Of a stretch of 64,000 nt of DNA, positions 1-64,000 are shown in pieces. The DNA is from Tenacibaculum dicentrarchi (GTDB taxonomy: Bacteria; Bacteroidota; Bacteroidia; Flavobacteriales; Flavobacteriaceae). The notes beneath the pieces are model-generated. The model saw nothing but the letters and a program-made list of their open reading frames with translations, did no database searches and was not told the origin of the DNA. The translations under genes were made by a program, and so were the position numbers. Positions within the stretch are counted from its first letter, which is position 1. Every line of letters begins with the position of its first letter. The stretch lies in contig NZ_OZ038524.1 of the NCBI RefSeq assembly GCF_964036635.1, forward strand, positions 2,744,269-2,808,268. Direction: 5' to 3'.

Positions 1-356
1 GGGATTTTCCAATTGGCAATATCTCCATTTTGAGCAACTTCCATTGCCCCTAAAACAGTTAATTGCACGTGTTTTCCACGAATCATAGCAAAACTTGTAG
101 CTGAATCAAAGATAGACCCACCATCTAAAACCGTTACGGCTTGTTTTCCTGCGTTTATTAAATCAGCATCTTCAGTTCCTTCTATTGGAAAAGGTCCCAT
201 ACCTAATAAACCATTTTCAGATTGAAACTCAACTTCAATTCCTTTAGGAATATAATTAGCCACTAACGTAGGAATTCCGATTCCTAAATTAACATACCAT
301 TTATCTTGTAATTCTTTTGCTATTCGCTGTGCTATTTGTTGTTTTGATAAAGCCAT
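1..356 (-). CDS. scoB: 3-oxoacid CoA-transferase subunit B, C-terminus outside window
   Basis: The visible 118 residues are the N-terminal part of a CoA-transferase beta subunit. The protein starts [20 protein letters not shown] and carries the family signature [14 protein letters not shown] followed by [12 protein letters not shown]. In the family a Glu of the SENG motif forms the glutamyl-CoA thioester during CoA transfer from succinyl-CoA to acetoacetate. The start is the ATG at 356-354, only three bases after the stop of scoA, so the pair is one transcript read leftwards. The open end is truncated by the window, not by mutation. Cytoplasmic ketone-body or acetoacetate use is the family role; the exact acyl substrate is inferred. 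Confidence 0.9.
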
Positions 357-359
357 TTT

Positions 360-1061
360 TTACAGTTTAGGAGTTACAGTTCGTTGTTCAATTCTCTTTT
401 CATATTTTTCTCCTTGAAAAATACGCTGTACAAAAATACCAGGAATATGTATTTGATTTGGGTCTAAAGTCCCTACTGGCACTAACTCTTCAACCTCAGC
501 AACAGTAATCGTTGCTGCTCCACACATATTCGGATTAAAATTACGAGCAGTTCCTTTAAAAATTAAATTTCCTGCTGTGTCACCTTTCCATGCTTTTACA
601 AAGGCAAAATCGGCTTTAAAAGCAGGTTCTAATACATACATTTTACCATCAAACTCCCTAGTTTCTTTTCCTTCTGCAACTTCAGTTCCGTAACCTGCAG
701 GAGTGTAAAAAGCAGGAAAACCAGCTTGTGCAGCCCTACATTTTTCTGCTAAAGTTCCTTGGGGTGTTAGCTCTACCTCTAATTCACCAGAAAGCATTTG
801 ACGTTCAAATTCATCATTTTCTCCTACATACGAAGAAATCATTTTTTTAATTTGTTTATTTTGAAGTAATAAACCCAAACCAAAATTATCAACACCTGCG
901 TTATTAGAAATACATGTTACCTCTCTAACATTTAATTTTACTAATTCTACAATTGCATTTTCTGGTATTCCACACAAACCAAAACCTCCTAACATAAAGG
1001 TCATCGAGTCTTTTACACCTTCAAGGGCTTCTTGTACACTATTTACTTTTTTATTTATCAT
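360..1061 (-). CDS. scoA: 3-oxoacid CoA-transferase subunit A
   Basis: This 233-residue protein is a full-length CoA-transferase alpha subunit. Visible signatures are [15 protein letters not shown] near residues 22-36 (glycine-rich CoA-binding loop) and [15 protein letters not shown] near 51-65. The C-terminal half has [13 protein letters not shown] and [17 protein letters not shown], as in SCOT and AtoD proteins. With scoB it forms an alpha/beta enzyme that moves CoA between succinyl-CoA and 3-oxoacids. The gene precedes scoB with a three-base gap, so translation is probably coupled. There are 39 bases between its start and the stop of the PBP1A gene upstream, so read-through from that gene is possible. 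Confidence 0.92.
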
Positions 1062-1100
1062 TTTAGTTTTTTATAATGTTAATAGAATTCTTAAATCTTC

Positions 1101-3386
1101 TTAAAAATCAGTATCTCCTTCTTCATTTTGTTTATCCTCATTCTTTTTTACCTCACTACAATTAACGGTAATGGTTAATTCGCCTGAAGGTTTTTCAAAA
1201 TCTTTTTTACTTATATTTAACGACTTATCTGCATAACATTTTTGCATATATAAACCCCATGTTGGTAATGACATCGTTGCTCCTTGTCCTAAACCGATTC
1301 CTTTAAAATGGGTTGCTCTATCTTCACCACCTGTCCAAACACCCGTTGCTAAATTTGGTACAACCCCCATAAACCAACCGTCTGATTGGTTTTGTGTCGT
1401 TCCTGTTTTTCCTGCAATTGGATTAGTAAATTTATACGGAAAACCTGTTGTAGCATCTTTTCTTCGAGTCCAACCAGAACGTAATCTTGCACCTGAACCA
1501 AACTGTGTAACACCTTTTAATAAATCTAATACCACATAAGCTGATTCTTCACTTAAAACTTCTTTTGTTTTAGGTACAAAATCTTGTAAAACAGTTCCAT
1601 TTTTATCTTCAATTCTGGTAATCATCATTGGACTAACACGTAATCCTTTATTTGCAAATGTTGAATATGCGCTTACCATTTCTATTAATGATAAATCAAC
1701 TGCTCCTAAAGCAATAGAAGGATTTGGATCAATTTCTGACTTTATACCTGCGGATGTTGCCAAACGTGCCACATTTATAGGCGATACCTTATCTATTAAC
1801 TGTGCTGTGATAACATTTACAGAACCTGCTAAAGCTTGTTTTAGACTTAATTCACCGCCATATTTGTTACTTGCGTTTTCAGGTGTCCAATCTTTTGGCA
1901 TTCCATATTTTTCCTTTGGAATCGTATATAAAATATTAGGTAATTTATCGCATGGTGACATTTTTAATTGATTAATCGCTGTTGCATATACAAAAGGTTT
2001 AAAAGTAGAACCTACTTGACGTTTTTGTTGTTCTACTGCATCATATTTAAAATATTTATGACTGATACCTCCTACCCACGCTTTAATATGCCCTGTTTGT
2101 GGCTCAATGGAAACCAAACCAGAACGTAAAAAATGCTTATAATAACGAATAGAATCGTAGGGAGTCATAACAGTATCTCTATCTCCTTTCCATGAAAACA
2201 CACGCATATCGGTATCAGTATTAAACGATTTTTCTATTTCTTTTTCACTTTTCCCTGCCGCCTTCATACGTCTGTAACGTGTTGAACTTCGTTTTCCTCG
2301 TTTTAAAATATTTAAAACTTGAGATTTTTCTAAATCGTAAAAAGGAGCATTTTTATTTTTCTTTTGTTCTTTAAAGAAAAAAGATTGCAAATTAGCCATA
2401 TGCTCATTACTTGCTTCTTCAGCATACCTTTGCATGCGAGAATCAATAGTTACGTGTATTTTTAAACCATCTTTATAAATATTGTAAAACTCACCGTTAT
2501 CTTTTGGATTTTCTTTTGCCCATTTTTTAAGACGTTGTTTTAAATTTTCTCTAAAATAAGTTGCCAATCCATCACTATGACTCTCTGGAGTAAAATTGAT
2601 TTTTAAAGGTAATTTTTGTAACGAATCTTTTTCTTTTTGGCTGATAACCTCATTTTTTGCCATTTGAGCAAAAACCACATTTCTACGCTGTAACGATTTT
2701 TTTTTAGAACGCTCTCTATATGGGTTATACTGCCTTGGGTTTTTTAACATCGCTACTAAAATAGCAGACTCTTGTATATCTAATTCTTTCGGTTCTTTAC
2801 CAAAATAAATACGTGCAGCAGAACGAATACCTGTAGCGTTAAATAGAAAACCTTGTGTATTTAAATACATAGTAGCAATTTCTTCTTTAGTATATTGGCG
2901 CTCTAATTTTATAGCAACTACCCATTCTTTTAATTTTTGAGAAAGGCGCTTAAAAATATTACTCGAACCTCCTTTATTAAAAAGGTTTTTAGCTAATTGC
3001 TGTGTAATAGTACTCGCACCTCCTTTTCTTCCAAAATTTGAAATAGCTCTTGCTGTACCATAAAAATCAATACCTGAATGCTCGTAAAAACGTTCATCTT
3101 CGGTAGCTACTAAGGCTTTTATTAAAACCTCAGGCAAATCTTTATACTCAATTGGTGTTCTGTTAGCTTTTACATAGTATTTTCCTAATGTTTTTCCATC
3201 CGAAGAAATAACTTCTGTTGCCAAATCACTTTTAGGGTTTTCTAACTCTTCAAATGAAGGTAACGCTCCAAAAGTTCCCCATGAAGCTAATAAAAATAAT
3301 AGCCCTACAAAGAGGAATCCACCTAATAATATGCCCCAAAACCATTTGATATATCTACTAAAACTAGTTGTGTTATGCTCTGTCAT
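1101..3386 (-). CDS. Bifunctional penicillin-binding protein 1A (class A)
   Basis: A 761-residue class A PBP that polymerises and cross-links peptidoglycan in the periplasm. One membrane anchor lies at about residues 14-36. The glycosyltransferase domain (about 60-240) shows ATEDERFYEHSGIDFYG and GGASTITQQLAKNLF. The transpeptidase domain shows the SxxK motif in GSTFKPFVYA, an SVN motif in AGSVNVITAQL, and the KTG motif in AGKTGTTQNQSDGWFMG. The start codon overlaps the stop of gldH by one base (TAATG), so translation is coupled. The C-terminal tail is acidic and lysine-rich, which is common in this phylum. All catalytic motifs are intact. Confidence 0.95.
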   Translation of the reverse strand: MTEHNTTSFSRYIKWFWGILLGGFLFVGLLFLLASWGTFGALPSFEELENPKSDLATEVISSDGKTLGKYYVKANRTPIEYKDLPEVLIKALVATEDERFYEHSGIDFYGTARAISNFGRKGGASTITQQLAKNLFNKGGSSNIFKRLSQKLKEWVVAIKLERQYTKEEIATMYLNTQGFLFNATGIRSAARIYFGKEPKELDIQESAILVAMLKNPRQYNPYRERSKKKSLQRRNVVFAQMAKNEVISQKEKDSLQKLPLKINFTPESHSDGLATYFRENLKQRLKKWAKENPKDNGEFYNIYKDGLKIHVTIDSRMQRYAEEASNEHMANLQSFFFKEQKKNKNAPFYDLEKSQVLNILKRGKRSSTRYRRMKAAGKSEKEIEKSFNTDTDMRVFSWKGDRDTVMTPYDSIRYYKHFLRSGLVSIEPQTGHIKAWVGGISHKYFKYDAVEQQKRQVGSTFKPFVYATAINQLKMSPCDKLPNILYTIPKEKYGMPKDWTPENASNKYGGELSLKQALAGSVNVITAQLIDKVSPINVARLATSAGIKSEIDPNPSIALGAVDLSLIEMVSAYSTFANKGLRVSPMMITRIEDKNGTVLQDFVPKTKEVLSEESAYVVLDLLKGVTQFGSGARLRSGWTRRKDATTGFPYKFTNPIAGKTGTTQNQSDGWFMGVVPNLATGVWTGGEDRATHFKGIGLGQGATMSLPTWGLYMQKCYADKSLNISKKDFEKPSGELTITVNCSEVKKNEDKQNEEGDTDF

Positions 3387-3871
3387 TATTGTATTTTTTC
3401 AATTCTAAATCCTACTTGTGTAATTCCTTTAAGCTCTTTAATACCTTCTATTTTACCATTTTTTCTCATAGCTTGTGCAACTTTAAAAGTATGTGTTCCT
3501 GTAGTAGGAAATGTTATATTTTTTTTATAAAATAATTTATTTTCTTTAACTCCTGAAAAGCCTTTTCCTAAAAATTTTCCGTTAACATCTGTCATATCAT
3601 ATTCTAAAGTGTCAACGACCAACTCCCCATCAGGAAAGCGTAATTGTGTTATTAAAAACAGGTTACTATAAGCATAGTCTTCATTATTTCGAAGATTTAT
3701 AAATAGGTTTTTTTTTTGTATTGAATCTTTTATATCAAAAGTAAATACAATTGCATTATTTTTATTCCATGAACCTTCTGGTAGCGTACTATAGGTATCA
3801 TAAACACTTTTTGAATCACAAGATATGATTACAAAAACAGCTAAAAAAAAGATAACTAGGCTATTTTTCAT
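3386..3871 (-). CDS. gldH: Gliding motility lipoprotein GldH
   Basis: A 161-residue lipoprotein with a signal peptide ending IISC at residue 18 and a beta-rich body (YDTYSTLPEGSWNKNN at the start of the mature part). This matches GldH, which in Flavobacterium is required for gliding and is linked to the T9SS/gliding machinery. Its gene starts inside the end of the ricT-like gene (11-base overlap) and ends in a TAATG overlap with the PBP1A gene, so the three form a tight operon. The ricT-gldH-PBP order is, from general knowledge, common in Flavobacteriaceae, which supports the call. Confidence 0.88.
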   Translation of the reverse strand: MKNSLVIFFLAVFVIISCDSKSVYDTYSTLPEGSWNKNNAIVFTFDIKDSIQKKNLFINLRNNEDYAYSNLFLITQLRFPDGELVVDTLEYDMTDVNGKFLGKGFSGVKENKLFYKKNITFPTTGTHTFKVAQAMRKNGKIEGIKELKGITQVGFRIEKIQ

Positions 3872-5702
3872 TTTTTATATCGTTCTTTTTATTTTTAGTC
3901 GGCGTTGTCGATTTTTTAAACTTATTCTCCTTAGATGTTTCTTTTTCTATTGACTTACTAATATTAGTGTTTTTTTTAACAACATCCTTTTTTATGACTA
4001 TTTTATTTATAGGTCTTCTTTGAGGGCGTCTTTTTGATTGTCCTTCTGTTTGCTTATTTTCTACAGATAAATCTTCTTCTTTTTTGTTTATAGGTCTTCT
4101 TTGAGGACGTCTTTTTGGTTGTCCTTCTGTTTGCTGATTTTTTGCTGATAAATCTCCTTCTCTTTTATTTATAGCTCTTCTTTGAGGACGTCTTTTTGGT
4201 TGTCCTTCTGTTTGCTGATTTTTTGCTGATAAATCTCCTTCTTTTTTATTTGTAGCTCTTCTTTGAGGGCGTCTTTTTGGTTGTCCTTCCCCTTGCTGAT
4301 TTTTTACAGATAAATCTCCTTCTCTTTTATTTATAGGTCTTCTTTGAGGGCGTCTTTTGGACTGTTTTTCTACTTGCTTATTTTTTGTAGATAAATCGTC
4401 TTCTCTTTTATTTACAGGTTTTCTTTGAGTACGTCTTTTTGGTTGACCTTCCAAATGTTCATTTTTTACAGGTAAACTCCCTTCTTTTTTATTTACAGAA
4501 GCTCTTTGATGTCTTTTATTTGGTTGTCTTTTAACAGATAAACCATCCTTTTTGACTGCTTGTTTTCTTGGTTTTGTTCTCGCATTATTACGAGGTTTCT
4601 TAGGAATATCAAAACGAGTCAAACTATCTTGACCAACTACATTTTCAAAATCGACAATTGGCTGTACATTAACCTCTAACTCATATTCATCTAACGGTAA
4701 AGCGAGCTCATTATTTTGATTTAATACAATAATTTCATTTACTTGTTCTAACGATAATCTAAACCATTTAAAACTTTCTTCTTTATAAGTATACCAAACT
4801 ATTTTTTTAAAGATATCCATTTTTACAAAAACAGCATCTCCTTTTTCAGTTTTAAGTACTTTATCTTGCTTCGGAAAACTTTTTAAAGCATCTAAATACG
4901 TATCTAATTCAAAATTTAAACAACATTTTAATTTACCACATTGTCCTGCTAATTTTAGCGGATTTAATGATAATTGTTGATACCGTGCAGCTGCAGTATT
5001 TACTTTTCTAAAATCGGTTAACCAAGTAGAACAACATAATTCTCTACCACAAGAACCTACTCCACCTAAGCGAGCTGCTTCTTGACGCATACCAACTTGT
5101 TTCATTTCTACACGTATAGAAAAAGTACCTGCTAAATCTCTAATTAACTGACGAAAATCTACACGTTCATCGGCTGTATAATAAAAAGTAGCTTTTGTAC
5201 CATCTCCTTGATATTCTACATCAGAAAGTTTCATTTTCAGTTCTAAACGACTAATTATTTCTCGTCCTTTTCGCTGTGTTTCTTGCTCTCTATCTCTAGC
5301 TGTTTGCCAAATATCAATATCTTTTTGCGATGCTTTTCTGTATATTTTTTTTACATCTTCGCTATCTGCAGTAATTTTACGTTTTTTCATTTGAACTTTT
5401 ACAAGTTCACCTGCTAAAGCTACAATACCAATATCATGACCTGATGAACCTTCAACAGCTACAACATCACCCATTGAAAGGGTTAATTTTTCGGTATTTT
5501 TAAAAAAATGTTTACGTCCGTTTTTAAATCGAACTTCATAAATATTAAAAGGGGCTTCACCTGTTGGCAAAGTCATATTCGATAACCAATCAAAAACAGC
5601 TAATTTATTTCCACTTCCACAAGTACCACTGGCACAATTTCCATTACTCTTACATCCTCCAGGAACTCCGTCTTTGCTAGTTGAACAACTGTTACAACTC
5701 AT
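3861..5702 (-). CDS. RicT-like PSP1-domain protein with expanded C-terminal repeats
   Basis: 613 residues. The N-terminus is cysteine-rich (six Cys in the first 28 residues). It is followed by the PSP1/RicT core at about 40-310, with the cysteine motifs GRELCCSTWL and AGQCGKLKCCLNFE that bind Fe-S clusters in RicT of Bacillus. In Firmicutes, RicT works with RicA and RicF in RNase Y-dependent mRNA maturation; the Bacteroidota role is not settled. After about residue 365 the protein becomes a basic low-complexity tail with six 27-residue tandem repeats rich in KRRPQRRP and NKxEGDLS (about 395-556) plus a partial seventh, then a Lys-rich end. Homologues normally lack such a regular array. It overlaps gldH by 11 bases. 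Confidence 0.85.
   Translation of the reverse strand: MSCNSCSTSKDGVPGGCKSNGNCASGTCGSGNKLAVFDWLSNMTLPTGEAPFNIYEVRFKNGRKHFFKNTEKLTLSMGDVVAVEGSSGHDIGIVALAGELVKVQMKKRKITADSEDVKKIYRKASQKDIDIWQTARDREQETQRKGREIISRLELKMKLSDVEYQGDGTKATFYYTADERVDFRQLIRDLAGTFSIRVEMKQVGMRQEAARLGGVGSCGRELCCSTWLTDFRKVNTAAARYQQLSLNPLKLAGQCGKLKCCLNFELDTYLDALKSFPKQDKVLKTEKGDAVFVKMDIFKKIVWYTYKEESFKWFRLSLEQVNEIIVLNQNNELALPLDEYELEVNVQPIVDFENVVGQDSLTRFDIPKKPRNNARTKPRKQAVKKDGLSVKRQPNKRHQRASVNKKEGSLPVKNEHLEGQPKRRTQRKPVNKREDDLSTKNKQVEKQSKRRPQRRPINKREGDLSVKNQQGEGQPKRRPQRRATNKKEGDLSAKNQQTEGQPKRRPQRRAINKREGDLSAKNQQTEGQPKRRPQRRPINKKEEDLSVENKQTEGQSKRRPQRRPINKIVIKKDVVKKNTNISKSIEKETSKENKFKKSTTPTKNKKNDIKNEK
4002..4520 (-). repeat. 81-bp tandem repeat inside the ricT-like gene
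   Basis: Six in-frame 81-bp units (27 codons each) and a final 33-bp partial unit. Each unit encodes KRRPQRRxxNKxExDLSxxN followed by a QxEGQ segment. Units at 4116-4196 and 4197-4277 are almost identical, while the outermost units are diverged. This suggests recent expansion from the middle of the array by slippage or unequal crossing-over. The phase is a whole number of codons, so copy-number change would not disrupt the reading frame. Confidence 0.9.
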
Positions 5703-5867
5703 AAAATTATATATTTTAGAAGTATTTTTTAAATCTGATTTAACCCAGTATCAAAAAACACTTTTTTGCGATTAATTTTAAGTTAGATAAAAATTTTATC
5801 ATAACTTTACTTAATCAGTAAAGATACATATTCTCACGAAAATGAAAAACGGATTTTTAGCATAAAA

Positions 5868-5901
5868 AACACCTCATAATTTTATAGAATTATGAGGTGT
5901 T
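5868..5901 (-). terminator. Intrinsic terminator after glnS
   Basis: A perfect 14-bp inverted repeat (AACACCTCATAATT and its complement) around a 6-base loop. Read leftwards it is followed by a run of six T. It lies 25 bases past the glnS stop. Confidence 0.85.
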
Positions 5902-5925
5902 AAAATTTTAAATATGATACTTCAT

Positions 5926-7614
5926 TTAAGCTTTCTTTGCCCAATTATCTCTTAATCCAACTGTTTTATTGAATACTAAATTCTCTGAAGTTGAATCATC
6001 ATCAACATTAAAATATCCTAAACGTTGAAATTGAAATTGCTCTCCAATTTTAGCAGTTTGTAAACTTGGTTCTACAAAAGCAGTAATTTTTTCTAATGAA
6101 TTAGGATTTACAAATTCCATAAAATCTTTGTCTTTATGAGCATCTGGAGCTTCATCAGAAAATAATCTATCGTACACTCTAACCTCAGCTTTTACGGCGT
6201 GTTTTACAGAAACCCAGTGTAAAGTACCTTTTACTTTACGCTTACTTTCTTCAGTATTACTACCCGATTTTGTTAATGGGTCATAGGTACAGTGAATTAC
6301 GGTAATTTTGCCATTTTCATCTTTTTCACAACTTGTTGCAGTTATAAAATAAGCATTTTTTAAACGAACTTCTTTTCCTAATTTTAATCGGAAGAATTTT
6401 TTATTAGCTTCTTCTCTAAAATCTTCTCTTTCGATGTAAATTTCTCTTGAAAAAGGAACTATTCTTGTACCAGCGTTTTCATCCTCAGGATTATTTTCTG
6501 CAATAAGAATTTCTTCTCTATCTTCAGGATAATTATCAATAATTACTTTTACAGGATCTAAAACTCCCATAACTCTATTGGCAGTTTTATTTAAATCTTC
6601 ACGAATTTTAAACTCTAATAAAGAAACATCAATTACATTTTCTCTTTTAGAAACTCCCACAGTTTCAATAAAATTACGGATTGAAGCAGGTGTATATCCA
6701 CGTCTTCTTAATCCAGAAATTGTTGGCATTCTTGGGTCATCCCATCCGTTTACGATGCCATTTTCTACCAATGTTAATAACTTACGCTTACTCATAATAG
6801 TGTAGCTTAAATTTAAACGAGAAAACTCACGTTGTTTTGGTGCATTTGGAAATTCTGACTTACTGTATTCGTACACATTGTCACGAAACCAGTTATATAA
6901 TTCTCTATGAGGTTTAAATTCTAAAGAACATAATGAGTGCGATATTTGCTCTAAATAATCACTTTCTCCGTGTGTCCAATCGTACATTGGATAAATAACC
7001 CAATCATTACCTGTACGGTGATGTGCTTTCTTTAAAATACGATACATTAATGGGTCACGCATTAACATATTTGGCGATTCCATATCAATTTTTGCACGTA
7101 AAACATGTGTTCCTTCTTCAAACTCACCAGCTTTCATTCTGCTGAATAAATCTAAATTTTCATCAACAGTTCTATTTCTAAAAGGACTGTTAGTTCCTAC
7201 TTGCGTTGGCGTTCCTTTTTGAACACGCATTTCTTCAGAAGATTGACTATCAATATACGCTTTTCCGTCTTTTATTAGTGAAACAGCCCAATCGTATAAT
7301 TGCTGAAAATAATCAGATGAGTATAATTCATTTTCCCATTGATATCCTAACCAACTAACATCTTTTTTAATAGCATCTACATATTCTTGCTCTTCTTTAG
7401 CAGGATTTGTATCATCAAAACGCAAGTTTACAGGAGCATTATATTTCTGCCCTAAACCGAAACTAATTCCGATAGCTTTTGTGTGTCCGATATGTAAATA
7501 TCCATTAGGTTCTGGAGGAAAACGAAAACGTAAACTTTCTTTTGGCATTCCGTTTGCCAAATCCTCTTCTATTATTTGCTCTAAAAAATTCAATGATTTT
7601 TTTTCTTCTGACAT
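5926..7614 (-). CDS. glnS: Glutaminyl-tRNA synthetase
   Basis: 562 residues when started at the ATG at 7614-7612 (MSEEKKSLNFLEQIIEEDL); an in-frame codon 33 bases further up would add an unconserved MRNFVIQYQQK. It is a class I synthetase charging tRNA-Gln. The HIGH motif appears in PPEPNGYLHIGHTKAI and the KMSKS-like loop in YTIMSKRKLL. The anticodon-binding beta-barrel occupies roughly 340-560. A direct glutaminyl pathway, rather than the GatCAB amidotransferase route, is therefore present. The gene is monocistronic: it has its own terminator and a candidate small RNA lies upstream. Confidence 0.96.
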   Translation of the reverse strand: MSEEKKSLNFLEQIIEEDLANGMPKESLRFRFPPEPNGYLHIGHTKAIGISFGLGQKYNAPVNLRFDDTNPAKEEQEYVDAIKKDVSWLGYQWENELYSSDYFQQLYDWAVSLIKDGKAYIDSQSSEEMRVQKGTPTQVGTNSPFRNRTVDENLDLFSRMKAGEFEEGTHVLRAKIDMESPNMLMRDPLMYRILKKAHHRTGNDWVIYPMYDWTHGESDYLEQISHSLCSLEFKPHRELYNWFRDNVYEYSKSEFPNAPKQREFSRLNLSYTIMSKRKLLTLVENGIVNGWDDPRMPTISGLRRRGYTPASIRNFIETVGVSKRENVIDVSLLEFKIREDLNKTANRVMGVLDPVKVIIDNYPEDREEILIAENNPEDENAGTRIVPFSREIYIEREDFREEANKKFFRLKLGKEVRLKNAYFITATSCEKDENGKITVIHCTYDPLTKSGSNTEESKRKVKGTLHWVSVKHAVKAEVRVYDRLFSDEAPDAHKDKDFMEFVNPNSLEKITAFVEPSLQTAKIGEQFQFQRLGYFNVDDDSTSENLVFNKTVGLRDNWAKKA

Positions 7615-7769
7615 TTTCTGTTGGTATTGAATCACAAAATTACGCAAAAATAGTTGAAGGGATTTCTATATAAAAAAAAAGCCTGTTTTTTAGTTTAAAT
7701 ATTTTTATCTGACTATAAAAATCAATTTTAAAACAACTTATTTAACTATTTATATTGTAAAAAAAGCAT

Positions 7770-7838
7770 AAAAAAACTCGCAACACACAAGGAAACGAGT
7801 TAAGTACTTAACACATGGGGGTGTTTTAAGAACAACAA
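7770..7838 (-). ncRNA. Candidate small RNA with C-rich hairpin loop and terminator
   Basis: Read leftwards from a TATATTTG -7 box (7851-7844), the predicted transcript of about 70 nt folds into two hairpins. The first has stem AACAC/GTGTT with loop CCCCAT, extended by CTT/AAG across a two-base bulge. The second is AACTCG/CGAGTT followed by seven T, a canonical intrinsic terminator. A GTTAAG/CTTAAC palindrome joins them. No reading frame of useful length lies inside. It sits between the DUF6973-like gene and glnS. It could instead be a terminator plus 3' UTR of the upstream gene, but the well-placed -7 box favours an independent RNA. Confidence 0.5.
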
Positions 7839-7843
7839 CACTA

Positions 7844-7851
7844 CAAATATA
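7844..7851 (-). promoter_or_regulatory. -7 box of the candidate small RNA
   Basis: TATATTTG on the minus strand matches the Bacteroidota TAnnTTTG consensus exactly. No clear -33 TTTG was found at the usual spacing. Confidence 0.45.
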
Positions 7852-7928
7852 ACGTTGTTTTTAGCCTTAAAATGTAAGTATATGTTAACAAATCATATTG
7901 TTTGTGTTACTTATTTTTCAAGGCTATT

Positions 7929-8555
7929 TTATAATTTTATAGGATTAGATTTTATCAAACACTTATTGTTTTCCCACTTTCCTTTTAATGACTTTTTAGA
8001 GATAAGTGTATTATTACAGGTTAAAAAATTTCCGTTGGCATCTTTTTTGATAATTTTTAATTTACCTGCTTTAATAGCTTTAATCACTTTAGAAATCAAT
8101 GCTTTCTTAGGCGTTATAACACCTTTTTTAGTAAGCGATAATCCAATATTATTGTTAAATAAATCCATTGTTGTTGCTATTTTATCAGGAATAACACCGT
8201 CTTCTAGTTTTCGTTTTTTATAGGTTTGATAATTTTCTCTTTCGTGTGCTTTTCCTAAGGAACGAGCGGCATTTTTTCCTATCTCTTGACGCAAACTCGC
8301 CATCCAAAAGGCATGACGAAAGGCATCAACTTGCCCACCTGCACCATCACCGTCTAATACTGGCGATTTTTTAATAGAATCGGCAACTCTATAAGCTTCT
8401 TTAGAAATTCGCTGTGCTTTTTTAGCTTTAAATGGATGAAAAATAATCCATATTTTTTTTGCAGAAGATAATTTTTTAAATTTTTTCCAGCTAGATTGTG
8501 AAAAAGAGAAACAGCTGGTAAATAGTAAAATAAGCACTACGTATTTTTTTATCAT
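7929..8555 (-). CDS. Secreted protein of unknown function, DUF6973-like
   Basis: 208 residues with an N-terminal signal peptide (MIKKYVVLILLFTSCFSFSQ; cleavage near SFSQ, or lipidation at the TSC cysteine). The conserved-looking core is DAFRHAFWMASLRQEIG, then AARSLGKAHERE and ATTMDLFNNNIGLSL. The regularly spaced His, Glu, Asp and Asn residues look like a metal- or substrate-binding site. I associate this pattern with the DUF6973 family of Bacteroidota, but cannot confirm that here. The gene stands alone between glnS and pepP. The enzymatic function is unknown. Confidence 0.6.
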   Translation of the reverse strand: MIKKYVVLILLFTSCFSFSQSSWKKFKKLSSAKKIWIIFHPFKAKKAQRISKEAYRVADSIKKSPVLDGDGAGGQVDAFRHAFWMASLRQEIGKNAARSLGKAHERENYQTYKKRKLEDGVIPDKIATTMDLFNNNIGLSLTKKGVITPKKALISKVIKAIKAGKLKIIKKDANGNFLTCNNTLISKKSLKGKWENNKCLIKSNPIKL

Positions 8556-8590
8556 AAGATTTTATTTATTTTTAGTTTTCAAACAAAAAA

Positions 8591-8610
8591 CAAGGGGCTT
8601 AAACCCCTTG
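8591..8610 (-). terminator. Intrinsic terminator after pepP
   Basis: CAAGGGG/CCCCTTG stem with a six-base loop. On the minus strand it is followed by TTTTTTGTTTG. It is about 70 bases past the aminopeptidase stop. Confidence 0.75.
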
Positions 8611-8677
8611 TAATTCTTGTGCAATTTTCCTGTTCTTTCTTAAGCTTTATTTTTAGAATAATCTTTTAGATAAAAAA

Positions 8678-9970
8678 TTATTTATTCATAATACTTTCAA
8701 TTTCATCAGCATCAATAGGAATGTTACGCATTAAATTAAACGGCGCACCATTTTCTTGAATTACTACATCGTCTTCTAAACGAATACCAAAACCTTCTTC
8801 AGGAATATAAATTCCAGGCTCAACGGTAAACACCATATTTGCTTGCATTGGCTGATGTAATAATCCGTAATCGTGGGTATCTAAGCCCATGTGATGCGAA
8901 GTTCCGTGCATAAAATATTTTTTATATGCAGGCCAGTTTGGGTCTTCATTTTGAACATCCGCTTTGTCGATTAATTTTAAATCTAACAATTCTGAAGTCA
9001 TTATTTTACCCACCTCTTTATGATAATCAGCCCAAATAGTTCCAGGGACTAATAATTTAGTAGCTTCATTTTTTACATGGTTTACCGCATTGTACACTGC
9101 TTTTTGACGTTCCGAAAAACGACCAGAAACAGGCACGGTTCTAGTCATATCGGAAGCATAATTGGCATATTGTGCGCCTACATCCATCAAAATTAAATCG
9201 CCCGCCTTACATTGCTGATTATTTTCAATATAATGCAATACATTGGCGTTATTTCCTGAAGCTACAATTGGCGTATAGGCAAATCTTTTAGAACGATTTC
9301 TGATAAATTCATGAATATATTCTGCTTCAATTTCATACTCCCAAACCCCAGGTTTGATAAAATCTAAGACACGTCTGAACCCTTTTTCGGTAATATCGCA
9401 GGCTTTTTGAATTAAAGCTAATTCAATAGGATTTTTTAAAGAACGTAAATGCTGTAAAATAGGGTTACTTTTAGCTACAGAATGTGCAGGATATTTTGCT
9501 AATAACCATTTTGTAAAACGAGCTTCACGAGTTTCTGTTTCTACCGATGCACGATAATGTTCGTTGGTATTTATGTACACATTTTCGGCAAGTGCCATTA
9601 TTTCGGCAAGTACTTTTTCTAAATCTTGTAACCAATAAACACTTTTGATTCCACTAGTTGCGAATGCTTTTTCTTTGGTTAATTTTGCACCTTCCCAAAC
9701 TGCAATATGTTCGTTTGTTTCACGTACGAATAATACTTCACGTAAGTGTTCTTTTGGGCAATTAGGAAATAAAAGTAAAACACTTTCTTCTTGGTCAACA
9801 CCACTTAAAAAGAAAATATCACGATGTTGTTCAAAAGGAAGCATGCTGTCTGCACTTACAGGATATACATCGTTTGAATTAAAAACAGCAACACTATTTG
9901 GCTTCATTTTTGCCATAAAGTTTTTGCGATTTTCTATAAATAAGCTACTGTTTATTGGGTCGTATTTCAT
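8678..9970 (-). CDS. pepP: Xaa-Pro aminopeptidase (M24B)
   Basis: 430 residues from the ATG at 9970 (MKYDPINSSLFIENRKNF), which is preferred over an ATG 27 bases upstream because the family begins at this point. It removes N-terminal residues preceding proline. The creatinase-like N-domain covers about 1-170 and the pita-bread M24 domain 175-430. All five metal ligands are visible: the two Asp of MDVGAQYANYASDMTRT, His in HGTSHHMGLDTHD, Glu in FTVEPGIYI, and Glu in GIRLEDDVVI. A cytoplasmic enzyme, since no signal peptide is seen. Transcribed alone, with a terminator at 8591-8610. Confidence 0.94.
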   Translation of the reverse strand: MKYDPINSSLFIENRKNFMAKMKPNSVAVFNSNDVYPVSADSMLPFEQHRDIFFLSGVDQEESVLLLFPNCPKEHLREVLFVRETNEHIAVWEGAKLTKEKAFATSGIKSVYWLQDLEKVLAEIMALAENVYINTNEHYRASVETETREARFTKWLLAKYPAHSVAKSNPILQHLRSLKNPIELALIQKACDITEKGFRRVLDFIKPGVWEYEIEAEYIHEFIRNRSKRFAYTPIVASGNNANVLHYIENNQQCKAGDLILMDVGAQYANYASDMTRTVPVSGRFSERQKAVYNAVNHVKNEATKLLVPGTIWADYHKEVGKIMTSELLDLKLIDKADVQNEDPNWPAYKKYFMHGTSHHMGLDTHDYGLLHQPMQANMVFTVEPGIYIPEEGFGIRLEDDVVIQENGAPFNLMRNIPIDADEIESIMNK

Positions 9971-10114
9971 AATGCTAACAATTAAAATGTTCTTCAAAAA
10001 TAATTAAAACTTAGGATTAAAGTTATTGTAGCCTGGTGTTTTTTTATGATTTTTAACTTTTTTTAACAAGCTGTAAGTTGTTTTGTTCTATCGCTTGAAA
10101 ATAGTTGAAATTCC

Positions 10115-10198
10115 TAGCCCCGATTGAAGCTTTGTTTGAGCTCTTTTTTGTTTTTTTCAAACAAAAAAAGCGAGTGTGGAAAGCGGGAAATTGCTTCT
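10115..10198 (+). repeat. Intergenic hairpin repeat, copy 1
   Basis: Starts TAGCCCCGATTGAAGC and ends GCGGGAAATTGCTTCT. The ends carry a GAAGC/GCTTC inverted repeat and the centre a TTTG/CAAA-type T-run/A-run hairpin. It lies downstream of rhlE and upstream of pepP in the 333-base gap 9971-10303, which otherwise holds only the rhlE terminator. Four further copies are listed at 38094, 42357, 49283 and 58450. Confidence 0.85.
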
Positions 10199-10237
10199 AA
10201 TAATTTTAATAAAAAGTATTGTAAGTGATATAAAATA

Positions 10238-10278
10238 GAAAACCTCCAAAATTTGACAATCAAACTTTGGAGGTTTTC
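10238..10278 (-). terminator. Intrinsic terminator after rhlE
   Basis: Stem GAAAACCTCCAAA with its complement and a 15-base loop, 25 bases past the rhlE stop. A short T-run flanks it on the minus strand. Confidence 0.8.
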
Positions 10279-10303
10279 GTATTTTATAAGAAGTTTAAAA
10301 AAA

Positions 10304-11665
10304 TTATCTTCTTGTATTTCTTTTTGATGAGTTTCGAGAATTATTTCCAGAATTATTTTCAGAAGAACGATTTCTAGAAGAATTACTTCGTGAAGAGCCA
10401 CTTCGTGAATTATTACTAGGACGTTGTCTTTTAGGTTTTGCACCAGTACCACCTCTATGACTTGCTCCTACGCCTTTTTTCTTGGCTGTTGAACTTTTCT
10501 TTTGTGTTGAAGCTCTTTTAGGCTGTGCCGTATCTTTGGGTTCATACCCAGGAATAACTTCAGTTTTTAGCTTTTGCTTTAATATTTTTTCTATTTCTTT
10601 TTGATACTCTGTTTCTTCGCTACAAACTAATGAAAGTGCTTCACCTTTTGCACCAGCTCTACCAGTTCTACCAATTCTGTGTACGTAATCTTCAGGTACA
10701 TTTGGTAATTCGAAGTTAATAACGTGTGGTAATAAAGGAATATCAATTCCACGAGCCGCAATATCAGTAGCTACTAATACTCGGTTGGTATTATTTTTAA
10801 AATTTGCCAATGCTTTTGTACGAGCTCCTTGACTTTTATTTCCGTGGATTGCCGCGGCAGAAATTCCTGACTTTATTAACTTTTCAGTTAATTTATTAGC
10901 ACCGTGTTTCGTTCTTGTAAAGATTAAAACCTGACTCCAATTACCATCTTTAATTAAGTTGATAACTACTTCGGTTTTTTTACCTTTATCAACAGTATAT
11001 ACTTTTTGAGCTACTTTTTCGGCAGTTGAATTTTCTGGCTCTGCTTCTACCGAAACAGGATTTCTTAAAATTCCTGAAGCTAATCGTTTAATTTCTGTTG
11101 AAAAAGTTGCAGAAAACATCAAGTTTTGACGTTTTTCAGGCATAAAACTGATAATTTTGTTAATATCTCTAACAAAACCCATGTCTAACATTCTATCAGC
11201 TTCATCTAAAATAAGTACATCTATTCTTTTAAAAGATACTGCTTTTTGGTCATGTAAATCTAATAATCTACCAGGGGTAGCTACTAATATATCGACTCCT
11301 TGACGTAATGTTTTTATTTGGCTAGCGGCTTTTACACCTCCAAAAACTACGGTAGACCTTATATCTAAGTACTTACTATATTCTCTTACATTATCATGAA
11401 CTTGTGCAGCAAGTTCTCTTGTTGGTGTAAGTACTAATGCTCTTACGGGTCTGTATTTAGGGTGTTTAGAGTCAGCTAAACGTTGTAAAACAGGTAATGT
11501 AAAACCTGCAGTTTTTCCTGTTCCTGTTTGTGCTGAGGCTAATACATCTTTTCCTTCTAAAATAGGAGGTATTGCTTTTGCTTGAATTGGTGATGGGGTA
11601 TCGTATCCTTTTTCTTCGATGGCTTTTAATAAAGCATCGGATAATCCTAAAGATTTAAATGTCAT
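10304..11665 (-). CDS. rhlE: DEAD-box ATP-dependent RNA helicase, RhlE type
   Basis: 453 residues. Helicase motifs in order: Q motif near residues 1-27, [12 protein letters not shown] (motif I), PTRELAAQV (Ia), [14 protein letters not shown] (II), FSATFS (III), and [14 protein letters not shown] (VI). RhlE-type proteins unwind RNA in ribosome biogenesis and mRNA decay in the cytoplasm. From about residue 385 the tail is Lys/Arg-rich, then Ser/Arg/Asn-rich, a disordered RNA-binding extension. It is transcribed alone with its own terminator. Confidence 0.94.
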
Positions 11666-11787
11666 ATATATTATTTCAGAAATACTCTAAAATAAGCACT
11701 TCTATGAAGATGCAAAGATACTGCTATTTATTTATAGGTGCATTTTTAATAATTTTAAGACTGTTTTTTGTTGTTTTTGATGAATTA

Positions 11788-12753
11788 TTAGGCATTTCCG
11801 AAGTGAAATAACGCATCGCCCATATTTACAATCGGGAAATTATTTTTAGCAATAATATATCCATCGGCAGGAGCTTTTACAGCAAAATTTGTTTCTCCGT
11901 AGGTATCCATAATATGTCCTAAAATTTGTCCTTTTAGAATAAATGCTCCGTTTTTTACTGTTGGATTAAACAAACCTGCAACTTTAGCACGAATCCACAT
12001 TCGTTTTTTATTGATGATAACGCTAGTGTTTTTAGGAATTACAATGTTTTTATCAATCATTTTAAAATGTTTTAACACTCGAAGTGTTCCGTTTATTCCT
12101 TGCTGAATTGCATCTTCATTTAAACGTAAAGATTCGCCTCCTTCATACACAATTACAGGAATATTATTTTTATAACATTGATTTCTAAATGATTTAGGAA
12201 TTAATTTTGATGCAAATAATAAAGGAGCATTAAATATTTTAGCTAATTCAAAAGCATCTTCATCATTAGGCGTATATCTTATTTGCGGAAAATTACTTCT
12301 TTGCGCTCCACCAGTATGAAAATCAATAGCAAAATCAACATTTTTAGTTATTTCTTGCATTAAATAATATGCCATTCTACCAGCTAAAGAGCCTTTTTTA
12401 CTTCCTGGAAAACTTCTATTAACATCTTTGCCATGCATATCTCTTGATAAACTTAAAAATCCAAAAACGTTTAATAAAGGTACTACAATAACGCAACCGC
12501 TATTAATTTTATAGTTTTTATCAATTAGCATTCTACGAACTAATTCAATACTATTTACTTCATCACCATGTAAACCACCTTGCAATAAAACGGTAGGTCC
12601 TTTTTGTGTTCCATTAAAAACATATACAGGAATTTCTATAAGTGTACCAGTTGGTAATCTATCTACAGGAATTTTAATAAGTTCAGATTTTCCGAGTCCA
12701 ATTTTATGACCTCGAATTTCTACAACTCCGTTTTTAAAGTTTTGTGTAAACAT
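11788..12753 (-). CDS. Succinylglutamate desuccinylase/aspartoacylase-family protein
   Basis: 321 residues. Zinc-carboxypeptidase-like signatures are GGLHGDEVNSIELVRR near 60-75 (HxxE zinc motif) and FAIDFHTGG near 142-150 (third His). This matches the AstE/AspA family that removes acyl groups from amino acids. The C-terminal 90 residues resemble the small beta domain of the family. The gene overlaps the preceding RimK-type ligase by 20 bases. A ligase that adds and a deacylase that removes amino acids may act on one substrate; that pairing is inference and the substrate is unknown. Confidence 0.82.
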   Translation of the reverse strand: MFTQNFKNGVVEIRGHKIGLGKSELIKIPVDRLPTGTLIEIPVYVFNGTQKGPTVLLQGGLHGDEVNSIELVRRMLIDKNYKINSGCVIVVPLLNVFGFLSLSRDMHGKDVNRSFPGSKKGSLAGRMAYYLMQEITKNVDFAIDFHTGGAQRSNFPQIRYTPNDEDAFELAKIFNAPLLFASKLIPKSFRNQCYKNNIPVIVYEGGESLRLNEDAIQQGINGTLRVLKHFKMIDKNIVIPKNTSVIINKKRMWIRAKVAGLFNPTVKNGAFILKGQILGHIMDTYGETNFAVKAPADGYIIAKNNFPIVNMGDALFHFGNA

Positions 12754-13621
12754 TATCTTCTAAAAATTTAATAATTGCTTTGGCTGTATTATGTTTTGTG
12801 TAGTTTTCAATTCCTTGTAAACCAGGAGCTGTATTTACTTCAATTAATAAAGAGCCTCTTTTTGAGCGAATTAAATCAACTCCAGCAATAGGTAAGTTTA
12901 AATATTGTGTTGCTTTTATGGCAATTTGTTCTTCTTCTTCGGATAAATTAACTTTAAATCCGCTACCACCTTGATGGATATTTGAACGAAAATCATTTTC
13001 TGAACCTTTTCGTTTCATTGATGCCACTACTTTATTACCAATTACAAAAGCTCGAATATCTTCGCTATTACTTTCTTTTATAAATTCTTGTAATAAAATA
13101 CTGGCGTTGGTACTGTACATAGTATCAATAATTGATTTAGCAGATTTATTACTTTCAGCTAAAATAACTCCAGAACCGTGTGTACCTTCTTGTAATTTTA
13201 TAATGATAGGTCCACCACCTAATAAATTAATTTGTTCATCAATATTATCAGGATTTACAGCAAATATAGTATTAGGAATAGGAATATTATTTTGATTCAT
13301 AATTTGTAAAGTACGAACCTTATTTTGAGCTTGTAAAATACCTAAAGAAGTTGCTGTTGTATACGTACCATTTAATTCAAATTCTTTCACCACCGCAGCT
13401 CCGTGACGTGTAGCAGAAGCACCAATTCTAGGAATAATTACATCAGGAATATCAATAATATTTTCTCCATTATATATTATTTCTGATTTACCATTTGCAA
13501 GTTTTATACTACATTTTAAATGATTAATAACACGCACATTATGTCCACGACGATTTGCTTCATTATATATTCTTTGAGTAGAATATATTTGCTCGCTTAC
13601 AGAAAGAATAAAAATTGTCAT
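12734..13621 (-). CDS. RimK-family ATP-grasp amino-acid ligase
   Basis: 295 residues from the ATG at 13621 (MTIFILSVSEQIYSTQRIY); an upstream in-frame ATG would add only seven residues. ATP-grasp signs are KLQEGTHGSGVILAES near 145-160, ILLQEFIKES, AFVIGNKVVASMKRKG, and the Mg-binding LLIEVNTAPGLQGIE. RimK of E. coli adds glutamates to ribosomal protein S6, but many relatives modify other targets. Its end overlaps the downstream AstE-like gene by 20 bases, so the two are co-translated. Cytoplasmic. Confidence 0.88.
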   Translation of the reverse strand: MTIFILSVSEQIYSTQRIYNEANRRGHNVRVINHLKCSIKLANGKSEIIYNGENIIDIPDVIIPRIGASATRHGAAVVKEFELNGTYTTATSLGILQAQNKVRTLQIMNQNNIPIPNTIFAVNPDNIDEQINLLGGGPIIIKLQEGTHGSGVILAESNKSAKSIIDTMYSTNASILLQEFIKESNSEDIRAFVIGNKVVASMKRKGSENDFRSNIHQGGSGFKVNLSEEEEQIAIKATQYLNLPIAGVDLIRSKRGSLLIEVNTAPGLQGIENYTKHNTAKAIIKFLEDNVYTKL

Positions 13622-13707
13622 AAATATTAATTGATGATTCAACTAAAACAAATTTACTATTTTTTTTGAGTGATAAATATCAATATTTTTAAGTAAAGTA
13701 AAAAACG

Positions 13708-13715
13708 TATTTTTG
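13708..13715 (+). promoter_or_regulatory. -7 box of folB
   Basis: TATTTTTG matches TAnnTTTG and lies 26 bases before the chosen TTG start of folB. The predicted transcript start is near 13722. Confidence 0.5.
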
Positions 13716-13741
13716 TAATTATAAATTCAATAAAATATATT

Positions 13742-14104
13742 TTGGGAATTATACGTGTAAACGACATTCGATTATTTACAAATCACGGATGTTTAGAAGA
13801 AGAAGCAAAAATTGGCTCAGAATATAGAGTTGATATTGAAGTAAAAGCAAATTTGCAAAAATCAGCAAAAACCGATAAATTAGTTGATACTGTTGATTAT
13901 GTACATTTAAATCATATTGTAAAAGAAGAAATGGCAATTCGTTCGGAATTATTAGAACATGTTGCACAACGTATTTTAAATAGAGTTTTTAAAGAGATAC
14001 AACTTGTTGATGAAGCTGAGGTTAGCGTTGCTAAAATTAATCCACCAATTGGAGGTAATGTAGCCGAAGTTGTTATTGTTTTAAAAGATGTACGTACTAA
14101 TTAA
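13742..14104 (+). CDS. folB: Dihydroneopterin aldolase
   Basis: 120 residues. FolB cleaves 7,8-dihydroneopterin in folate synthesis. Visible signatures: IRVNDIRLFTNHGCLEEEAK at the N-terminus, with the conserved Glu after HGCL; TVDYVHLNHIVKEEM in the middle; and the catalytic Lys in VSVAKINPPIGG. No ATG precedes the conserved block. The reading frame starts with TTG at 13742, giving MGIIRVNDIRL, so a TTG start is proposed. Full length for the family. Confidence 0.92.
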   Translation: MGIIRVNDIRLFTNHGCLEEEAKIGSEYRVDIEVKANLQKSAKTDKLVDTVDYVHLNHIVKEEMAIRSELLEHVAQRILNRVFKEIQLVDEAEVSVAKINPPIGGNVAEVVIVLKDVRTN

Positions 14105-14181
14105 CAAATGATGTTGACATAATGTTAATAACATTTTTATAAAAATTTCTATAAAAAAATAGATATTTTGAAAAAAAAATG

Positions 14182-14189
14182 TAAATTTG
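14182..14189 (+). promoter_or_regulatory. -7 box of tRNA-Cys
   Basis: TAAATTTG, an exact TAnnTTTG match, 19 bases before the mature tRNA 5' end. Confidence 0.5.
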
Positions 14190-14208
14190 CAGTCTTAAAT
14201 ATTAAAAA

Positions 14209-14279
14209 GGTGTCTTGGCCGAGTGGCTAGGCAATGGTTTGCAAAACCATGTACAGCGGTTCGAATCCGCTAGACACCT
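14209..14279 (+). tRNA. tRNA-Cys (GCA anticodon)
   Basis: 71 nt cloverleaf. The acceptor arms are GGTGTCT (14209-14215) and AGACACC (14272-14278) with discriminator T. The anticodon stem-loop ATGGTTTGCAAAACCAT gives anticodon GCA, and the T loop is GGTTCGAATCC. CCA is not encoded. A strong terminator follows directly. Confidence 0.97.
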
Positions 14280-14282
14280 CTA

Positions 14283-14318
14283 AAACCTTATAAGTCTTTT
14301 GATTTATAAGGTTTTTTA
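14283..14318 (+). terminator. Intrinsic terminator after tRNA-Cys
   Basis: AAACCTTATAA stem and its complement with a 10-base loop, then a run of six T. Confidence 0.88.
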
Positions 14319-14424
14319 TTTCTTAATAATTACTTCATATAAAATTCTTGTTTCAAAAAAACAAAAAAAGTATTTTTACAGAAAAATTCCTCCCCAGATA
14401 AAAAACAATTAAATTTAAAATTTT

Positions 14425-15393
14425 ATGAAAAAAATGCCTTTGCTGTGGATGGTTTTATTAACAATCTCACTAGCCTTTGTTTCTTGTAAATCAGAAGAAA
14501 AAAAAGAAGTAAAAGTAACTAGTCAAATTGCTGAAAAATCGGTAAAAAAAGAAAAAAGGAAAACGGCTAGTTTTAATTACAAACCAACCAAACCAATTAA
14601 CGGAACTTTAAAAGGAGTTGTAGAATTAGGTGCCTCTGGTTTTAATTCATTTATTGTTGCTATTGATAAAAATAACAACTGGGAAATGAAAAGTAAAGAA
14701 TTTGGTAATAGTTTAATTGCCGAAGGAATTACCAATACCCAAGAGGTTAATAAAAAATTAAAGAAATATATACAACGAATTATAGAGTTTGGTGTAAAGC
14801 CTAGTAACATACATTTTGTAGTAAGTTCAGGGGCTAATAAACAAGATATTACCAAACTAATAAAACAAGAACTTAAAAGAATAGGTTACGTTGTAAATGT
14901 GGTAACACCTGAGCAAGAAGGTCAATATGCCTTAGATGCTGTTATTCCTAAAAGGTTTGAAAAAACAGCTTATTTAGTAGATATAGGCTCGGGAAACACA
15001 AAAATATCGTATTTAGAAGCCAATAAAATAATAGGTAAAGAAACCTATGGTGCGAAGTATTTTCAGCAAGGAGTCGCTGATACAATTGTATATAAAGCAG
15101 TGCAGAAAATTGCAGAAAAAATTCCTTCTAACATAGCTTCTCAATGTTTTATAATAGGAGGTGTTCCGTATCAATTAGCAAAATCTTTACGTAAAGGAAA
15201 TGAACGCTACACGGTTTTAAATAAAGACACTAATTTTTATCAAAAAGTAATTAAAAGAAGAGGTGAAAAAATAAAATCTGGTTTAAATATTTTTAAAGCC
15301 ATAAATGATGTTACTAAAGTTCATTCCGTAATTTTTGACTGGGATGCAAATTTCACCATTGGTTTTTTATTAGCAACTAACGATAAAAAATAA
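14425..15393 (+). CDS. Exported Ppx/GppA-like lipoprotein (actin-like fold)
   Basis: 322 residues. A signal peptide ends FVSC at residue 21, followed by the charged segment KSEEKKE, typical of exported lipoproteins. The body aligns by eye, in order, with Ppx/GppA phosphatases: VVELGASGFNSFIVAID near 65-81 (phosphate-1 loop; the usual Asp is Glu67), FVVSSGANKQ near 131, VVTPEQEGQYALDAV near 159, YLVDIGSGNTKISYLE near 183 (phosphate-2), YGAKYFQQGVADT near 208, and FIIGGVPYQLAKSL near 242. Cytoplasmic relatives hydrolyse polyphosphate or pppGpp. Here the domain would sit outside the inner membrane, so a sensor or binding role is possible. A monocistronic unit with its own terminator. Confidence 0.7.
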   Translation: MKKMPLLWMVLLTISLAFVSCKSEEKKEVKVTSQIAEKSVKKEKRKTASFNYKPTKPINGTLKGVVELGASGFNSFIVAIDKNNNWEMKSKEFGNSLIAEGITNTQEVNKKLKKYIQRIIEFGVKPSNIHFVVSSGANKQDITKLIKQELKRIGYVVNVVTPEQEGQYALDAVIPKRFEKTAYLVDIGSGNTKISYLEANKIIGKETYGAKYFQQGVADTIVYKAVQKIAEKIPSNIASQCFIIGGVPYQLAKSLRKGNERYTVLNKDTNFYQKVIKRRGEKIKSGLNIFKAINDVTKVHSVIFDWDANFTIGFLLATNDKK

Positions 15394-15415
15394 GGTTTTT
15401 TTATAAAAAATAGCT

Positions 15416-15446
15416 AAAAGACACACTAATTAGTGCGTCTTTTTTG
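15416..15446 (+). terminator. Intrinsic terminator after the Ppx-like gene
   Basis: An inverted repeat centred at 15429/15430, with CACTAA/TTAGTG inside AAGAC/GTCTT arms and one mismatch, followed by a T-run. Confidence 0.85.
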
Positions 15447-15492
15447 TTTTCATTAACAAAAAGTTTCGTTAAATTTCTGCATCTTTGTAGTT

Positions 15493-16347
15493 ATGCAAAT
15501 TTTCTCAATAGAAACTGGTAATTTCAAATTAGATGGCGGCGCTATGTTTGGCGTAGTTCCTAAAACTATTTGGCAAAAAACAAACCCTGCAGACGCTAAT
15601 AACTTAATTTCGTTAAGTATGCGTTGTATGCTTATTAAAGATGGCGACAGGTTAACTTTAATTGATACTGGCGTTGGAAACAAACAATCCGATAAATTTT
15701 TCGGATACTATTACCTTTTTGGCGATTTTTCATTAGATACTTCCTTAGCAAAACACGGTTTTCACAGAGATGATATTACCGATGTTTTTTTAACACATTT
15801 ACATTTTGACCATTGTGGCGGAGTAATTCAATGGAATAACGATAAAACAGGCTATATGCCCGCTTTTAAAAATGCCAAAGTATGGAGCAATAAAGAGCAT
15901 TGGCAATGGGCAACCGTACCTAATGCACGTGAAAAAGCATCTTTTTTAAAAGAAAACATACAACCTATTCAACAAAATGGGCAGTTAAATTTTATTGACA
16001 AACAGCCTAAAAATTTTCAAAGCCAATTAGGTTTTGATGTTTTATTTATGGATGGTCATACCGAAAAACAAATGCTTCCTAAAATTCAATACCAAGGAAA
16101 AACAGTTGTTTTTATGGCCGATTTATTACCAACAGCAGGGCATATACCGTTGCCTTATGTAATGGGATACGATACAAGACCTTTGCTTAGTATAGAAGAA
16201 AAAAGAATATTTTTAAACGAAGCTGCCGATAATAATTATCACTTATTTTTAGAGCACGATGCCTATAATGAGCTAATTACGGTTAAACATACCGAAAAAG
16301 GAGTTCGTTTAAACAAGAGTTATAAATTTACAGATATATTTAATTAA
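15493..16347 (+). CDS. MBL-fold metallo-hydrolase
   Basis: 284 residues of the metallo-beta-lactamase fold. The metal motif is FLTHLHFDHCGGVIQW at about 95-110 (HxHxDH). Other ligands are plausible in MDGHTEKQ, MADLLPTAGH, and LFLEHDAYN near the C-terminus. The layout resembles the lactonase-like subgroup, but the substrate is not known. No signal peptide. A near-consensus -7 box (CATCTTTG at 15480-15487) lies so close that the mRNA may be almost leaderless. The S8 peptidase starts 10 bases after its stop. Confidence 0.85.
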   Translation: MQIFSIETGNFKLDGGAMFGVVPKTIWQKTNPADANNLISLSMRCMLIKDGDRLTLIDTGVGNKQSDKFFGYYYLFGDFSLDTSLAKHGFHRDDITDVFLTHLHFDHCGGVIQWNNDKTGYMPAFKNAKVWSNKEHWQWATVPNAREKASFLKENIQPIQQNGQLNFIDKQPKNFQSQLGFDVLFMDGHTEKQMLPKIQYQGKTVVFMADLLPTAGHIPLPYVMGYDTRPLLSIEEKRIFLNEAADNNYHLFLEHDAYNELITVKHTEKGVRLNKSYKFTDIFN

Positions 16348-16357
16348 GATAGAAATT

Positions 16358-17998
16358 ATGAGAGTTTTAAGACCAATGTTTTATTCGGCAGTAGCAATTT
16401 CAATATTAACAGCCTGTTCATCGGTAAGTAAAGTTGCTGTACCTACAGGAAGTAATAATATTGTTAATATTTCAGCAAAAAAAGCAGCATTAACTGACTA
16501 TGAAAAAGACAATTGGCTACATTTAGATTTAGCAACAGACAGTATTCCAGGAATGAGTGTAAACAAAGCGTACGATTTCTTAAAAGGAAAGAAAAATGTT
16601 ACTGTTGTTGTTGGAGTTGTTGATTCTGGTACCGATTTAAAACATGAAGATTTAGCTTCTGTAGCTTGGGTAAACACCAACGAAATTGCAGGAAATGGAA
16701 TCGATGATGATAAAAATGGTTATATTGATGATATTAACGGATGGAACTTTTTAGGTGAATCTTATAAAGAACACTTAGAGTACGAACGTATTTTAATGAA
16801 TCCATCTTTAGTCGATGCAACTACTTTAGCTGAGGTAAAAAAACAACATGCCGAAAAAATAGCTGGTGCAAAAAAATCAAAAGTTCGTTCTGCTGAATTT
16901 GTAAAAATGTCCGTTGAATCAGAAAAAGCATTGACCAAATACTTTGGAAAATCAACCTATACAAAAAAAGAAATTGCAGCAATCAATTCTTCAGATGAAA
17001 GCTTAAACCGTGCAAAAGGTTTTGCGGAACGTATGTTAAGTTATTTTAGCGATTTAAAAGAAACTAAAGAATACTTTGAAAAAGGAATAAAAAATGCCGA
17101 TAAAACCATTGCTGAAGATAATTTAAAAACTGATTACCGTAAAGTTGTGGGTGATAATCCTTACGATATTAACGATAAGCCTGGTTATGGTAATGCCAAT
17201 ACTGGGCATTCTGAAAAGAAAGAATCACACGGAACACACGTTACCGGTATTATTGGAGCAGTACGTAATAACAATATTGGAACCAATGGGGTTGCCGATA
17301 ATGTAAAAATGATGGCTGTTCGTTCGGTATCAGACGGAGATGAGTATGATAAAGATGTTGCTTTAGGAATTCGTTACGCTGTTGATAACGGAGCAAAAGT
17401 TATTAACACTAGTTTTGGAAAAGATTTTTCTCCAAATAAAGAATGGGTTTACGATGCCTTAAAATACGCAGCTAAAAAAGATGTATTAATTGTAAATGCC
17501 GCAGGAAATTCAGGAAAAAATATCGATGTTGAAAAAACATTCCCAAATGATGCACCTGATTTAATTAACGAAATTTCTGATAATGTATTAACATTAGGAG
17601 CAATGAGTTCTAATTATAACAAAGAATTACCTGCAAGTTTTTCTAACTACGGTAAAAAGAATGTAGATGTTTTTGCTCCTGGAGTACAAATAAATTCAAC
17701 ATATCCTGATAATACTTATAAGAAAATTAGTGGAACTTCAATGGCATCGCCTGCTGCTGCTGGTGTTGCTGCATTAGTTCGTTCTTATTATCCTGAATTA
17801 TCAGCTAGCCAAGTAAAACATATTTTAATGAACTCTGGAACTAAAATTGATTTATTAGTTACCAAACCAGGTTCTAAAACTAGCCAAAATCCTCAAGGAG
17901 ATTTAGTTCCTTTTGCTGATTTATCAGTTTCTGGGCGTGTTGTAAACGCTTACAATGCTGTTAAAATGGCCGACAGAATGGTGAACGGAAGAAAGTAA
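16358..17998 (+). CDS. S8 (subtilisin-like) serine peptidase lipoprotein
   Basis: 546 residues with lipoprotein signal MRVLRPMFYSAVAISILTAC (Cys20). The catalytic triad is visible: Asp89 in VVGVVDSGTDLKHEDL, His291 in ESHGTHVTGIIG, and Ser461 in SGTSMASPAAAG, with oxyanion Asn in NAAGNSG near 384. About 200 residues separate Asp and His. Classical subtilisins have about 30, so a large charged, probably helical insertion (about 125-275) is present; similar inserts occur in flavobacterial S8 proteins. It acts outside the inner membrane and shares a transcript with the MBL hydrolase. Confidence 0.93.
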   Translation: MRVLRPMFYSAVAISILTACSSVSKVAVPTGSNNIVNISAKKAALTDYEKDNWLHLDLATDSIPGMSVNKAYDFLKGKKNVTVVVGVVDSGTDLKHEDLASVAWVNTNEIAGNGIDDDKNGYIDDINGWNFLGESYKEHLEYERILMNPSLVDATTLAEVKKQHAEKIAGAKKSKVRSAEFVKMSVESEKALTKYFGKSTYTKKEIAAINSSDESLNRAKGFAERMLSYFSDLKETKEYFEKGIKNADKTIAEDNLKTDYRKVVGDNPYDINDKPGYGNANTGHSEKKESHGTHVTGIIGAVRNNNIGTNGVADNVKMMAVRSVSDGDEYDKDVALGIRYAVDNGAKVINTSFGKDFSPNKEWVYDALKYAAKKDVLIVNAAGNSGKNIDVEKTFPNDAPDLINEISDNVLTLGAMSSNYNKELPASFSNYGKKNVDVFAPGVQINSTYPDNTYKKISGTSMASPAAAGVAALVRSYYPELSASQVKHILMNSGTKIDLLVTKPGSKTSQNPQGDLVPFADLSVSGRVVNAYNAVKMADRMVNGRK

Positions 17999-18017
17999 AA
18001 AAATAATATAGAAGATA

Positions 18018-18059
18018 AAAAAGAGCATTGATTTTTAAAGTTTTGATGCTCTTTTTTTG
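18018..18059 (+). terminator. Intrinsic terminator after the S8 peptidase
   Basis: AAAAAGAGCAT / ATGCTCTTTTT arms with a 17-base loop and a run of seven T. Confidence 0.85.
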
Positions 18060-18074
18060 TTATAAAAACAACCT

Positions 18075-18479
18075 ATGCAGTTAGCGTTTAATAAAGAAAC
18101 TCAACAAATAAGCATTAAAGATGACGTTCCTACACATTCATGGCTAATTATTTTATTAATGCTAGTGAACGTACTTAATATGAGTGTTCAATTATTTTAT
18201 ATTTCTTTTGATAAAAATGAAATACTCTTTATTTTTATGGCATTACTTGGCTTCGGATCGCTTGTTGCAGTGCTTTTTTATCTACTTAAAAAATCTTGGA
18301 AAAAAACGTATAAACTTACTGAAATTGAAGGATTAGAAATCAAAGAAAATTCAGGAATAGAACGTATTGCTTTAAAATTAAAAAATGGCAAAACAAGAAG
18401 TTTTTCAAAATTAAAAAATCAAAGTGAGTTAAAAAGCTTAAAAAAGACCCTAACAGCAATAGGTATTAAATCAATTTAA
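18075..18479 (+). CDS. Small membrane protein of unknown function
   Basis: 134 residues with two predicted membrane helices (WLIILLMLVNVLNMSVQLFY near 23-42 and LFIFMALLGFGSLVAVLFYL near 51-70), then a basic cytoplasmic tail ending KTLTAIGIKSI. I do not recognise a named family. One base separates its stop from the ATG of the M1 peptidase, so they are one operon. It may assist expression or membrane context of the peptidase, but that is only inferred from position. Confidence 0.7.
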   Translation: MQLAFNKETQQISIKDDVPTHSWLIILLMLVNVLNMSVQLFYISFDKNEILFIFMALLGFGSLVAVLFYLLKKSWKKTYKLTEIEGLEIKENSGIERIALKLKNGKTRSFSKLKNQSELKSLKKTLTAIGIKSI

Positions 18480-18480
18480 T

Positions 18481-20355
18481 ATGAAAAAAATAATCTTAGG
18501 ACTTTCATTATTGTCGATGATATCTTGTGCCTCTACAAGTTCAACAACAAACAATGAAGTAAAAAAATCTATTAAAAATACCATCGCTAAAACAGCAAAT
18601 ACGCCTGTAAGTCAAAAATATTGGCAACAACATGTTGTTTATAATATGGATATTGATATGGATGTAAAAACCTTTCAATATAAAGGAATTCAGCAATTAG
18701 TGTACACTAATAATTCGCCCGATAAATTAAATAAGGTGTTTTATCATTTGTATTTTAATGCCTTTCAGCCAAATTCTCAAATGGATGTGCGTTCACAAAA
18801 TATTAAAGATCCTGATAAAAGAGTCGGAAATAGAATTAGTAAACTATCGCCTACAGAAATTGGATACATCAAAGTAAACTCATTAAAACAAAATGGTGCA
18901 GCTGTAAAACATCAAACTGTTGGAACTATTTTAGAGGTTACTTTAAATAAAGAGATTTTACCTGGTGAAAGCGTAACTTTTGATATGATTTTTGATGCAC
19001 AAGTACCTGCTCAAATACGTCGTTCAGGAAGAAATAGCGAAGAAGGTGTGGCATTGTCAATGGCGCAATGGTACCCTAAAATGGCTGAATATGATTTCGA
19101 AGGATGGCACACACCTCCGTATTTAGGACGTGAATTTCACGGTGTTTGGGGTGATTTTAATGTAACACTTCATATCGATAAAAATTATACGGTTGGAGGA
19201 ACTGGATATCTTCAAAATCCGCAGGAAGTTGGGCATGGATATGAAAACAAAAAATCGGCTTTAAATATTCCATCAACTAAAAAATTAACTTGGAAATTTA
19301 CTGCTCCAAATGTACACGATTTTACTTGGGCTGCCGATCCGAATTATACGCACGATATTTATACCATGAAAAATGGTATCGATTTGCATTTTTTATATAA
19401 AAATGATTTACCTAGTAATTTCAGAAAAAACTGGAAAAAATTACAGCCTAAAACAGCTGAATTAATGACGTATTTCAGCAAGCATATTGGGCAATATCCT
19501 TATAAACAATATTCAGTTATTCAAGGTGGTGACGGTGGAATGGAGTACGCAATGAGTACTTTAATTACAGGAAAACGTAAATGGGGAAGCTTATTTGGCG
19601 TTACAGCGCATGAATTAGCACATACTTGGTTTCAGTTTTTATTAGCATCTAATGAAACGAAACATTCTTGGATGGATGAAGGTTTTACAACTTATATTTC
19701 TAATAAAGCAGAAAATGTTATCTCTGGTAAAAATGATAAAAACCCACATACTGGTTCTTACAGATATTACAATTATGTAGTAAAAAATAAGTTAGAAGAA
19801 TCGCTATCGACACATGCCGATCGTTTTCATACAAACATGGCATACGGAATGGGAAGTTATTCGAAAGGAAATATCTTTTTAACACATTTAGAATATATCA
19901 TCGGAAAAGAAAATACGGCAAAGACTTTAAAGAAATATTTTACTGATTTTTCTTTTAAACACCCTGCACCAAACGATATTAAAAGAACGGCTGAAAAAGT
20001 TTCAGGAATTCATTTAGATTGGTTTTTAAACGAATGGACACAAACCACACATACGATTGATTATGGTGTAAAATCGGTAAAAGGAAAAGAAATTACCTTA
20101 GAAAGAATTGGTAAAATGCCAATGCCTATTGATGTTTTGGTTGTTTATACCGATGGATCAAAAGAATCTTTTAATATTCCTTTACGTATGATGCGTGGCG
20201 AAAAGCCAACAACAGCAACCGTTATTGAAGATTGGACTTTTGCACATCCAACCTATAGTTTTACTGCGTCTAAAATAGTAAAATCAGTAGAAATTAATCC
20301 TTCAAAATTAATGGCGGATATTAATTTAGATAATGATACTTTTAGCGTAAAATAA
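18481..20355 (+). CDS. M1-family metallopeptidase lipoprotein
   Basis: 624 residues with signal peptide and lipobox ISC (Cys16). The N-terminal beta domain covers about 45-290. The catalytic domain has the substrate motif GGDGGMEYAMST near 349-360 and the zinc site HELAHTWFQFLLASN, with the third ligand in WMDEGFTTYIS (HExxH-x18-E). It is an aminopeptidase N relative that trims peptides in the envelope. The C-terminal 90 residues are beta-rich. It is second in an operon with a small membrane protein. All catalytic residues are present. Confidence 0.93.
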   Translation: MKKIILGLSLLSMISCASTSSTTNNEVKKSIKNTIAKTANTPVSQKYWQQHVVYNMDIDMDVKTFQYKGIQQLVYTNNSPDKLNKVFYHLYFNAFQPNSQMDVRSQNIKDPDKRVGNRISKLSPTEIGYIKVNSLKQNGAAVKHQTVGTILEVTLNKEILPGESVTFDMIFDAQVPAQIRRSGRNSEEGVALSMAQWYPKMAEYDFEGWHTPPYLGREFHGVWGDFNVTLHIDKNYTVGGTGYLQNPQEVGHGYENKKSALNIPSTKKLTWKFTAPNVHDFTWAADPNYTHDIYTMKNGIDLHFLYKNDLPSNFRKNWKKLQPKTAELMTYFSKHIGQYPYKQYSVIQGGDGGMEYAMSTLITGKRKWGSLFGVTAHELAHTWFQFLLASNETKHSWMDEGFTTYISNKAENVISGKNDKNPHTGSYRYYNYVVKNKLEESLSTHADRFHTNMAYGMGSYSKGNIFLTHLEYIIGKENTAKTLKKYFTDFSFKHPAPNDIKRTAEKVSGIHLDWFLNEWTQTTHTIDYGVKSVKGKEITLERIGKMPMPIDVLVVYTDGSKESFNIPLRMMRGEKPTTATVIEDWTFAHPTYSFTASKIVKSVEINPSKLMADINLDNDTFSVK

Positions 20356-20389
20356 CCGCATAAAAGTATTTTAAAATCAATAAAAACTA

Positions 20390-20419
20390 AAAACGACGCT
20401 GAAATAGCGTCGTTTTTTA
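20390..20419. terminator. Bidirectional terminator between convergent genes
   Basis: AAAACGACGCT / AGCGTCGTTTT with a five-base loop. T-runs exist in both directions. It serves the M1 peptidase and the DUF3109 gene. Confidence 0.88.
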
Positions 20420-20438
20420 TTAAAAAATAATTACTCTC

Positions 20439-21011
20439 TTATTCTTTCTTTCTTTTTTCGGCTACCTCTTCTAATTCGTCATACCAGTTTTGCCCAAATT
20501 TTCTAACCAAGGCTTGTTTTACAAACTTATAAACAGGCACTTGTAATTCTTTTCCTAAAGAACAAGCATCATCACAAATATCCCATTTATCATAATTTAC
20601 TGCCGAGAATTCACTGTATTGCTTAATTCGAACAGGATATAAATGACAAGAAACAGGTTTTTTCCAATCGACAATTCCTTGGTTATACGCTTCTTCAATA
20701 GCACATAAAGCAGTGTTTTTATCATCAAAAATAACATACGCACAATCTGCACCGTTGATTAAAGGCGTTTCTAATTCGCCAAAATCACCAGTAATCCAAG
20801 TGCCTTGCTTTTCAATAGCCTCAATACCTTCTTTACGTAAAAAAGGTTTGATTTGAGGATAAATATCCTCTAAAATTTTTGTTTCCTCTTTTTCTAATGG
20901 CGCACCAGCATCACCATCAATACAACAAGCACCTTTACAGGCAGAAATATTACAAACAAAGTCAGTATCTATAATACTTTCTGATACTAAAGTTTTTCCT
21001 AATTGGAACAT
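20439..21011 (-). CDS. DUF3109-family cysteine-rich protein
   Basis: 190 residues. The N-terminal cluster is CNISACKGACCIDGDAGAPL, and other cysteines occur in GADCAYVIFDDKNTALCAIEE, VSCHLYPV and WDICDDACSLG. The pattern matches DUF3109, a conserved Bacteroidota family of unknown function. The CxxxxxxxC layout resembles the Fe-S or zinc-binding YkgJ/CxxCxxCC families, so metal binding is likely but not shown. No signal peptide. It is a single gene sharing a terminator with the opposing M1 gene. Confidence 0.85.
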   Translation of the reverse strand: MFQLGKTLVSESIIDTDFVCNISACKGACCIDGDAGAPLEKEETKILEDIYPQIKPFLRKEGIEAIEKQGTWITGDFGELETPLINGADCAYVIFDDKNTALCAIEEAYNQGIVDWKKPVSCHLYPVRIKQYSEFSAVNYDKWDICDDACSLGKELQVPVYKFVKQALVRKFGQNWYDELEEVAEKRKKE

Positions 21012-21093
21012 AAAAATAGTTTAAGTTGGAAGTTAACAATAACTTCACATAAAATTTAGCTGCAAAAATACTAGATTGTAACATTACTTTATA

Positions 21094-21101
21094 TAATTTT
21101 G
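21094..21101 (+). promoter_or_regulatory. -7 box of the marC operon
   Basis: TAATTTTG matches TAnnTTTG, 20 bases before the ATG. A TTG at 21076-21078 is a weak -33 candidate at short spacing. Confidence 0.5.
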
Positions 21102-21121
21102 CGCTTGAAAAACAAAATATT

Positions 21122-21706
21122 ATGGATTTTAACTTCAAAGAAATTTTAACAGCCTTTATGGTACTGTTTGCTGTAATTGATATTATTGGAAATATTCCTA
21201 TTATTATTGACTTACGTAAAAAAGTAGGGCATATACAATCAGAAAAAGCATCTGTTATTGCTGGTTTTATAATGATTTTATTTTTATTTGTTGGTAAACA
21301 GTTATTAAGCTTAATTGGTGTTGATGTACATTCTTTTGCTGTTGCAGGCGCATTTATTTTATTTTTTATCGCCTTAGAAATGATTTTAGGAATTACTTTA
21401 TATAAAGATGATGATGACGAAGAAACCTTAACAGCTACTGTTTTTCCACTTGCCTTTCCATTAATTGCAGGACCAGGAAGTTTAACAACTCTTTTATCTT
21501 TACGTGCTGAATTTCATATATCAAACATAATTATTGCTGTTTTATTAAACGTATTAGTTATCTATGTTGTATTGAAAACATCTCCAAAAATTGAAAAATT
21601 TATAGGAAATAACGGAATTAAAATTATTAGAAAGGTTTTTGGAGTAATTTTATTAGCAATTGCTGTTCGATTATTTGCCGAAAACATTAAAGTATTATTA
21701 GCATAA
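21122..21706 (+). CDS. MarC-family integral membrane protein
   Basis: 194 residues with about six hydrophobic segments. Family features are VLFAVIDIIGNIPIIIDL near 16-33, GAFILFFIALEMILGI near 76-91, and FPLAFPLIAGPGSLTTLLSL near 109-128. MarC (UPF0056) proteins are inner-membrane proteins once tied to antibiotic resistance; their substrate is unsettled. The stop codon is immediately followed by the ATG of the flavoprotein gene, so the two form an operon. Confidence 0.9.
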   Translation: MDFNFKEILTAFMVLFAVIDIIGNIPIIIDLRKKVGHIQSEKASVIAGFIMILFLFVGKQLLSLIGVDVHSFAVAGAFILFFIALEMILGITLYKDDDDEETLTATVFPLAFPLIAGPGSLTTLLSLRAEFHISNIIIAVLLNVLVIYVVLKTSPKIEKFIGNNGIKIIRKVFGVILLAIAVRLFAENIKVLLA

Positions 21707-22315
21707 ATGATTTTTGACGTATTAATTATTGGAGGAGGTGTTTCGGGCATGCAATGTGCCTTGGTTTTAGGATCGGCACATAAAAAAGCTTATGCTAAAG
21801 ATAAAAAAATAGGAATTTTATTACACCAAAAGACATCTCATTTACAAAATGCCCTATTTAACAATGTATTAGGATTGCCTGAAGGGAAATTAGGTAAAGA
21901 TATTTTACTTGAAGGAAAAACACAATTAAAAGCACAATATCCTGACATAATTCAAATTGAAAACGAAAAGGTATTGGCTGTTTTAGATGATGAAAAAGGA
22001 TATAAAATAGTTACAAATAAACAAGAATACCTCAGTAAAAAAGTGGTTATCGCTTTAAATTATTCAAAACCTTTTGAAATAGCAGGTTTAGAACAATATA
22101 TAGAACGCCACAGTAGGGCAAATGTGATGAAAGATCGCATACAGCTTCGTAATTTTAATCATTTAATAAAACAAGGATTATATGTTTGTGGAACCTTAGC
22201 TGGTTGGCGCAGTCAGTTTGCAATTGCTGCTGGTAGTGGCGCTAGTGTAGCTACTGATATATTGACAGTTTGGAATAATCATACCCCCACAAAAGTACAC
22301 GATAAAATTATTTAA
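21707..22315 (+). CDS. Minimal FAD-binding oxidoreductase, TrxR-like
   Basis: 202 residues, against about 310 for thioredoxin reductases. The FAD dinucleotide motif FDVLIIGGGVSGMQCALVLG opens the protein and the C-terminal FAD motif GLYVCGTLAGWRSQFAIAAG closes it. The whole NADPH-binding domain and the redox CxxC are missing, so it is a single-domain flavoprotein. It may take electrons from a partner protein or act as an oxidase; neither is shown. There is no gap after marC, and the endonuclease gene starts 24 bases downstream. Not a decayed gene: the frame is intact and both ends are conserved. Confidence 0.75.
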   Translation: MIFDVLIIGGGVSGMQCALVLGSAHKKAYAKDKKIGILLHQKTSHLQNALFNNVLGLPEGKLGKDILLEGKTQLKAQYPDIIQIENEKVLAVLDDEKGYKIVTNKQEYLSKKVVIALNYSKPFEIAGLEQYIERHSRANVMKDRIQLRNFNHLIKQGLYVCGTLAGWRSQFAIAAGSGASVATDILTVWNNHTPTKVHDKII

Positions 22316-22339
22316 CAACAACCATTAACAACTATTAAC

Positions 22340-23707
22340 ATGATGATGAAAAGAGTATTATTATTAGGGTTTGCAACCTTATTCCTTATAAACTGTGGCG
22401 GAAACACAGACGATATTATAAAACCAGAACCAATACCAACTGAAACTGAAAAAATAGTAGCAAAAGACGATGCTTTTAAAGCTACTGAAAATACCGTTAT
22501 TGAATTACCAAGTTTTTTATCGAATGATGAATATTCATCTAGAGGTAGTATTACTGTTACTTTTGATGCAAAAACTACAAACAACGGAAGCATAGAAAGA
22601 GAACGTGAACTTTATACCTATACTCCTGCTAAAAACTTTTCAGGAATAGATACTTTTACCTACACTATTTGCAGTAAAGATACCCCTGATATTTGTGAAA
22701 CAGCAACTGTAAGCATTAGCGTTTCTGACAAAGGAACTCCTGAGGCTGTCGATGATATTTATAATACAGGAATTAATTCAGCGCTTATAATTAGTAGTTA
22801 CCTTGATAACGATATGCTAATTGATGGTGCTAAAATTGAATCAATAAATACAGAGGCTTCAAATGCAACAGTCGTTTTAAATGCCGATGGAACAATTAGC
22901 TATACTCCTTTAGCTGACTTTTTAGGGAAAGACACCTTTACCTACACTATTTGTGATAACGATCCTACAAATTCATGTGCTACCGCAACAATTACGGTAA
23001 ATGTTATAAAGGCAATTGCTTTTAATATTCCTGCGGAATTAGCAACTTATTATAGCGGTGTTTCTTTTGTAAACGATACCCAAAGTAATTATGAAGCACT
23101 GAAAGATTTATTAAAAAGATCGCATTCAAACATCTTAAAATATACCGACAGACATAAATATTTATACAATGCGGATGAAGATTTGAATAATACAGACAAT
23201 GTAGTATTAATGTACACTGGTGAAAGTAGAGATAGAAGAGAATATACTTCTGGTTCTAATCCTCATCAAAAACAAACCTACAATACAGAGCATATATATC
23301 CACAATCAAAACTTGCTTCTGCAAATCATGCGGTATCAAGAACCGATTTACACCATTTAAGATCGTGTGATGATAAAGTAAATACAAGAAGATCAAACCT
23401 TCCATTTATTGACGGAAGTGGTGTTGCTAAAAAAGATAATAATGCTTGGTATCCTGGAGATCAGTGGAAAGGAGATGTTGCCAGAATGGTTTTTTACCTA
23501 AACGCTAGATATGGCGAAACTTTTGATAAAGTTGGTTCGAAAGAATTATTCTTAAAATGGAACAAAGAAGATCCTGTTTCTGATTTCGAAAAACAACGAA
23601 ATAACACTATTGCAAAAGTTCAAGGAAATAGAAATCCTTTTATTGACAATCCATATTTAGTTACCCTAACTTGGGGTGGAGCTAGCGCTAGCAATACTTG
23701 GAAGTAA
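22340..23707 (+). CDS. Secreted endonuclease I with two Ig-like domains
   Basis: 455 residues. Lipoprotein signal MMMKRVLLLGFATLFLINC (Cys19), then two cadherin/Ig-like repeats of the tandem-95 type (about 40-118 and 123-220), each closing with DTFTYTIC. The endonuclease I domain (about 225-450) shows NTEHIYPQSKL, RTDLHHLRSCDDKVN, SNLPFID, RMVFYLNARYG and RNNTIAKVQGNRNPFIDNP. This family (E. coli EndA, Vibrio Dns) cuts DNA outside the cell for nutrition or biofilm turnover. The Ig-like part probably displays the nuclease on the surface. It overlaps nothing, but its terminator lies inside the end of the opposing gene. Confidence 0.9.
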   Translation: MMMKRVLLLGFATLFLINCGGNTDDIIKPEPIPTETEKIVAKDDAFKATENTVIELPSFLSNDEYSSRGSITVTFDAKTTNNGSIERERELYTYTPAKNFSGIDTFTYTICSKDTPDICETATVSISVSDKGTPEAVDDIYNTGINSALIISSYLDNDMLIDGAKIESINTEASNATVVLNADGTISYTPLADFLGKDTFTYTICDNDPTNSCATATITVNVIKAIAFNIPAELATYYSGVSFVNDTQSNYEALKDLLKRSHSNILKYTDRHKYLYNADEDLNNTDNVVLMYTGESRDRREYTSGSNPHQKQTYNTEHIYPQSKLASANHAVSRTDLHHLRSCDDKVNTRRSNLPFIDGSGVAKKDNNAWYPGDQWKGDVARMVFYLNARYGETFDKVGSKELFLKWNKEDPVSDFEKQRNNTIAKVQGNRNPFIDNPYLVTLTWGGASASNTWK

Positions 23708-23719
23708 TTAAAATAAAAT

Positions 23720-23758
23720 ACTATTGGTTCGTTTTTAAATGCGCCAATAGTGTTTTTT
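23720..23758 (+). terminator. Terminator of the endonuclease gene
   Basis: ACTATTGG / CCAATAGT arms with a 16-base loop followed by seven T. It overlaps the last codons of the opposing LytTR gene, so one sequence serves coding and termination. Confidence 0.75.
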
Positions 23759-24407
23759 TATAGGTTCTTCCAATCGGTAAATTTTTAGAGTCGATAAAAA
23801 GATTGGTTCCTGTGAATTTTACCATTTTTTTGATATTTATAATATACGATTTATGAATCTGTATAAATTGAGTATCATTTAAAGTGTCTTTCCAATTTCT
23901 TAAAGAATCAATTATGGTTAATTTTTTATCCGTAGTAAAAAAAGTTACATAATTTCTGTCTGATTCTAAGTACAAAATATCATCAATATAAATTTTATGA
24001 ATTGTTTTATCTACATTTAAAAACAGTGTTTCTTTCTTTTTTTCTTCGGATGAATTTAACTGTTTTTCAACTTTAGAAACTGCTTTTAAAAATCTATCAA
24101 AAGAAAAAGGTTTTACTAAATAATCTACAATAGTATCTAGCTCAAAACTTGATACAGCATAATCAGGATAAGCAGTTGTAATAATTATTTTTGGCGGATT
24201 TTTAATTGTTTTTATAAAATCTAATCCAGAAATATCGGGTAAATTAATATCTAAAAAAACAGTATTTACAGTATTATTTTTTAAAAACTCATTAGCCTTT
24301 ATAGCAGTTTGAAAAGTAGCAATTAGTTCTAAATCAGGAATTTTACGAATATAACTTTTAATAATATATTGAGCAGGAAGTTCATCTTCAATAATAATAC
24401 AATCCAT
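23721..24407 (-). CDS. LytTR-family response regulator
   Basis: 228 residues. The receiver domain (1-120) has acidic pocket IIIEDELPAQY, phosphoacceptor Asp53 in VFLDINLPD, and VKPFSFDRFL near 102-111. The LytTR DNA-binding domain (about 130-225) has ILYLESDRNYVTFFT, QIHKSYIINIKKM and LPIGRTYKKTL. It is a transcription regulator paired with the sensor kinase whose gene lies six bases upstream. The target is unknown; an autoregulated or neighbouring gene such as DUF1573 or the nuclease is possible. Confidence 0.93.
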   Translation of the reverse strand: MDCIIIEDELPAQYIIKSYIRKIPDLELIATFQTAIKANEFLKNNTVNTVFLDINLPDISGLDFIKTIKNPPKIIITTAYPDYAVSSFELDTIVDYLVKPFSFDRFLKAVSKVEKQLNSSEEKKKETLFLNVDKTIHKIYIDDILYLESDRNYVTFFTTDKKLTIIDSLRNWKDTLNDTQFIQIHKSYIINIKKMVKFTGTNLFIDSKNLPIGRTYKKTLLAHLKTNQ

Positions 24408-24413
24408 ATTTTT

Positions 24414-25385
24414 TTAGACTAAATTTAAGGTTAATGATACTGTAAAAATATCTGTAGCATCAATAGATAATTCATAGTTGTTTTTATACAATAAATTCAA
24501 TCGCTTTTTTAAGTTTTCTAAGCCAATAGTATTGGTGTTTTTTATCTTTTTGATATCATAATTATTCGTGCAAATACAGGTTAATTTATTTTTATCTGCT
24601 TTAATAATTATTGATATAGTACTATTAATAGTACTATGTTTAAAAGCGTTTTCAATAATTGTAATTAACAATAGTGGTGCGATTTTATAATTTTTATTGT
24701 CTGTTGAAGTCTGATATTCTATTTCTTTGAGTCCTTCTGTTCTGATTTTATGAAAAACGATATAATTATCTAAAAACTGAATTTCTTTAGTTAAGCTTAC
24801 TTTTTCTGAATTACTTTCATATAAAACATGCTTTAAATTGTCTGATAATTTTAAAATTAAATCGGGTGCTTTTTCGGGTTTTTCAATAGCATAAGCATAA
24901 ATAGTATTTAGGTTATTGAATAGCACATGTGGATTGATTTGTGATTTTAAAAACTTCAATTCCATAGCTGTTTTTTCTTGTTGAATTCTTGCTACTTCTT
25001 CGGATTGATTTATATATCGAAATAACATCCATATAAATGAAAAAAACAATAAAGGTGTTAAAGTTTGCCATAAATAATCACTTAAACATTTCATAACTGA
25101 ACACCCGCAACGTGCAAAAACATTACAATATAGTTGTGTTGCTAAAAATGAAATCAGCATAAAAATAAAGCTGTATAATACATACCATTTTTTCTTAACA
25201 AAAAAAGGTAACAGTACTTGATTATTTGTGTAAACAATAATAACAAGGATAAAAAAATAATATAAAAATGGGTTTTCAGTCCAATAATAACGTGTAAATA
25301 CAAATAATGACACAAAAGTAAAAAGTAGCCAAAAAAGTACGTGAATTAATGCTTGAGCACTATCTTTTTTATTTAGTTTAATCAT
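24414..25385 (-). CDS. LytS/YehU-type sensor histidine kinase
   Basis: 323 residues. Four hydrophobic segments lie in the first 130 residues, with cysteine-rich CNVFARCGCSVMKC between two of them. The His_kinase domain has QINPHVLFNNLNTIYAYA (phosphorylated His) and the HATPase part has LLLITIIENAFKHSTIN. The kinase ends with a short ATP-binding domain. It phosphorylates the LytTR regulator encoded six bases downstream. No extracellular sensor domain is present, so the signal is probably sensed in or near the membrane. The cysteine cluster could be a redox or metal sensor; that is inference. Confidence 0.92.
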   Translation of the reverse strand: MIKLNKKDSAQALIHVLFWLLFTFVSLFVFTRYYWTENPFLYYFFILVIIVYTNNQVLLPFFVKKKWYVLYSFIFMLISFLATQLYCNVFARCGCSVMKCLSDYLWQTLTPLLFFSFIWMLFRYINQSEEVARIQQEKTAMELKFLKSQINPHVLFNNLNTIYAYAIEKPEKAPDLILKLSDNLKHVLYESNSEKVSLTKEIQFLDNYIVFHKIRTEGLKEIEYQTSTDNKNYKIAPLLLITIIENAFKHSTINSTISIIIKADKNKLTCICTNNYDIKKIKNTNTIGLENLKKRLNLLYKNNYELSIDATDIFTVSLTLNLV

Positions 25386-25542
25386 AGTTTTTGTAAGTAA
25401 CTAAAATTTATTGATTCAACAAAATAATAAGTACTAAAGGCTATTTGTTAAGTATATAATACCGTTTTAGCTTTTTAATTGCAGTTTATACTTCTTTTTT
25501 TGATGTATATACTTTGTTTTTTTATCAAGGGTAAAAAAAAAA

Positions 25543-25550
25543 TACATTTG
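25543..25550 (+). promoter_or_regulatory. -7 box of the DUF1573 gene
   Basis: TACATTTG, an exact TAnnTTTG match, 29 bases before the ATG. Confidence 0.5.
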
Positions 25551-25579
25551 AAGTAAATTAACACCAAAACTTTAATAAT

Positions 25580-25963
25580 ATGAAAACAATTTTAACATTA
25601 TCGACTGTTTTTTTAATGGCATTATCTGTAAACGCACAAGAATTTAAATTTGTAGCAGAATCTATTGATTACGGAAAAATTACACAAGGTTCTGAAAAAA
25701 ATCGTGTATTTGAGTTTACAAATATTGGAAATGTTCCTTTAATAATTCAACAAGTTGTTTCCACTTGTGGATGTGCCGTTCCAAAGAAACCTGAAAATCC
25801 AATAATGCCTGGTGAAAAAGGTAAAATAGCTGTTTCTTACGATACGAATAGAATAGGAGGTTTTTCTAAAATGTTTACCATTATTTCAAATGCTAAAACA
25901 ACAAGTAAACGAATAAAAATTAAAGGGCATGTAACTGCTAAAAATACATTAGCCTCTAAATAA
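25580..25963 (+). CDS. Secreted DUF1573 protein
   Basis: 127 residues with signal peptide MKTILTLSTVFLMALSVNAQ. The mature part is one Ig-like DUF1573 domain: FEFTNIGNVPLIIQQVVSTC then GCAVPKKPENPIMPGEKGKI, then ISNAKTTSKRIKIKGHV. DUF1573 proteins are abundant periplasmic proteins of Bacteroidota of unknown role. Divergent from the LytS/LytTR operon, so it is a candidate regulatory target of it. Confidence 0.88.
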   Translation: MKTILTLSTVFLMALSVNAQEFKFVAESIDYGKITQGSEKNRVFEFTNIGNVPLIIQQVVSTCGCAVPKKPENPIMPGEKGKIAVSYDTNRIGGFSKMFTIISNAKTTSKRIKIKGHVTAKNTLASK

Positions 25964-25973
25964 ATTATAAACA

Positions 25974-26004
25974 AAAAATCCTAAGTGAAAACTCGGGATT
26001 TTTT
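25974..26004. terminator. Terminator between DUF1573 and M28 genes
   Basis: AAAAATCC / GGATTTTT with inner AGT/ACT pairing, flanked by T-runs on both strands. Confidence 0.75.
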
Positions 26005-26022
26005 GTCTAAAATGATAATAAT

Positions 26023-26988
26023 TTACAATTCTTTAGCGTCTAATTTTGCAAAAACACTAATGACTGTTTGAATAGCCTCTAAAGTAAAATCTTTATTTAT
26101 TTTATCATAGGTATCTGTAGCTTTATGATAATCTTTATGGTCAGGAACTCCAAAATATATAAACGGAATTTCCTTTTTATAAAATGCTGCGTGATCGCTT
26201 GAATTTGTCCAGTTTTCTAAGCTATCTAAACCTTCATGTCCTATAAGTAATTCAACTTCTCCAACTTTATTTAATGATGTTATTGTTTGTTTTAATATAG
26301 GAGTATAACGTGTTCCTACGGCGTATAATTCTTTAGTATCGCTTCTCGAAATCATATCGAAATTTAAGTTCAATACTATTTTATCTAAAGAAATTACAGG
26401 GTTTTTTACATAATGATATGCCCCTTTTAAGCCAAGTTCTTCGCCATCAAAAGCGGCTAATATAACGTTGTGTTTAGGTGGGTTTTTTTTTAAATATTCT
26501 GCAAATCCTAGTAATGCTGCAACCCCTGAAGCGTTATCATCAGCGCCATTAAATATACTACCATTAACAGTTCCTAAATGGTCATAATGAGCAGATAATA
26601 CAATATATTTATCGGTGTTTGCTGTTCCTTTAATAAGCCCTAAAACATTAATTCCTTTATAATTTTTTGTTCCGTTATTAAAAGAAAAAGCTTGTTCAAA
26701 ACTTTCAGTAAGCGGGGTTACATTTAAACTTTTAAAACGTTCTTTTATGTAATTTTTAGCTTTTGTAGCGCCTAGAGTTCCTGTTTTTCTACCCTCAAAA
26801 TCATCCGAAGATAAAACCTTAATATCATTTAAAATTACTTCGGATGTAAACCCGTATGTAGGCACTTCTGTAGTTGGATTTGTTGTTATTACAACAGGAA
26901 CTGTTGCCGTATTTTCTTGTATTTCTGATTTACAAGAAGTAACCGCAACCACTAAAATAGCGATGCTTAAAAAATGTGATATCTTCAT
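26023..26988 (-). CDS. M28-family zinc metallopeptidase lipoprotein
   Basis: 321 residues with lipobox TSC (Cys19), then a low-complexity linker. The two-zinc site of M28 aminopeptidases is seen as SAHYDHLG near 131-138, NGADDNASGVAALLGF, AAFDGEELGLKGAYHY, and a final His in YFGVPDHKDYHKATDTYDKI. It releases N-terminal amino acids outside the cell. It is monocistronic. Together with the S8, M1 and prolyl peptidases, it indicates a protein-feeding lifestyle. Confidence 0.92.
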   Translation of the reverse strand: MKISHFLSIAILVVAVTSCKSEIQENTATVPVVITTNPTTEVPTYGFTSEVILNDIKVLSSDDFEGRKTGTLGATKAKNYIKERFKSLNVTPLTESFEQAFSFNNGTKNYKGINVLGLIKGTANTDKYIVLSAHYDHLGTVNGSIFNGADDNASGVAALLGFAEYLKKNPPKHNVILAAFDGEELGLKGAYHYVKNPVISLDKIVLNLNFDMISRSDTKELYAVGTRYTPILKQTITSLNKVGEVELLIGHEGLDSLENWTNSSDHAAFYKKEIPFIYFGVPDHKDYHKATDTYDKINKDFTLEAIQTVISVFAKLDAKEL

Positions 26989-27033
26989 AATTGTTTAGAT
27001 AAATTTGTTAGTAAATTATTGGTAAAATTAAAC

Positions 27034-27064
27034 AAAAAAATCCCGAGTATAAACTCGGGATTTT
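27034..27064 (-). terminator. Terminator of the sdh operon
   Basis: AAATCCCGAGT / ACTCGGGATTT with a four-base loop. The minus strand continues with seven T. It is 22 bases past the sdhB stop. Confidence 0.88.
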
Positions 27065-27085
27065 CAATCTATATCTAAAAAGAAT

Positions 27086-27832
27086 CTATCCTTTTAAACT
27101 TGCTTTCATAAATTCTGTATTCATACGAGCGATGTTTTCTAATGAAATTCCTTTCGGGCATTCCACTTCACAAGCTCCTGTATTTGTACAGTTTCCAAAA
27201 CCTTCAGCATCCATTTGAGCCACCATGTTTAAAACACGATCGGTAGCTTCAACCTGTCCTTGTGGTAATAAAGCAAATTGACTTACTTTAGCTCCAACAA
27301 ATAACATTGCCGATGAGTTTTTACAAGTTGCAACACAAGCACCACAACCAATACAAGTTGCTGCGTCCATTGCGTCATCAGCATCTTTTTTAGGAATAGG
27401 AATTGCGTTGGCATCTTGTGTATTTCCTGAAGTATTTACAGAAATATATCCACCTGCTTGTTGAATACGCTCAAAAGCCATTCTATCAACAACTAAATCT
27501 TTAATTACAGGAAAAGCTGCTGCTCTAAATGGCTCGATTGTAATAGTATCGCCATCTTTAAACATACGCATGTGTAACTGACAGGTAGTAATACCTCTAT
27601 CAGGACCATGAGCTTCACCGTTAATATACATAGAACACATTCCGCAAATTCCTTCACGACAATCATGGTCAAATGCAATAGGCTCATCACCTAAATTAAT
27701 AATTTGTTCGTTAAGTACGTCCATCATTTCTAAGAAAGACATATGCTCAGAAATCTCGGTTACTTGGTAATCGACCATCTTTCCCTTATCACTTGCGTTT
27801 TTTTGACGCCAAACTTTAAGTGTTAAATTCAT
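27086..27832 (-). CDS. sdhB: Succinate dehydrogenase/fumarate reductase iron-sulfur subunit
   Basis: 248 residues. The 2Fe-2S site is [18 protein letters not shown] with a fourth Cys in ITTCQLHM. The 4Fe-4S site is [13 protein letters not shown] and the 3Fe-4S site is [18 protein letters not shown]. It passes electrons from the flavoprotein to the quinone-reducing cytochrome b at the inner membrane. It is the last gene of sdhCAB, nine bases after sdhA. Confidence 0.96.
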
Positions 27833-27841
27833 AATATCTTC

Positions 27842-29854
27842 TTATTTGTATGAACGTTGTTTTAGTTCAATATCGTTAAACTCTAATTCTTCTTTGTGTA
27901 AAACCGCAGCAGCTGGCTCACCTTTGTATTCCCAAGCAGCAACATAAGCGTAATCTTTATCATTACGTTTTGCTTCTCCTTTTTGAGGACCATCAATTTC
28001 TGCTGACTCTTCTCTAAAGTGACCTCCACATGATTCTTTTCTATCTAAAGCATCTTTGGCGAATAACTCCCCTAATTCAAGGAAATCAGCCACACGACCA
28101 GCTTTCTCTAATTCAGGATTCATTTCGTTTGCATCACCAGGAACTGTTACGTTTTTCCAGAAATCTTCACGTAATGCTTTAATTTCAACCATTGCTGATT
28201 TTAAATCTTTTTCATTACGAGCCATTCCACATTTTTCCCACATAATTACACCTAATTTTTTATGGTAATAATCTACAGAATGTGTTCCTTTATTATTGAT
28301 AAAGAAATTAATACGTTCGGTAACTTCTTTTTCAGCTTGTACGAATTCTTTGGTATCGGTAGAAATTTTTCCTGTACGAATATCTCCAGATAAATAATCT
28401 CCAATAGTATACGGTAATACGAAATATCCATCGGCTAAACCTTGCATTAATGCAGAAGCTCCTAAACGGTTGGCACCATGGTCAGAGAAATTTGCTTCTC
28501 CAATACAGTACAATCCATCAACAGTGGTCATTAAGTTATAATCAACCCAAACACCACCCATTGTATAGTGTGTTGCAGGATAAATCATCATTGGTGTTTC
28601 GTACGGATTTTCATCAACAATTTTCTCATACATTTGGAATAGGTTACCATATTTTGCTTCTATGATTCCTTTTCCTAATTCGTAAACTTTTGCTTCCGAA
28701 GGATTTGTTATATGTTGTAATTTTGCTTGTTCTGTTCCGTAACGAGTAATTGCCGATTTAAAATCTAAATACACTGCTTCACCAGTTGCATTTACTCCGT
28801 AACCAGCATCACAACGTTCTTTTGCTGCACGAGAGGCAACATCACGAGGCACTAAGTTACCAAAGGCAGGGTATCTTCTTTCTAAGTAGTAATCTCTTTC
28901 TTCTTCTGATAATTGAGTTGGTTTTTTACGACCTTCTCTAATTGCCATTACATCTTCCATGTTTTTAGGAACCCAAATACGACCGTCATTACGTAATGAT
29001 TCTGACATCAAGGTTAATTTCGATTGATAATCACCTGAACGAGGAATACAAGTAGGGTGAATTTGCGTATAACAAGGGTTTGCAAAAAATGCTCCTTTTT
29101 TATGAATTTTCCAAGCTGCAGTTGCGTTTGACCCCATTGCATTTGTTGATAAGAAATATACATTTCCGTATCCACCAGTAGCAATAACTACGGCGTGTGC
29201 TGAATGACGCTCGATTTTACCTGTAATTAAATCACGGGCAATAATTCCACGGGCTTTTCCATCAACTTTAACAACGTCTAACATTTCATGACGATTGAAC
29301 ATTTCAATCTTTCCACGAGCAATTTGACGGTTCATAGCTGAATATGCTCCTAATAATAATTGTTGTCCTGTTTGTCCTTTTGCATAAAAAGTTCTAGAAA
29401 CTAAAACTCCACCAAATGAACGGTTGTCTAATAATCCACCATAATCACGAGCAAAAGGAACTCCTTGTGCCACACATTGATCAATAATATTTGCAGAAAC
29501 TTCTGCCAAACGGTATACGTTTGCCTCACGTGAACGGTAATCTCCACCTTTTACGGTATCGTAAAATAATCGGTAGAAAGAATCACCATCACCTTGATAA
29601 TTTTTTGCTGCATTAATTCCTCCTTGTGCTGCAATTGAATGCGCTCTACGTGGAGAATCTTGATAAGCAAATGCTTTTACATTATAACCTAATTCGGCTA
29701 AGGTTGCAGCAGCAGATCCACCAGCTAATCCTGTACCAACAACAATAACATCAATATTACGTTTGTTTGCAGGGTTTACTAAATCAATCTTATTTTTATA
29801 ATCTGTCCATTTATCTTTAATTGGACCTTTTGGAATTTTTGAATCTAAAGCCAT
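27842..29854 (-). CDS. sdhA: Succinate dehydrogenase/fumarate reductase flavoprotein subunit
   Basis: 670 residues. FAD-binding motif [20 protein letters not shown] near 36-55, the flavinylation block [20 protein letters not shown] with its His, active-site and capping signatures [11 protein letters not shown] and [11 protein letters not shown], and [20 protein letters not shown]. It oxidises succinate to fumarate. The length and the B-C order match the type-B (epsilon/Bacteroidota) enzyme class. Middle gene of the operon, 12 bases after sdhC. Confidence 0.96.
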
Positions 29855-29866
29855 ACTAGTTTCGTA

Positions 29867-30547
29867 TTAATGATTGAAATGATGAAATAAAGCAACGATG
29901 ATAAATCCAACAGGAATACCAATTGCATATATTTTACAAAATGTTTTCAATCCTTTAGTGTATTTGTTATTTGCTCCAACCGATTGGAATGCTGAAGAAA
30001 ATCCGTGTAATAAGTGTAATGCTAAGAATACAAAAGCAATTACGTAAGCACCAACTCTAAGTGGGTTTACAAATTTTTCTTGTAATTCATGAAAATAACG
30101 TAATCCTTCAATACCTTCGTGTACACCACTCCAATCACCTTGGATAAATTTCGTGTTAATTTCTGGAAACCAGAAATCGATAAAGTGTAACAATACAAAT
30201 GCTAAAATAGCTGCACCAGACCAAATCATATTTCTACTCATCCAAGTAGAATTGGCTGCTCCGTTATCTTTTGCATAACTTACACTTGTTGCACTTTTGT
30301 TTTTTAATTCTAAGACGAATCCCATTACAAAATGAAAAACTACACCAAAAATTAAGACTGGTTGCATCACATATTGAATTAACGGGTTAGTTCCCATAAA
30401 GTGGGATAACGCGTTAAATGTTGCTCCATTATCTGGAAAAAGTGAGGTGACGTTTATTACAAAGTGTTGCAATAAGAAAAACATCAAGAAGAACGCCGAA
30501 AGCGCCATGGCAAATTTTCTTCCAATAGAAGATTTTAATAATCCCAT
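29867..30547 (-). CDS. sdhC: Succinate dehydrogenase cytochrome b subunit
   Basis: 226 residues with five hydrophobic helices, the single-polypeptide anchor typical of type-B succinate dehydrogenase with two haems. Candidate haem ligands are the histidines in FLLQHFVINV, LSHFMG, VFHFVMGFVLEL, VLLHFIDFW and ALHLLHGFSSAFQ. It anchors SdhAB to the inner membrane and reduces menaquinone. First gene of sdhCAB, with a good promoter 30 bases upstream. Confidence 0.94.
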   Translation of the reverse strand: MGLLKSSIGRKFAMALSAFFLMFFLLQHFVINVTSLFPDNGATFNALSHFMGTNPLIQYVMQPVLIFGVVFHFVMGFVLELKNKSATSVSYAKDNGAANSTWMSRNMIWSGAAILAFVLLHFIDFWFPEINTKFIQGDWSGVHEGIEGLRYFHELQEKFVNPLRVGAYVIAFVFLALHLLHGFSSAFQSVGANNKYTKGLKTFCKIYAIGIPVGFIIVALFHHFNH

Positions 30548-30576
30548 TATTTTGTTTGTTTATATAAATATTCTAA

Positions 30577-30607
30577 CAAATTTAAGTGGTATTCGCATAT
30601 TTTACAA
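30577..30607 (-). promoter_or_regulatory. Promoter of sdhCAB
   Basis: On the minus strand TTG (30607-30605), a 20-base spacer and TAAATTTG (30584-30577). This is the best -33/-7 match in the left half of the window. The transcript start is expected near 30570. Confidence 0.7.
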
Positions 30608-30818
30608 GCTTTAACAATGCTTTTATTTAACATTTAGAATTAGTTTAAATAACGTTTCTAGTTTTATTTTTTTTAAGGATAATTTTAGCGCATTTTATGT
30701 TTTTTCCACTCCTTTTTTCATAAAAAAACGACATCAAAACATAATTAAAATACTGCTTAAAAAACATTTTCACATCAAAGTTTCAACTAAAAACAGTAGT
30801 AAATAAGTACTATTTTTA

Positions 30819-30998
30819 GAGCTTGTTTAAATTTCATCTGAAAAAAAAATATCACAGAAAAATAAGAAATCGAATCCGTCAACCTGAATTTATTTCAGAT
30901 TTACATCCTAATTTAACGTAGTTCTACTATTTAATGCGATGCTGAATTAAATTCAGCATGATGAAAATTTAGTCTTTATTTAATTCTTAAACAGGCTC
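30819..30998. mobile_element. MITE-like element A (180 bp)
   Basis: Imperfect terminal inverted repeats GAGCTTGTTTAA / TTAAACAGGCTC, flanked by a direct TTA on each side (30816-30818 and 30999-31001). There is no coding capacity. A central ATGCTGAAT/ATTCAGCAT hairpin lies at 30939-30959. The left 70 bases are about 70 percent identical to element B at 54456. TNA-type 3-bp duplications and GAGCC ends recall IS5-family (IS1031-like) elements, but no transposase is in the window. Confidence 0.65.
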
Positions 30999-31015
30999 TT
31001 AGATTTTTTCATAAT

Positions 31016-31049
31016 AAAAAAGAGAAGCCTTTCCACTTCTCTTTTTTTT
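31016..31049. terminator. Terminator-like hairpin beside element A
   Basis: GAGAAG/CTTCTC extended by A-run/T-run arms with an 8-base loop; functional in either direction by sequence. The same stem occurs at 31414-31442. Confidence 0.6.
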
Positions 31050-31084
31050 ATAATTTTTATATTTATTATATTAAAAATAAGTAT

Positions 31085-31092
31085 TAATTTTG
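31085..31092 (+). promoter_or_regulatory. -7 box of candidate structured RNA
   Basis: TAATTTTG on the plus strand, exact TAnnTTTG. No matching -33 was found. Confidence 0.35.
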
Positions 31093-31098
31093 CCATAA

Positions 31099-31303
31099 CT
31101 TTATAAATGCAAAAAGCCTGTTGCTCGAACAACAGACTTTTATTCATTAAAAAGTTATACAATTTAAAACTAACCTCTTTGGTTAGAGTTGAGTTATATC
31201 CATTAAACTAGAAATAATATAACCAAATAAAATTTATTATTGTAACAACAATAAGTTTTATTTCATTCTTAAACACTATCCACCATTTGGTAGTGTTTTT
31301 TTT
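31099..31303 (+). ncRNA. Candidate structured non-coding RNA
   Basis: The 800-base gap between the sdhC promoter and the nrdA terminator has no gene of support. Reading plus, five consecutive stems follow a -7 box: AAAAGcCTGTTG/CAACAGaCTTTT (31112-31141), CTAACC/GGTTAG (31170-31186), GTTATAT/ATATAAC (31193-31223), a two-part stem AATAAAA..TTATTGT with its complement (31226-31262), and AAACACTA/TAGTGTTT (31271-31298) followed by eight T. Such order suggests a transcribed RNA with a terminator. AT-rich DNA gives chance hairpins, so this is a prediction only. The first hairpin may itself terminate a shorter RNA. Confidence 0.35.
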
Positions 31304-31413
31304 GTTTTTACCCATTTTAAAGGTATAAAGTTAATGTCTCCTTTAATTTAAAAGGTCTAAAGGCTCTAACCTTTTTGTACTACACAAAATAGTATTCTTT
31401 ACTGCTTTTCTTT

Positions 31414-31442
31414 AAAAAGAGAAGCCTTTCGACTTCTCTTTA
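31414..31442 (-). terminator. Terminator of nrdBA
   Basis: GAGAAG/CTTCTC stem with flanking A/T pairs and an 8-base loop, 30 bases past the nrdA stop. On the minus strand it is followed by five T. Confidence 0.75.
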
Positions 31443-31471
31443 ATATAATTTTGACTTTTAATTTATTGGTT

Positions 31472-33871
31472 TTAAGAACCACACATTAAACAATCATCAT
31501 CAGGAGCGCCATTTTTAGAAGCATCAACCATTGCTTTATATTCAGCAGCACTCATTGGTGCATCTTCTTGAATTACCTCTTTTTTCTTTTCAATATTTAA
31601 GGTAAACTGCTTCGCATTTACTGCCGATTTTGTTCTCAAATAGTACATTCCTGTTTTTAAACCAACTTTGTGAGCATAAAAATGCATCGAAGTTAATTTA
31701 GCATAATCAGGGTCTTTCATAAATAAGTTTAATGATTGAGATTGATCGATAAAATATCCTCTATCACGAGCCATATCAATAATATCTTTCATACTCATTT
31801 CCCAAACCGTTTTATAAAGGTCTTTTAAATCTTGTGGAATAGTAGCAATATGTTGGATAGAACCGTTTGCACGCATAATATCTTCTTTCATTGCATTGTC
31901 CCATAAATTCAATTCTACTAAGTCTTCTAATAAATGTTTGTTTACAACAATAAATTCACCAGATAAAACTCTACGAGTATAAATATTAGACGTATATGGT
32001 TCAAAAGCTTCGTTATTTCCTAAAATTTGAGAAGTAGATGCAGTTGGCATTGGCGCTACTAATAACGAGTTACGAACACCATGTTCTACAACTTCTTTAC
32101 GTAAAGATTCCCAATCCCAGCGACCGCTTAAATCGGCTTCAGTTACGCCCCACATATTATGTTGAAATTCTCCTTTAGACATTGGCGAACCTTTAAAAGT
32201 AGAATATGGCTCTTTAGCTTTTGCAATTTCCATTGATGAAGTTACCGAAGCAAAATACAAGGTTTCAAATATTTCTTTGTTTAACTTTTTAGCTTCATCC
32301 GAAGTAAAAGGCAAACGTAACATAATAAAAGCATCAGCAAGTCCTTGAATACCTAAACCTACTGGACGATGGCGCACATTAGAATTTTCTGCTTCAATAA
32401 CAGGATAATAATTTCTATCAATAACAGTATCTAAGTTTCTAATTACTTTTTTAGTTACTTTATATAATTCATCATGGTCAAAAAACTTTGTTCCGTTTTT
32501 ATCTTCAGCAATAAACATTGGCATTGCTATAGATGCTAAATTACATACTGCTACTTCATCTTCGGCAGTATATTCCATAATTTCGGTACATAAGTTTGAA
32601 GAACGAATAGTTCCTAAATTCTTTTGATTCGATTTACGGTTTGCAGCATCTTTGTATAACATGTACGGTGTACCTGTTTCAATTTGCGACTCTAAAATTT
32701 TCTCCCATAATTCACGTGCTTTTATGGTTTTTCTACCTTTTCCAGCAGCTTCATACCCTGTATACAAACGGTTAAATTCATCACCATAAGTATCAAATAA
32801 ATTAGGGCATTCTTGCGGACACATTAATGTCCAATCACCATCTTGCTGTACACGTTCCATAAATAAATCAGAAATCCACATAGCGTAAAATAAATCACGT
32901 GCTCTCATTTCTTCTTTACCATGATTTTTCTTTAAATCTAAAAAATCAAAAATATCGGCATGCCAAGGCTCTAAATACATAGCGAAAGAACCTTTACGTT
33001 TTCCTCCTCCTTGGTCTACGTAACGTGCTGTGTCGTTAAACACTTTTAACATTGGTACAATACCGTTTGATGTTCCGTTAGTTCCAGCAATATAACTTCC
33101 TGTAGCACGAATATTGTGTATAGATAATCCGATACCTCCTGCCGATTGCGAAATTTTTGCAGTTTGCTTTAAAGTATCATAAATTCCTTCGATACTATCA
33201 TCTTGCATTTGTAATAAAAAACAAGAAGACATTTGTGGTTTAGGCGTTCCTGCATTAAATAATGTAGGCGTTGCATGGGTAAAATATTTTTTACTCATTA
33301 ACTCGTAAGTTGCTATTGCTTCATCAATATCATCTTTATGAATACCTATTGATACACGCATTAACATATGTTGCGGGCGCTCTGCAATAGTTCCATTTAA
33401 TTTTAATAAATAAGAACGTTCTAAGGTTTTAAAACCAAAATAATCATAATTAAAATCACGACTATAAATAATTGTAGAGTCTAATTTATCAGCATTTTTT
33501 TGAATGATTTCATATACATCATCAGCTAATAAAGGAGATTTTTTATCTGTACGAGGATTTACATAATTATATAAATCAGTCATCGTTTCAGAGAACGATT
33601 TTTTGGTGTTTTTATGTAAATTTGATACAGCAATTCTTGCTGCTAACTTTGCATAATCAGGATGAGCAGTAGTCATTGTTGCAGCAACTTCAGCCGCTAA
33701 ATTATCTAATTCAGTAGCTGGTACTCCATCATATAAACCTTCAATAACACGCATTGCTACTTTTACTGGGTCAACAATATTATTTAAACCATAGCACATT
33801 TTTCGAACCCTTTCTGTAATTTTATCGAACATTACAGGCTCTTTTCTACCATCTCTCTTTAATACATACAT
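31472..33871 (-). CDS. nrdA: Ribonucleoside-diphosphate reductase alpha subunit (class I)
   Basis: 799 residues. The N-terminal ATP-cone allosteric domain ([20 protein letters not shown]) binds ATP/dATP. The catalytic barrel shows STxSxCFL-type [18 protein letters not shown], the NLCTEI active loop with the radical Cys, and [19 protein letters not shown]. The C-terminal redox pair is CLMCGS. It makes deoxynucleotides aerobically with NrdB. It lies downstream of nrdB with a 181-base gap that contains a long perfect hairpin. Full length. Confidence 0.96.
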
Positions 33872-33979
33872 ATATATTATTGGTTTTAATTTTGATAAAT
33901 AGCATCACTAAAAAACCTAACTATTAATAAGGTTATCAATAAAACTATTTGTTGTAAAGTTTTTTTTTGTTTTTAAAAC

Positions 33980-34023
33980 AGTATGTTATAGAAAAAACAC
34001 TATTATTTTTTCTATAACATACT
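33980..34023. terminator. Long hairpin between nrdB and nrdA
   Basis: A perfect 18-bp inverted repeat (AGTATGTTATAGAAAAAA and complement) around an 8-base loop. Read leftwards it is followed at a short distance by T-rich DNA. It may partially terminate nrdB transcripts or shield the 3' end, setting the nrdB:nrdA ratio. No second promoter for nrdA is obvious. Confidence 0.6.
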
Positions 34024-34052
34024 TAAAATAAAGTTGCTGTAATTTATTTTAT

Positions 34053-35024
34053 TTAAAATTCAGCATCAAAACTAATATCTCCTGTACCTCCACCAGAAAC
34101 ACCTGCTTTTTGGTATTCAGAAACTCTTTTTTCAAAGAAATTTGTTTTTCCTTCTAATGAAATCATTTCCATAAAATCAAACGGATTTGTAGCATTATAT
34201 TCTTTGTCACATCCAAATTCTAATAATAATCTGTCTGTTACATACTCTAAATATTGTGTCATTAATTTAGCATTCATACCAATTAAACTCACTGGTAATG
34301 ATTCTGTAATAAACTCTCTTTCAATACTTAAAGCATCTATAATAATTTCACGAATACGTGCTTTAGGTACTTTATTTACAATATGATGATTATGTAAATG
34401 CACAGCAAAATCACAGTGCATTCCTTCATCTCTTGAAATTAATTCATTAGAAAATGTTAATCCAGGTAATAAACCACGTTTTTTTAACCAGAAAATAGAA
34501 CAGAAAGACCCAGAAAAGAAAATTCCTTCAACAGCAGCAAAAGCAATTAAACGTTCTGCAAACGAATCTGATTCAATCCATTTTAATGCCCAATCAGCTT
34601 TCTTTTTAATTGCTGGAAAAATTTCAATTGCTTTAAATAATTGGTCTTTTTCTATTTCATTTTTCACATACGTATCTATTAATAATGAATACGTTTCTGA
34701 ATGTACATTTTCCATCATTATTTGAAAACCATAGAAAAATTTTGCTTCAGAATATTGTACTTCATTTACAAAATTTTCTGCTAAATTTTCATTTACAATT
34801 CCGTCAGAAGCTGCAAAAAAAGCTAAAATATGTTTAATAAAATAACGCTCATCGTCGGTTAATTTGGTTTCCCAATCAATAACATCTACTGATAAATCTA
34901 TTTCTTCAGCAGTCCAAATTGATGCTTGTTGTTTTTTATACCAATCCCATAAATCATCATGTTGAATTGGAAAAATCACAAATCTATCTTTATTTTCTTG
35001 TAAAATTGGTTCGATTGCTGTCAT
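34053..35024 (-). CDS. nrdB: Ribonucleoside-diphosphate reductase beta subunit (class I)
   Basis: 323 residues with all class Ia diiron ligands visible: Asp in [15 protein letters not shown], Glu and His in [13 protein letters not shown], Glu in [14 protein letters not shown], and Glu/His in [15 protein letters not shown]. The radical Tyr is the Y of HSETYS. The C-terminal FDAEF probably docks to NrdA. The 306-base gap upstream (35025-35330) holds only the trxA terminator. I see no clear NrdR box pair or exact promoter there. Confidence 0.96.
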
Positions 35025-35268
35025 TATTTTGTGTGCTAATTTAGGTTGTTATTCTTCTGATATTGGGGGTTACAAATATCTATAATTTTACTAAAATTCG
35101 AAAGCTTTACTTATTCACAAATCCCTTGAAGTTTTCAACAAATTGAAATACAAAGCAAAAACCACAGCACTCTAACAAATAATCAAACACCTAATAATCA
35201 ACAAATTAACACCTATTAAATAGCTTAAGTAATGATTACCATAGGGTTTACTATTTTGGTTTTATTCC

Positions 35269-35297
35269 AAAAAAAGTACTGCAAAAACAGTACTTTT
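35269..35297 (-). terminator. Terminator of trxA
   Basis: AAAAGTACTG / CAGTACTTTT with a six-base loop and T-run on the minus strand. Confidence 0.85.
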
Positions 35298-35330
35298 AAA
35301 TTTTTATAAAAAACAGATTTAAGTTTACTT

Positions 35331-35684
35331 TTAGACCTTTAAAACATCTTTTATAATTTCTTCAATCTGTTTTTTTGGCAATGCACCATTGGCTCTTTGA
35401 GGAGCTTCGTTCATAGGGCAAAATAACATTGAAGGAATACTACGAACATCAAAAGCAGCCGCTAATTCAGGTTCTTCTTCTGTATTAATTTTATAAATAT
35501 CAATTTTACCTTCATATTCGTTACTCAATTCTTCTAAAATTGGTGCTAACGATTTACAAGGACCACACCAATCGGCATAAAAATCAATTAATGCTGGTTT
35601 ATCACCTTCAAAATTCCATTCTTTATTTTCTTCAAAATTAAATACTTTTTTAAAAAAAGTTTCTTTTGTTAAATTTTCTGTCAT
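35331..35684 (-). CDS. trxA: Thioredoxin
   Basis: 117 residues. The active site WCGPCK sits in DFYADWCGPCKSLAPIL near 38. The cis-Pro loop is SIPSMLFC. A 20-residue N-terminal extension (MTENLTKETFFKKVFNFEEN) precedes the fold, and there is no signal peptide, so it is cytoplasmic. It reduces disulfides, including those of ribonucleotide reductase encoded next door. Monocistronic with its own terminator. Confidence 0.93.
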   Translation of the reverse strand: MTENLTKETFFKKVFNFEENKEWNFEGDKPALIDFYADWCGPCKSLAPILEELSNEYEGKIDIYKINTEEEPELAAAFDVRSIPSMLFCPMNEAPQRANGALPKKQIEEIIKDVLKV

Positions 35685-35822
35685 GATAACTGTTATTATA
35701 TTACTACTTCTGTGCTTAAAAAATTCAAGTATAAAGATACTTCTTTTATTTTTTAAAGATTACAACGACTATAATTTAGTGTTAAAACATCTTAAAAAGA
35801 ATATTTTCGTTCTTTTTTCAGC

Positions 35823-35830
35823 TAACTTTG
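35823..35830 (+). promoter_or_regulatory. -7 box of the prolyl oligopeptidase gene
   Basis: TAACTTTG, exact TAnnTTTG, 24 bases before the ATG at 35855. It covers an alternative upstream ATG at 35828, which argues against that start. Confidence 0.6.
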
Positions 35831-35854
35831 AAATTATTAAAAAACCCCATTATC

Positions 35855-38011
35855 ATGAAAAAAATCCTTTTTTCAATTCTTTGTGCGAGTACTGTTTTAG
35901 TGTCTTGTAAGAAAGAAAATCAATCTGAAAAAAACATTCAAAAAAACACCACATTGAACTATCCTAAAACCGCTAAAAAACCAATTGTAGATGATTATTT
36001 TGGAACAAAAATAACCGATAATTATCGTTGGTTAGAAGATGATAAAAGTACCGAAACCGAAAATTGGGTAAAAGCCGAAAATGACGTTACTTTTAATTAT
36101 TTAAGTAAAATTCCGTATCGTGAGCAATTAAAAGATAGATTATCAGAATTATGGAATTACGAAAAATTAGGAACGCCTTTTAAAGAAGGTGATTATACCT
36201 ACTTTTATAAAAATGACGGATTGCAAAATCAATCAGTTTTATACAGAAAAGATGCTCAAGGAAATGAAGAAGTTTTCTTAAATCCAAATACTTTTTCTAA
36301 GGATGGAACAACCTCATTAGGTTCGGTCAGTTTTACTAAAGATGGAAGTATTGTTGCCTATTCAATTTCTGAAGGAGGAAGCGATTGGCGAAAAATTATT
36401 GTTTTAAATACAAAAACTAAAGAAATTATTGGTGATACTTTAATTGATGTAAAATTCTCTGGAATCGCTTGGAAAGGCAACGAAGGTTTTTATTATTCTA
36501 GTTACGATAAGCCTGAAGGAAGTGAATTATCTGCAAAAACAGACCAGCATAAATTATATTATCATGCTTTAAATACGCCACAAAAAACCGACAAAATTAT
36601 TTTTGGAGCAACATCCGAAGAAAAAAACAGGTATGTTGGCGGTTCTTTAACTGAGGATAACAAGTATTTACTTATTTCTGCGGCTACTTCAACATCAGGA
36701 AATAAATTATTTTTAAAAGATTTAACAACCCCTAATAGTAAGTTAGTTACCATTACAGATAATTATGATAACGATACTTATGTAATTGACAGCCGTGGCG
36801 ATAAATTATATTTAGTAACAAACTTAAATGCACCAAATAAAAAAATAGTAACTGTTGATGCTAAAAATCCAACACCAGAAAATTGGACAGATTTTATTGC
36901 AGAAACTGAAAACGTATTATCACCATCAACAGGAGCTGGGTATTTTTTCACAGAATATATGGTTGATGCTGTTTCTAAAGTTTTACAATACGATTTTGAT
37001 GGAAAATTAATCCGTGAAGTAAAGCTTCCAGGTGTTGGTTCTGCTGGTGGTTTTGGTGGAAAAACAAAAGCTAAAGAAATCTATTTTTCATTTACAAACT
37101 ACAATACACCAAGTTCATCTTATAAATTTAATCCTGAAGATGGAACGTATATTTTATCTTGGAAACCTGAAATTTCTTTCAATGCTGATGCTTATGAAAG
37201 TAAACAAATATTTTATACATCAAAAGACGGAACAAAAGTTCCGATGATAATTACCTATAAAAAAGGTTTAGAATTAAACGGTAAAAATCCAACTATTTTA
37301 TATGGTTATGGCGGATTTAATGTCAGTTTAACACCTTCATTTAGCATTGCAAACGCCGTTTGGATGGAACAAGGCGGAGTATATGCCGTTCCTAATTTAC
37401 GTGGTGGTGGTGAATATGGTAAAAAATGGCACGATGCAGGAACACAATTAAAAAAACAAAATGTGTTTGACGATTTTATTGCAGCTGCCGAATATTTAAT
37501 CAATCAAAAATATACTTCTTCTGATTATTTGGCAATCCGTGGAGGCTCAAACGGTGGATTATTAGTTGGCGCAACAATGACACAGCGTCCCGATTTAATG
37601 AAAGTCGCTTTGCCTGCCGTTGGAGTTTTAGATATGTTACGTTATCACACGTTTACTGCGGGTGCAGGTTGGGCGTATGATTACGGAACATCTGCCGATA
37701 ACAAAGAAATGTTCGATTATTTAAACGGATATTCTCCTGTACACAACGTTCAAAAAGTGGCGTATCCTGCAACTATGGTAACCACTGGTGACCATGATGA
37801 CCGTGTAGTTCCTGCCCACAGTTTTAAGTTTGCTGCCGAATTACAAGATAAGCAACAAGGCGAAAATCCTGTGTTAATTCGTATTGAAACAAATGCTGGT
37901 CATGGCGCTGGAACTCCCGTAGCTAAAACCATCGAACAATATGCCGATATTTTCGGATTTACATTATATAACATGGGTTTTAATAAACTTCCTAATCAAG
38001 ATAAAAAGTAA
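35855..38011 (+). CDS. Prolyl oligopeptidase (S9) lipoprotein
   Basis: 718 residues from the ATG at 35855, which gives a proper lipoprotein signal ([18 protein letters not shown]). The N-terminal beta-propeller (about 40-430) begins [18 protein letters not shown]. The alpha/beta-hydrolase domain has Ser in [12 protein letters not shown], Asp in [16 protein letters not shown] and His in [12 protein letters not shown]. It cleaves short proline-containing peptides in the envelope. A terminator follows. Confidence 0.94.
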
Positions 38012-38029
38012 AACATCAATAAAAATCAT

Positions 38030-38058
38030 AAAAAACCGATGCGAAAGTGTCGGTTTTT
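38030..38058 (+). terminator. Terminator of the prolyl oligopeptidase gene
   Basis: AAAAACCGA / TCGGTTTTT with a 10-base loop and a T-run. Confidence 0.85.
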
Positions 38059-38093
38059 TTGTGCTTATAATTTGGGCGTTACCACAAGGGTCG

Positions 38094-38160
38094 CGCTTTC
38101 CGCACTCGCTTTTTTTTGAAGAAAAATCAAAAAAAGAGCTCAAACAATTGCTTCAATCGC
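38094..38160 (-). repeat. Intergenic hairpin repeat, copy 2 (inverted)
   Basis: The minus strand reads CGATTGAAGCAATTGTTTG followed by the GCTCTTTTTTTGA/TCAAAAAAAGC-type hairpin and GCGAGTGCGGAAAGCG. It matches copies at 10115, 42357, 49283 and 58450 but lacks the outer TAGCCC/GGGAAAT ends, which are replaced by other sequence. Confidence 0.85.
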
Positions 38161-38228
38161 TAACGCAAGCATTTTAACTTAAAACAAAAGATAAACACAA
38201 CAGTAACACTATTTTAAAATAGAAATTA

Positions 38229-38236
38229 TATTTTTG
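38229..38236 (+). promoter_or_regulatory. -7 box of the ABC ATPase gene
   Basis: TATTTTTG ends five bases before the ATG at 38242, so the predicted transcript begins at or next to the start codon (leaderless mRNA). Confidence 0.5.
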
Positions 38237-38241
38237 CTTCT

Positions 38242-39180
38242 ATGCTACAAGTAAACAATATTACCTTCGGATATTCTAAAGAAAAAACAACACTAAAAAA
38301 CATCAATTTCTCCCTTCAAAAAGGAGAACATTTATGTATAATGGGCGCAAGTGGTTGCGGAAAATCAACTTTATTAAAAGCCCTTTACGGATTATTAGAT
38401 TTAAAAAGCGGAACAATTTTTTATGACGATTTTCAAGTTCTAGGACCTGAATATTATTTAGTTCCTGGCGTAGATTTTTTCAAATACGTAGCCCAAGATT
38501 TCGATTTAATATCTTTTACAAGCGTTAGTGAAAACATTAAAAAATTCCTATCACGTTTTGATCCCGAAGAAGCTCAAAGAAGAACCAACGAGCTCTTGAA
38601 TATTATTGAAATGACCAATTTCGCCAATACAAAAGTAGAAAACCTAAGCGGCGGGCAAAAACAACGTGTTGCAATCGCAAAAGCCTTAGCAAAACAGCCA
38701 AAATTACTACTACTAGACGAGCCTTTTAGTCAGATTGATAATTTCAAAAAAAACTCACTGCGTAGAAACCTATTTAATTATCTGAAAAAAAATAAAATTA
38801 CCTGTATTACAGCCACCCATCAAGGAACAGACGCTTTATCGTTTGCCAACCATGTTATTATTCTTAAAAATGGTGAAATAATTGCTAACGATACGCCTGA
38901 ACACTTATATAAAAACCCGAAAATAAAATATGTAGCCTCTTTATTCGATACTGTTAACGAAATTGTTATCGATCAAAAACAAGTAGAAGAAAGTATTTTA
39001 TTATATCCGCATCAAATAGAAGTTGTAGCAAATTCGGCACGTAAAGCCGTAGTAAAAGAAATCTATTTTAAAGGTTCTCACTGGCTAATAAAAGTAATTT
39101 ACAACAGCCGATTTGTCTTTTTAAAGCATCCTACAAAACTTAAAATTGATGAAATAGTTTCACTGAAGTTTGATGTATAG
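38242..39180 (+). CDS. ABC transporter ATP-binding protein
   Basis: 312 residues. Walker A is GASGCGKST near 35-43, the signature LSGGQKQRVAIAKAL near 135-149, Walker B LLLLDEPFSQID, and H-loop TATHQGTD. After about residue 225 an 85-residue C-terminal domain resembles the TOBE-type regulatory domain of import ATPases. No permease gene is adjacent, so the transported substrate is unknown. The permease may be encoded elsewhere, or the protein may have a regulatory role. Confidence 0.88.
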   Translation: MLQVNNITFGYSKEKTTLKNINFSLQKGEHLCIMGASGCGKSTLLKALYGLLDLKSGTIFYDDFQVLGPEYYLVPGVDFFKYVAQDFDLISFTSVSENIKKFLSRFDPEEAQRRTNELLNIIEMTNFANTKVENLSGGQKQRVAIAKALAKQPKLLLLDEPFSQIDNFKKNSLRRNLFNYLKKNKITCITATHQGTDALSFANHVIILKNGEIIANDTPEHLYKNPKIKYVASLFDTVNEIVIDQKQVEESILLYPHQIEVVANSARKAVVKEIYFKGSHWLIKVIYNSRFVFLKHPTKLKIDEIVSLKFDV

Positions 39181-39182
39181 GA

Positions 39183-39262
39183 CTGGTTTAGTTCAGTTTC
39201 ATATCCTTATTTACCGTAATTTTTGTTAATTCTAGTAATTTTGATGATTTATAAAAAAACAG
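39183..39262 (+). repeat. Relic of the MITE-internal sequence
   Basis: TTTAGTTCAGTTTC-ATCC followed by TAATTTTTGTTAATTCTAG resembles 54524-54605 inside element B at roughly 80 percent over two blocks. No terminal repeats remain here. Another degenerate piece lies inverted at 42270-42345. Confidence 0.45.
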
Positions 39263-39298
39263 GTACATTTATTTCCAAAGAAAATTTTAGCCAAAAAA

Positions 39299-40045
39299 AT
39301 GACAATACCAGACATATTAAATAGCACAGCACACAGACCCTGGAAAATACCTGCCGATACTTGGAAATTTTATCAAGAATGGAACAATGCGATATTTCTT
39401 CATTGGCAAGTAGAGCTTAGCGAATTAAGAAAATTTGTACCCGAAGAATTAGAAATTGACTTATTTCAAGGAAAAGCTTGGGTTTCTGTTGTGGCGTTTA
39501 CCATGGAAAAAATCCGCCCAAAAAACCTACCTTCTTTCGCTCCTATTTCTAATTTTGATGAAATTAATATTAGAACCTACGTAAAATCTAATAATAAAAC
39601 TGGCGTTTACTTTTTGAGTATTGAAGGCGGTAAAAAATTAGCTTGTAAAATTGCAAAAGGAATCTCTGAACTTCCATACCGATTTTCAAAAATCAACAGA
39701 AGTAAAAACCGATATCAATCAAGTAACGCAGTATTTAATGACCACTTAAATATTGAATTTAAAATCGCCGAAAAATTAACAGAAAAATCAACTTTAGATA
39801 ACTGGCTAACCGAAAGATATGCGCTTTTTCAAGATACCGAAAAATCGATTAACGAATTTGAAATTCATCATTTAGAATGGCCTATAAACAATATTGAAAT
39901 AAAAGAAATTACAGTCGATTACCCCAAATTTAGGAAGCTCTTAAAAAAAGAACCCAACAAAGTTCAATACTCAAAAGGAGTAAAAGTTGTTGCTTGGGGA
40001 AAGATTAAAAAAGAAAAAACTAGCTATACTAAAAAACATTTCTAA
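39299..40045 (+). CDS. DUF2071-family protein (YqjF-like)
   Basis: 248 residues. Characteristic segments are NNAIFLHWQVELSELRKFVP, then ELEIDLFQGKAWVSVVAFTM and INIRTYVKSNNKTGVYFLSI, which match DUF2071/YqjF. The fold in this family is acetoacetate-decarboxylase-like, but the function is unknown. No signal peptide. It follows the ABC gene by 118 bases that contain a repeat relic, so it is probably separately expressed. Confidence 0.85.
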   Translation: MTIPDILNSTAHRPWKIPADTWKFYQEWNNAIFLHWQVELSELRKFVPEELEIDLFQGKAWVSVVAFTMEKIRPKNLPSFAPISNFDEINIRTYVKSNNKTGVYFLSIEGGKKLACKIAKGISELPYRFSKINRSKNRYQSSNAVFNDHLNIEFKIAEKLTEKSTLDNWLTERYALFQDTEKSINEFEIHHLEWPINNIEIKEITVDYPKFRKLLKKEPNKVQYSKGVKVVAWGKIKKEKTSYTKKHF

Positions 40046-40083
40046 AAATAAATAAGCAGCTTATTTAATTCATTTTAGCTTTA

Positions 40084-40109
40084 AAACAAGAGGTTTAAAC
40101 CTCTTGTTT
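40084..40109. terminator. Bidirectional terminator
   Basis: AAACAAGAGG / CCTCTTGTTT with a TTTAAA loop, between the convergent DUF2071 and GreA-like genes. Confidence 0.85.
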
Positions 40110-40123
40110 AGTATTTTAATCTG

Positions 40124-40582
40124 TTAAAAAATTGCTGTAATTTTTTGTTCTATATTATTAAATGTAAAACTATCATTTTGTTTTTTTCCTAATAAAATAC
40201 AACCAATTGGCGAAGACACAGAAACAGCAAAATAAGGCTGATTATCAATTGTTAATTGCCCTGAACTAATACTCAAATAAAACGAATTTTTGGTTGTTTT
40301 AACAACACTTCCTAAACAACCAATAGTAGCCATATTTTGACTATTTATTTTAGAAAGTGTTTCTTTCATTTTGATAATTCCACTAAGCTGTTGCCCTGCT
40401 TTTTCCATTTCTAATTGTAGCATTGCTCGCCCTGTTTCGTGCTTGTCGCCTGCCGAACTTTTAGTTTCTGATTGCAAGGCTTTTTGGTTCGATGAAATAA
40501 TTTGTTCAACTGTTTTTAAGCGTTTTTCTACAAAAATCACGCATTGATTGTATAATTCTTGTTTTATATTTTTCTGATTCAT
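40124..40582 (-). CDS. GreA/GreB-like protein
   Basis: 152 residues. The N-terminal half is a coiled coil with SAGDKHETGRAMLQLEMEKA, resembling the GreA/GreB finger. The C-terminal half ends with YFAVSVSSPIGCILLGKKQN, like the FKBP-type domain of Gre factors (SPLGxALLGK). Homologues are sometimes labelled 3-oxoacyl-ACP synthase, for which I see no support. It may bind the RNA-polymerase secondary channel; the acidic tip residues that act in GreA are not clearly conserved. The oxidase gene starts 28 bases upstream. Confidence 0.65.
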   Translation of the reverse strand: MNQKNIKQELYNQCVIFVEKRLKTVEQIISSNQKALQSETKSSAGDKHETGRAMLQLEMEKAGQQLSGIIKMKETLSKINSQNMATIGCLGSVVKTTKNSFYLSISSGQLTIDNQPYFAVSVSSPIGCILLGKKQNDSFTFNNIEQKITAIF

Positions 40583-40610
40583 CTGTTATTTTACTACTTT
40601 GAATACTATT

Positions 40611-41723
40611 TTATTGCCCTAAATCGGCTAATTCTTTACCTACCAAACTACCAATTGCTACGCCCATTCCTCCTAAACGAACACCACAAAATACATTATT
40701 TGATAACTGCTTTACAATGGCTTTTTTCTGATTTCCAACACCCATTATTCCGCTCCATCGGTGGTCTATTTCAAAATTAGTATTCGGTAAAATAGTGGTT
40801 TTTAAAATTTCTTCTAATTTATTTTGAACCAGTGCTGTTTCTCCAAAAACAGTAGTTTCTTCGGTTTTAAAATCGAGGTTTCGTCCGCCGCCTAATAAAA
40901 TTCTATCGTCAATATTTCTAAAATAATAATAGCCTTTTTCTAAATGAAATGTTCCTTTTATAGCTAAGTTTTTAATCGGTTTTGTTATTAAAACTTGCGC
41001 TCTGGCGGGTTTTACATTTTCGTTCAACAACTTATTAGCAAACCCATTGGTGGCAATACATAATTTTTTGGTTGAAAATTCTATCTGATTTGTTTTAATC
41101 AAAACATTTTCATTGTTTTCACAATAACTTTCTACCAAAATACTATTGACTATTTTTATGCCCGATTTTTGTACTAATTCAAGCAATTTTACCGCCATTT
41201 TACCCGTATCAATTTGCCCTTCAAACTGATTGGTAATATAATTTTGATGAATATTTTGAAACTTAAATTTATTGGCATCAACTGAAAAAACAGGCGCTTC
41301 AAACAAGGGTTTTAACAAGATATTAAGGCTGTCTTTTTCTGATAAACAAGTTTCATAAAACTCGGTATCTTGAAATAATTCGTAGCCTTTATTTTGTTGA
41401 TATTTTATATTTTTATCCCCTAAATTTTTTCGTAATAATTGCAAACCTTGCCAGCGTTTTTCGACTAAGTTATACACTTCTTGTTCGGTATGTGTTTTTA
41501 AGTCGTCTATTAATTCTGATATGCTTCCAAAACAGGCAAAACCAGCATTTTTAGTACTTGCTCCTTGTGGTAACATTCCTTTTTCTAAAATAATTATTTT
41601 AGCCTTCGGATGTTTTTCTTTTAATGCCAATGCGCAATTTAATCCTACAATTCCGCTACCTACAATGGTAAAATCAACATTGGTAAACCATTCTTTTAAC
41701 TCCCAATAACTGTAATTCAACAT
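40611..41723 (-). CDS. FAD-dependent oxidoreductase, DAO family
   Basis: 370 residues. The FAD motif FTIVGSGIVGLNCALALKEK near 19-38 is followed by ILEKGMLPQGASTKNAGFAC, as in glycine/D-amino-acid oxidase relatives. The C-terminal DHRWSGIMGVGNQKKAIV and FCGVRLGGMGVAIGS complete the fold. The substrate amine is unknown. It is followed closely by the GreA-like gene, so they may be one transcript. No signal peptide. Confidence 0.85.
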   Translation of the reverse strand: MLNYSYWELKEWFTNVDFTIVGSGIVGLNCALALKEKHPKAKIIILEKGMLPQGASTKNAGFACFGSISELIDDLKTHTEQEVYNLVEKRWQGLQLLRKNLGDKNIKYQQNKGYELFQDTEFYETCLSEKDSLNILLKPLFEAPVFSVDANKFKFQNIHQNYITNQFEGQIDTGKMAVKLLELVQKSGIKIVNSILVESYCENNENVLIKTNQIEFSTKKLCIATNGFANKLLNENVKPARAQVLITKPIKNLAIKGTFHLEKGYYYFRNIDDRILLGGGRNLDFKTEETTVFGETALVQNKLEEILKTTILPNTNFEIDHRWSGIMGVGNQKKAIVKQLSNNVFCGVRLGGMGVAIGSLVGKELADLGQ

Positions 41724-41796
41724 CTTATACTATTATATTTTTGTACCTTGGTATATTAGTTGTAATGTATAAAATTAAACTCTAAAAAGTACTATT

Positions 41797-42267
41797 ATGA
41801 AATTATTTGGACTCTTAATGTTCGCTGTTATTTTTACTCAGTGTGCCAATATTAAGCAAAATACGACGCCTCCTTTTAAGATAAAAAAAGCACTATATAC
41901 CGATGATTTTAATCATTTATCAACAAATAAATCGGCTTGTTTAAATATTATTTTTACGTCAGATAAACCCATTGATTTTCAAAAAATATATTTTCAAAAT
42001 ACCATTATTAATACTCTTGTTGAACATAAAAATGGGAAAAATATTATTGTTGCTCGGTATAAAAACCGTATTATTCCTGTAGTTAATGAACTTGTTTTAA
42101 ACGCCGATTCAGAAAAAGAATATGGTAATTCACTCCCTAAAATTACAGAAAAATTTCCGTTTAATTTAAAAGATAATCAAGCGGTTGTTACTTATAAAAT
42201 AGGCGATAAAATACTGACCTATAAAATTGAAAATATGATAAAAACAAGTACTGTTCTTATTCAATAA
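41797..42267 (+). CDS. Lipoprotein of unknown function
   Basis: 156 residues with a short lipoprotein signal ending TQC (Cys16). The mature part is a predicted all-beta domain, with no named family recognised. The gene stands alone between the FAD oxidase (divergent) and the repeat-bearing gap 42268-42543. That gap holds a relic of MITE-internal sequence (42270-42345, inverted) and repeat copy 3. Confidence 0.65.
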   Translation: MKLFGLLMFAVIFTQCANIKQNTTPPFKIKKALYTDDFNHLSTNKSACLNIIFTSDKPIDFQKIYFQNTIINTLVEHKNGKNIIVARYKNRIIPVVNELVLNADSEKEYGNSLPKITEKFPFNLKDNQAVVTYKIGDKILTYKIENMIKTSTVLIQ

Positions 42268-42356
42268 TTGGTTTTTAGACTGAAAAATTAAGGCAAATCA
42301 GGATGTGATACTGAAATAAGTTTAGCATGACCGATATGGTTTTGTGTAAAAATGCC

Positions 42357-42440
42357 TAGCCCCGATTGAAGCTTTGTTTGAGCTCCTTTTTTGATTTTTT
42401 TTCAAAAAAGAGCGAGTGCGGAAAGCGGGAAATTGCTTCA
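42357..42440 (+). repeat. Intergenic hairpin repeat, copy 3
   Basis: TAGCCCCGATTGAAGC to GCGGGAAATTGCTTCA. The inner hairpin GCTCCTTTTTTGA/TCAAAAAAGAGC is nearly perfect, and GAAGC/GCTTC close the ends. Confidence 0.88.
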
Positions 42441-42543
42441 AAAAAAAAGTAAACAATTAGTAAAAAGAATAAACTAATTATCGATTTTTAATTTTGGCAC
42501 GTAATTTGAAAGTTAGTAGCATATAACGATTAAATTACCATCT

Positions 42544-43491
42544 ATGAAACCTTTAAAACTACTTTTTTTATACATTACAACAAGTGTAATGATATCTTCT
42601 TGTATGGTTCAAAATGAGGTAATTGACCATATTGATTATACTGAAAATACGCCCTTTTCACTAAATCAATACCTTTCTAGTTATGATTTATGGTATGTCG
42701 ATTATAATAGCACAACAGGTACTAACGAAATTCCTTTTTTATCAAAAGCGTTTACAGTTTCGTTTTTAAATGGAAATATGTATGCCAATAATAATATTGT
42801 TGATATTGGTAAAACAGGCAATGGTTTGGGGGTTTTAGTTGGTAATTACCAGACAAACGGCAGTGTTTTACAAACCAATCATACACTTGATAATCAACAT
42901 GATTTTGAGGTAATTCAATTGTCTGAAAATGAAATTAGAATTGATGATTTACATCAAAATATAAGCTATTTTTTAACTGGTTATCAAAGAGATAATTTTG
43001 ATTACGATAAATTATTTTATGAAAATATAGAATATCTTTTACAAGAATATGTTGCTTGGGAAAAAATTGATGAAAATGGCGGATATGAAAACCCTTTTGA
43101 TACCGAAAATTTCTTACAGTTTACGCCTGAAAATGATGTAACATTTTATTCATCGCACGATTTTCTTGGTACAAATATTGATTTTATTAAATGGGATTAT
43201 GTTGGAGCTTATGAAATATCAACAATTAAAGGCTATGATAATTTGCTACTTTTAACACTTAATTATAATACAAATTCTATTGATTCGGTTGAAAAATTTG
43301 AATTAAAGATTATTAATAATCAAACAATTTCATTATATGATATAAGTTCGAAAACTACCTATACTTTTTTAGGCAAAGAATTTATACCACATTTAAGAAG
43401 TAACACTAAAAATACAGTAAAACATATAGTAAGAGATAACAATAGAAAACGCACTAAAATACAACGTAAAATTGTTGATAAACAGAATTAG
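42544..43491 (+). CDS. Large lipoprotein of unknown function
   Basis: 315 residues with signal MKPLKLLFLYITTSVMISSC (Cys20). The body is rich in Asn, Asp and Tyr and predicted beta, including YDLWYVDYNSTTGTNEIPFL, TNHTLDNQHDFEVIQL and DDLHQNISYFLTGY. The last 25 residues are very basic (KHIVRDNNRKRTKIQRKIV). No family is recognised. It may be a surface-adhesion or structural lipoprotein, but nothing shows this directly. Confidence 0.65.
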   Translation: MKPLKLLFLYITTSVMISSCMVQNEVIDHIDYTENTPFSLNQYLSSYDLWYVDYNSTTGTNEIPFLSKAFTVSFLNGNMYANNNIVDIGKTGNGLGVLVGNYQTNGSVLQTNHTLDNQHDFEVIQLSENEIRIDDLHQNISYFLTGYQRDNFDYDKLFYENIEYLLQEYVAWEKIDENGGYENPFDTENFLQFTPENDVTFYSSHDFLGTNIDFIKWDYVGAYEISTIKGYDNLLLLTLNYNTNSIDSVEKFELKIINNQTISLYDISSKTTYTFLGKEFIPHLRSNTKNTVKHIVRDNNRKRTKIQRKIVDKQN

Positions 43492-43542
43492 AATGATGTT
43501 TGGTTAGTTGATTTTTAGTTGGAGTAGTAGCCAACTAAATAC

Positions 43543-43568
43543 ACCGCACTAGCAATAGTGCGGTTTTA
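43543..43568. terminator. Bidirectional terminator
   Basis: ACCGCACTA / TAGTGCGGT with a GCAA loop. A second stem TTAGTTGG/CCAACTAA lies at 43515-43538. Confidence 0.85.
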
Positions 43569-43575
43569 TAATAAA

Positions 43576-44337
43576 TTAATCTAACATTGCTACAACTCTT
43601 GCTGGAGCACCTGAAGCACCTACAATTTTCAGTGGAAAAACAGCTATTTTAAATCCTGAAAAAGGTAAAGCATCTAAATTTACTAATTGTTCCATATGGC
43701 AGTATTCTTTGTTTTGCCCTACTAAATGAGCTTCCCAAAATAATTCTGAGTTATTCGTTTCTTTTGCTTTTTTAATCATATAAGGTAATGGTAAATCCCA
43801 GCCCCAAGCATCTATTCCCATTACTTTTATTCCTTTATCGATAAGCCATTCTGTAGCTTGTGCACTAACACCTGTTCCTTTTTCATGAAAATCTTTTGTT
43901 CCATTAAATATATCACGTCCTGTTTTTATTAGTACAATCATTTTAGGTTTAATTTCTAATGAATTTACCTTTAAAAACTGCTGAATATCTGCCACAGTAA
44001 TAGGGTCAAAATCAGCTTTATGTTTCATATCGATAACAATTCCTTCTCCAAAACACCATTCTAATGGAACTTCATCAATTGTTTTTGCCTTTTCGCCATT
44101 TACAGTTGGTGAATAATGCCAAGGAGCATCAATATGAGTAGTTGCATGTACTCCCATTTTTTGAATTGTATCATCTGCCCAACCTGTAAAATTTTTAGGA
44201 AATAATTTAAAAGGCAAGCCTAATAATCTAATTAATAGTTTTGATTTTTTATGTGATTTATGTTTTACTTTAACTTTCATAAACCAAGGGTCTTCCTTGT
44301 TATATTGAATCGGTTTTGATAAATCAATTATTTTCAT
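43576..44337 (-). CDS. Cyclase-family (kynurenine formamidase-like) hydrolase
   Basis: 253 residues from the ATG at 44337 (MKIIDLSKPIQYN); a GTG 21 bases upstream is possible but would overlap the next gene. The metal motif GVHATTHIDAPWHY (HxTHxDxPxH) near 70-83 and the conserved LIKTGRD, ATEWLIDKGIKVMGIDAW identify the cyclase family. Members hydrolyse amides or lactones such as formylkynurenine; the substrate here is unknown. It follows the HhH membrane-protein gene by 10 bases. Confidence 0.88.
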   Translation of the reverse strand: MKIIDLSKPIQYNKEDPWFMKVKVKHKSHKKSKLLIRLLGLPFKLFPKNFTGWADDTIQKMGVHATTHIDAPWHYSPTVNGEKAKTIDEVPLEWCFGEGIVIDMKHKADFDPITVADIQQFLKVNSLEIKPKMIVLIKTGRDIFNGTKDFHEKGTGVSAQATEWLIDKGIKVMGIDAWGWDLPLPYMIKKAKETNNSELFWEAHLVGQNKEYCHMEQLVNLDALPFSGFKIAVFPLKIVGASGAPARVVAMLD

Positions 44338-44347
44338 ACTTAAAATA

Positions 44348-44785
44348 TTATTTTTCACTAATTAAATTACCTTGACACTCTTGCAATTCTTTCCATTTAC
44401 CTTGATTTGCTAATTTTGCTTGTTTTGGCCAAGTTTTAGGTTTTTGAATTTTATATTTATTTCCAACACTTTTTAAAATTTCTTGACATTTTTCAACAGA
44501 AGTCCCTGCTAAATCTTCCCAAGTTTTAATTCCAAAAGCATGAAATAACCCTTCAATTTTTGGGTTAATTCCTGCCACAATTTTCAAATCGTTTTCTTTC
44601 ACTCTTTTAGAAAATATATTTTGAGCCCTTACTAAATTTTCTTTTTGTGGTTTATGCTGATTATTTGAGTCTACTTTTTTATTTAAATACCCAAAAAACA
44701 TCGGTAATTGGTATTTAAAAAGACTGTAAACACTCATTATTATTATTACTGCTAGAATAAGCCAAAATATTATTGATAAAATCAT
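44348..44785 (-). CDS. Membrane protein with helix-hairpin-helix-like domain
   Basis: 145 residues with one N-terminal membrane helix (IIFWLILAVIIIMSVYSLF). The cytoplasmic part has NDLKIVAGINPKIEGLFHAF, followed by GIKTWEDLAGTSVEKCQEIL and a TWPKQAKLANQGKWKELQ end. This is the domain described as a 5' DNA nuclease or helix-3-turn-helix relative in many Bacteroidota membrane proteins. DNA binding is inferred; catalysis is not established. First gene of a likely operon with the cyclase. Confidence 0.8.
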   Translation of the reverse strand: MILSIIFWLILAVIIIMSVYSLFKYQLPMFFGYLNKKVDSNNQHKPQKENLVRAQNIFSKRVKENDLKIVAGINPKIEGLFHAFGIKTWEDLAGTSVEKCQEILKSVGNKYKIQKPKTWPKQAKLANQGKWKELQECQGNLISEK

Positions 44786-45297
44786 ATTATTATTTTTTAA
44801 GGGTTCGTATTGATATTTTTTGATGCTTCTTATCTTTTGATAAAAAAGTGTTTCAAAAAAGAATTATAATGGAGTTTTGTTTTTCTAAAAAAGATTAAAA
44901 TTGATTCTTTTCAAATAGCAAGAATTTTTATTTAGATACTTATGAAAAATATTAAATTAAGCAACTAACTTTTTTAATAAATCAGTTTTAGTTTTCAAAT
45001 TTACCTAAAGCTACTGGAGAAGAATTGATACTTTATCTTTATATGGTAAATAAGTATTTAAAGTGACACTCATAAAGTAAGCTTAACCACTTGATTTTAA
45101 TCAATTTAAAGATTTACGTGAAATTACAAATATATGACGCAAAAAAACAAAAAAAGTTACATCTTTCGATGTAACTTTTATTTATTTAACATTTATTTAA
45201 CACTAATTTAATACTAAAACAGCCTTTTAATAACAATTAAGAAACATTAAATGGTTGTTTTGTTAAGTTTAGGTTAAGCTTTTGTATTTTACAAGAC
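44786..45297. other. Gene-free 512-base gap
   Basis: It holds a minus-strand TATATTTG -7 box at 45135-45128, which could drive the HhH gene with a roughly 330-base leader, and a terminator hairpin at 45153-45180. A plus-strand stretch near 44993-45065 can be read as FSNLPKATGEELILYLYMVN before a stop. It may be a gene remnant, but the evidence is thin. Confidence 0.4.
45153..45180. terminator. Terminator hairpin
   Basis: AAAAGTTACATC / GATGTAACTTTT with a TTTC loop, flanked by A- and T-runs. It is about 120 bases past the ALDH stop, so it terminates that transcript or a leftward read-through. Confidence 0.82.
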
Positions 45298-46839
45298 CTA
45301 TAAATCAAATTTAATTCCTTGCGCTAAAGGCAATTCATCAGAATAGTTTATCGTATTTGTTTGACGTCTCATATATACTTTCCAAGCATCAGAACCAGAC
45401 TCACGTCCGCCACCAGTTTCTTTTTCACCACCAAAAGCACCTCCAATTTCAGCACCAGAAGTTCCGATGTTTACATTAGCAATACCACAATCAGAACCAG
45501 CATATGATAAAAACTTTTCAGCTTCTTTTAATTCATTTGTCATAATTGCTGATGATAATCCTTGAGCTACACCATTTTGTATATCAATAGCATTTTCAAC
45601 ATCACCAGAATATTTCATTAAATATAAAATAGGAGCAAAAGTTTCATGCTGTACTATTTCAAAATGATTTTCAGCTTCAATAATTGCTGGTTTTACGTAA
45701 CATCCACTTTCGTAACCTTCACCTTCTAAAACGCCTCCTTCAACTAATACGTTTCCACCTTCAGCTTTTGCTTTTTCAATAGCAGCTAAATAAGTGTTTA
45801 CCGAATCTTTATCAATTAATGGTCCAATATGATTTGTTTCATCTAAAGGATTTCCAATTGTTAATTGCCCATAAGCACCAACAATAGCATCTCTTACTTT
45901 ATCATATACTGATTCGTGAATAATTAATCTACGAGTAGATGTACAACGTTGCCCACAAGTACCCACAGCACCAAATACAGCACCAGGAACTACTACTTTT
46001 AAATCGGCAGTTGGAGTAATAATAATTGCGTTATTTCCACCTAATTCTAATAATGATTTTCCAAAACGCTGTGCAACAGTAGCACCAACAATACGTCCCA
46101 TTCTTGTAGAACCTGTTGCAGAAACTAAAGGAATACGAGCATCAGTAGTCATATATTCACCTACTTTATAATCACCATTGATGATAGAAGAAATTCCTTC
46201 TGGTAAGTTGTTTTCTTTTAAAACATCAGCAATAATATTCTGACAAGCGATTGAACATAAAGGCGCTTTTTCAGAACCTTTCCAAACACAAACATCACCA
46301 CAAATCCACGCTAAAGCAGTATTCCAAGCCCAAACAGCTACAGGAAAATTAAATGCTGATATAATTCCAACAACTCCAATTGGGTGCCATTGCTCTCTCA
46401 TTACGTGTCCTGGACGTTCTGATGGAATTGTTTGTCCGTTTAACTGACGTGATAATCCAACAGCAAAATCACAGATATCAATCATTTCTTGAACCTCACC
46501 ATATCCTTCTTGTAAAGATTTTCCCATTTCGTAAGAAACTAGCTTACCTAATGGCTCTTTTAAATCTCTTAATTTATTACCAAACTGACGTACAATTTCT
46601 CCTCTTTGTGGAGCTGGCATATTTCTAAACGACTTAAATGCTTTTGTAGCCGTTTCCATTACTTTTTCGTAATCTTCTTTGGTCGTCGCTTTTACTTTTC
46701 CTATTAATTTACCATCAACAGGTGAATAACTTTCAATAACTTCTCCATTAGAGAAATTTACAGAACCTGTAGAAGTTCCATCATTAATATCTTTTACGCC
46801 TAATTGCGCTAAAGCTTCTTTGATTCCGAAATCTGCCAT
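45298..46839 (-). CDS. Aldehyde dehydrogenase, ALDH7/antiquitin type
   Basis: 513 residues. The NAD-binding segment is SATGSTRMGRIVG, the general-base Glu lies in LLELGGNNAIII near 267, and the catalytic Cys is in VFGAVGTCGQRCTSTRR near 301. The C-terminus (AFGGEKETGGGRESGSDAWK and NTINYSDELPLAQG) is diagnostic of the ALDH7A/AmaB group. This group oxidises alpha-aminoadipic semialdehyde or piperideine-6-carboxylate in lysine breakdown. Transcribed alone. Confidence 0.9.
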   Translation of the reverse strand: MADFGIKEALAQLGVKDINDGTSTGSVNFSNGEVIESYSPVDGKLIGKVKATTKEDYEKVMETATKAFKSFRNMPAPQRGEIVRQFGNKLRDLKEPLGKLVSYEMGKSLQEGYGEVQEMIDICDFAVGLSRQLNGQTIPSERPGHVMREQWHPIGVVGIISAFNFPVAVWAWNTALAWICGDVCVWKGSEKAPLCSIACQNIIADVLKENNLPEGISSIINGDYKVGEYMTTDARIPLVSATGSTRMGRIVGATVAQRFGKSLLELGGNNAIIITPTADLKVVVPGAVFGAVGTCGQRCTSTRRLIIHESVYDKVRDAIVGAYGQLTIGNPLDETNHIGPLIDKDSVNTYLAAIEKAKAEGGNVLVEGGVLEGEGYESGCYVKPAIIEAENHFEIVQHETFAPILYLMKYSGDVENAIDIQNGVAQGLSSAIMTNELKEAEKFLSYAGSDCGIANVNIGTSGAEIGGAFGGEKETGGGRESGSDAWKVYMRRQTNTINYSDELPLAQGIKFDL

Positions 46840-47055
46840 TTTGTTTTAAATTTAAATTGTTTAAAAATGAACCACGAAAATACGAATAATTTTACACATT
46901 ATAAATTAAACAAAAAGTATTGATTTTGTTTAATTTTAAACATATTTAATGTAGTATTTTTTACATGAGCTAATATTCAAATAAACTATTATAAATTGAT
47001 ACTTTACTTACTTATATCAATTCTATATTACCTTTTTTTCTTAAAAAGATAAATA

Positions 47056-47089
47056 TTTGTTTTTTCTTAACAAATATTTAATATATTTG
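47056..47089 (+). promoter_or_regulatory. Promoter of the Roadblock-type operon
   Basis: TTTG (47056-47059), a 22-base spacer, TATATTTG (47082-47089). The predicted start near 47096 leaves a leader of about 60 bases. The rest of the 317-base gap 46840-47156 shows only AT-rich DNA. Confidence 0.55.
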
Positions 47090-47156
47090 TAGTGGTGAAA
47101 TTTTTTACACCATATTACACCCTTCATAGTATTTTTTAGATCTAATATTTTTTTTT

Positions 47157-47486
47157 ATGAATTTAAAAGAGTTGTACAACAGTACAAAATCTAAAGCAAT
47201 TCTCCTATTTGACAAGGAAGGGAAAATTGTAGAAGTACACAGTAAAATTACTTATGAAAACCCTGAAGATTTTTCGGCGGTAACTAAAGTTGTTATCAAT
47301 ATAATTGATAATTTTTTTACTGATGTCTTAGAAACGACACCATTAACCGAAATAATTATAAAAACTACTGATCAAAATTTTTATATAAAAAAATGTGACG
47401 ACGACCATATATTATGTGTCTTATCAGATGGTGTAATGAATAGAAGTTTAATTAGTCTTTCTTTAAAAAAAGACAATGACAAATAA
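47157..47486 (+). CDS. Probable Roadblock/LC7-fold protein, gene 1 of 3
   Basis: 109 residues. The pattern fits the Roadblock/LC7 fold: an opening helix, a strand AILLFDKEGKIVEVHS, a long helix DFSAVTKVVINIIDNFF, a strand TEIIIKTTDQNFYIKK, a strand DHILCVLSD, and a last helix. No signal peptide or catalytic motif. Such proteins dimerise and bind small GTPases (as MglB binds MglA) or build scaffolds. The family call is by secondary-structure pattern, not by a search. First gene of an operon with the next two, which follow at 26 bases and then overlap. Confidence 0.5.
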   Translation: MNLKELYNSTKSKAILLFDKEGKIVEVHSKITYENPEDFSAVTKVVINIIDNFFTDVLETTPLTEIIIKTTDQNFYIKKCDDDHILCVLSDGVMNRSLISLSLKKDNDK

Positions 47487-47512
47487 TAAATAACATCTAA
47501 AAAAAAGTAGCA

Positions 47513-47887
47513 ATGACAGACATTTTAAATGATTTAATTAAAAACGTAAGTGAAAATATCCCTGGATATATAGCATTAAGTGTAACCGAAATAGAGTCTG
47601 GTGAGACTTTAGTTTCAGATTCAGTTAAATCTGATTTTGATATTGACTTGGCTTCTGCGTATAATTTAGAAGTAGTAAACGCTAAATTAAAAGCAATCAG
47701 TGTTTTAGGATTAAATGAAGAAGTTAAAGATATCACCATTACTTTAACCGATCAGATTCATATTATAAATATTGCACCTAATGGTGGATATTTTATTTAT
47801 TTAGCTATTGATTCAGCTAAAGCAAATATTGCTATTACAAAAACATTACTTAACAAATATAAAGCAGATTTAAACAATGCCATATAA
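47513..47887 (+). CDS. Probable Roadblock/LC7-fold protein, gene 2 of 3
   Basis: 124 residues. It looks more typical of Roadblock/LC7 than its neighbour: IPGYIALSVTEIESGETLVS (first hairpin), a central helix SAYNLEVVNAKLKAISVLGL, KDITITLTDQIHIINI, GGYFIYLAIDSAKANIAI and a closing helix TLLNKYKADL. Two related but diverged proteins in one operon suggest a heterodimer. No MglA-type GTPase gene is in the window. The stop overlaps the start of gene 3 by 11 bases, so translation is coupled. Confidence 0.6.
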   Translation: MTDILNDLIKNVSENIPGYIALSVTEIESGETLVSDSVKSDFDIDLASAYNLEVVNAKLKAISVLGLNEEVKDITITLTDQIHIINIAPNGGYFIYLAIDSAKANIAITKTLLNKYKADLNNAI

Positions 47888-48185
47888 GCCATTAGATTTA
47901 TCTAATTTTAAAATAGACGCGAAAGTTGCGTCTATTTTAAAATTAGGACAGCAAGAATATCAAAAAATACTAGGTATTGAATTGATAAACGACCAAATAA
48001 ATAACGAGATAAGCCCTGTAACAACAACTACAAAAATAGTAGAAGCCAAAGATGCAGAAACTAAAAATCTCGAAATCGAAGTGGAAGTAGAAGAAGGGAA
48101 AAAGATATCTGAAGTTATTTTTGATTTTCTTTTTGAACCTAAATTTGATAATATGTTAACAATGTTTTCTAAAAAAGCAGTCTAA
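47877..48185 (+). CDS. Small acidic protein, gene 3 of the Roadblock-type operon
   Basis: 102 residues. The N-terminus MPYKPLDLSNFKIDAKVASI is followed by a helix LKLGQQEYQKILGIELI, a Thr- and Glu-rich linker (40-80), and a hydrophobic C-terminal helix ISEVIFDFLFEPKFDNMLTM. I recognise no family. Overlap with gene 2 suggests a complex with the two Roadblock-type proteins. It may be an adaptor whose two ends bind different partners; this is inference. Confidence 0.55.
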   Translation: MPYKPLDLSNFKIDAKVASILKLGQQEYQKILGIELINDQINNEISPVTTTTKIVEAKDAETKNLEIEVEVEEGKKISEVIFDFLFEPKFDNMLTMFSKKAV

Positions 48186-48270
48186 TATATTTGAAACTTA
48201 ATAATGCCCCTTTAATTTAGTGTTTTACAAAAAAAACAGTGCAATTTTATAATACTACTGTTATAACTAC

Positions 48271-48278
48271 TATTTTTG
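48271..48278 (+). promoter_or_regulatory. -7 box of the LuxE-like gene
   Basis: TATTTTTG, exact TAnnTTTG, nine bases before the ATG at 48288. Confidence 0.5.
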
Positions 48279-48287
48279 TAAAACTTT

Positions 48288-49262
48288 ATGAAACAACAAG
48301 TTTTTAATATACATTCAGAATTCGATTTTAAGCAAGCTGCTTTGACGGTTTTTAAGCATCAATTTAAAAATAATAAGGTTTACCGATCTTTTTGTGATTT
48401 ACTATATATTCACCCTTCTAGTATTTCTAAAATTGAAGAGATTCCTTTTTTGCCTATTGAATTTTTTAAAACAAAAAAAATACTTTCTTCTTCAGATAAA
48501 ATTAAGGAAACTTTTAGCAGTTCTGGTACTACTGGTAGCATTACCAGCAAGCATTTAGTAACCGATTTATCGTGGTATGAAACAAGTTATTTAAAAGGTT
48601 TTGATTATTTTTATGGAGATATAAAAGACTATGTGGTTTTAGCTTTATTACCTAATTATTTAGAACGAAAAGGCTCATCATTAGTTTATATGGTTGCTGA
48701 TTTAATTGAAAAATCGGCACATCCTGAAAGTGGTTTTTACCTAAATAATTTAGATGAATTGGCAAAAAAACTCATCGAATTAGATAAAAAAGGACAAAAA
48801 ACACTGCTTATTGGCGTTTCTTTTGCCTTATTAGACTTAATAGAAAAACAACAATTTATCTTAAAAAATACCATTATTATGGAAACTGGCGGTATGAAAG
48901 GACGAAGAAAAGAACTTATTCGTACCGAATTACATCAAGTTTTAAGTAATGGATTTGGCGTACAACATATTCATTCAGAATATGGTATGACCGAATTATT
49001 AAGCCAAGGATATTCGAAAGGAAATGGTATTTTTAACTGTCCTCCTTGGATGCGTGTTTTAATTAGAGATACCGAAGATGCTTTGACTATCTTACCCAAT
49101 CAAAAAAATGGTGGCGTTAATATTATTGATTTAGCAAACTACAATTCTTGCTCTTTTATTGCGACACAAGATTTAGGAAAAGTACACACAGATACTAGCT
49201 TTGAAATTATTGGACGGTTTGATAATTCTGATATTAGAGGTTGTAACTTAATGGTATTATAA
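48288..49262 (+). CDS. LuxE/PaaK-family acyl-protein synthetase-like protein
   Basis: 324 residues. ANL-superfamily signatures are IKETFSSSGTTGSITSKH near 74-91 (AMP-binding loop) and HIHSEYGMTELLSQGYSKG near 225-243, as in LuxE, which activates a fatty acid for reduction. LuxE here has no luxC or lux operon context, so it is more likely an acyl transfer step for a lipid or secondary metabolite. Its substrate is unknown. Separated from glpD by repeat copy 4. Confidence 0.78.
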   Translation: MKQQVFNIHSEFDFKQAALTVFKHQFKNNKVYRSFCDLLYIHPSSISKIEEIPFLPIEFFKTKKILSSSDKIKETFSSSGTTGSITSKHLVTDLSWYETSYLKGFDYFYGDIKDYVVLALLPNYLERKGSSLVYMVADLIEKSAHPESGFYLNNLDELAKKLIELDKKGQKTLLIGVSFALLDLIEKQQFILKNTIIMETGGMKGRRKELIRTELHQVLSNGFGVQHIHSEYGMTELLSQGYSKGNGIFNCPPWMRVLIRDTEDALTILPNQKNGGVNIIDLANYNSCSFIATQDLGKVHTDTSFEIIGRFDNSDIRGCNLMVL

Positions 49263-49282
49263 AAACGATATTTTTTTGTTTT

Positions 49283-49366
49283 TAGCCCCGATTGAAGCAA
49301 TTGTTTGAGCTCCTTTTTTGATTTTTCTTCAAAAAAGAGCGAGTGCGGAAAGCGGGAAACAGCTCC
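49283..49366 (+). repeat. Intergenic hairpin repeat, copy 4
   Basis: TAGCCCCGATTGAAGC to GCGGGAAACAGCTCC. The inner GCTCCTTTTTTGA/TTCAAAAAAGAGC hairpin is intact, but the right end reads AGCTCC instead of TTGCTTC, so the outer stem is weakened. Confidence 0.86.
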
Positions 49367-49424
49367 AAATAACTTACTAAATAACAAGCAATTACTTTTA
49401 ATTTATAGTCTCTATTTTTATATG

Positions 49425-49432
49425 TACTTTTG
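49425..49432 (+). promoter_or_regulatory. -7 box of glpD
   Basis: TACTTTTG, exact TAnnTTTG, 15 bases before the ATG at 49448. Confidence 0.55.
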
Positions 49433-49447
49433 TAATAAAAGGTAGCT

Positions 49448-51094
49448 ATGACTAAATTTTCTTTCTTCAATCGAAAAAATATTCAAGAACAATTACAAGA
49501 AACAACATTTGATATTTTAATTATTGGCGGCGGTATTACTGGTGCTGGAATTGCTTTAGATGCAGCATCTAGAGGAATGAAAGTTGCACTGGTTGAAAAA
49601 AATGATTTTGCTTCAGGAACTTCAAGTAAATCAACCAAATTAATACACGGTGGTTTACGCTATTTAAAACAATTTGATTTTTGGCTAGTCAAAGAAGTTG
49701 GTTCTGAACGTGCTATTGTACATAAAATAGCCCCACATTTAGTGGTTCCCGAAAAAATGATTTTACCCTTAATTGAAGGTGGTACTTATGGTGCTTGGCT
49801 TACCTCTATCGGCTTAAAAATTTACGATGTATTGGCTGCCGTAGAAGGAGATGACAAACGTAAAATGCTTGATAAAAAAGAAGCACTTGAAATAGAACCA
49901 TTATTACCCAAAAATATTTTAAAAGGGGCTGGTTATTATGCCGAATATCGTACAGATGATGCCCGTTTAACCATCGAAATATTAAAAACAGCAAGTACAT
50001 ACGGAGCTGAAATACTTAATTATACAAAAGCAAATGCCTTTATTTACGAAAAAAATAGGGTAGTTGGTGCAACAGTTACTGATGTTTTTAATAATCAAAG
50101 CTATAATATCAAGGCAAAATATGTAGTAAATGCCGCAGGACCGTGGGTCGACGAATTACGTCAACTTAATCATTCAAAAACAGGTAAAAGACTACATTTA
50201 ACCAAAGGCGTTCATTTGGTAGTAGCTCACGAAAAATTTCCAATAAAACAATCCGTTTATTTTGATGTTCCTGATGGACGCATGATGTTTGCCATTCCTC
50301 GTGGAAAAATCACCTATTTTGGTACTACAGACACTAATTTTCAACAAAATAAAGATGCACTATCAATAGATATTGCTGATGCAACCTATCTAATTGAAGC
50401 GGTAAATAATATGTTTACAGATATTCACTTAACAATTGCTGATATTCAATCATCATGGGCAGGTTTACGTCCGCTAATTCATGAACAAGGAAAATCAGCT
50501 TCTGAACTTTCAAGGAAAGATGAAATTTTTATTTCTGATACCAAATTAATATCTATCGCTGGTGGTAAATTAACAGGATACCGTAAAATGGCGGAACGTA
50601 TTGTTAATTTAATCGCTAAAAAAATGATTCGACATTTTGATGTAAAATTTGATGCTATAAAAACAGAAAATATTGTATTAACAGGCGGAAATTTTAAAAA
50701 CTATAAAGCCGTAGAAATTTATACAAAAGAAATTTATAATGATTTAAAAGAACATAATTTTACTAAAAAAGAAGCTACTTATTTAGTACATAATTATGGT
50801 AAACAAACAAATATTATTTTAGAAAGATTTAATAAAATTGATGAAAAAAATACCACACTACGCTTATTAAAAGCCGAAATTTGGTTTACTATTCAATATG
50901 AAATGACCTGTACACCTACTGATTTTTTTATGCGTAGAACAGGTCGTTTATTTTTTGATAAACCAAGTGTAAACACCTACAAAGAAGCTATTTTAAATGA
51001 ATTTACAAAGTATTTTAATTGGGATATTTCATCCGAAGAAAAGCATCGAAAAGAATTAGAATCGAAAATAAATATAAGTATCAGTTTTAATTAA
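49448..51094 (+). CDS. glpD: Aerobic glycerol-3-phosphate dehydrogenase
   Basis: 548 residues. The FAD motif FDILIIGGGITGAGIALDAA lies near 19-38. The family signatures KSTKLIHGGLRYL and VVNAAGPWVDELRQ follow, then RGKITYFGTTDTNF and SSWAGLRPLIHEQGKSASEL, with the C-terminal DUF-type cap to 548. It oxidises glycerol-3-phosphate to dihydroxyacetone phosphate and feeds electrons to quinone at the membrane. No glycerol kinase or facilitator gene is next to it, and gpsA lies 6 kb away. Confidence 0.95.
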   Translation: MTKFSFFNRKNIQEQLQETTFDILIIGGGITGAGIALDAASRGMKVALVEKNDFASGTSSKSTKLIHGGLRYLKQFDFWLVKEVGSERAIVHKIAPHLVVPEKMILPLIEGGTYGAWLTSIGLKIYDVLAAVEGDDKRKMLDKKEALEIEPLLPKNILKGAGYYAEYRTDDARLTIEILKTASTYGAEILNYTKANAFIYEKNRVVGATVTDVFNNQSYNIKAKYVVNAAGPWVDELRQLNHSKTGKRLHLTKGVHLVVAHEKFPIKQSVYFDVPDGRMMFAIPRGKITYFGTTDTNFQQNKDALSIDIADATYLIEAVNNMFTDIHLTIADIQSSWAGLRPLIHEQGKSASELSRKDEIFISDTKLISIAGGKLTGYRKMAERIVNLIAKKMIRHFDVKFDAIKTENIVLTGGNFKNYKAVEIYTKEIYNDLKEHNFTKKEATYLVHNYGKQTNIILERFNKIDEKNTTLRLLKAEIWFTIQYEMTCTPTDFFMRRTGRLFFDKPSVNTYKEAILNEFTKYFNWDISSEEKHRKELESKINISISFN

Positions 51095-51121
51095 AAATCT
51101 ATTAAAAAAAAATCCCCCCAT

Positions 51122-51625
51122 ATGAAACAACAATTTATTTTATCGCTACTTGTAATTAGTAGTTTTATAGCAAAAGCACAAACAAGTAATATTATAACTC
51201 TTGTAGAACTAAACTCCTTTAAAATAAATAATATTACATTATCTGACCTAAAAAAAACAGCAGGTAAACAAGCTGCTGTAGAAACACTATTGGGTAGTGC
51301 TAATTCGTATAAATCAGATGAAAATCAGCAATATTATTATTTTGTTTTTAAAGGACTTAAAGTTGATTTTTCTAGAGATAAAAGCACTCCTTATATTGAA
51401 TCTTTTGAAATAAATAACAATAAATCTTCCCTAACAATAAAACAACAAACCATTACCATTGGCGATAATATAAGTAAATTAGGTACTATTTTTTTTAGCC
51501 CTGGAAGAAATGGTGATAAAAGTATTATATATACATCTTGTGAAGATTGTGATAGCTTTATTAATATTGAATTTAATCAAAATACTAATCTTATTACTAA
51601 GATTAGCTATTTAGATATGTCGTAA
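51122..51625 (+). CDS. Secreted protein of unknown function
   Basis: 167 residues with a signal peptide MKQQFILSLLVISSFIAKAQ. The mature part contains LKKTAGKQAAVETLLGSANS and a predicted beta-sheet region around YYYFVFKGLKVDFSR, ending near a CEDCDSF motif. No family is recognised. It follows glpD by 27 bases; a run of six C precedes its ATG. A terminator shared with the LRR gene follows. Confidence 0.65.
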   Translation: MKQQFILSLLVISSFIAKAQTSNIITLVELNSFKINNITLSDLKKTAGKQAAVETLLGSANSYKSDENQQYYYFVFKGLKVDFSRDKSTPYIESFEINNNKSSLTIKQQTITIGDNISKLGTIFFSPGRNGDKSIIYTSCEDCDSFINIEFNQNTNLITKISYLDMS

Positions 51626-51629
51626 ATAA

Positions 51630-51661
51630 AAAAACCAGTGAATTAATTTTCACTGGTTTTT
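51630..51661. terminator. Bidirectional terminator
   Basis: AAAAACCAGTGAA / TTCACTGGTTTTT with a six-base loop, between two convergent genes. Confidence 0.87.
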
Positions 51662-51686
51662 TTTATTGATTACTAAAATTAACTGT

Positions 51687-54077
51687 TTAAAGTTTTATAA
51701 ACTTAGTTACCAATTCTCCTTTATTAGTAATAATTTTCATAAAATAATTATTTGGATATAAATAACTAACATTCATTACTCTTGTGTTTCCAAAATAATA
51801 ACCGACTAAATTTCCTCCAATATCATATATTGTAATATAACTAATTTGAATATTATCATTTAATACTTTTAAATTTAATATTCCAGTAGTTGGGTTAGGA
51901 GACAATGTAAAATAATTAGAAAATTCAGGTTGTTCTATTACTTCTTTCTTAACTGTTACAATTTCATTTTCTGTAATTACTGGAGCATTAAAATCAAAAT
52001 AAATTGCAGCACCATTTACAATTTTATCCCCTTCAACTAAAGTTTCTTTACTCTTTATTTTAAATAATACATATCCATCATTATTAGCATCATCAAAAGG
52101 AAGGTTTATATTTTTAAATATAAATTCTACCTCATTACCATTTGTAATTATTGTTGAATAAGAATGACTAGATTTTAATGGTATTAATGATTCAATATCT
52201 AATTTAGTCGTATCAATAACATCTTTAACACGTATATTTACTGCTTCGGCTGTTCCTTTATTTTCAAAACGAATTAAATAATGTAAATACTGACCTACAT
52301 TATCAGGATTTAAAATATTTCCTTCTAAACATGTTTTATCATTAGGGTCATAAGAATTTACAACTGTTTGTGATAATGTCATTACATTATTATTGGGCGT
52401 TTGATCTGTTTTTCCTGTAACTGTTGCCTTATAATTTAAAATATCTCCGTTATTTAATGCTGGAGAATCTAAAGGTGTATTTAATACAAATGTTACAGGT
52501 ATTTCTACTGATTTTAACGGTAATAAATTTGTAAAACTCCAAGTCAATTGTCCATTTGTATCGCTATTTACAGTAGGTATTGAACTAACATAGTTTAGCA
52601 CATTTTCTTGATAATTTAAAGTAACCGTACCAGATTGTGTCGTTGTTCCTATATTTTTATAGGTAAGTTTATAAGTTGCATTAAAACCTGGTCTTGCTCT
52701 AGTTAAAGGAACAATACTTACTTCTAAATCATTAAAGTTACCAACTGATTTTACACAATAATCTGTTATTAATGTATTTAACTGTACAGGAATATTTATT
52801 GGTGTAGGAGTAACTGGTGTTGAAAATGTAAAATAATTTAAATTCTGTAGGGCAGGAGCTATAAAATAGGTACCATCTGATATATGCAGTGCGTATTTTC
52901 CTTCTTGATTTGGATATGCCACAGTAGATTGACCATTTGTCAATGAAATTGCAGAAACTCTTAAACCTCCTGTAAAAGGAACATCAGCACTATCACAACC
53001 ATCGCCATTTACATCATAAGTAACAGTACCTTTAATACGATTATGAGGTACATCACAATCATTAGAAAGCATACAACTTGTTTGATTAGCTTCTTCTAAT
53101 AGAGTAAAAATATCATTTAAATATTCCTGTTCAGCACAAATAAATTCTAATTTAGGACAATTTTTTAAATTTACATTTAATTTTTCTTCACCTGAAATTG
53201 ATGTTGTATATCCTATTGATTGCCCAGTCATAGAAACACTTGTTAAATTAGAATTACCCTCAAAATTTAAAAAAATAAGTGAACAAGGTCTTACATTTAA
53301 GGTATTTAATTTATTATATTGAATACGTAACCAACCCAATTTAGAGTTATTAGAAAGATTTATATCTGTCAATTTATTGTTATTTACAGATATTGATGTC
53401 AATAACACATTTTTTGAAACATCTAAATTTAATAAATTATTTTGCATAACATTAAGAGTTACTAAATTAGTATTATTAGAAATATCAATTTCAGTTAACC
53501 CATTATTAAAAGCATATAAATGTTTTAATAATACATTTTTAGTAATGTTTAATTGCCCTAAACTAAAATTAGATGCTACATTTAAATTTGTTAATAATAC
53601 ATTTTTAGAAATATCAATACTTTGTATATTATTATTAAAAACATCTAATGATGTTAAGTTTAAATTTGTAGCTATATTTATATCAGTTAATTTATTATTC
53701 CGAATACTAAAAGATTTTAAATCTAAATTATTAGTTATATTAATATTACTTATTTTATTATCACTTAAATTAATTAATTTTAACTTAGTATTCTTTGTAA
53801 GGTCTATAGATATTAATTGATTTTTATTTACTGTTAAACCTTCTAAATTTGAGAAATTTTCTATTCCACTTAAATCACTTATACCTTTATTCGTTAATCT
53901 TAAATATTTTGAATTTTCTGCCTCTTGAACACTTATTTCACCATTGCTATCTGTATCTACTAAAGGGCTATGACTCAAAAGTGCATTTTTAAAATTGGAG
54001 TCAGGAAAATTAATATTTTGTGTATTTCCAATAGCATAGTAACCTATTAATAAGGTTAAGAATAATAGTTTTTTCAT
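51687..54077 (-). CDS. Leucine-rich-repeat protein with T9SS sorting domain
   Basis: 796 residues. A signal peptide (1-19) precedes a calcium-loop-like DTDSNGEISVQEAE (41-54). About eleven LRR units of roughly 22 residues follow (about 60-300), with hallmarks such as NKLTDINIATNLNLTSLDVF. Then come a carboxypeptidase-regulatory-like domain (SD-repeat type, about 345-430), a DUF11-like repeat (about 445-570), a DUF7619-like domain starting SYDPNDKTCLEGN, and a type A T9SS sorting domain at the end (LSPNPTTGILNLKVL to LVTKFIKL). It is exported by the type IX system to the surface or medium. It is likely an adhesin; the target is unknown. Confidence 0.88.
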   Translation of the reverse strand: MKKLLFLTLLIGYYAIGNTQNINFPDSNFKNALLSHSPLVDTDSNGEISVQEAENSKYLRLTNKGISDLSGIENFSNLEGLTVNKNQLISIDLTKNTKLKLINLSDNKISNINITNNLDLKSFSIRNNKLTDINIATNLNLTSLDVFNNNIQSIDISKNVLLTNLNVASNFSLGQLNITKNVLLKHLYAFNNGLTEIDISNNTNLVTLNVMQNNLLNLDVSKNVLLTSISVNNNKLTDINLSNNSKLGWLRIQYNKLNTLNVRPCSLIFLNFEGNSNLTSVSMTGQSIGYTTSISGEEKLNVNLKNCPKLEFICAEQEYLNDIFTLLEEANQTSCMLSNDCDVPHNRIKGTVTYDVNGDGCDSADVPFTGGLRVSAISLTNGQSTVAYPNQEGKYALHISDGTYFIAPALQNLNYFTFSTPVTPTPINIPVQLNTLITDYCVKSVGNFNDLEVSIVPLTRARPGFNATYKLTYKNIGTTTQSGTVTLNYQENVLNYVSSIPTVNSDTNGQLTWSFTNLLPLKSVEIPVTFVLNTPLDSPALNNGDILNYKATVTGKTDQTPNNNVMTLSQTVVNSYDPNDKTCLEGNILNPDNVGQYLHYLIRFENKGTAEAVNIRVKDVIDTTKLDIESLIPLKSSHSYSTIITNGNEVEFIFKNINLPFDDANNDGYVLFKIKSKETLVEGDKIVNGAAIYFDFNAPVITENEIVTVKKEVIEQPEFSNYFTLSPNPTTGILNLKVLNDNIQISYITIYDIGGNLVGYYFGNTRVMNVSYLYPNNYFMKIITNKGELVTKFIKL

Positions 54078-54211
54078 ATATTTTTTATTTTTGGTTAATA
54101 TTATTACGGCTAATAATATTATTAATTTAATGATTTATCATTTATTTTTAAAAAAACATATAAACAAATAAAAATCAACAAATTAACTACTTATAGTTAG
54201 TAATAATTTTA

Positions 54212-54242
54212 CAAATCTAAGAGATGTTATTTACCTGTACAA
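54212..54242 (-). promoter_or_regulatory. Promoter of the LRR gene
   Basis: Minus strand TTG (54242-54240), 20-base spacer, TAGATTTG (54219-54212), one of the best -33/-7 pairs in the window. The leader to the ATG at 54077 is about 130 bases. Confidence 0.65.
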
Positions 54243-54260
54243 TACCCAATACCCCTAATT

Positions 54261-54284
54261 AAAAATAGGGTTAACCCTATTTTT
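54261..54284. promoter_or_regulatory. 24-bp perfect palindrome upstream of the LRR promoter
   Basis: AAAAATAGGGTT and its exact complement, centred at 54272/54273, 18 bases upstream of the -33 box. The position suits an activator or repressor site. It would also fold as a small stem, but no transcription unit ends here. Confidence 0.5.
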
Positions 54285-54455
54285 GTTAACTTATCTTTAA
54301 CATTTAAAAATAAAATGTATATTAAAAAATGTAAAATTTAGAGGAAAAAAATATATCCTAAATAATATTTTGAAATGAATTTAAAAGATATTTTTAAAAA
54401 AAGAGTGAAGAGGTTTTAAATATGTAATAAAGCCTATTAAATTTATTTTTTCTTA

Positions 54456-54728
54456 GAGCCTGTTTAAATTTCATCTAAAAAAGTTTTATAACATCAAAAT
54501 AAGAAATCGAAGCCGTCAAAGGAATTTTAGTTCAGTTTCTAATCCTGATTTGCCCTGTTTTTTAGCTTTTTTTTGATAATTTTTGTCAATTCGAGTGCTT
54601 TTAATGACTAAAATAAATTAAAATTGTATCGAAAAATTGAATTATTTTATGTGGGAGTTCTCGATACAATTTTTTTGAAATAAAAAAATCACTAGAACTA
54701 ACAGTTTATTTAATTTTCAAATAGGCTC
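54456..54728. mobile_element. MITE-like element B (273 bp)
   Basis: Ends GAGCCTGTTTAAATTTC and a right end that reads GAGCCTATTTGAAAATTA in reverse complement, each flanked by TTA (54453-54455 and 54729-54731). It contains a 12-bp AAATTGTATCGA inverted pair (54621-54632 and 54661-54672) with a T-run, a possible terminator carried by the element. There is no coding capacity. It shares its left end and a 23-base block with element A. The right end lies seven bases from the MFS stop codon. Confidence 0.65.
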
Positions 54729-54734
54729 TTACAA

Positions 54735-56015
54735 TTACTCCATTTTTTCGTGTGAATCTAAATCTTCACTTAAATCTAATTTTCGCAATGTAGGATTTAA
54801 AACCCCTGTAGTAATAACCGTTATTAATGTCATTGTTCCACCAAAAACAACAGCAGTTACTGTACCCATTAATTTTGCGGTTACACCACTTTCAAAAGCA
54901 CCTAATTCGTTGGAAGAGCCTACAAACATAGAATTAACTGAAGCAACTCGACCACGCATATTATCGGGTGTTTTTAGCTGTAAAATGGTTTGACGGATAA
55001 CCATCGAAACTCCATCGGTAATACCACTGAAAAATAATGCTACAATAGATATCCAAAAAATAGAAGACAATCCGAAGATAATAATACAAATTCCAAAACC
55101 AAAAATTGCGGCTAATAGTTTTAGCCCTGCATTTTTACTTATCGGAATATAAGCGGTTACCAACATGGTTAAAAAAGCGCCAATTGCTGGTGCGGCTCGC
55201 AATGCGCCAAAACCTTCTGGTCCTACTTTTAAAATATCTTGTGCATAAATAGGTAATAATGCCACCGCACCGCCAAATAATACCGAAATCATATCTAAGG
55301 TAATGGCTCCTAAAATGGCTTTTGTTTTAAAGACGAAATGAATTCCTTCTTGTAAACTTTTTAAGATTGGTTCGCCTATTTTAGGGTTTAAAATAGGTTT
55401 TTTATCGATAAAAAAGACCATCAGAAATGAAAATAACACCAAGCTGAAAACAATGCAAAGCGACCAATGAACGCCTATCCATGAAATAGTAAACCCAGCA
55501 AAAGCAGGCCCTAAAACTGATGCCATTTGCCATGTAGAACTGCTCCAAGTGGCTGCGTTTGGATATAATTTTTTAGGCACAATTAAACCGATTAACGAAA
55601 AGATTGTAGGACCGAAAAAAGAACGTAAAAGTCCTCCAAAAAATACCAAGCCGTAAATTGCATATAAAACAGTATTTTGTTGCCAACCCGCTACAAAACT
55701 AGGAAGTGTTAAAAAAAACAAGCCCAAACTTATCAATGAAAAAATACCGATACAAAGTGCTAGTAAGTTTCTTTTTTCTTTTTGATCGACAATATGCCCT
55801 GCAAATAACGCCATAGAAACTGCAGGGATTACTTCCATTAAACCAATAATCCCTAATGATAATGGGTTTTTAGTAATGCTATAAACCTGCCATTCTATGA
55901 TTATAAATTGCATCGACCAGCCAAAAACTAAAGCAAAACGTACTAAAAGAAATAAATTAAATTCCTTAATTCTTAAAGAAGCATACGGATCATTTTTTTG
56001 CTGATATTTTGACAT
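54735..56015 (-). CDS. MFS transporter
   Basis: 426 residues with about twelve membrane helices. The inner loop GHIVDQKEKRNLLAL near 76-90 resembles the MFS motif A. A central loop at about 200-225 and the C-terminal charged tail (DLSEDLDSHEKME) are cytoplasmic. The pattern resembles the drug/efflux group (MFS_3/EntS-like). The substrate is unknown. Element B sits directly at the 3' end and could supply termination. The ACT-like gene lies 12 bases upstream. Confidence 0.88.
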   Translation of the reverse strand: MSKYQQKNDPYASLRIKEFNLFLLVRFALVFGWSMQFIIIEWQVYSITKNPLSLGIIGLMEVIPAVSMALFAGHIVDQKEKRNLLALCIGIFSLISLGLFFLTLPSFVAGWQQNTVLYAIYGLVFFGGLLRSFFGPTIFSLIGLIVPKKLYPNAATWSSSTWQMASVLGPAFAGFTISWIGVHWSLCIVFSLVLFSFLMVFFIDKKPILNPKIGEPILKSLQEGIHFVFKTKAILGAITLDMISVLFGGAVALLPIYAQDILKVGPEGFGALRAAPAIGAFLTMLVTAYIPISKNAGLKLLAAIFGFGICIIIFGLSSIFWISIVALFFSGITDGVSMVIRQTILQLKTPDNMRGRVASVNSMFVGSSNELGAFESGVTAKLMGTVTAVVFGGTMTLITVITTGVLNPTLRKLDLSEDLDSHEKME

Positions 56016-56027
56016 TTTTTGATATTT

Positions 56028-56687
56028 TTAATTTAATTTTAAATCCATTAAAATAGCAAATGTTTCATTAACATCTTCTTCTTTTACCACAATAGTCATT
56101 TCATGTGTAGTTGAAATTATTTCTTGCACTGCTATATTTGCCCAAGCAAATTGCTTTAAAATAAAATAATAAATACCTGATTGTTCTAAATTATTTTTAG
56201 GTAATTTAATGGTAATAGAAGCTAAATCATTTACGTTATTAATTAGCGTTTCTCGTTTAAAAATTTCTTCAACATAAGCTCGTAAATTTTTACTAGTAAC
56301 AATATTTGTTTCAAAGATACCTTGTGAAACTGTTAAAAAATAGTCGTTACTATCAGCCGATTTACTTAATATTTTAGCTATTTCTTTTAATAAAGAAGAT
56401 GTATTTTTAAAGGTAAAGTCACACAAATCTGACCGAACAATAACATCTCCTAAATTAAGTGCTAATTTTTTAATATTTTTACGTACTCTTAATTCATTTG
56501 CTGGCGATAATCTATTTATAGCCATCATAACAGCACCTACTTTTACATCTTTTTTAAGTAATTTAGATACTTCTGGTAATATTACTCTAGCTAAAGAAGA
56601 TACATTTATCAATTTTTCATTTAAAGCCTCTTCTATAAAAGGTGTTTTTCTTATAGTAATTTCAACAGCTTCTTGAATTGTTTTCAT
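56028..56687 (-). CDS. ACT-domain-like protein related to aspartate kinase
   Basis: 219 residues. It starts with a helical region, MKTIQEAVEITIRKTPFIEE, and has two ACT-like stretches (about 80-130 and 150-219), such as ASITIKLPKNNLEQSGIYYF and EIISTTHEMTIVVKEEDV. The latter resemble the regulatory end of aspartate kinases. No kinase domain is present, so any enzymatic label is inappropriate; a ligand sensor for an amino acid is possible. Co-transcribed with the MFS gene (12-base gap). Confidence 0.65.
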   Translation of the reverse strand: MKTIQEAVEITIRKTPFIEEALNEKLINVSSLARVILPEVSKLLKKDVKVGAVMMAINRLSPANELRVRKNIKKLALNLGDVIVRSDLCDFTFKNTSSLLKEIAKILSKSADSNDYFLTVSQGIFETNIVTSKNLRAYVEEIFKRETLINNVNDLASITIKLPKNNLEQSGIYYFILKQFAWANIAVQEIISTTHEMTIVVKEEDVNETFAILMDLKLN

Positions 56688-56904
56688 TGTTGTTTAATTT
56701 TAAACGAAAATACTTAAAATACAACCAATAGTAAAATTTTTCTAAAACATTTAAATTGTTTATTTTTAATACAAAATAAATGTAAATCAGATTTTTAAGT
56801 TATGTTTGTTTCTTATCTTTACAAGGCTTTTTTATCACCTAAATAAAGGTAATAGTGATTGATGAATTTTCTTTAAGAAAGGTTATTTTATTAAATGCAA
56901 ACAA

Positions 56905-57900
56905 CTAATCTAATCTATTTGTTAACTTCAAAAATTCATCTTTCGCTTCTTTTTTACCATATAACACATTATATACTGCTTGTATAATAGGTGTATTAGC
57001 ATCAATTTTTTGATTTATTTCGTAGGCACTTTTTGTAGCATAATATCCTTCGGCAACCATACTCATTTCTAACATTGCCGATTTTACAGTATAGCCTTTA
57101 CCAATCATATTTCCAAATAATCTATTTCTACTAAAAACCGAATACCCTGTAACTAATAAATCACCTAAATAAGCCGAATCATTAATGTTTCGATTCATTT
57201 TATCAACCTTTTCGATAAATCGTTTCATTTCACGAATGGCATTACTCATTAATACTGCCTGAAAATTATCTCCATATCCTAAACCATGTGCAATACCTGC
57301 TGCGATGGCATAAATATTTTTTAACATTGCGGCGTATTCTGTACCAATAATATCATCAGAAATTTTTATTTTGATATAACGACTCGCAATAAATTGGCTT
57401 AAATACTCTGCTTTTTTTTCATCTTGACAAGCAATTGTTAAGTATGATAGGCGCTCCATAGCAACTTCTTCTGCATGACAAGGACCTGTAAGAACTCCTA
57501 TATTTTGATAAGGGATATTATAATTTTCATGAAAATGTTCACCTACAATTAAACCTGTTTCGGGTACAATACCTTTAATAGCTGAAAAAATTATTTTATC
57601 TTTTAGTGAAATTGATAATTTATCTAATGCTGTTTTTAAAAATGCAGAAGGAATTGCAAAAATTAAGATATCATAATTTTCAACGATATAATTCATATCA
57701 TCAGACAAATCTAACTGCTTGGTATTAAATTCTGCGGAGCTTAAATAATTAGGATTGTGTTTGTTTCTTTTTATATGCTCAATAGCATATATACTACGCA
57801 TGTACCATCCGATATTTTCTAAATTTTCAGATAACATTTTTACAATGGCTGTAGCCCAACTTCCACCACCTAAAACAGCTATTTTAGTTTGCTTATTCAT
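56905..57900 (-). CDS. gpsA: NAD(P)-dependent glycerol-3-phosphate dehydrogenase
   Basis: 331 residues. The nucleotide motif is IAVLGGGSWATAIVKML near 8-24. Also visible are SAIKGIVPETG, GVLTGPCHAEEVAMERLS, and the catalytic Lys in YAAMLKNIYAIAAGIAHG with NAIREM. It reduces dihydroxyacetone phosphate to sn-glycerol-3-phosphate for phospholipid synthesis. Monocistronic. It is the opposite direction of metabolism to glpD encoded at 49448. Confidence 0.94.
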   Translation of the reverse strand: MNKQTKIAVLGGGSWATAIVKMLSENLENIGWYMRSIYAIEHIKRNKHNPNYLSSAEFNTKQLDLSDDMNYIVENYDILIFAIPSAFLKTALDKLSISLKDKIIFSAIKGIVPETGLIVGEHFHENYNIPYQNIGVLTGPCHAEEVAMERLSYLTIACQDEKKAEYLSQFIASRYIKIKISDDIIGTEYAAMLKNIYAIAAGIAHGLGYGDNFQAVLMSNAIREMKRFIEKVDKMNRNINDSAYLGDLLVTGYSVFSRNRLFGNMIGKGYTVKSAMLEMSMVAEGYYATKSAYEINQKIDANTPIIQAVYNVLYGKKEAKDEFLKLTNRLD

Positions 57901-57967
57901 AATATAGTTTGATTAATGGGCTAAATTAATAAATCTATATCCTTCTAGTAAAAGTTATGAGTATTAT

Positions 57968-57975
57968 TATATTTG
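57968..57975 (+). promoter_or_regulatory. -7 box of dut
   Basis: TATATTTG, exact TAnnTTTG, 26 bases before the ATG at 58002. Confidence 0.5.
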
Positions 57976-58001
57976 AATTTTGAAAACTTTTTATAAAAAA
58001 C

Positions 58002-58433
58002 ATGAACGTACAACTAATAAATAAATCGAAACATCAAACACCTGCTTACGAAAGCCAAGGTGCTGCAGGAATGGATTTACGTGCAAATATTGAAAAGCCT
58101 ATTACTTTAAAACCTTTAGAAAGAGCAATTATAAAAACAGGGTTATTTATTGCATTGCCTATCGGTTTTGAAGCACAAGTACGCCCAAGAAGCGGATTAT
58201 CAGCTAAAAATGGAGTAACAGTATTAAATTCTCCAGGTACTATTGATGCGGATTATCGAGGGGAAATTGGCGTTATTTTAGTCAATTTATCAAACCAAGA
58301 TTTTACTGTAAATGATGGTGAACGTATTGCACAATTAATTATTGCAAAACACGAACGTGTAAACTGGCAAGAAGTTAGTGCTTTAAATGAAACTGAACGT
58401 GGTACTGGTGGTTTTGGTAGTACTGGTGTTTAA
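58002..58433 (+). CDS. dut: dUTP diphosphatase
   Basis: 143 residues with all five trimeric dUTPase motifs: [10 protein letters not shown] (1), [11 protein letters not shown] (2), [14 protein letters not shown] (3), ERIAQLIIA (4), and [11 protein letters not shown] (5). It hydrolyses dUTP to dUMP, preventing uracil in DNA and supplying dTTP synthesis. Full length. The convergent recA gene and repeat copy 5 lie downstream. Confidence 0.97.
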
Positions 58434-58449
58434 TTAGTGTTCAAATTTT

Positions 58450-58535
58450 TAGCCCCGATTGAAGCATTTGTTTGAGCTCTTTTTTTGATTTTTTCTTCAA
58501 AAAAAAGCGAGTGCAGAAAGCGGGAAATTGCTTCT
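58450..58535 (+). repeat. Intergenic hairpin repeat, copy 5
   Basis: TAGCCCCGATTGAAGC to GCGGGAAATTGCTTCT between convergent dut and recA. The inner GCTCTTTTTTTGA stem is intact. Reads AGTGCAGAAAGC where the other copies have GTGCGG or GTGTGG. Confidence 0.87.
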
Positions 58536-58545
58536 AAAAAAAAAT

Positions 58546-58580
58546 AAAAACCTGTTGCAAAAATATTACAACAGGTTTTT
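58546..58580 (-). terminator. Terminator of recA
   Basis: AAAAACCTGTTG / CAACAGGTTTTT with an 11-base loop, 22 bases past the recA stop. Confidence 0.88.
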
Positions 58581-58602
58581 ATTTTAATATAATAAAAGAG
58601 TA

Positions 58603-59628
58603 TTATTTATTTTCAATAGCATCTTTTATTTTAGCTTCTAATTCTTCTGCTAATTCTGGATTATCTTTAATTAAACCTTTCACAGCATCTCTACCTTGTC
58701 CTAATTTAGTTTCACCATAACTAAACCATGAACCGCTTTTTTTAACAATTCCGTATTCAACACCAATATCTAAAATTTCACCAACTTTAGAAACTCCTTT
58801 ACCATACATAATATCAAATTCTGCAATTTGAAATGGTGGTGCTACTTTATTTTTTACAATTTTCACTTTCGTACTGTTTCCAATAACTTTATCGCCATCT
58901 TTAATTTGTGTTCTACGACGAATATCTAAACGAACAGAAGCATAAAATTTTAAGGCATTACCTCCAGTTGTTGTTTCTGGGTTTCCGAACATCACACCAA
59001 TTTTTTCACGTAACTGATTGATAAAAATAACCGTACATTTCGTTTTACTAATTGTACCTGTTAATTTACGTAATGCCTGAGACATTAAACGGGCGTGTAA
59101 TCCCATTTTAGAATCTCCCATTTCACCTTCAATTTCTGATTTAGGAGTTAACGCCGCAACAGAATCTACCACTACAATATCTACCGCACCAGAACGAATT
59201 AAATTATCAGCAATTTCTAATGCTTGCTCACCGTGGTCTGGCTGAGAAATAATTAAATTATCAGTATCAATACCTAAACTTTCGGCATAAAAACGGTCAA
59301 AAGCGTGTTCTGCATCAATAAAAGCGGCAATACCACCAGCTTTTTGAGCCTCAGCAATTGCATGTAATGTTAAAGTTGTTTTACCTGATGATTCTGGTCC
59401 ATAAATTTCAATAACTCTTCCACGAGGGTATCCGCCAACGCCTAAAGCTAAATCTAATCCTAAAGAACCTGATGAAATTACTTCCATTTCCTCGACCTTA
59501 GTATCACCTAATTTCATTACCGACCCTTTTCCATAAGTTTTATCTAACTTATCTAAAGTAAGTTGAAGAGCTTTTAATTTTGCTTCTTTTTCTTTGTCCT
59601 TATTTTTATTTTCTTTATCTGCTGCCAT
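58603..59628 (-). CDS. recA: Recombinase RecA
   Basis: 341 residues. The Walker A motif is [17 protein letters not shown] near 72-88. Other signatures: [31 protein letters not shown] (Walker B), [28 protein letters not shown] (loop L2 region in two parts). The N-terminus is very rich in Lys and Glu. It forms filaments on ssDNA for recombination and SOS cleavage. No LexA box was seen upstream. Confidence 0.97.
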
Positions 59629-59742
59629 AAATCGTGCTATTTTTATTATAATAAGAGTGGCTAAGTTATGAAAAACTACTTTTATTTTACCATCTTTTTC
59701 ATGCTACATTTTGTAATATTGTTTTTCTTAATTTCAATAAAA

Positions 59743-60534
59743 ATGAATACTACTATTCTTTTAAAAAACAGTCAAAGTTCTGCAAGTATATGTAAAGGTG
59801 AACTAATTAGTTTTATAATTAATGATGAAGAACTAATACATTCGAAAGATTCACCTGGTTGGAATGCTTCTGATATAGAGATGTTTCCTATTATTGGACC
59901 TACAAAATTAAATGATTTTTCTGTTGATACACCTGATGGAGTTGCTAAACAAGACCAACATGGTTTATTAAGAGAACTTGAGTATAAACTGATTTTTAGT
60001 GATAAAACTTCTGCCATTTTTGAAAAAAAATATGTAAAAAATACACTTGTAAAAAATTCTAAATTTCCAGAAAAATCGACACAAGAAAATTTATTTTGGA
60101 CATATGATTTTGTTTTTAGAAAAATTATTTCGATTGAAAAATCAGCTATAAAAATAGATTTTGAAATTATTAATGATAAAAAAATGCCTTATATGTTTGG
60201 CTATCACCCTAGTTTTAAACTTGCTGGTTTTGGTACTGAAATAATAAAAACAAAAGATATAGAAATTAGCTTATCGGAAATTTTAAATGTAGGTTCGGCA
60301 GCTTATAAAGTTTTAAATACAAATGAAATTAATTTGATAAAAAAAGAGGGGAGTAGTATAAAAATTAGCACCAAAAATTTTGATAATTTTATGTTATGGA
60401 CTCCTGTTAAAAATATGGTTTGTATTGAACCTATTACCCAATATCCTTTAGAAAAAGATTCTGAAAACTCAATAAAAAATAGCAGAATAAGTACAGGTAA
60501 AGACTTATTTTCAGTAACAATTAGTACCTTATAA
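59743..60534 (+). CDS. Aldose 1-epimerase-like protein
   Basis: 263 residues from the ATG at 59743 (MNTTILLKNSQSSASICKGE), the position where the family domain begins. A 75-base in-frame extension to 59668 would add a very hydrophobic [20 protein letters not shown], so membrane anchoring is an alternative. Conserved segments are FPIIGPTKLNDF, QHGLLRELEY (His) and GYHPSFKL, and a C-terminal VCIEPITQYPL matches the galactose mutarotase-like fold. The sugar is unknown. The rluE-type gene starts eight bases downstream. Confidence 0.75.
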   Translation: MNTTILLKNSQSSASICKGELISFIINDEELIHSKDSPGWNASDIEMFPIIGPTKLNDFSVDTPDGVAKQDQHGLLRELEYKLIFSDKTSAIFEKKYVKNTLVKNSKFPEKSTQENLFWTYDFVFRKIISIEKSAIKIDFEIINDKKMPYMFGYHPSFKLAGFGTEIIKTKDIEISLSEILNVGSAAYKVLNTNEINLIKKEGSSIKISTKNFDNFMLWTPVKNMVCIEPITQYPLEKDSENSIKNSRISTGKDLFSVTISTL

Positions 60535-60541
60535 ATTTAAT

Positions 60542-61108
60542 ATGGAACACCGTCATTTTATTATTCATAAACCTTATGGTTATCTTTCTCAATTCATTAC
60601 AAATGAAACTAAAAGAAAGAAAAAAATGTTAGGAGAATTGTTTGATTTCCCTGAAAAAACAATGGCAATCGGACGTTTAGATTTTGCATCCGAAGGACTT
60701 TTATTTTTAACTACGGATGGAAAAGTAAGTGCTGCAGTACGTAGTAAAAAAGTAGAAAAAGAATATTATGTACAAGTTGACGGACTTATAACTAATGATG
60801 CTATTGAAAAATTAAAAAAAGGTGTAGAAATTGGTTTCGATGGTAAAAAATACATCACGCTACCTGGAAAAGCGTCTATAATAGATACGCCTAATTTCCC
60901 TAATAGGTCTCAAAAAATTAGAGACGAACGTCATGGTCCTACAAGCTGGGTTAGTATTGTTATTTCAGAAGGAAAATTTAGGCAAGTTCGTAAAATGACC
61001 GCCGCTGTTGGTTTTCCTACTTTACGTTTAATTAGAGTTCGTATTGGTGATATTCATTTAAATAATATGAAATCTGGTGAGGTAAAAGAAACAGATACTT
61101 TAGTCTAA
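60542..61108 (+). CDS. Pseudouridine synthase, RluE/RsuA family
   Basis: 188 residues. The catalytic Asp is in AIGRLDFASEGLLFLTTDG near 41-59. Other family segments: MEHRHFIIHKPYGYLSQF, KKVEKEYYVQVDGL, and GKFRQVRKMTAAVGFPTLRL. There is no S4 domain, as in RluE, which makes pseudouridine in 23S rRNA. The first 40 residues and length (188) fit the RluE subgroup. Co-transcribed with the aldose-epimerase-like gene. Confidence 0.9.
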   Translation: MEHRHFIIHKPYGYLSQFITNETKRKKKMLGELFDFPEKTMAIGRLDFASEGLLFLTTDGKVSAAVRSKKVEKEYYVQVDGLITNDAIEKLKKGVEIGFDGKKYITLPGKASIIDTPNFPNRSQKIRDERHGPTSWVSIVISEGKFRQVRKMTAAVGFPTLRLIRVRIGDIHLNNMKSGEVKETDTLV

Positions 61109-61151
61109 ATTGATATGACTATTATTACTTTATTTTATGTAAATTTACAAT

Positions 61152-61295
61152 ATGAGAGATAATTCAAATACTTTTATTTACATAATAGCTAGTATTATTA
61201 TACTACATTTTTTAGTCGGTTTTGGCTTTTTAATTTATAAAATGACAAAGAAAACTGATGATAAAAAGGAATTTAAAAACGGTAGAAAAGAATAA
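61152..61295 (+). CDS. Small single-pass membrane protein (47 residues)
   Basis: MRDNSNTFIYIIASIIILHF begins an ORF of 47 codons with one long hydrophobic helix (residues 8-29), then a basic-acidic tail TKKTDDKKEFKNGRKE. It starts 43 bases after the rluE-type stop and ends 27 bases before the BadF-type gene. It fits in codon use and spacing, so it is likely real; function unknown. Confidence 0.6.
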   Translation: MRDNSNTFIYIIASIIILHFLVGFGFLIYKMTKKTDDKKEFKNGRKE

Positions 61296-61322
61296 TTTTT
61301 TTATTCAAAAATTTTAAACACA

Positions 61323-62171
61323 ATGATATTAATTGCAGATGGTGGCTCTACAAAAGTAGATTGGATTGCTTTAAATGAGAGTAAAAAAGAAGTTTTTAGT
61401 ACACAAACATTAGGATTAAACCCAAATGTTATTTCTAAAAAAAAGTTATTAACAATTATTGAAAACTGTACCGATTTAAAAGAATATCGAAAATCTATCA
61501 AAAAAATTTATTTTTATGGCGCTGGTTGTGGTACAGAAACTGCTAAAAGTATTTTAAATGAAGTTTTAAATAATTTTTTTTCAGCAACCACAAATATTGT
61601 TGTTAAAGAAGATATTTTAGGTGCAGTATATGCATCGGCAAAAAATAAAAAAGCCATTGTTTGTATTTTAGGAACAGGCTCAAATAGTTGCTATTTTAAT
61701 GGAAAAAATCTTAAATATATTTCACCTTCGTTAGGTTATTCAATTATGGATGAAGCAAGTGGAAATTATTTTGGAAAAAAATTACTAAGAGATTTTTTCT
61801 ACAAAAAAATGCCTACTGAAATAGCCGATAATTTTGAAAAAGAATTTAATTTGAATCCTGATTTTATAAAACAAAATTTATATCAAAACGAAAATCCAAA
61901 TAGATATTTAGCCTCATTTGCTAAATTTATGTACCTTTATAAAGATACTCCTTACATAAAAAAATTAGTAAAAAAAGGTTTTAAAAAATTCTTTAATTTT
62001 CATGTTTTAGCATACAATAAGAATAAAAAAACACCCGTTTATTTTATAGGTTCTATAGCTTTTTATTTTAAAGATATACTACAAGATGTAGCAAGTAAAA
62101 ACAATATTGAAATTACAAATATTATAGAAAAACCTATTAATAATTTAATCGAATATCATCAAGAGTTTTAA
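61323..62171 (+). CDS. BadF/BadG-family ATPase, N-acetylglucosamine-kinase-like
   Basis: 282 residues. The ASKHA fold is seen in ILIADGGSTKVDWIALNESK (phosphate-1), VVKEDILGAVYASAKNKKAI, CILGTGSNSCYFNGKNL (phosphate-2), and a YFIGSIAFYFKDIL adenosine motif near the end. The family contains sugar kinases such as GlcNAc kinase; the specificity is not visible. A 47-residue membrane protein precedes it. Confidence 0.82.
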   Translation: MILIADGGSTKVDWIALNESKKEVFSTQTLGLNPNVISKKKLLTIIENCTDLKEYRKSIKKIYFYGAGCGTETAKSILNEVLNNFFSATTNIVVKEDILGAVYASAKNKKAIVCILGTGSNSCYFNGKNLKYISPSLGYSIMDEASGNYFGKKLLRDFFYKKMPTEIADNFEKEFNLNPDFIKQNLYQNENPNRYLASFAKFMYLYKDTPYIKKLVKKGFKKFFNFHVLAYNKNKKTPVYFIGSIAFYFKDILQDVASKNNIEITNIIEKPINNLIEYHQEF

Positions 62172-62176
62172 AAATA

Positions 62177-62223
62177 ATTTCCTGCTATTTTAAATAATTT
62201 TTCATCTAAAAACGGCAGGAAAT
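62177..62223. terminator. Bidirectional terminator-like hairpin
   Basis: ATTTCCTGC / GCAGGAAAT with a 29-base loop, between the BadF-type and GNAT genes. Confidence 0.6.
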
Positions 62224-62234
62224 AAATATGTTTT

Positions 62235-62675
62235 TTACGCTATTTTCATTTTAACATGTGGTATTCCATCTTCTAAATACTCTTTTCCTTCTTTTATAAA
62301 TCCATGAGATTTATAAAATTTTATTAAATATTTTTGAGCTGATATAGTAATCTTATTCGAATTATAATTATCGTAAACCGCTTGTTTAGAAGCTTCTATT
62401 AAAAAATGACCGTAACCATGTTTACGTTCATTTTTTTTAACAAGTACCCTACCAATACTTGGAGTTTCAAAGTATTCACCGCTATTAAATAAACGTGTAT
62501 AAGCTATAATTTTATCCTTCTTTATTCCTAAAACATGTAAGGCGTGTTGGTCTTTATTATCAAGATCTTGATATACACAGTTTTGTTCAACAACAAAAAT
62601 TTCAGAACGTAATTGTAATATTTGATAGAGTTCTGATATTGTTAATTCTGTAAATTTTTTGATTAAAAAGTTCAT
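62235..62675 (-). CDS. GNAT acetyltransferase, ElaA-like
   Basis: 146 residues. The N-terminal LYQILQLRSEIFVVEQNCVY with QDLDNKDQHALHVLG is the ElaA signature, then the acetyl-CoA loop VKKNERKHGYGHFLIEA and the terminal FYKSHGFIKEGKEYLEDGIP. The substrate amine is not known. It lies 33 bases after rpiB and is likely in the same transcript. Confidence 0.88.
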   Translation of the reverse strand: MNFLIKKFTELTISELYQILQLRSEIFVVEQNCVYQDLDNKDQHALHVLGIKKDKIIAYTRLFNSGEYFETPSIGRVLVKKNERKHGYGHFLIEASKQAVYDNYNSNKITISAQKYLIKFYKSHGFIKEGKEYLEDGIPHVKMKIA

Positions 62676-62708
62676 TTAAAAAAATTAATTTATAATGATT
62701 ATAAACTA

Positions 62709-63146
62709 TTATAGACAATCGCAAGCTATTTTATTAACTCTGTTTGCGTGTCTTCCTCCTTCAAATTCAGTATTTAAAAATATAGTTACAAAACCTAAAG
62801 CTTGTTGTAATGATACAAAACGAGCAGGAATAGTTAAAATATTGGCATTATTATGTTGACGAGTTAATGCTACTAATTCATTATTCCAACATAAAGCAGC
62901 ACGTACTCCTTGATGTTTATTAGCAGTCATTTGTGCACCATTACCACTTCCGCATAAAATAATTCCCATTTCAGCCTGCTTAGTTTCTACGGCTTCAGCT
63001 GTTGGGTGAATAGCATCTGGGTAATCCATACTATTACTATCATTTGTTCCAAAATTAATAACCTTGTGTCCTTGTTTTTCTAAAAATTTTATAATTTCAA
63101 ATTTATACTCAGTACCAGCATGGTCATTTCCAATGGCTATTGTCAT
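62709..63146 (-). CDS. rpiB: Ribose-5-phosphate isomerase B
   Basis: 145 residues. The phosphate loop is MTIAIGNDHAGTEYKFEIIK, the catalytic Cys in GIILCGSGNGAQMTANK and the substrate loop in NNANILTIPARF. RpiB interconverts ribose-5-phosphate and ribulose-5-phosphate in the cytoplasm. First gene of a likely operon with the GNAT gene. A good promoter lies 32 bases upstream. Confidence 0.96.
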   Translation of the reverse strand: MTIAIGNDHAGTEYKFEIIKFLEKQGHKVINFGTNDSNSMDYPDAIHPTAEAVETKQAEMGIILCGSGNGAQMTANKHQGVRAALCWNNELVALTRQHNNANILTIPARFVSLQQALGFVTIFLNTEFEGGRHANRVNKIACDCL

Positions 63147-63177
63147 AATTTGTTGATTTTAATTTAGTTGTGTGTAA

Positions 63178-63205
63178 CAAAAATACAGTAATTCAGGGTT
63201 ATCAA
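63178..63205 (-). promoter_or_regulatory. Promoter of rpiB
   Basis: Minus strand TTG (63205-63203), 17-base spacer, TATTTTTG (63185-63178). Confidence 0.6.
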
Positions 63206-64000
63206 CAGTAATTAACAATGCTTTTTTAATAAAAACAGATAAAGGTCTAAAAATCAAATATTTATAAACACCAGATGAATGTTAATAAGTAAGAGTATCT
63301 TTTTAAAACTTTTTTTGTTTATCTAAAATATTTTTACAATACAAAAGTATATTTAATATACACAACTTTTTTTATCAGATTCTAATAAACATTTATCAAC
63401 ATAAAATTAACCTCTTATTAACAATTAAACTTAATAAAGTTATTAATAATTAATTGTTATTAACGGTTAATAACAATTGTTAATAACTTTATTAAAGTAC
63501 TCATTTAAAAACTTTTAAACACATTATAACCTGTTAATATTATTTAATAAGTCATATTTACAAAAATAATAGCAAATACTTATTCTACTTATTAACAAAC
63601 TATAATAACAACTATTTTTTTTTATTTATTAAAAGAGAAAATATATATAATATAATAAATGTTAATAACCTTATTAAAGAATATGAATTGTTTTTATTTC
63701 TTATTAATCAATTTGGTTAAAATCAATTTAAGATTGTTACTATATTTATATATATTTGCGTTACAACACTGTGTAGTTACTTCTCAATTAACAGCAATTT
63801 AATTGCTATATTTTTTACTAAGTAAGAAAATTCTAGTAAGACCTAGAAAAGCAAAACAACTAACTATTTTTATGGTATAAAAATTGCTCAATTTTTTATT
63901 GAGTTTAAAAAATATGATTATATCATAAATAATGTAAAAATTAGTCCAAAACAATAAATTGATAACAGTTATTTAATAAAATACACAGTTTATTTATTCG
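63206..64000. other. Gene-free AT-rich region with TTATTAACA-type 9-mers
   Basis: About 800 bases with no supported gene. The 9-mer TTATTAACA occurs on one strand or the other at 63280-63288, 63415-63423, 63478-63486, 63589-63597 and 63660-63668. TTATCAACA, one step from the DnaA box TTATCCACA, occurs at 63199-63207 and 63393-63401. A long imperfect palindrome lies at 63431-63495. A -7-type TATATTTG is at 63751-63758, followed by stems at 63793-63807 (with a T-run) and 63887-63903, so a short RNA or a leader of a gene beyond the window is possible. An origin or segregation site is also possible; no neighbouring dnaA supports it here. Confidence 0.4.
63431..63495. repeat. Long imperfect AT-rich palindrome
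   Basis: TTAATAAAGTTATTAA on the left answers TTAATAACTTTATTAA on the right, with TTGTTATTAAC/GTTAATAACAA closing on a two-base centre. The left arm has four extra bases. The right half motif GTTAATAAC-TTATTAAAG is repeated at 63661-63679. Confidence 0.8.

Follow-up and report, generated by a model that had tools for sequence, protein, structure and literature searches.

A predicted Roadblock-type gene module in Flavobacteriaceae and its association with Aer-like PAS proteins

Ragulator is built from LAMTOR1 and two Roadblock heterodimers, LAMTOR2/3 and LAMTOR4/5, and its small extended subunit recruits the complex to the membrane. We analyzed a three-gene operon (genes A, B, and C) of Tenacibaculum dicentrarchi that lies in the window, by which we mean the whole 64,000-nucleotide stretch studied, the final 64 kb of a 2.81 Mb genome assembled as one contig. 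By sequence, the operon resembles Ragulator in that two Roadblock subunits are encoded together with a small extended subunit. It differs in having no Rag-type GTPase, and membrane binding by C, like any acylation signal, is putative. MglB-type Roadblock proteins regulate a small GTPase in Myxococcus, and PMC7949163 describes a Myxococcus xanthus complex in which MglB pairs with its paralogue MglC, a very different Roadblock protein with less than 9% identity. Like MglB/MglC, which acts with MglA and RomR, the operon combines two dissimilar Roadblock-type proteins (known here from sequence alone) in a gliding bacterium; unlike that system, it comes with no MglA-type GTPase found in the genome, and its third gene encodes a small tailed protein. 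The Group 1 Rup system (PMC4316618) is also a conserved small signaling operon of the same genus and encodes a small GTPase together with a sensor kinase, whereas the Rup operons that we read contain no Roadblock gene and the Rup-type small GTPase is absent from the eight module-bearing Tenacibaculum genomes tested.

The aerotaxis receptor Aer is the closest described relative of a family of PAS proteins linked to these genes. The best solved relatives of the PAS proteins are two aerotaxis-receptor entries (E 4e-34 and 5e-32), and the proteins keep the RHPDMP segment of the Aer-type PAS domain and the tryptophan that follows it. In contrast to Aer, they are only about 170–250 aa long, and Pfam scans of three members (180–218 aa) returned PAS families only, with no chemoreceptor signaling domain in any of the three. 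Each of three elements is known separately, namely Roadblock pairs, Aer-type PAS domains, and small-GTPase systems; in the open full-text literature searched, no paper on the module or on this combination was found by title or start of abstract (subscription papers and preprints lay outside the scope of the search).

Gene layout and protein families

The initial annotation described three short genes with a 26-base gap and an 11-base overlap, and the ORF coordinates confirm this arrangement: three adjacent plus-strand ORFs, with the gap between A and B and the overlap between B and C (Table 1). Three ORFs of at least 100 aa on this strand did not arise in any of 2000 base shuffles of the operon stretch. 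Comparison with orthologues in two relatives gave dN/dS values of 0.04–0.12 for A, 0.07–0.14 for B, and 0.30–0.51 for C, indicating that all three genes are under purifying selection, which is least stringent on C. Among the matches listed, the B protein of the window is 99% identical to a protein of Tenacibaculum finnmarkense TNO006 and 98% identical to one of T. dicentrarchi TDCHD05. The third gene had been described as encoding a small acidic partner; C is indeed acidic (pI 4.76), but so are A (pI 5.09) and, more strongly, B (pI 4.39). The most hydrophobic 19-residue stretch in any of the three proteins has a mean Kyte–Doolittle value of at most 1.35, which fits a cytoplasmic location. Of the single promoter that had been proposed, what stands is a candidate TTTG/TATATTTG pair; its upstream half is absent from one of two aligned orthologues, and a sigma-70 scan returned 16 sites compared with 14.8 in shuffles, which is no excess. 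The promoter before A is therefore only suggestive.

Table 1. Positions of the operon features within the window.
Feature	Coordinates	Strand	Description	Evidence
Promoter-like pair TTTG / TATATTTG, 5' of A	47056..47089	+	Spacer of 22 bases	Weak
Gene A	47157..47486	+	Roadblock/LC7 protein, 109 aa	Pfam PF03259, profile–profile comparison, dN/dS
Gene B	47513..47887	+	Divergent Roadblock-like protein, 124 aa	Profile–profile comparison, four genome copies, dN/dS
Gene C	47877..48185	+	Small third component, 102 aa	Position conservation, dN/dS
Codons for aromatic C-terminal segment of C	48117..48182	+		Alignment of C proteins

Sequence profiles identify A as a Roadblock protein. It scored 27 bits against Pfam PF03259 (Robl_LC7; cut-off 23) and matched an outside Roadblock profile, built from 19 sequences of other Bacteroidota gathered via PF03259, at 97.7% and E 1.6e-12 in hhalign. 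The Robl_LC7 match was recovered at E up to 1 in 53 of 57 aligned A proteins. The three other A paralogues of the genome went unreported by the same profile at E 0.001, and we therefore regard A as a divergent member of the family.

The assignment of B is less direct. B exceeded the cut-off of no Pfam family and matched no NCBIfam family at E 0.01; when 93 B proteins were compared with Pfam, Robl_LC7 was absent among the families listed, and a single protein touched MAPKK1_Int (E 0.0022). The B profile found no convincing match among solved structures. Against the outside Roadblock profile, B aligned end to end (residues 6–122) at 85% and E 6.2e-6, with a score of 37.0 compared with 10.8 for the reversed profile and at most 17.5 for 20 column shuffles. 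Several relatives of B carry the UniRef name "Roadblock/LAMTOR2 domain-containing". Direct comparison of the A and B profiles gave a weak match (19% in one comparison and 1.3–2.6%, inside the shuffle range, in another), so the assignment of B depends on the outside profile. We conclude that B is most likely a divergent Roadblock protein. The Roadblock pattern that the initial annotation had read into the first two genes is thus borne out for A by the Pfam cut-off and for B by profile comparison with controls.

Copies, gene order, and distribution

The genome carries four copies of B, two of them in tandem, each with an A gene before it and a C-type gene after it. The same order, A-B-C or A-B-short C, recurs in the other Tenacibaculum regions that we read, with three exceptions: L029 has B alone, L026 has B alone behind a PAS gene, and L034 holds a degenerate A/B copy. 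In Flavobacterium and in five genomes of other genera the A-B pair is retained and the small gene is often divergent, upstream of A. The order of A and B is thus kept in several genera. A gene of 50–140 aa occupies the C position in 47 of 53 A-B pairs (defined by non-identical A) compared with 97 of 663 control pairs, which are other same-strand gene pairs from the same loci (p 1.6e-29, with orthologues not thinned). These 47 genes comprise 32 downstream and 15 divergent ones, the latter still including an 82 aa gene (L077) that looks spurious; a C-like gene in L329 lay past the distance limit and outside the count. The enrichment agrees with the earlier suggestion of a third subunit accompanying the pair.

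A sample of 296 Bacteroidota genomes contains 12 Robl_LC7 matches in Flavobacteriaceae, spread over 10 genomes, and every one of them is an A gene beside a B. In Flavobacterium and Capnocytophaga, B often stands without an A. The distribution of B is patchy: it occurs in 9 of 36 Tenacibaculum genomes, 13 of 196 genomes of an order sample, and 11 of 347 genomes of a family sample. These counts omit one Tenacibaculum match (E 0.0066) that belongs to a different gene by length and neighbors and one order-sample match (E 9.8e-4) within an 894 aa frame, taken as a chance match. Because many loci are orthologous, locus counts do not represent independent events. From the genes, their profiles, and their order we conclude that A, B, and C constitute a Roadblock module, as defined by sequence and so far seen in Flavobacteriaceae.

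Several neighboring features were noted in passing. The degenerate copy (L034:8696-8923), in which the start of A runs into mid-B, adjoins an intact A-B-short C copy. A protein of about 150 aa that resembles the zinc-ribbon part of IS1595 transposases is encoded shortly after B in L125, L127, L128, L132, and other Flavobacterium loci; members of this family lie close to B at 35 of 80 named loci, a single member has a sub-threshold match to Zn_ribbon_IS1595, and the protein may be a domesticated transposase fragment or a remnant. In two Flavobacterium loci (L071 and L084), and in no other genus, B adjoins a gene that by eye resembles the GTPase Obg, probably by chance. Three Capnocytophaga loci (L219, L224, and L228) hold further strongly diverged B-like proteins, sometimes paired, one of which (in L228) is aromatic-tailed.

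PAS proteins, gliding genes, and C-terminal tails

Short PAS proteins (about 170–250 aa) are encoded in 8 of 122 B-bearing loci, several of which are orthologous. PAS and B lie 38 bases apart in L026 (Tenacibaculum). In L300 (Capnocytophaga) the spacing depends on where B is taken to start: with the first start codon the two genes overlap by 7 bases, and with the next ATG they are also 38 bases apart. By eye, the two PAS-B pairs look orthologous. The association extends to whole genomes. Among 20 Tenacibaculum genomes, picked from 36 for completeness (B-bearing G012, 67% complete, was omitted) and used for both the PAS and the GTPase comparisons, a PAS protein occurs in all 8 genomes with B and in 2 of the 12 without it (p 3.6e-4, ancestry ignored). 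Weak matches in G006, G015, and G020 (E 5e-10 to 2e-12, in frames of 437–1646 aa) were dropped, and the PAS-bearing total is therefore 10 of 20 rather than 13. In Flavobacterium, the figures are 10 of 11 B-bearing compared with 2 of 6 B-less genomes (p 0.028, ancestry ignored), the B-less set being the 6 in the order-sample listing and leaving out unlisted B-less genomes. In the genus Capnocytophaga, both families occur in 20 of 20 genomes. In the family sample, after one match in a 656 aa frame was dropped (G583), PAS occurs in 6 of 11 B-bearing and 11 of 336 other genomes (p 2.1e-6), or, counted by genus, in 3 of 7 and 7 of 196 (p 0.0027), ancestry being ignored in both tests. Outside Tenacibaculum, Flavobacterium, and Capnocytophaga, none of 5 B-bearing genomes has a PAS relative, and 10 genomes have PAS without B. 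The link between B and PAS is therefore clear in three genera and is not obligatory. Separately, two loci (L232 and L234, in G596 and G803) carry four PAS genes in tandem, and B was found in neither genome.

We read the surroundings of PAS genes in 27 Capnocytophaga regions, from 67 PAS matches. In 4 of the 27, from four genomes (L229, L302, L303, and L304), the PAS gene immediately precedes gldK-gldL-gldM in the same orientation. The three gld genes of L229 exceed the NCBIfam cut-offs for GldK, GldL, and GldM, the PAS proteins beside gldKLM are without the tail described below, and the four loci probably trace to one event. Of 11 Capnocytophaga B loci, 9 have a PorP/SprF-type gene (family tested in L116) upstream of B, probably representing one syntenic locus and a single event. 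This gene context hints at gliding or type IX secretion and is not proof of it.

An aromatic cluster, a pattern picked after viewing the sequences, occurs within the last 25 residues of 38 of 64 PAS and 22 of 32 C proteins. The same cluster was seen in 11 of 1646 background proteins and in none of 48 A or 120 B proteins. A motif resembling F.KYR, also picked after viewing, is present in 15 of 15 divergent C proteins (hand-picked), 4 of 32 downstream C proteins, and 4 of 546 small background proteins. The C-terminal end of Escherichia coli MinD binds the membrane. With this end as a fixed query and the 99th percentile of the background as threshold, a MinD-like tail was found in 53 of 94 PAS proteins compared with 15 of 2172 background proteins; by the same measure it is present in only two of the 15 divergent C proteins and one of 127 B proteins, and absent from all 54 A proteins and from all 32 downstream C genes, which are of the type in the window. 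A hydrophobic-moment test set neither C nor PAS apart, and MinD itself scored low in it. PAS proteins from B-less genomes have basic, aromatic tails too. From these sequences, many PAS proteins could plausibly be anchored to the membrane, whereas for C this is no more than a suggestion. In another reading, the tails of C and PAS would point to a shared docking site.

Candidate functions of the module

The explanation that we favor, with a probability of roughly 0.45, is that A and B form a GTPase-independent Roadblock scaffold that is recruited by C and works with Aer-like PAS sensors. A and B would pair as a heterodimer, and C would take the pair to its site of action, perhaps via the aromatic tail. 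The assembly would then serve as a scaffold for the short cytoplasmic PAS proteins, which would bind to it and sense redox or energy state. The copies of the module may represent separate branches, each perhaps with a different sensor. That the output goes to the gliding/type IX secretion motor is a guess. Counting against this explanation are the presence of PAS in only 8 of the 122 B loci, the B-bearing genomes without PAS and the PAS-bearing ones without B outside the three genera, the disregard of ancestry in the p values, the poor match between the A and B profiles, the lack of a MinD-like tail in the C of the window, and the untailed PAS proteins beside gldKLM. We consider distinctly unlikely the most specific version, in which a tethered Roadblock heterodimer that needs no GTPase would link short cytoplasmic Aer-like redox sensors with the rotary gliding/type IX secretion motor and so give Bacteroidota an aerotaxis-like pathway independent of chemoreceptors and MglA.

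Alternatively, the module may be a redox- or PAS-linked regulator that acts outside motility, for instance on transport or metabolism. Most B loci adjoin unrelated genes, and B occurs in just 11 of 347 family genomes, so the module is not a general part of the motility machinery. Against a role outside motility stand the PAS genes beside gldKLM in four Capnocytophaga genomes and the PorP/SprF-type gene that precedes B at most loci of this genus (9 of 11), although each probably reflects a single event. On balance, we regard this alternative as somewhat unlikely.

The precedent of Myxococcus, where a Roadblock protein regulates a small GTPase and pairs with so dissimilar a paralogue, would allow A-B to act, as MglB does, on a small GTPase whose gene lies elsewhere. 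The ORFs adjoining the module include no MglA-type small GTPase, in agreement with the initial annotation, which accordingly had placed the partner elsewhere or taken the complex to be self-contained. Such a partner did not emerge from our profile searches: the four Arf-profile matches in this genome fall in long frames (422, 474, 529, and 954 aa), and the Rup-like GTPase profile gave none at E 1e-15. Nor did the Arf profile detect a small GTPase of 161–169 aa in any of the 8 module-bearing genomes among the 20 Tenacibaculum. Because the Arf and Rup-like searches revealed neither an MglA-type nor a Rup-type small GTPase in the genome, we judge an MglB-like role of A-B unlikely. Of the two roles first suggested for the module, GTPase regulation thus loses ground and a scaffold fits better.

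The small GTPase is present in 9 of 12 Tenacibaculum genomes without the module compared with 0 of 8 with it (p 0.0014). We considered and dropped the idea that the module replaces the GTPase: in the family sample, the Rup-like GTPase occurs independently of B (in 3 of 11 B-bearing genomes compared with 72 of 336 others, p 0.71), and we therefore take the exclusion in Tenacibaculum as a clade effect. In the five Tenacibaculum genomes in which its surroundings were read (L213-L217, in G034, G006, G001, G013, and G024), the 161 aa GTPase belongs to a four-gene operon with two further genes and a gene for a hybrid histidine kinase, named by eye. This arrangement fits the Group 1 Rup system as described in PMC4316618.

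Least probable is a reading of A-B-C as a selfish or mobile cassette that has no fixed cellular role, with the PAS link a by-product of shared ancestry. This reading draws on the patchy distribution, the several and tandem copies per genome, the one degenerate copy, and the transposase-like zinc-ribbon gene seen close to many Flavobacterium B genes that stand alone; it is opposed by purifying selection on A, B, and C and by the occurrence of A, B, and a small gene together across several genera.

For signaling to the gliding/type IX secretion motor, binding of the CheY-like PorX to PorL is one proposal (PMC5005315), and a 2025 study places direction control at a conveyor-belt-associated protein (PMC12239597). 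If the scaffold explanation is true, and if its output is indeed this motor, the module would offer a concrete, testable input path to it. It would also be a bacterial Roadblock pair that works without a small GTPase.
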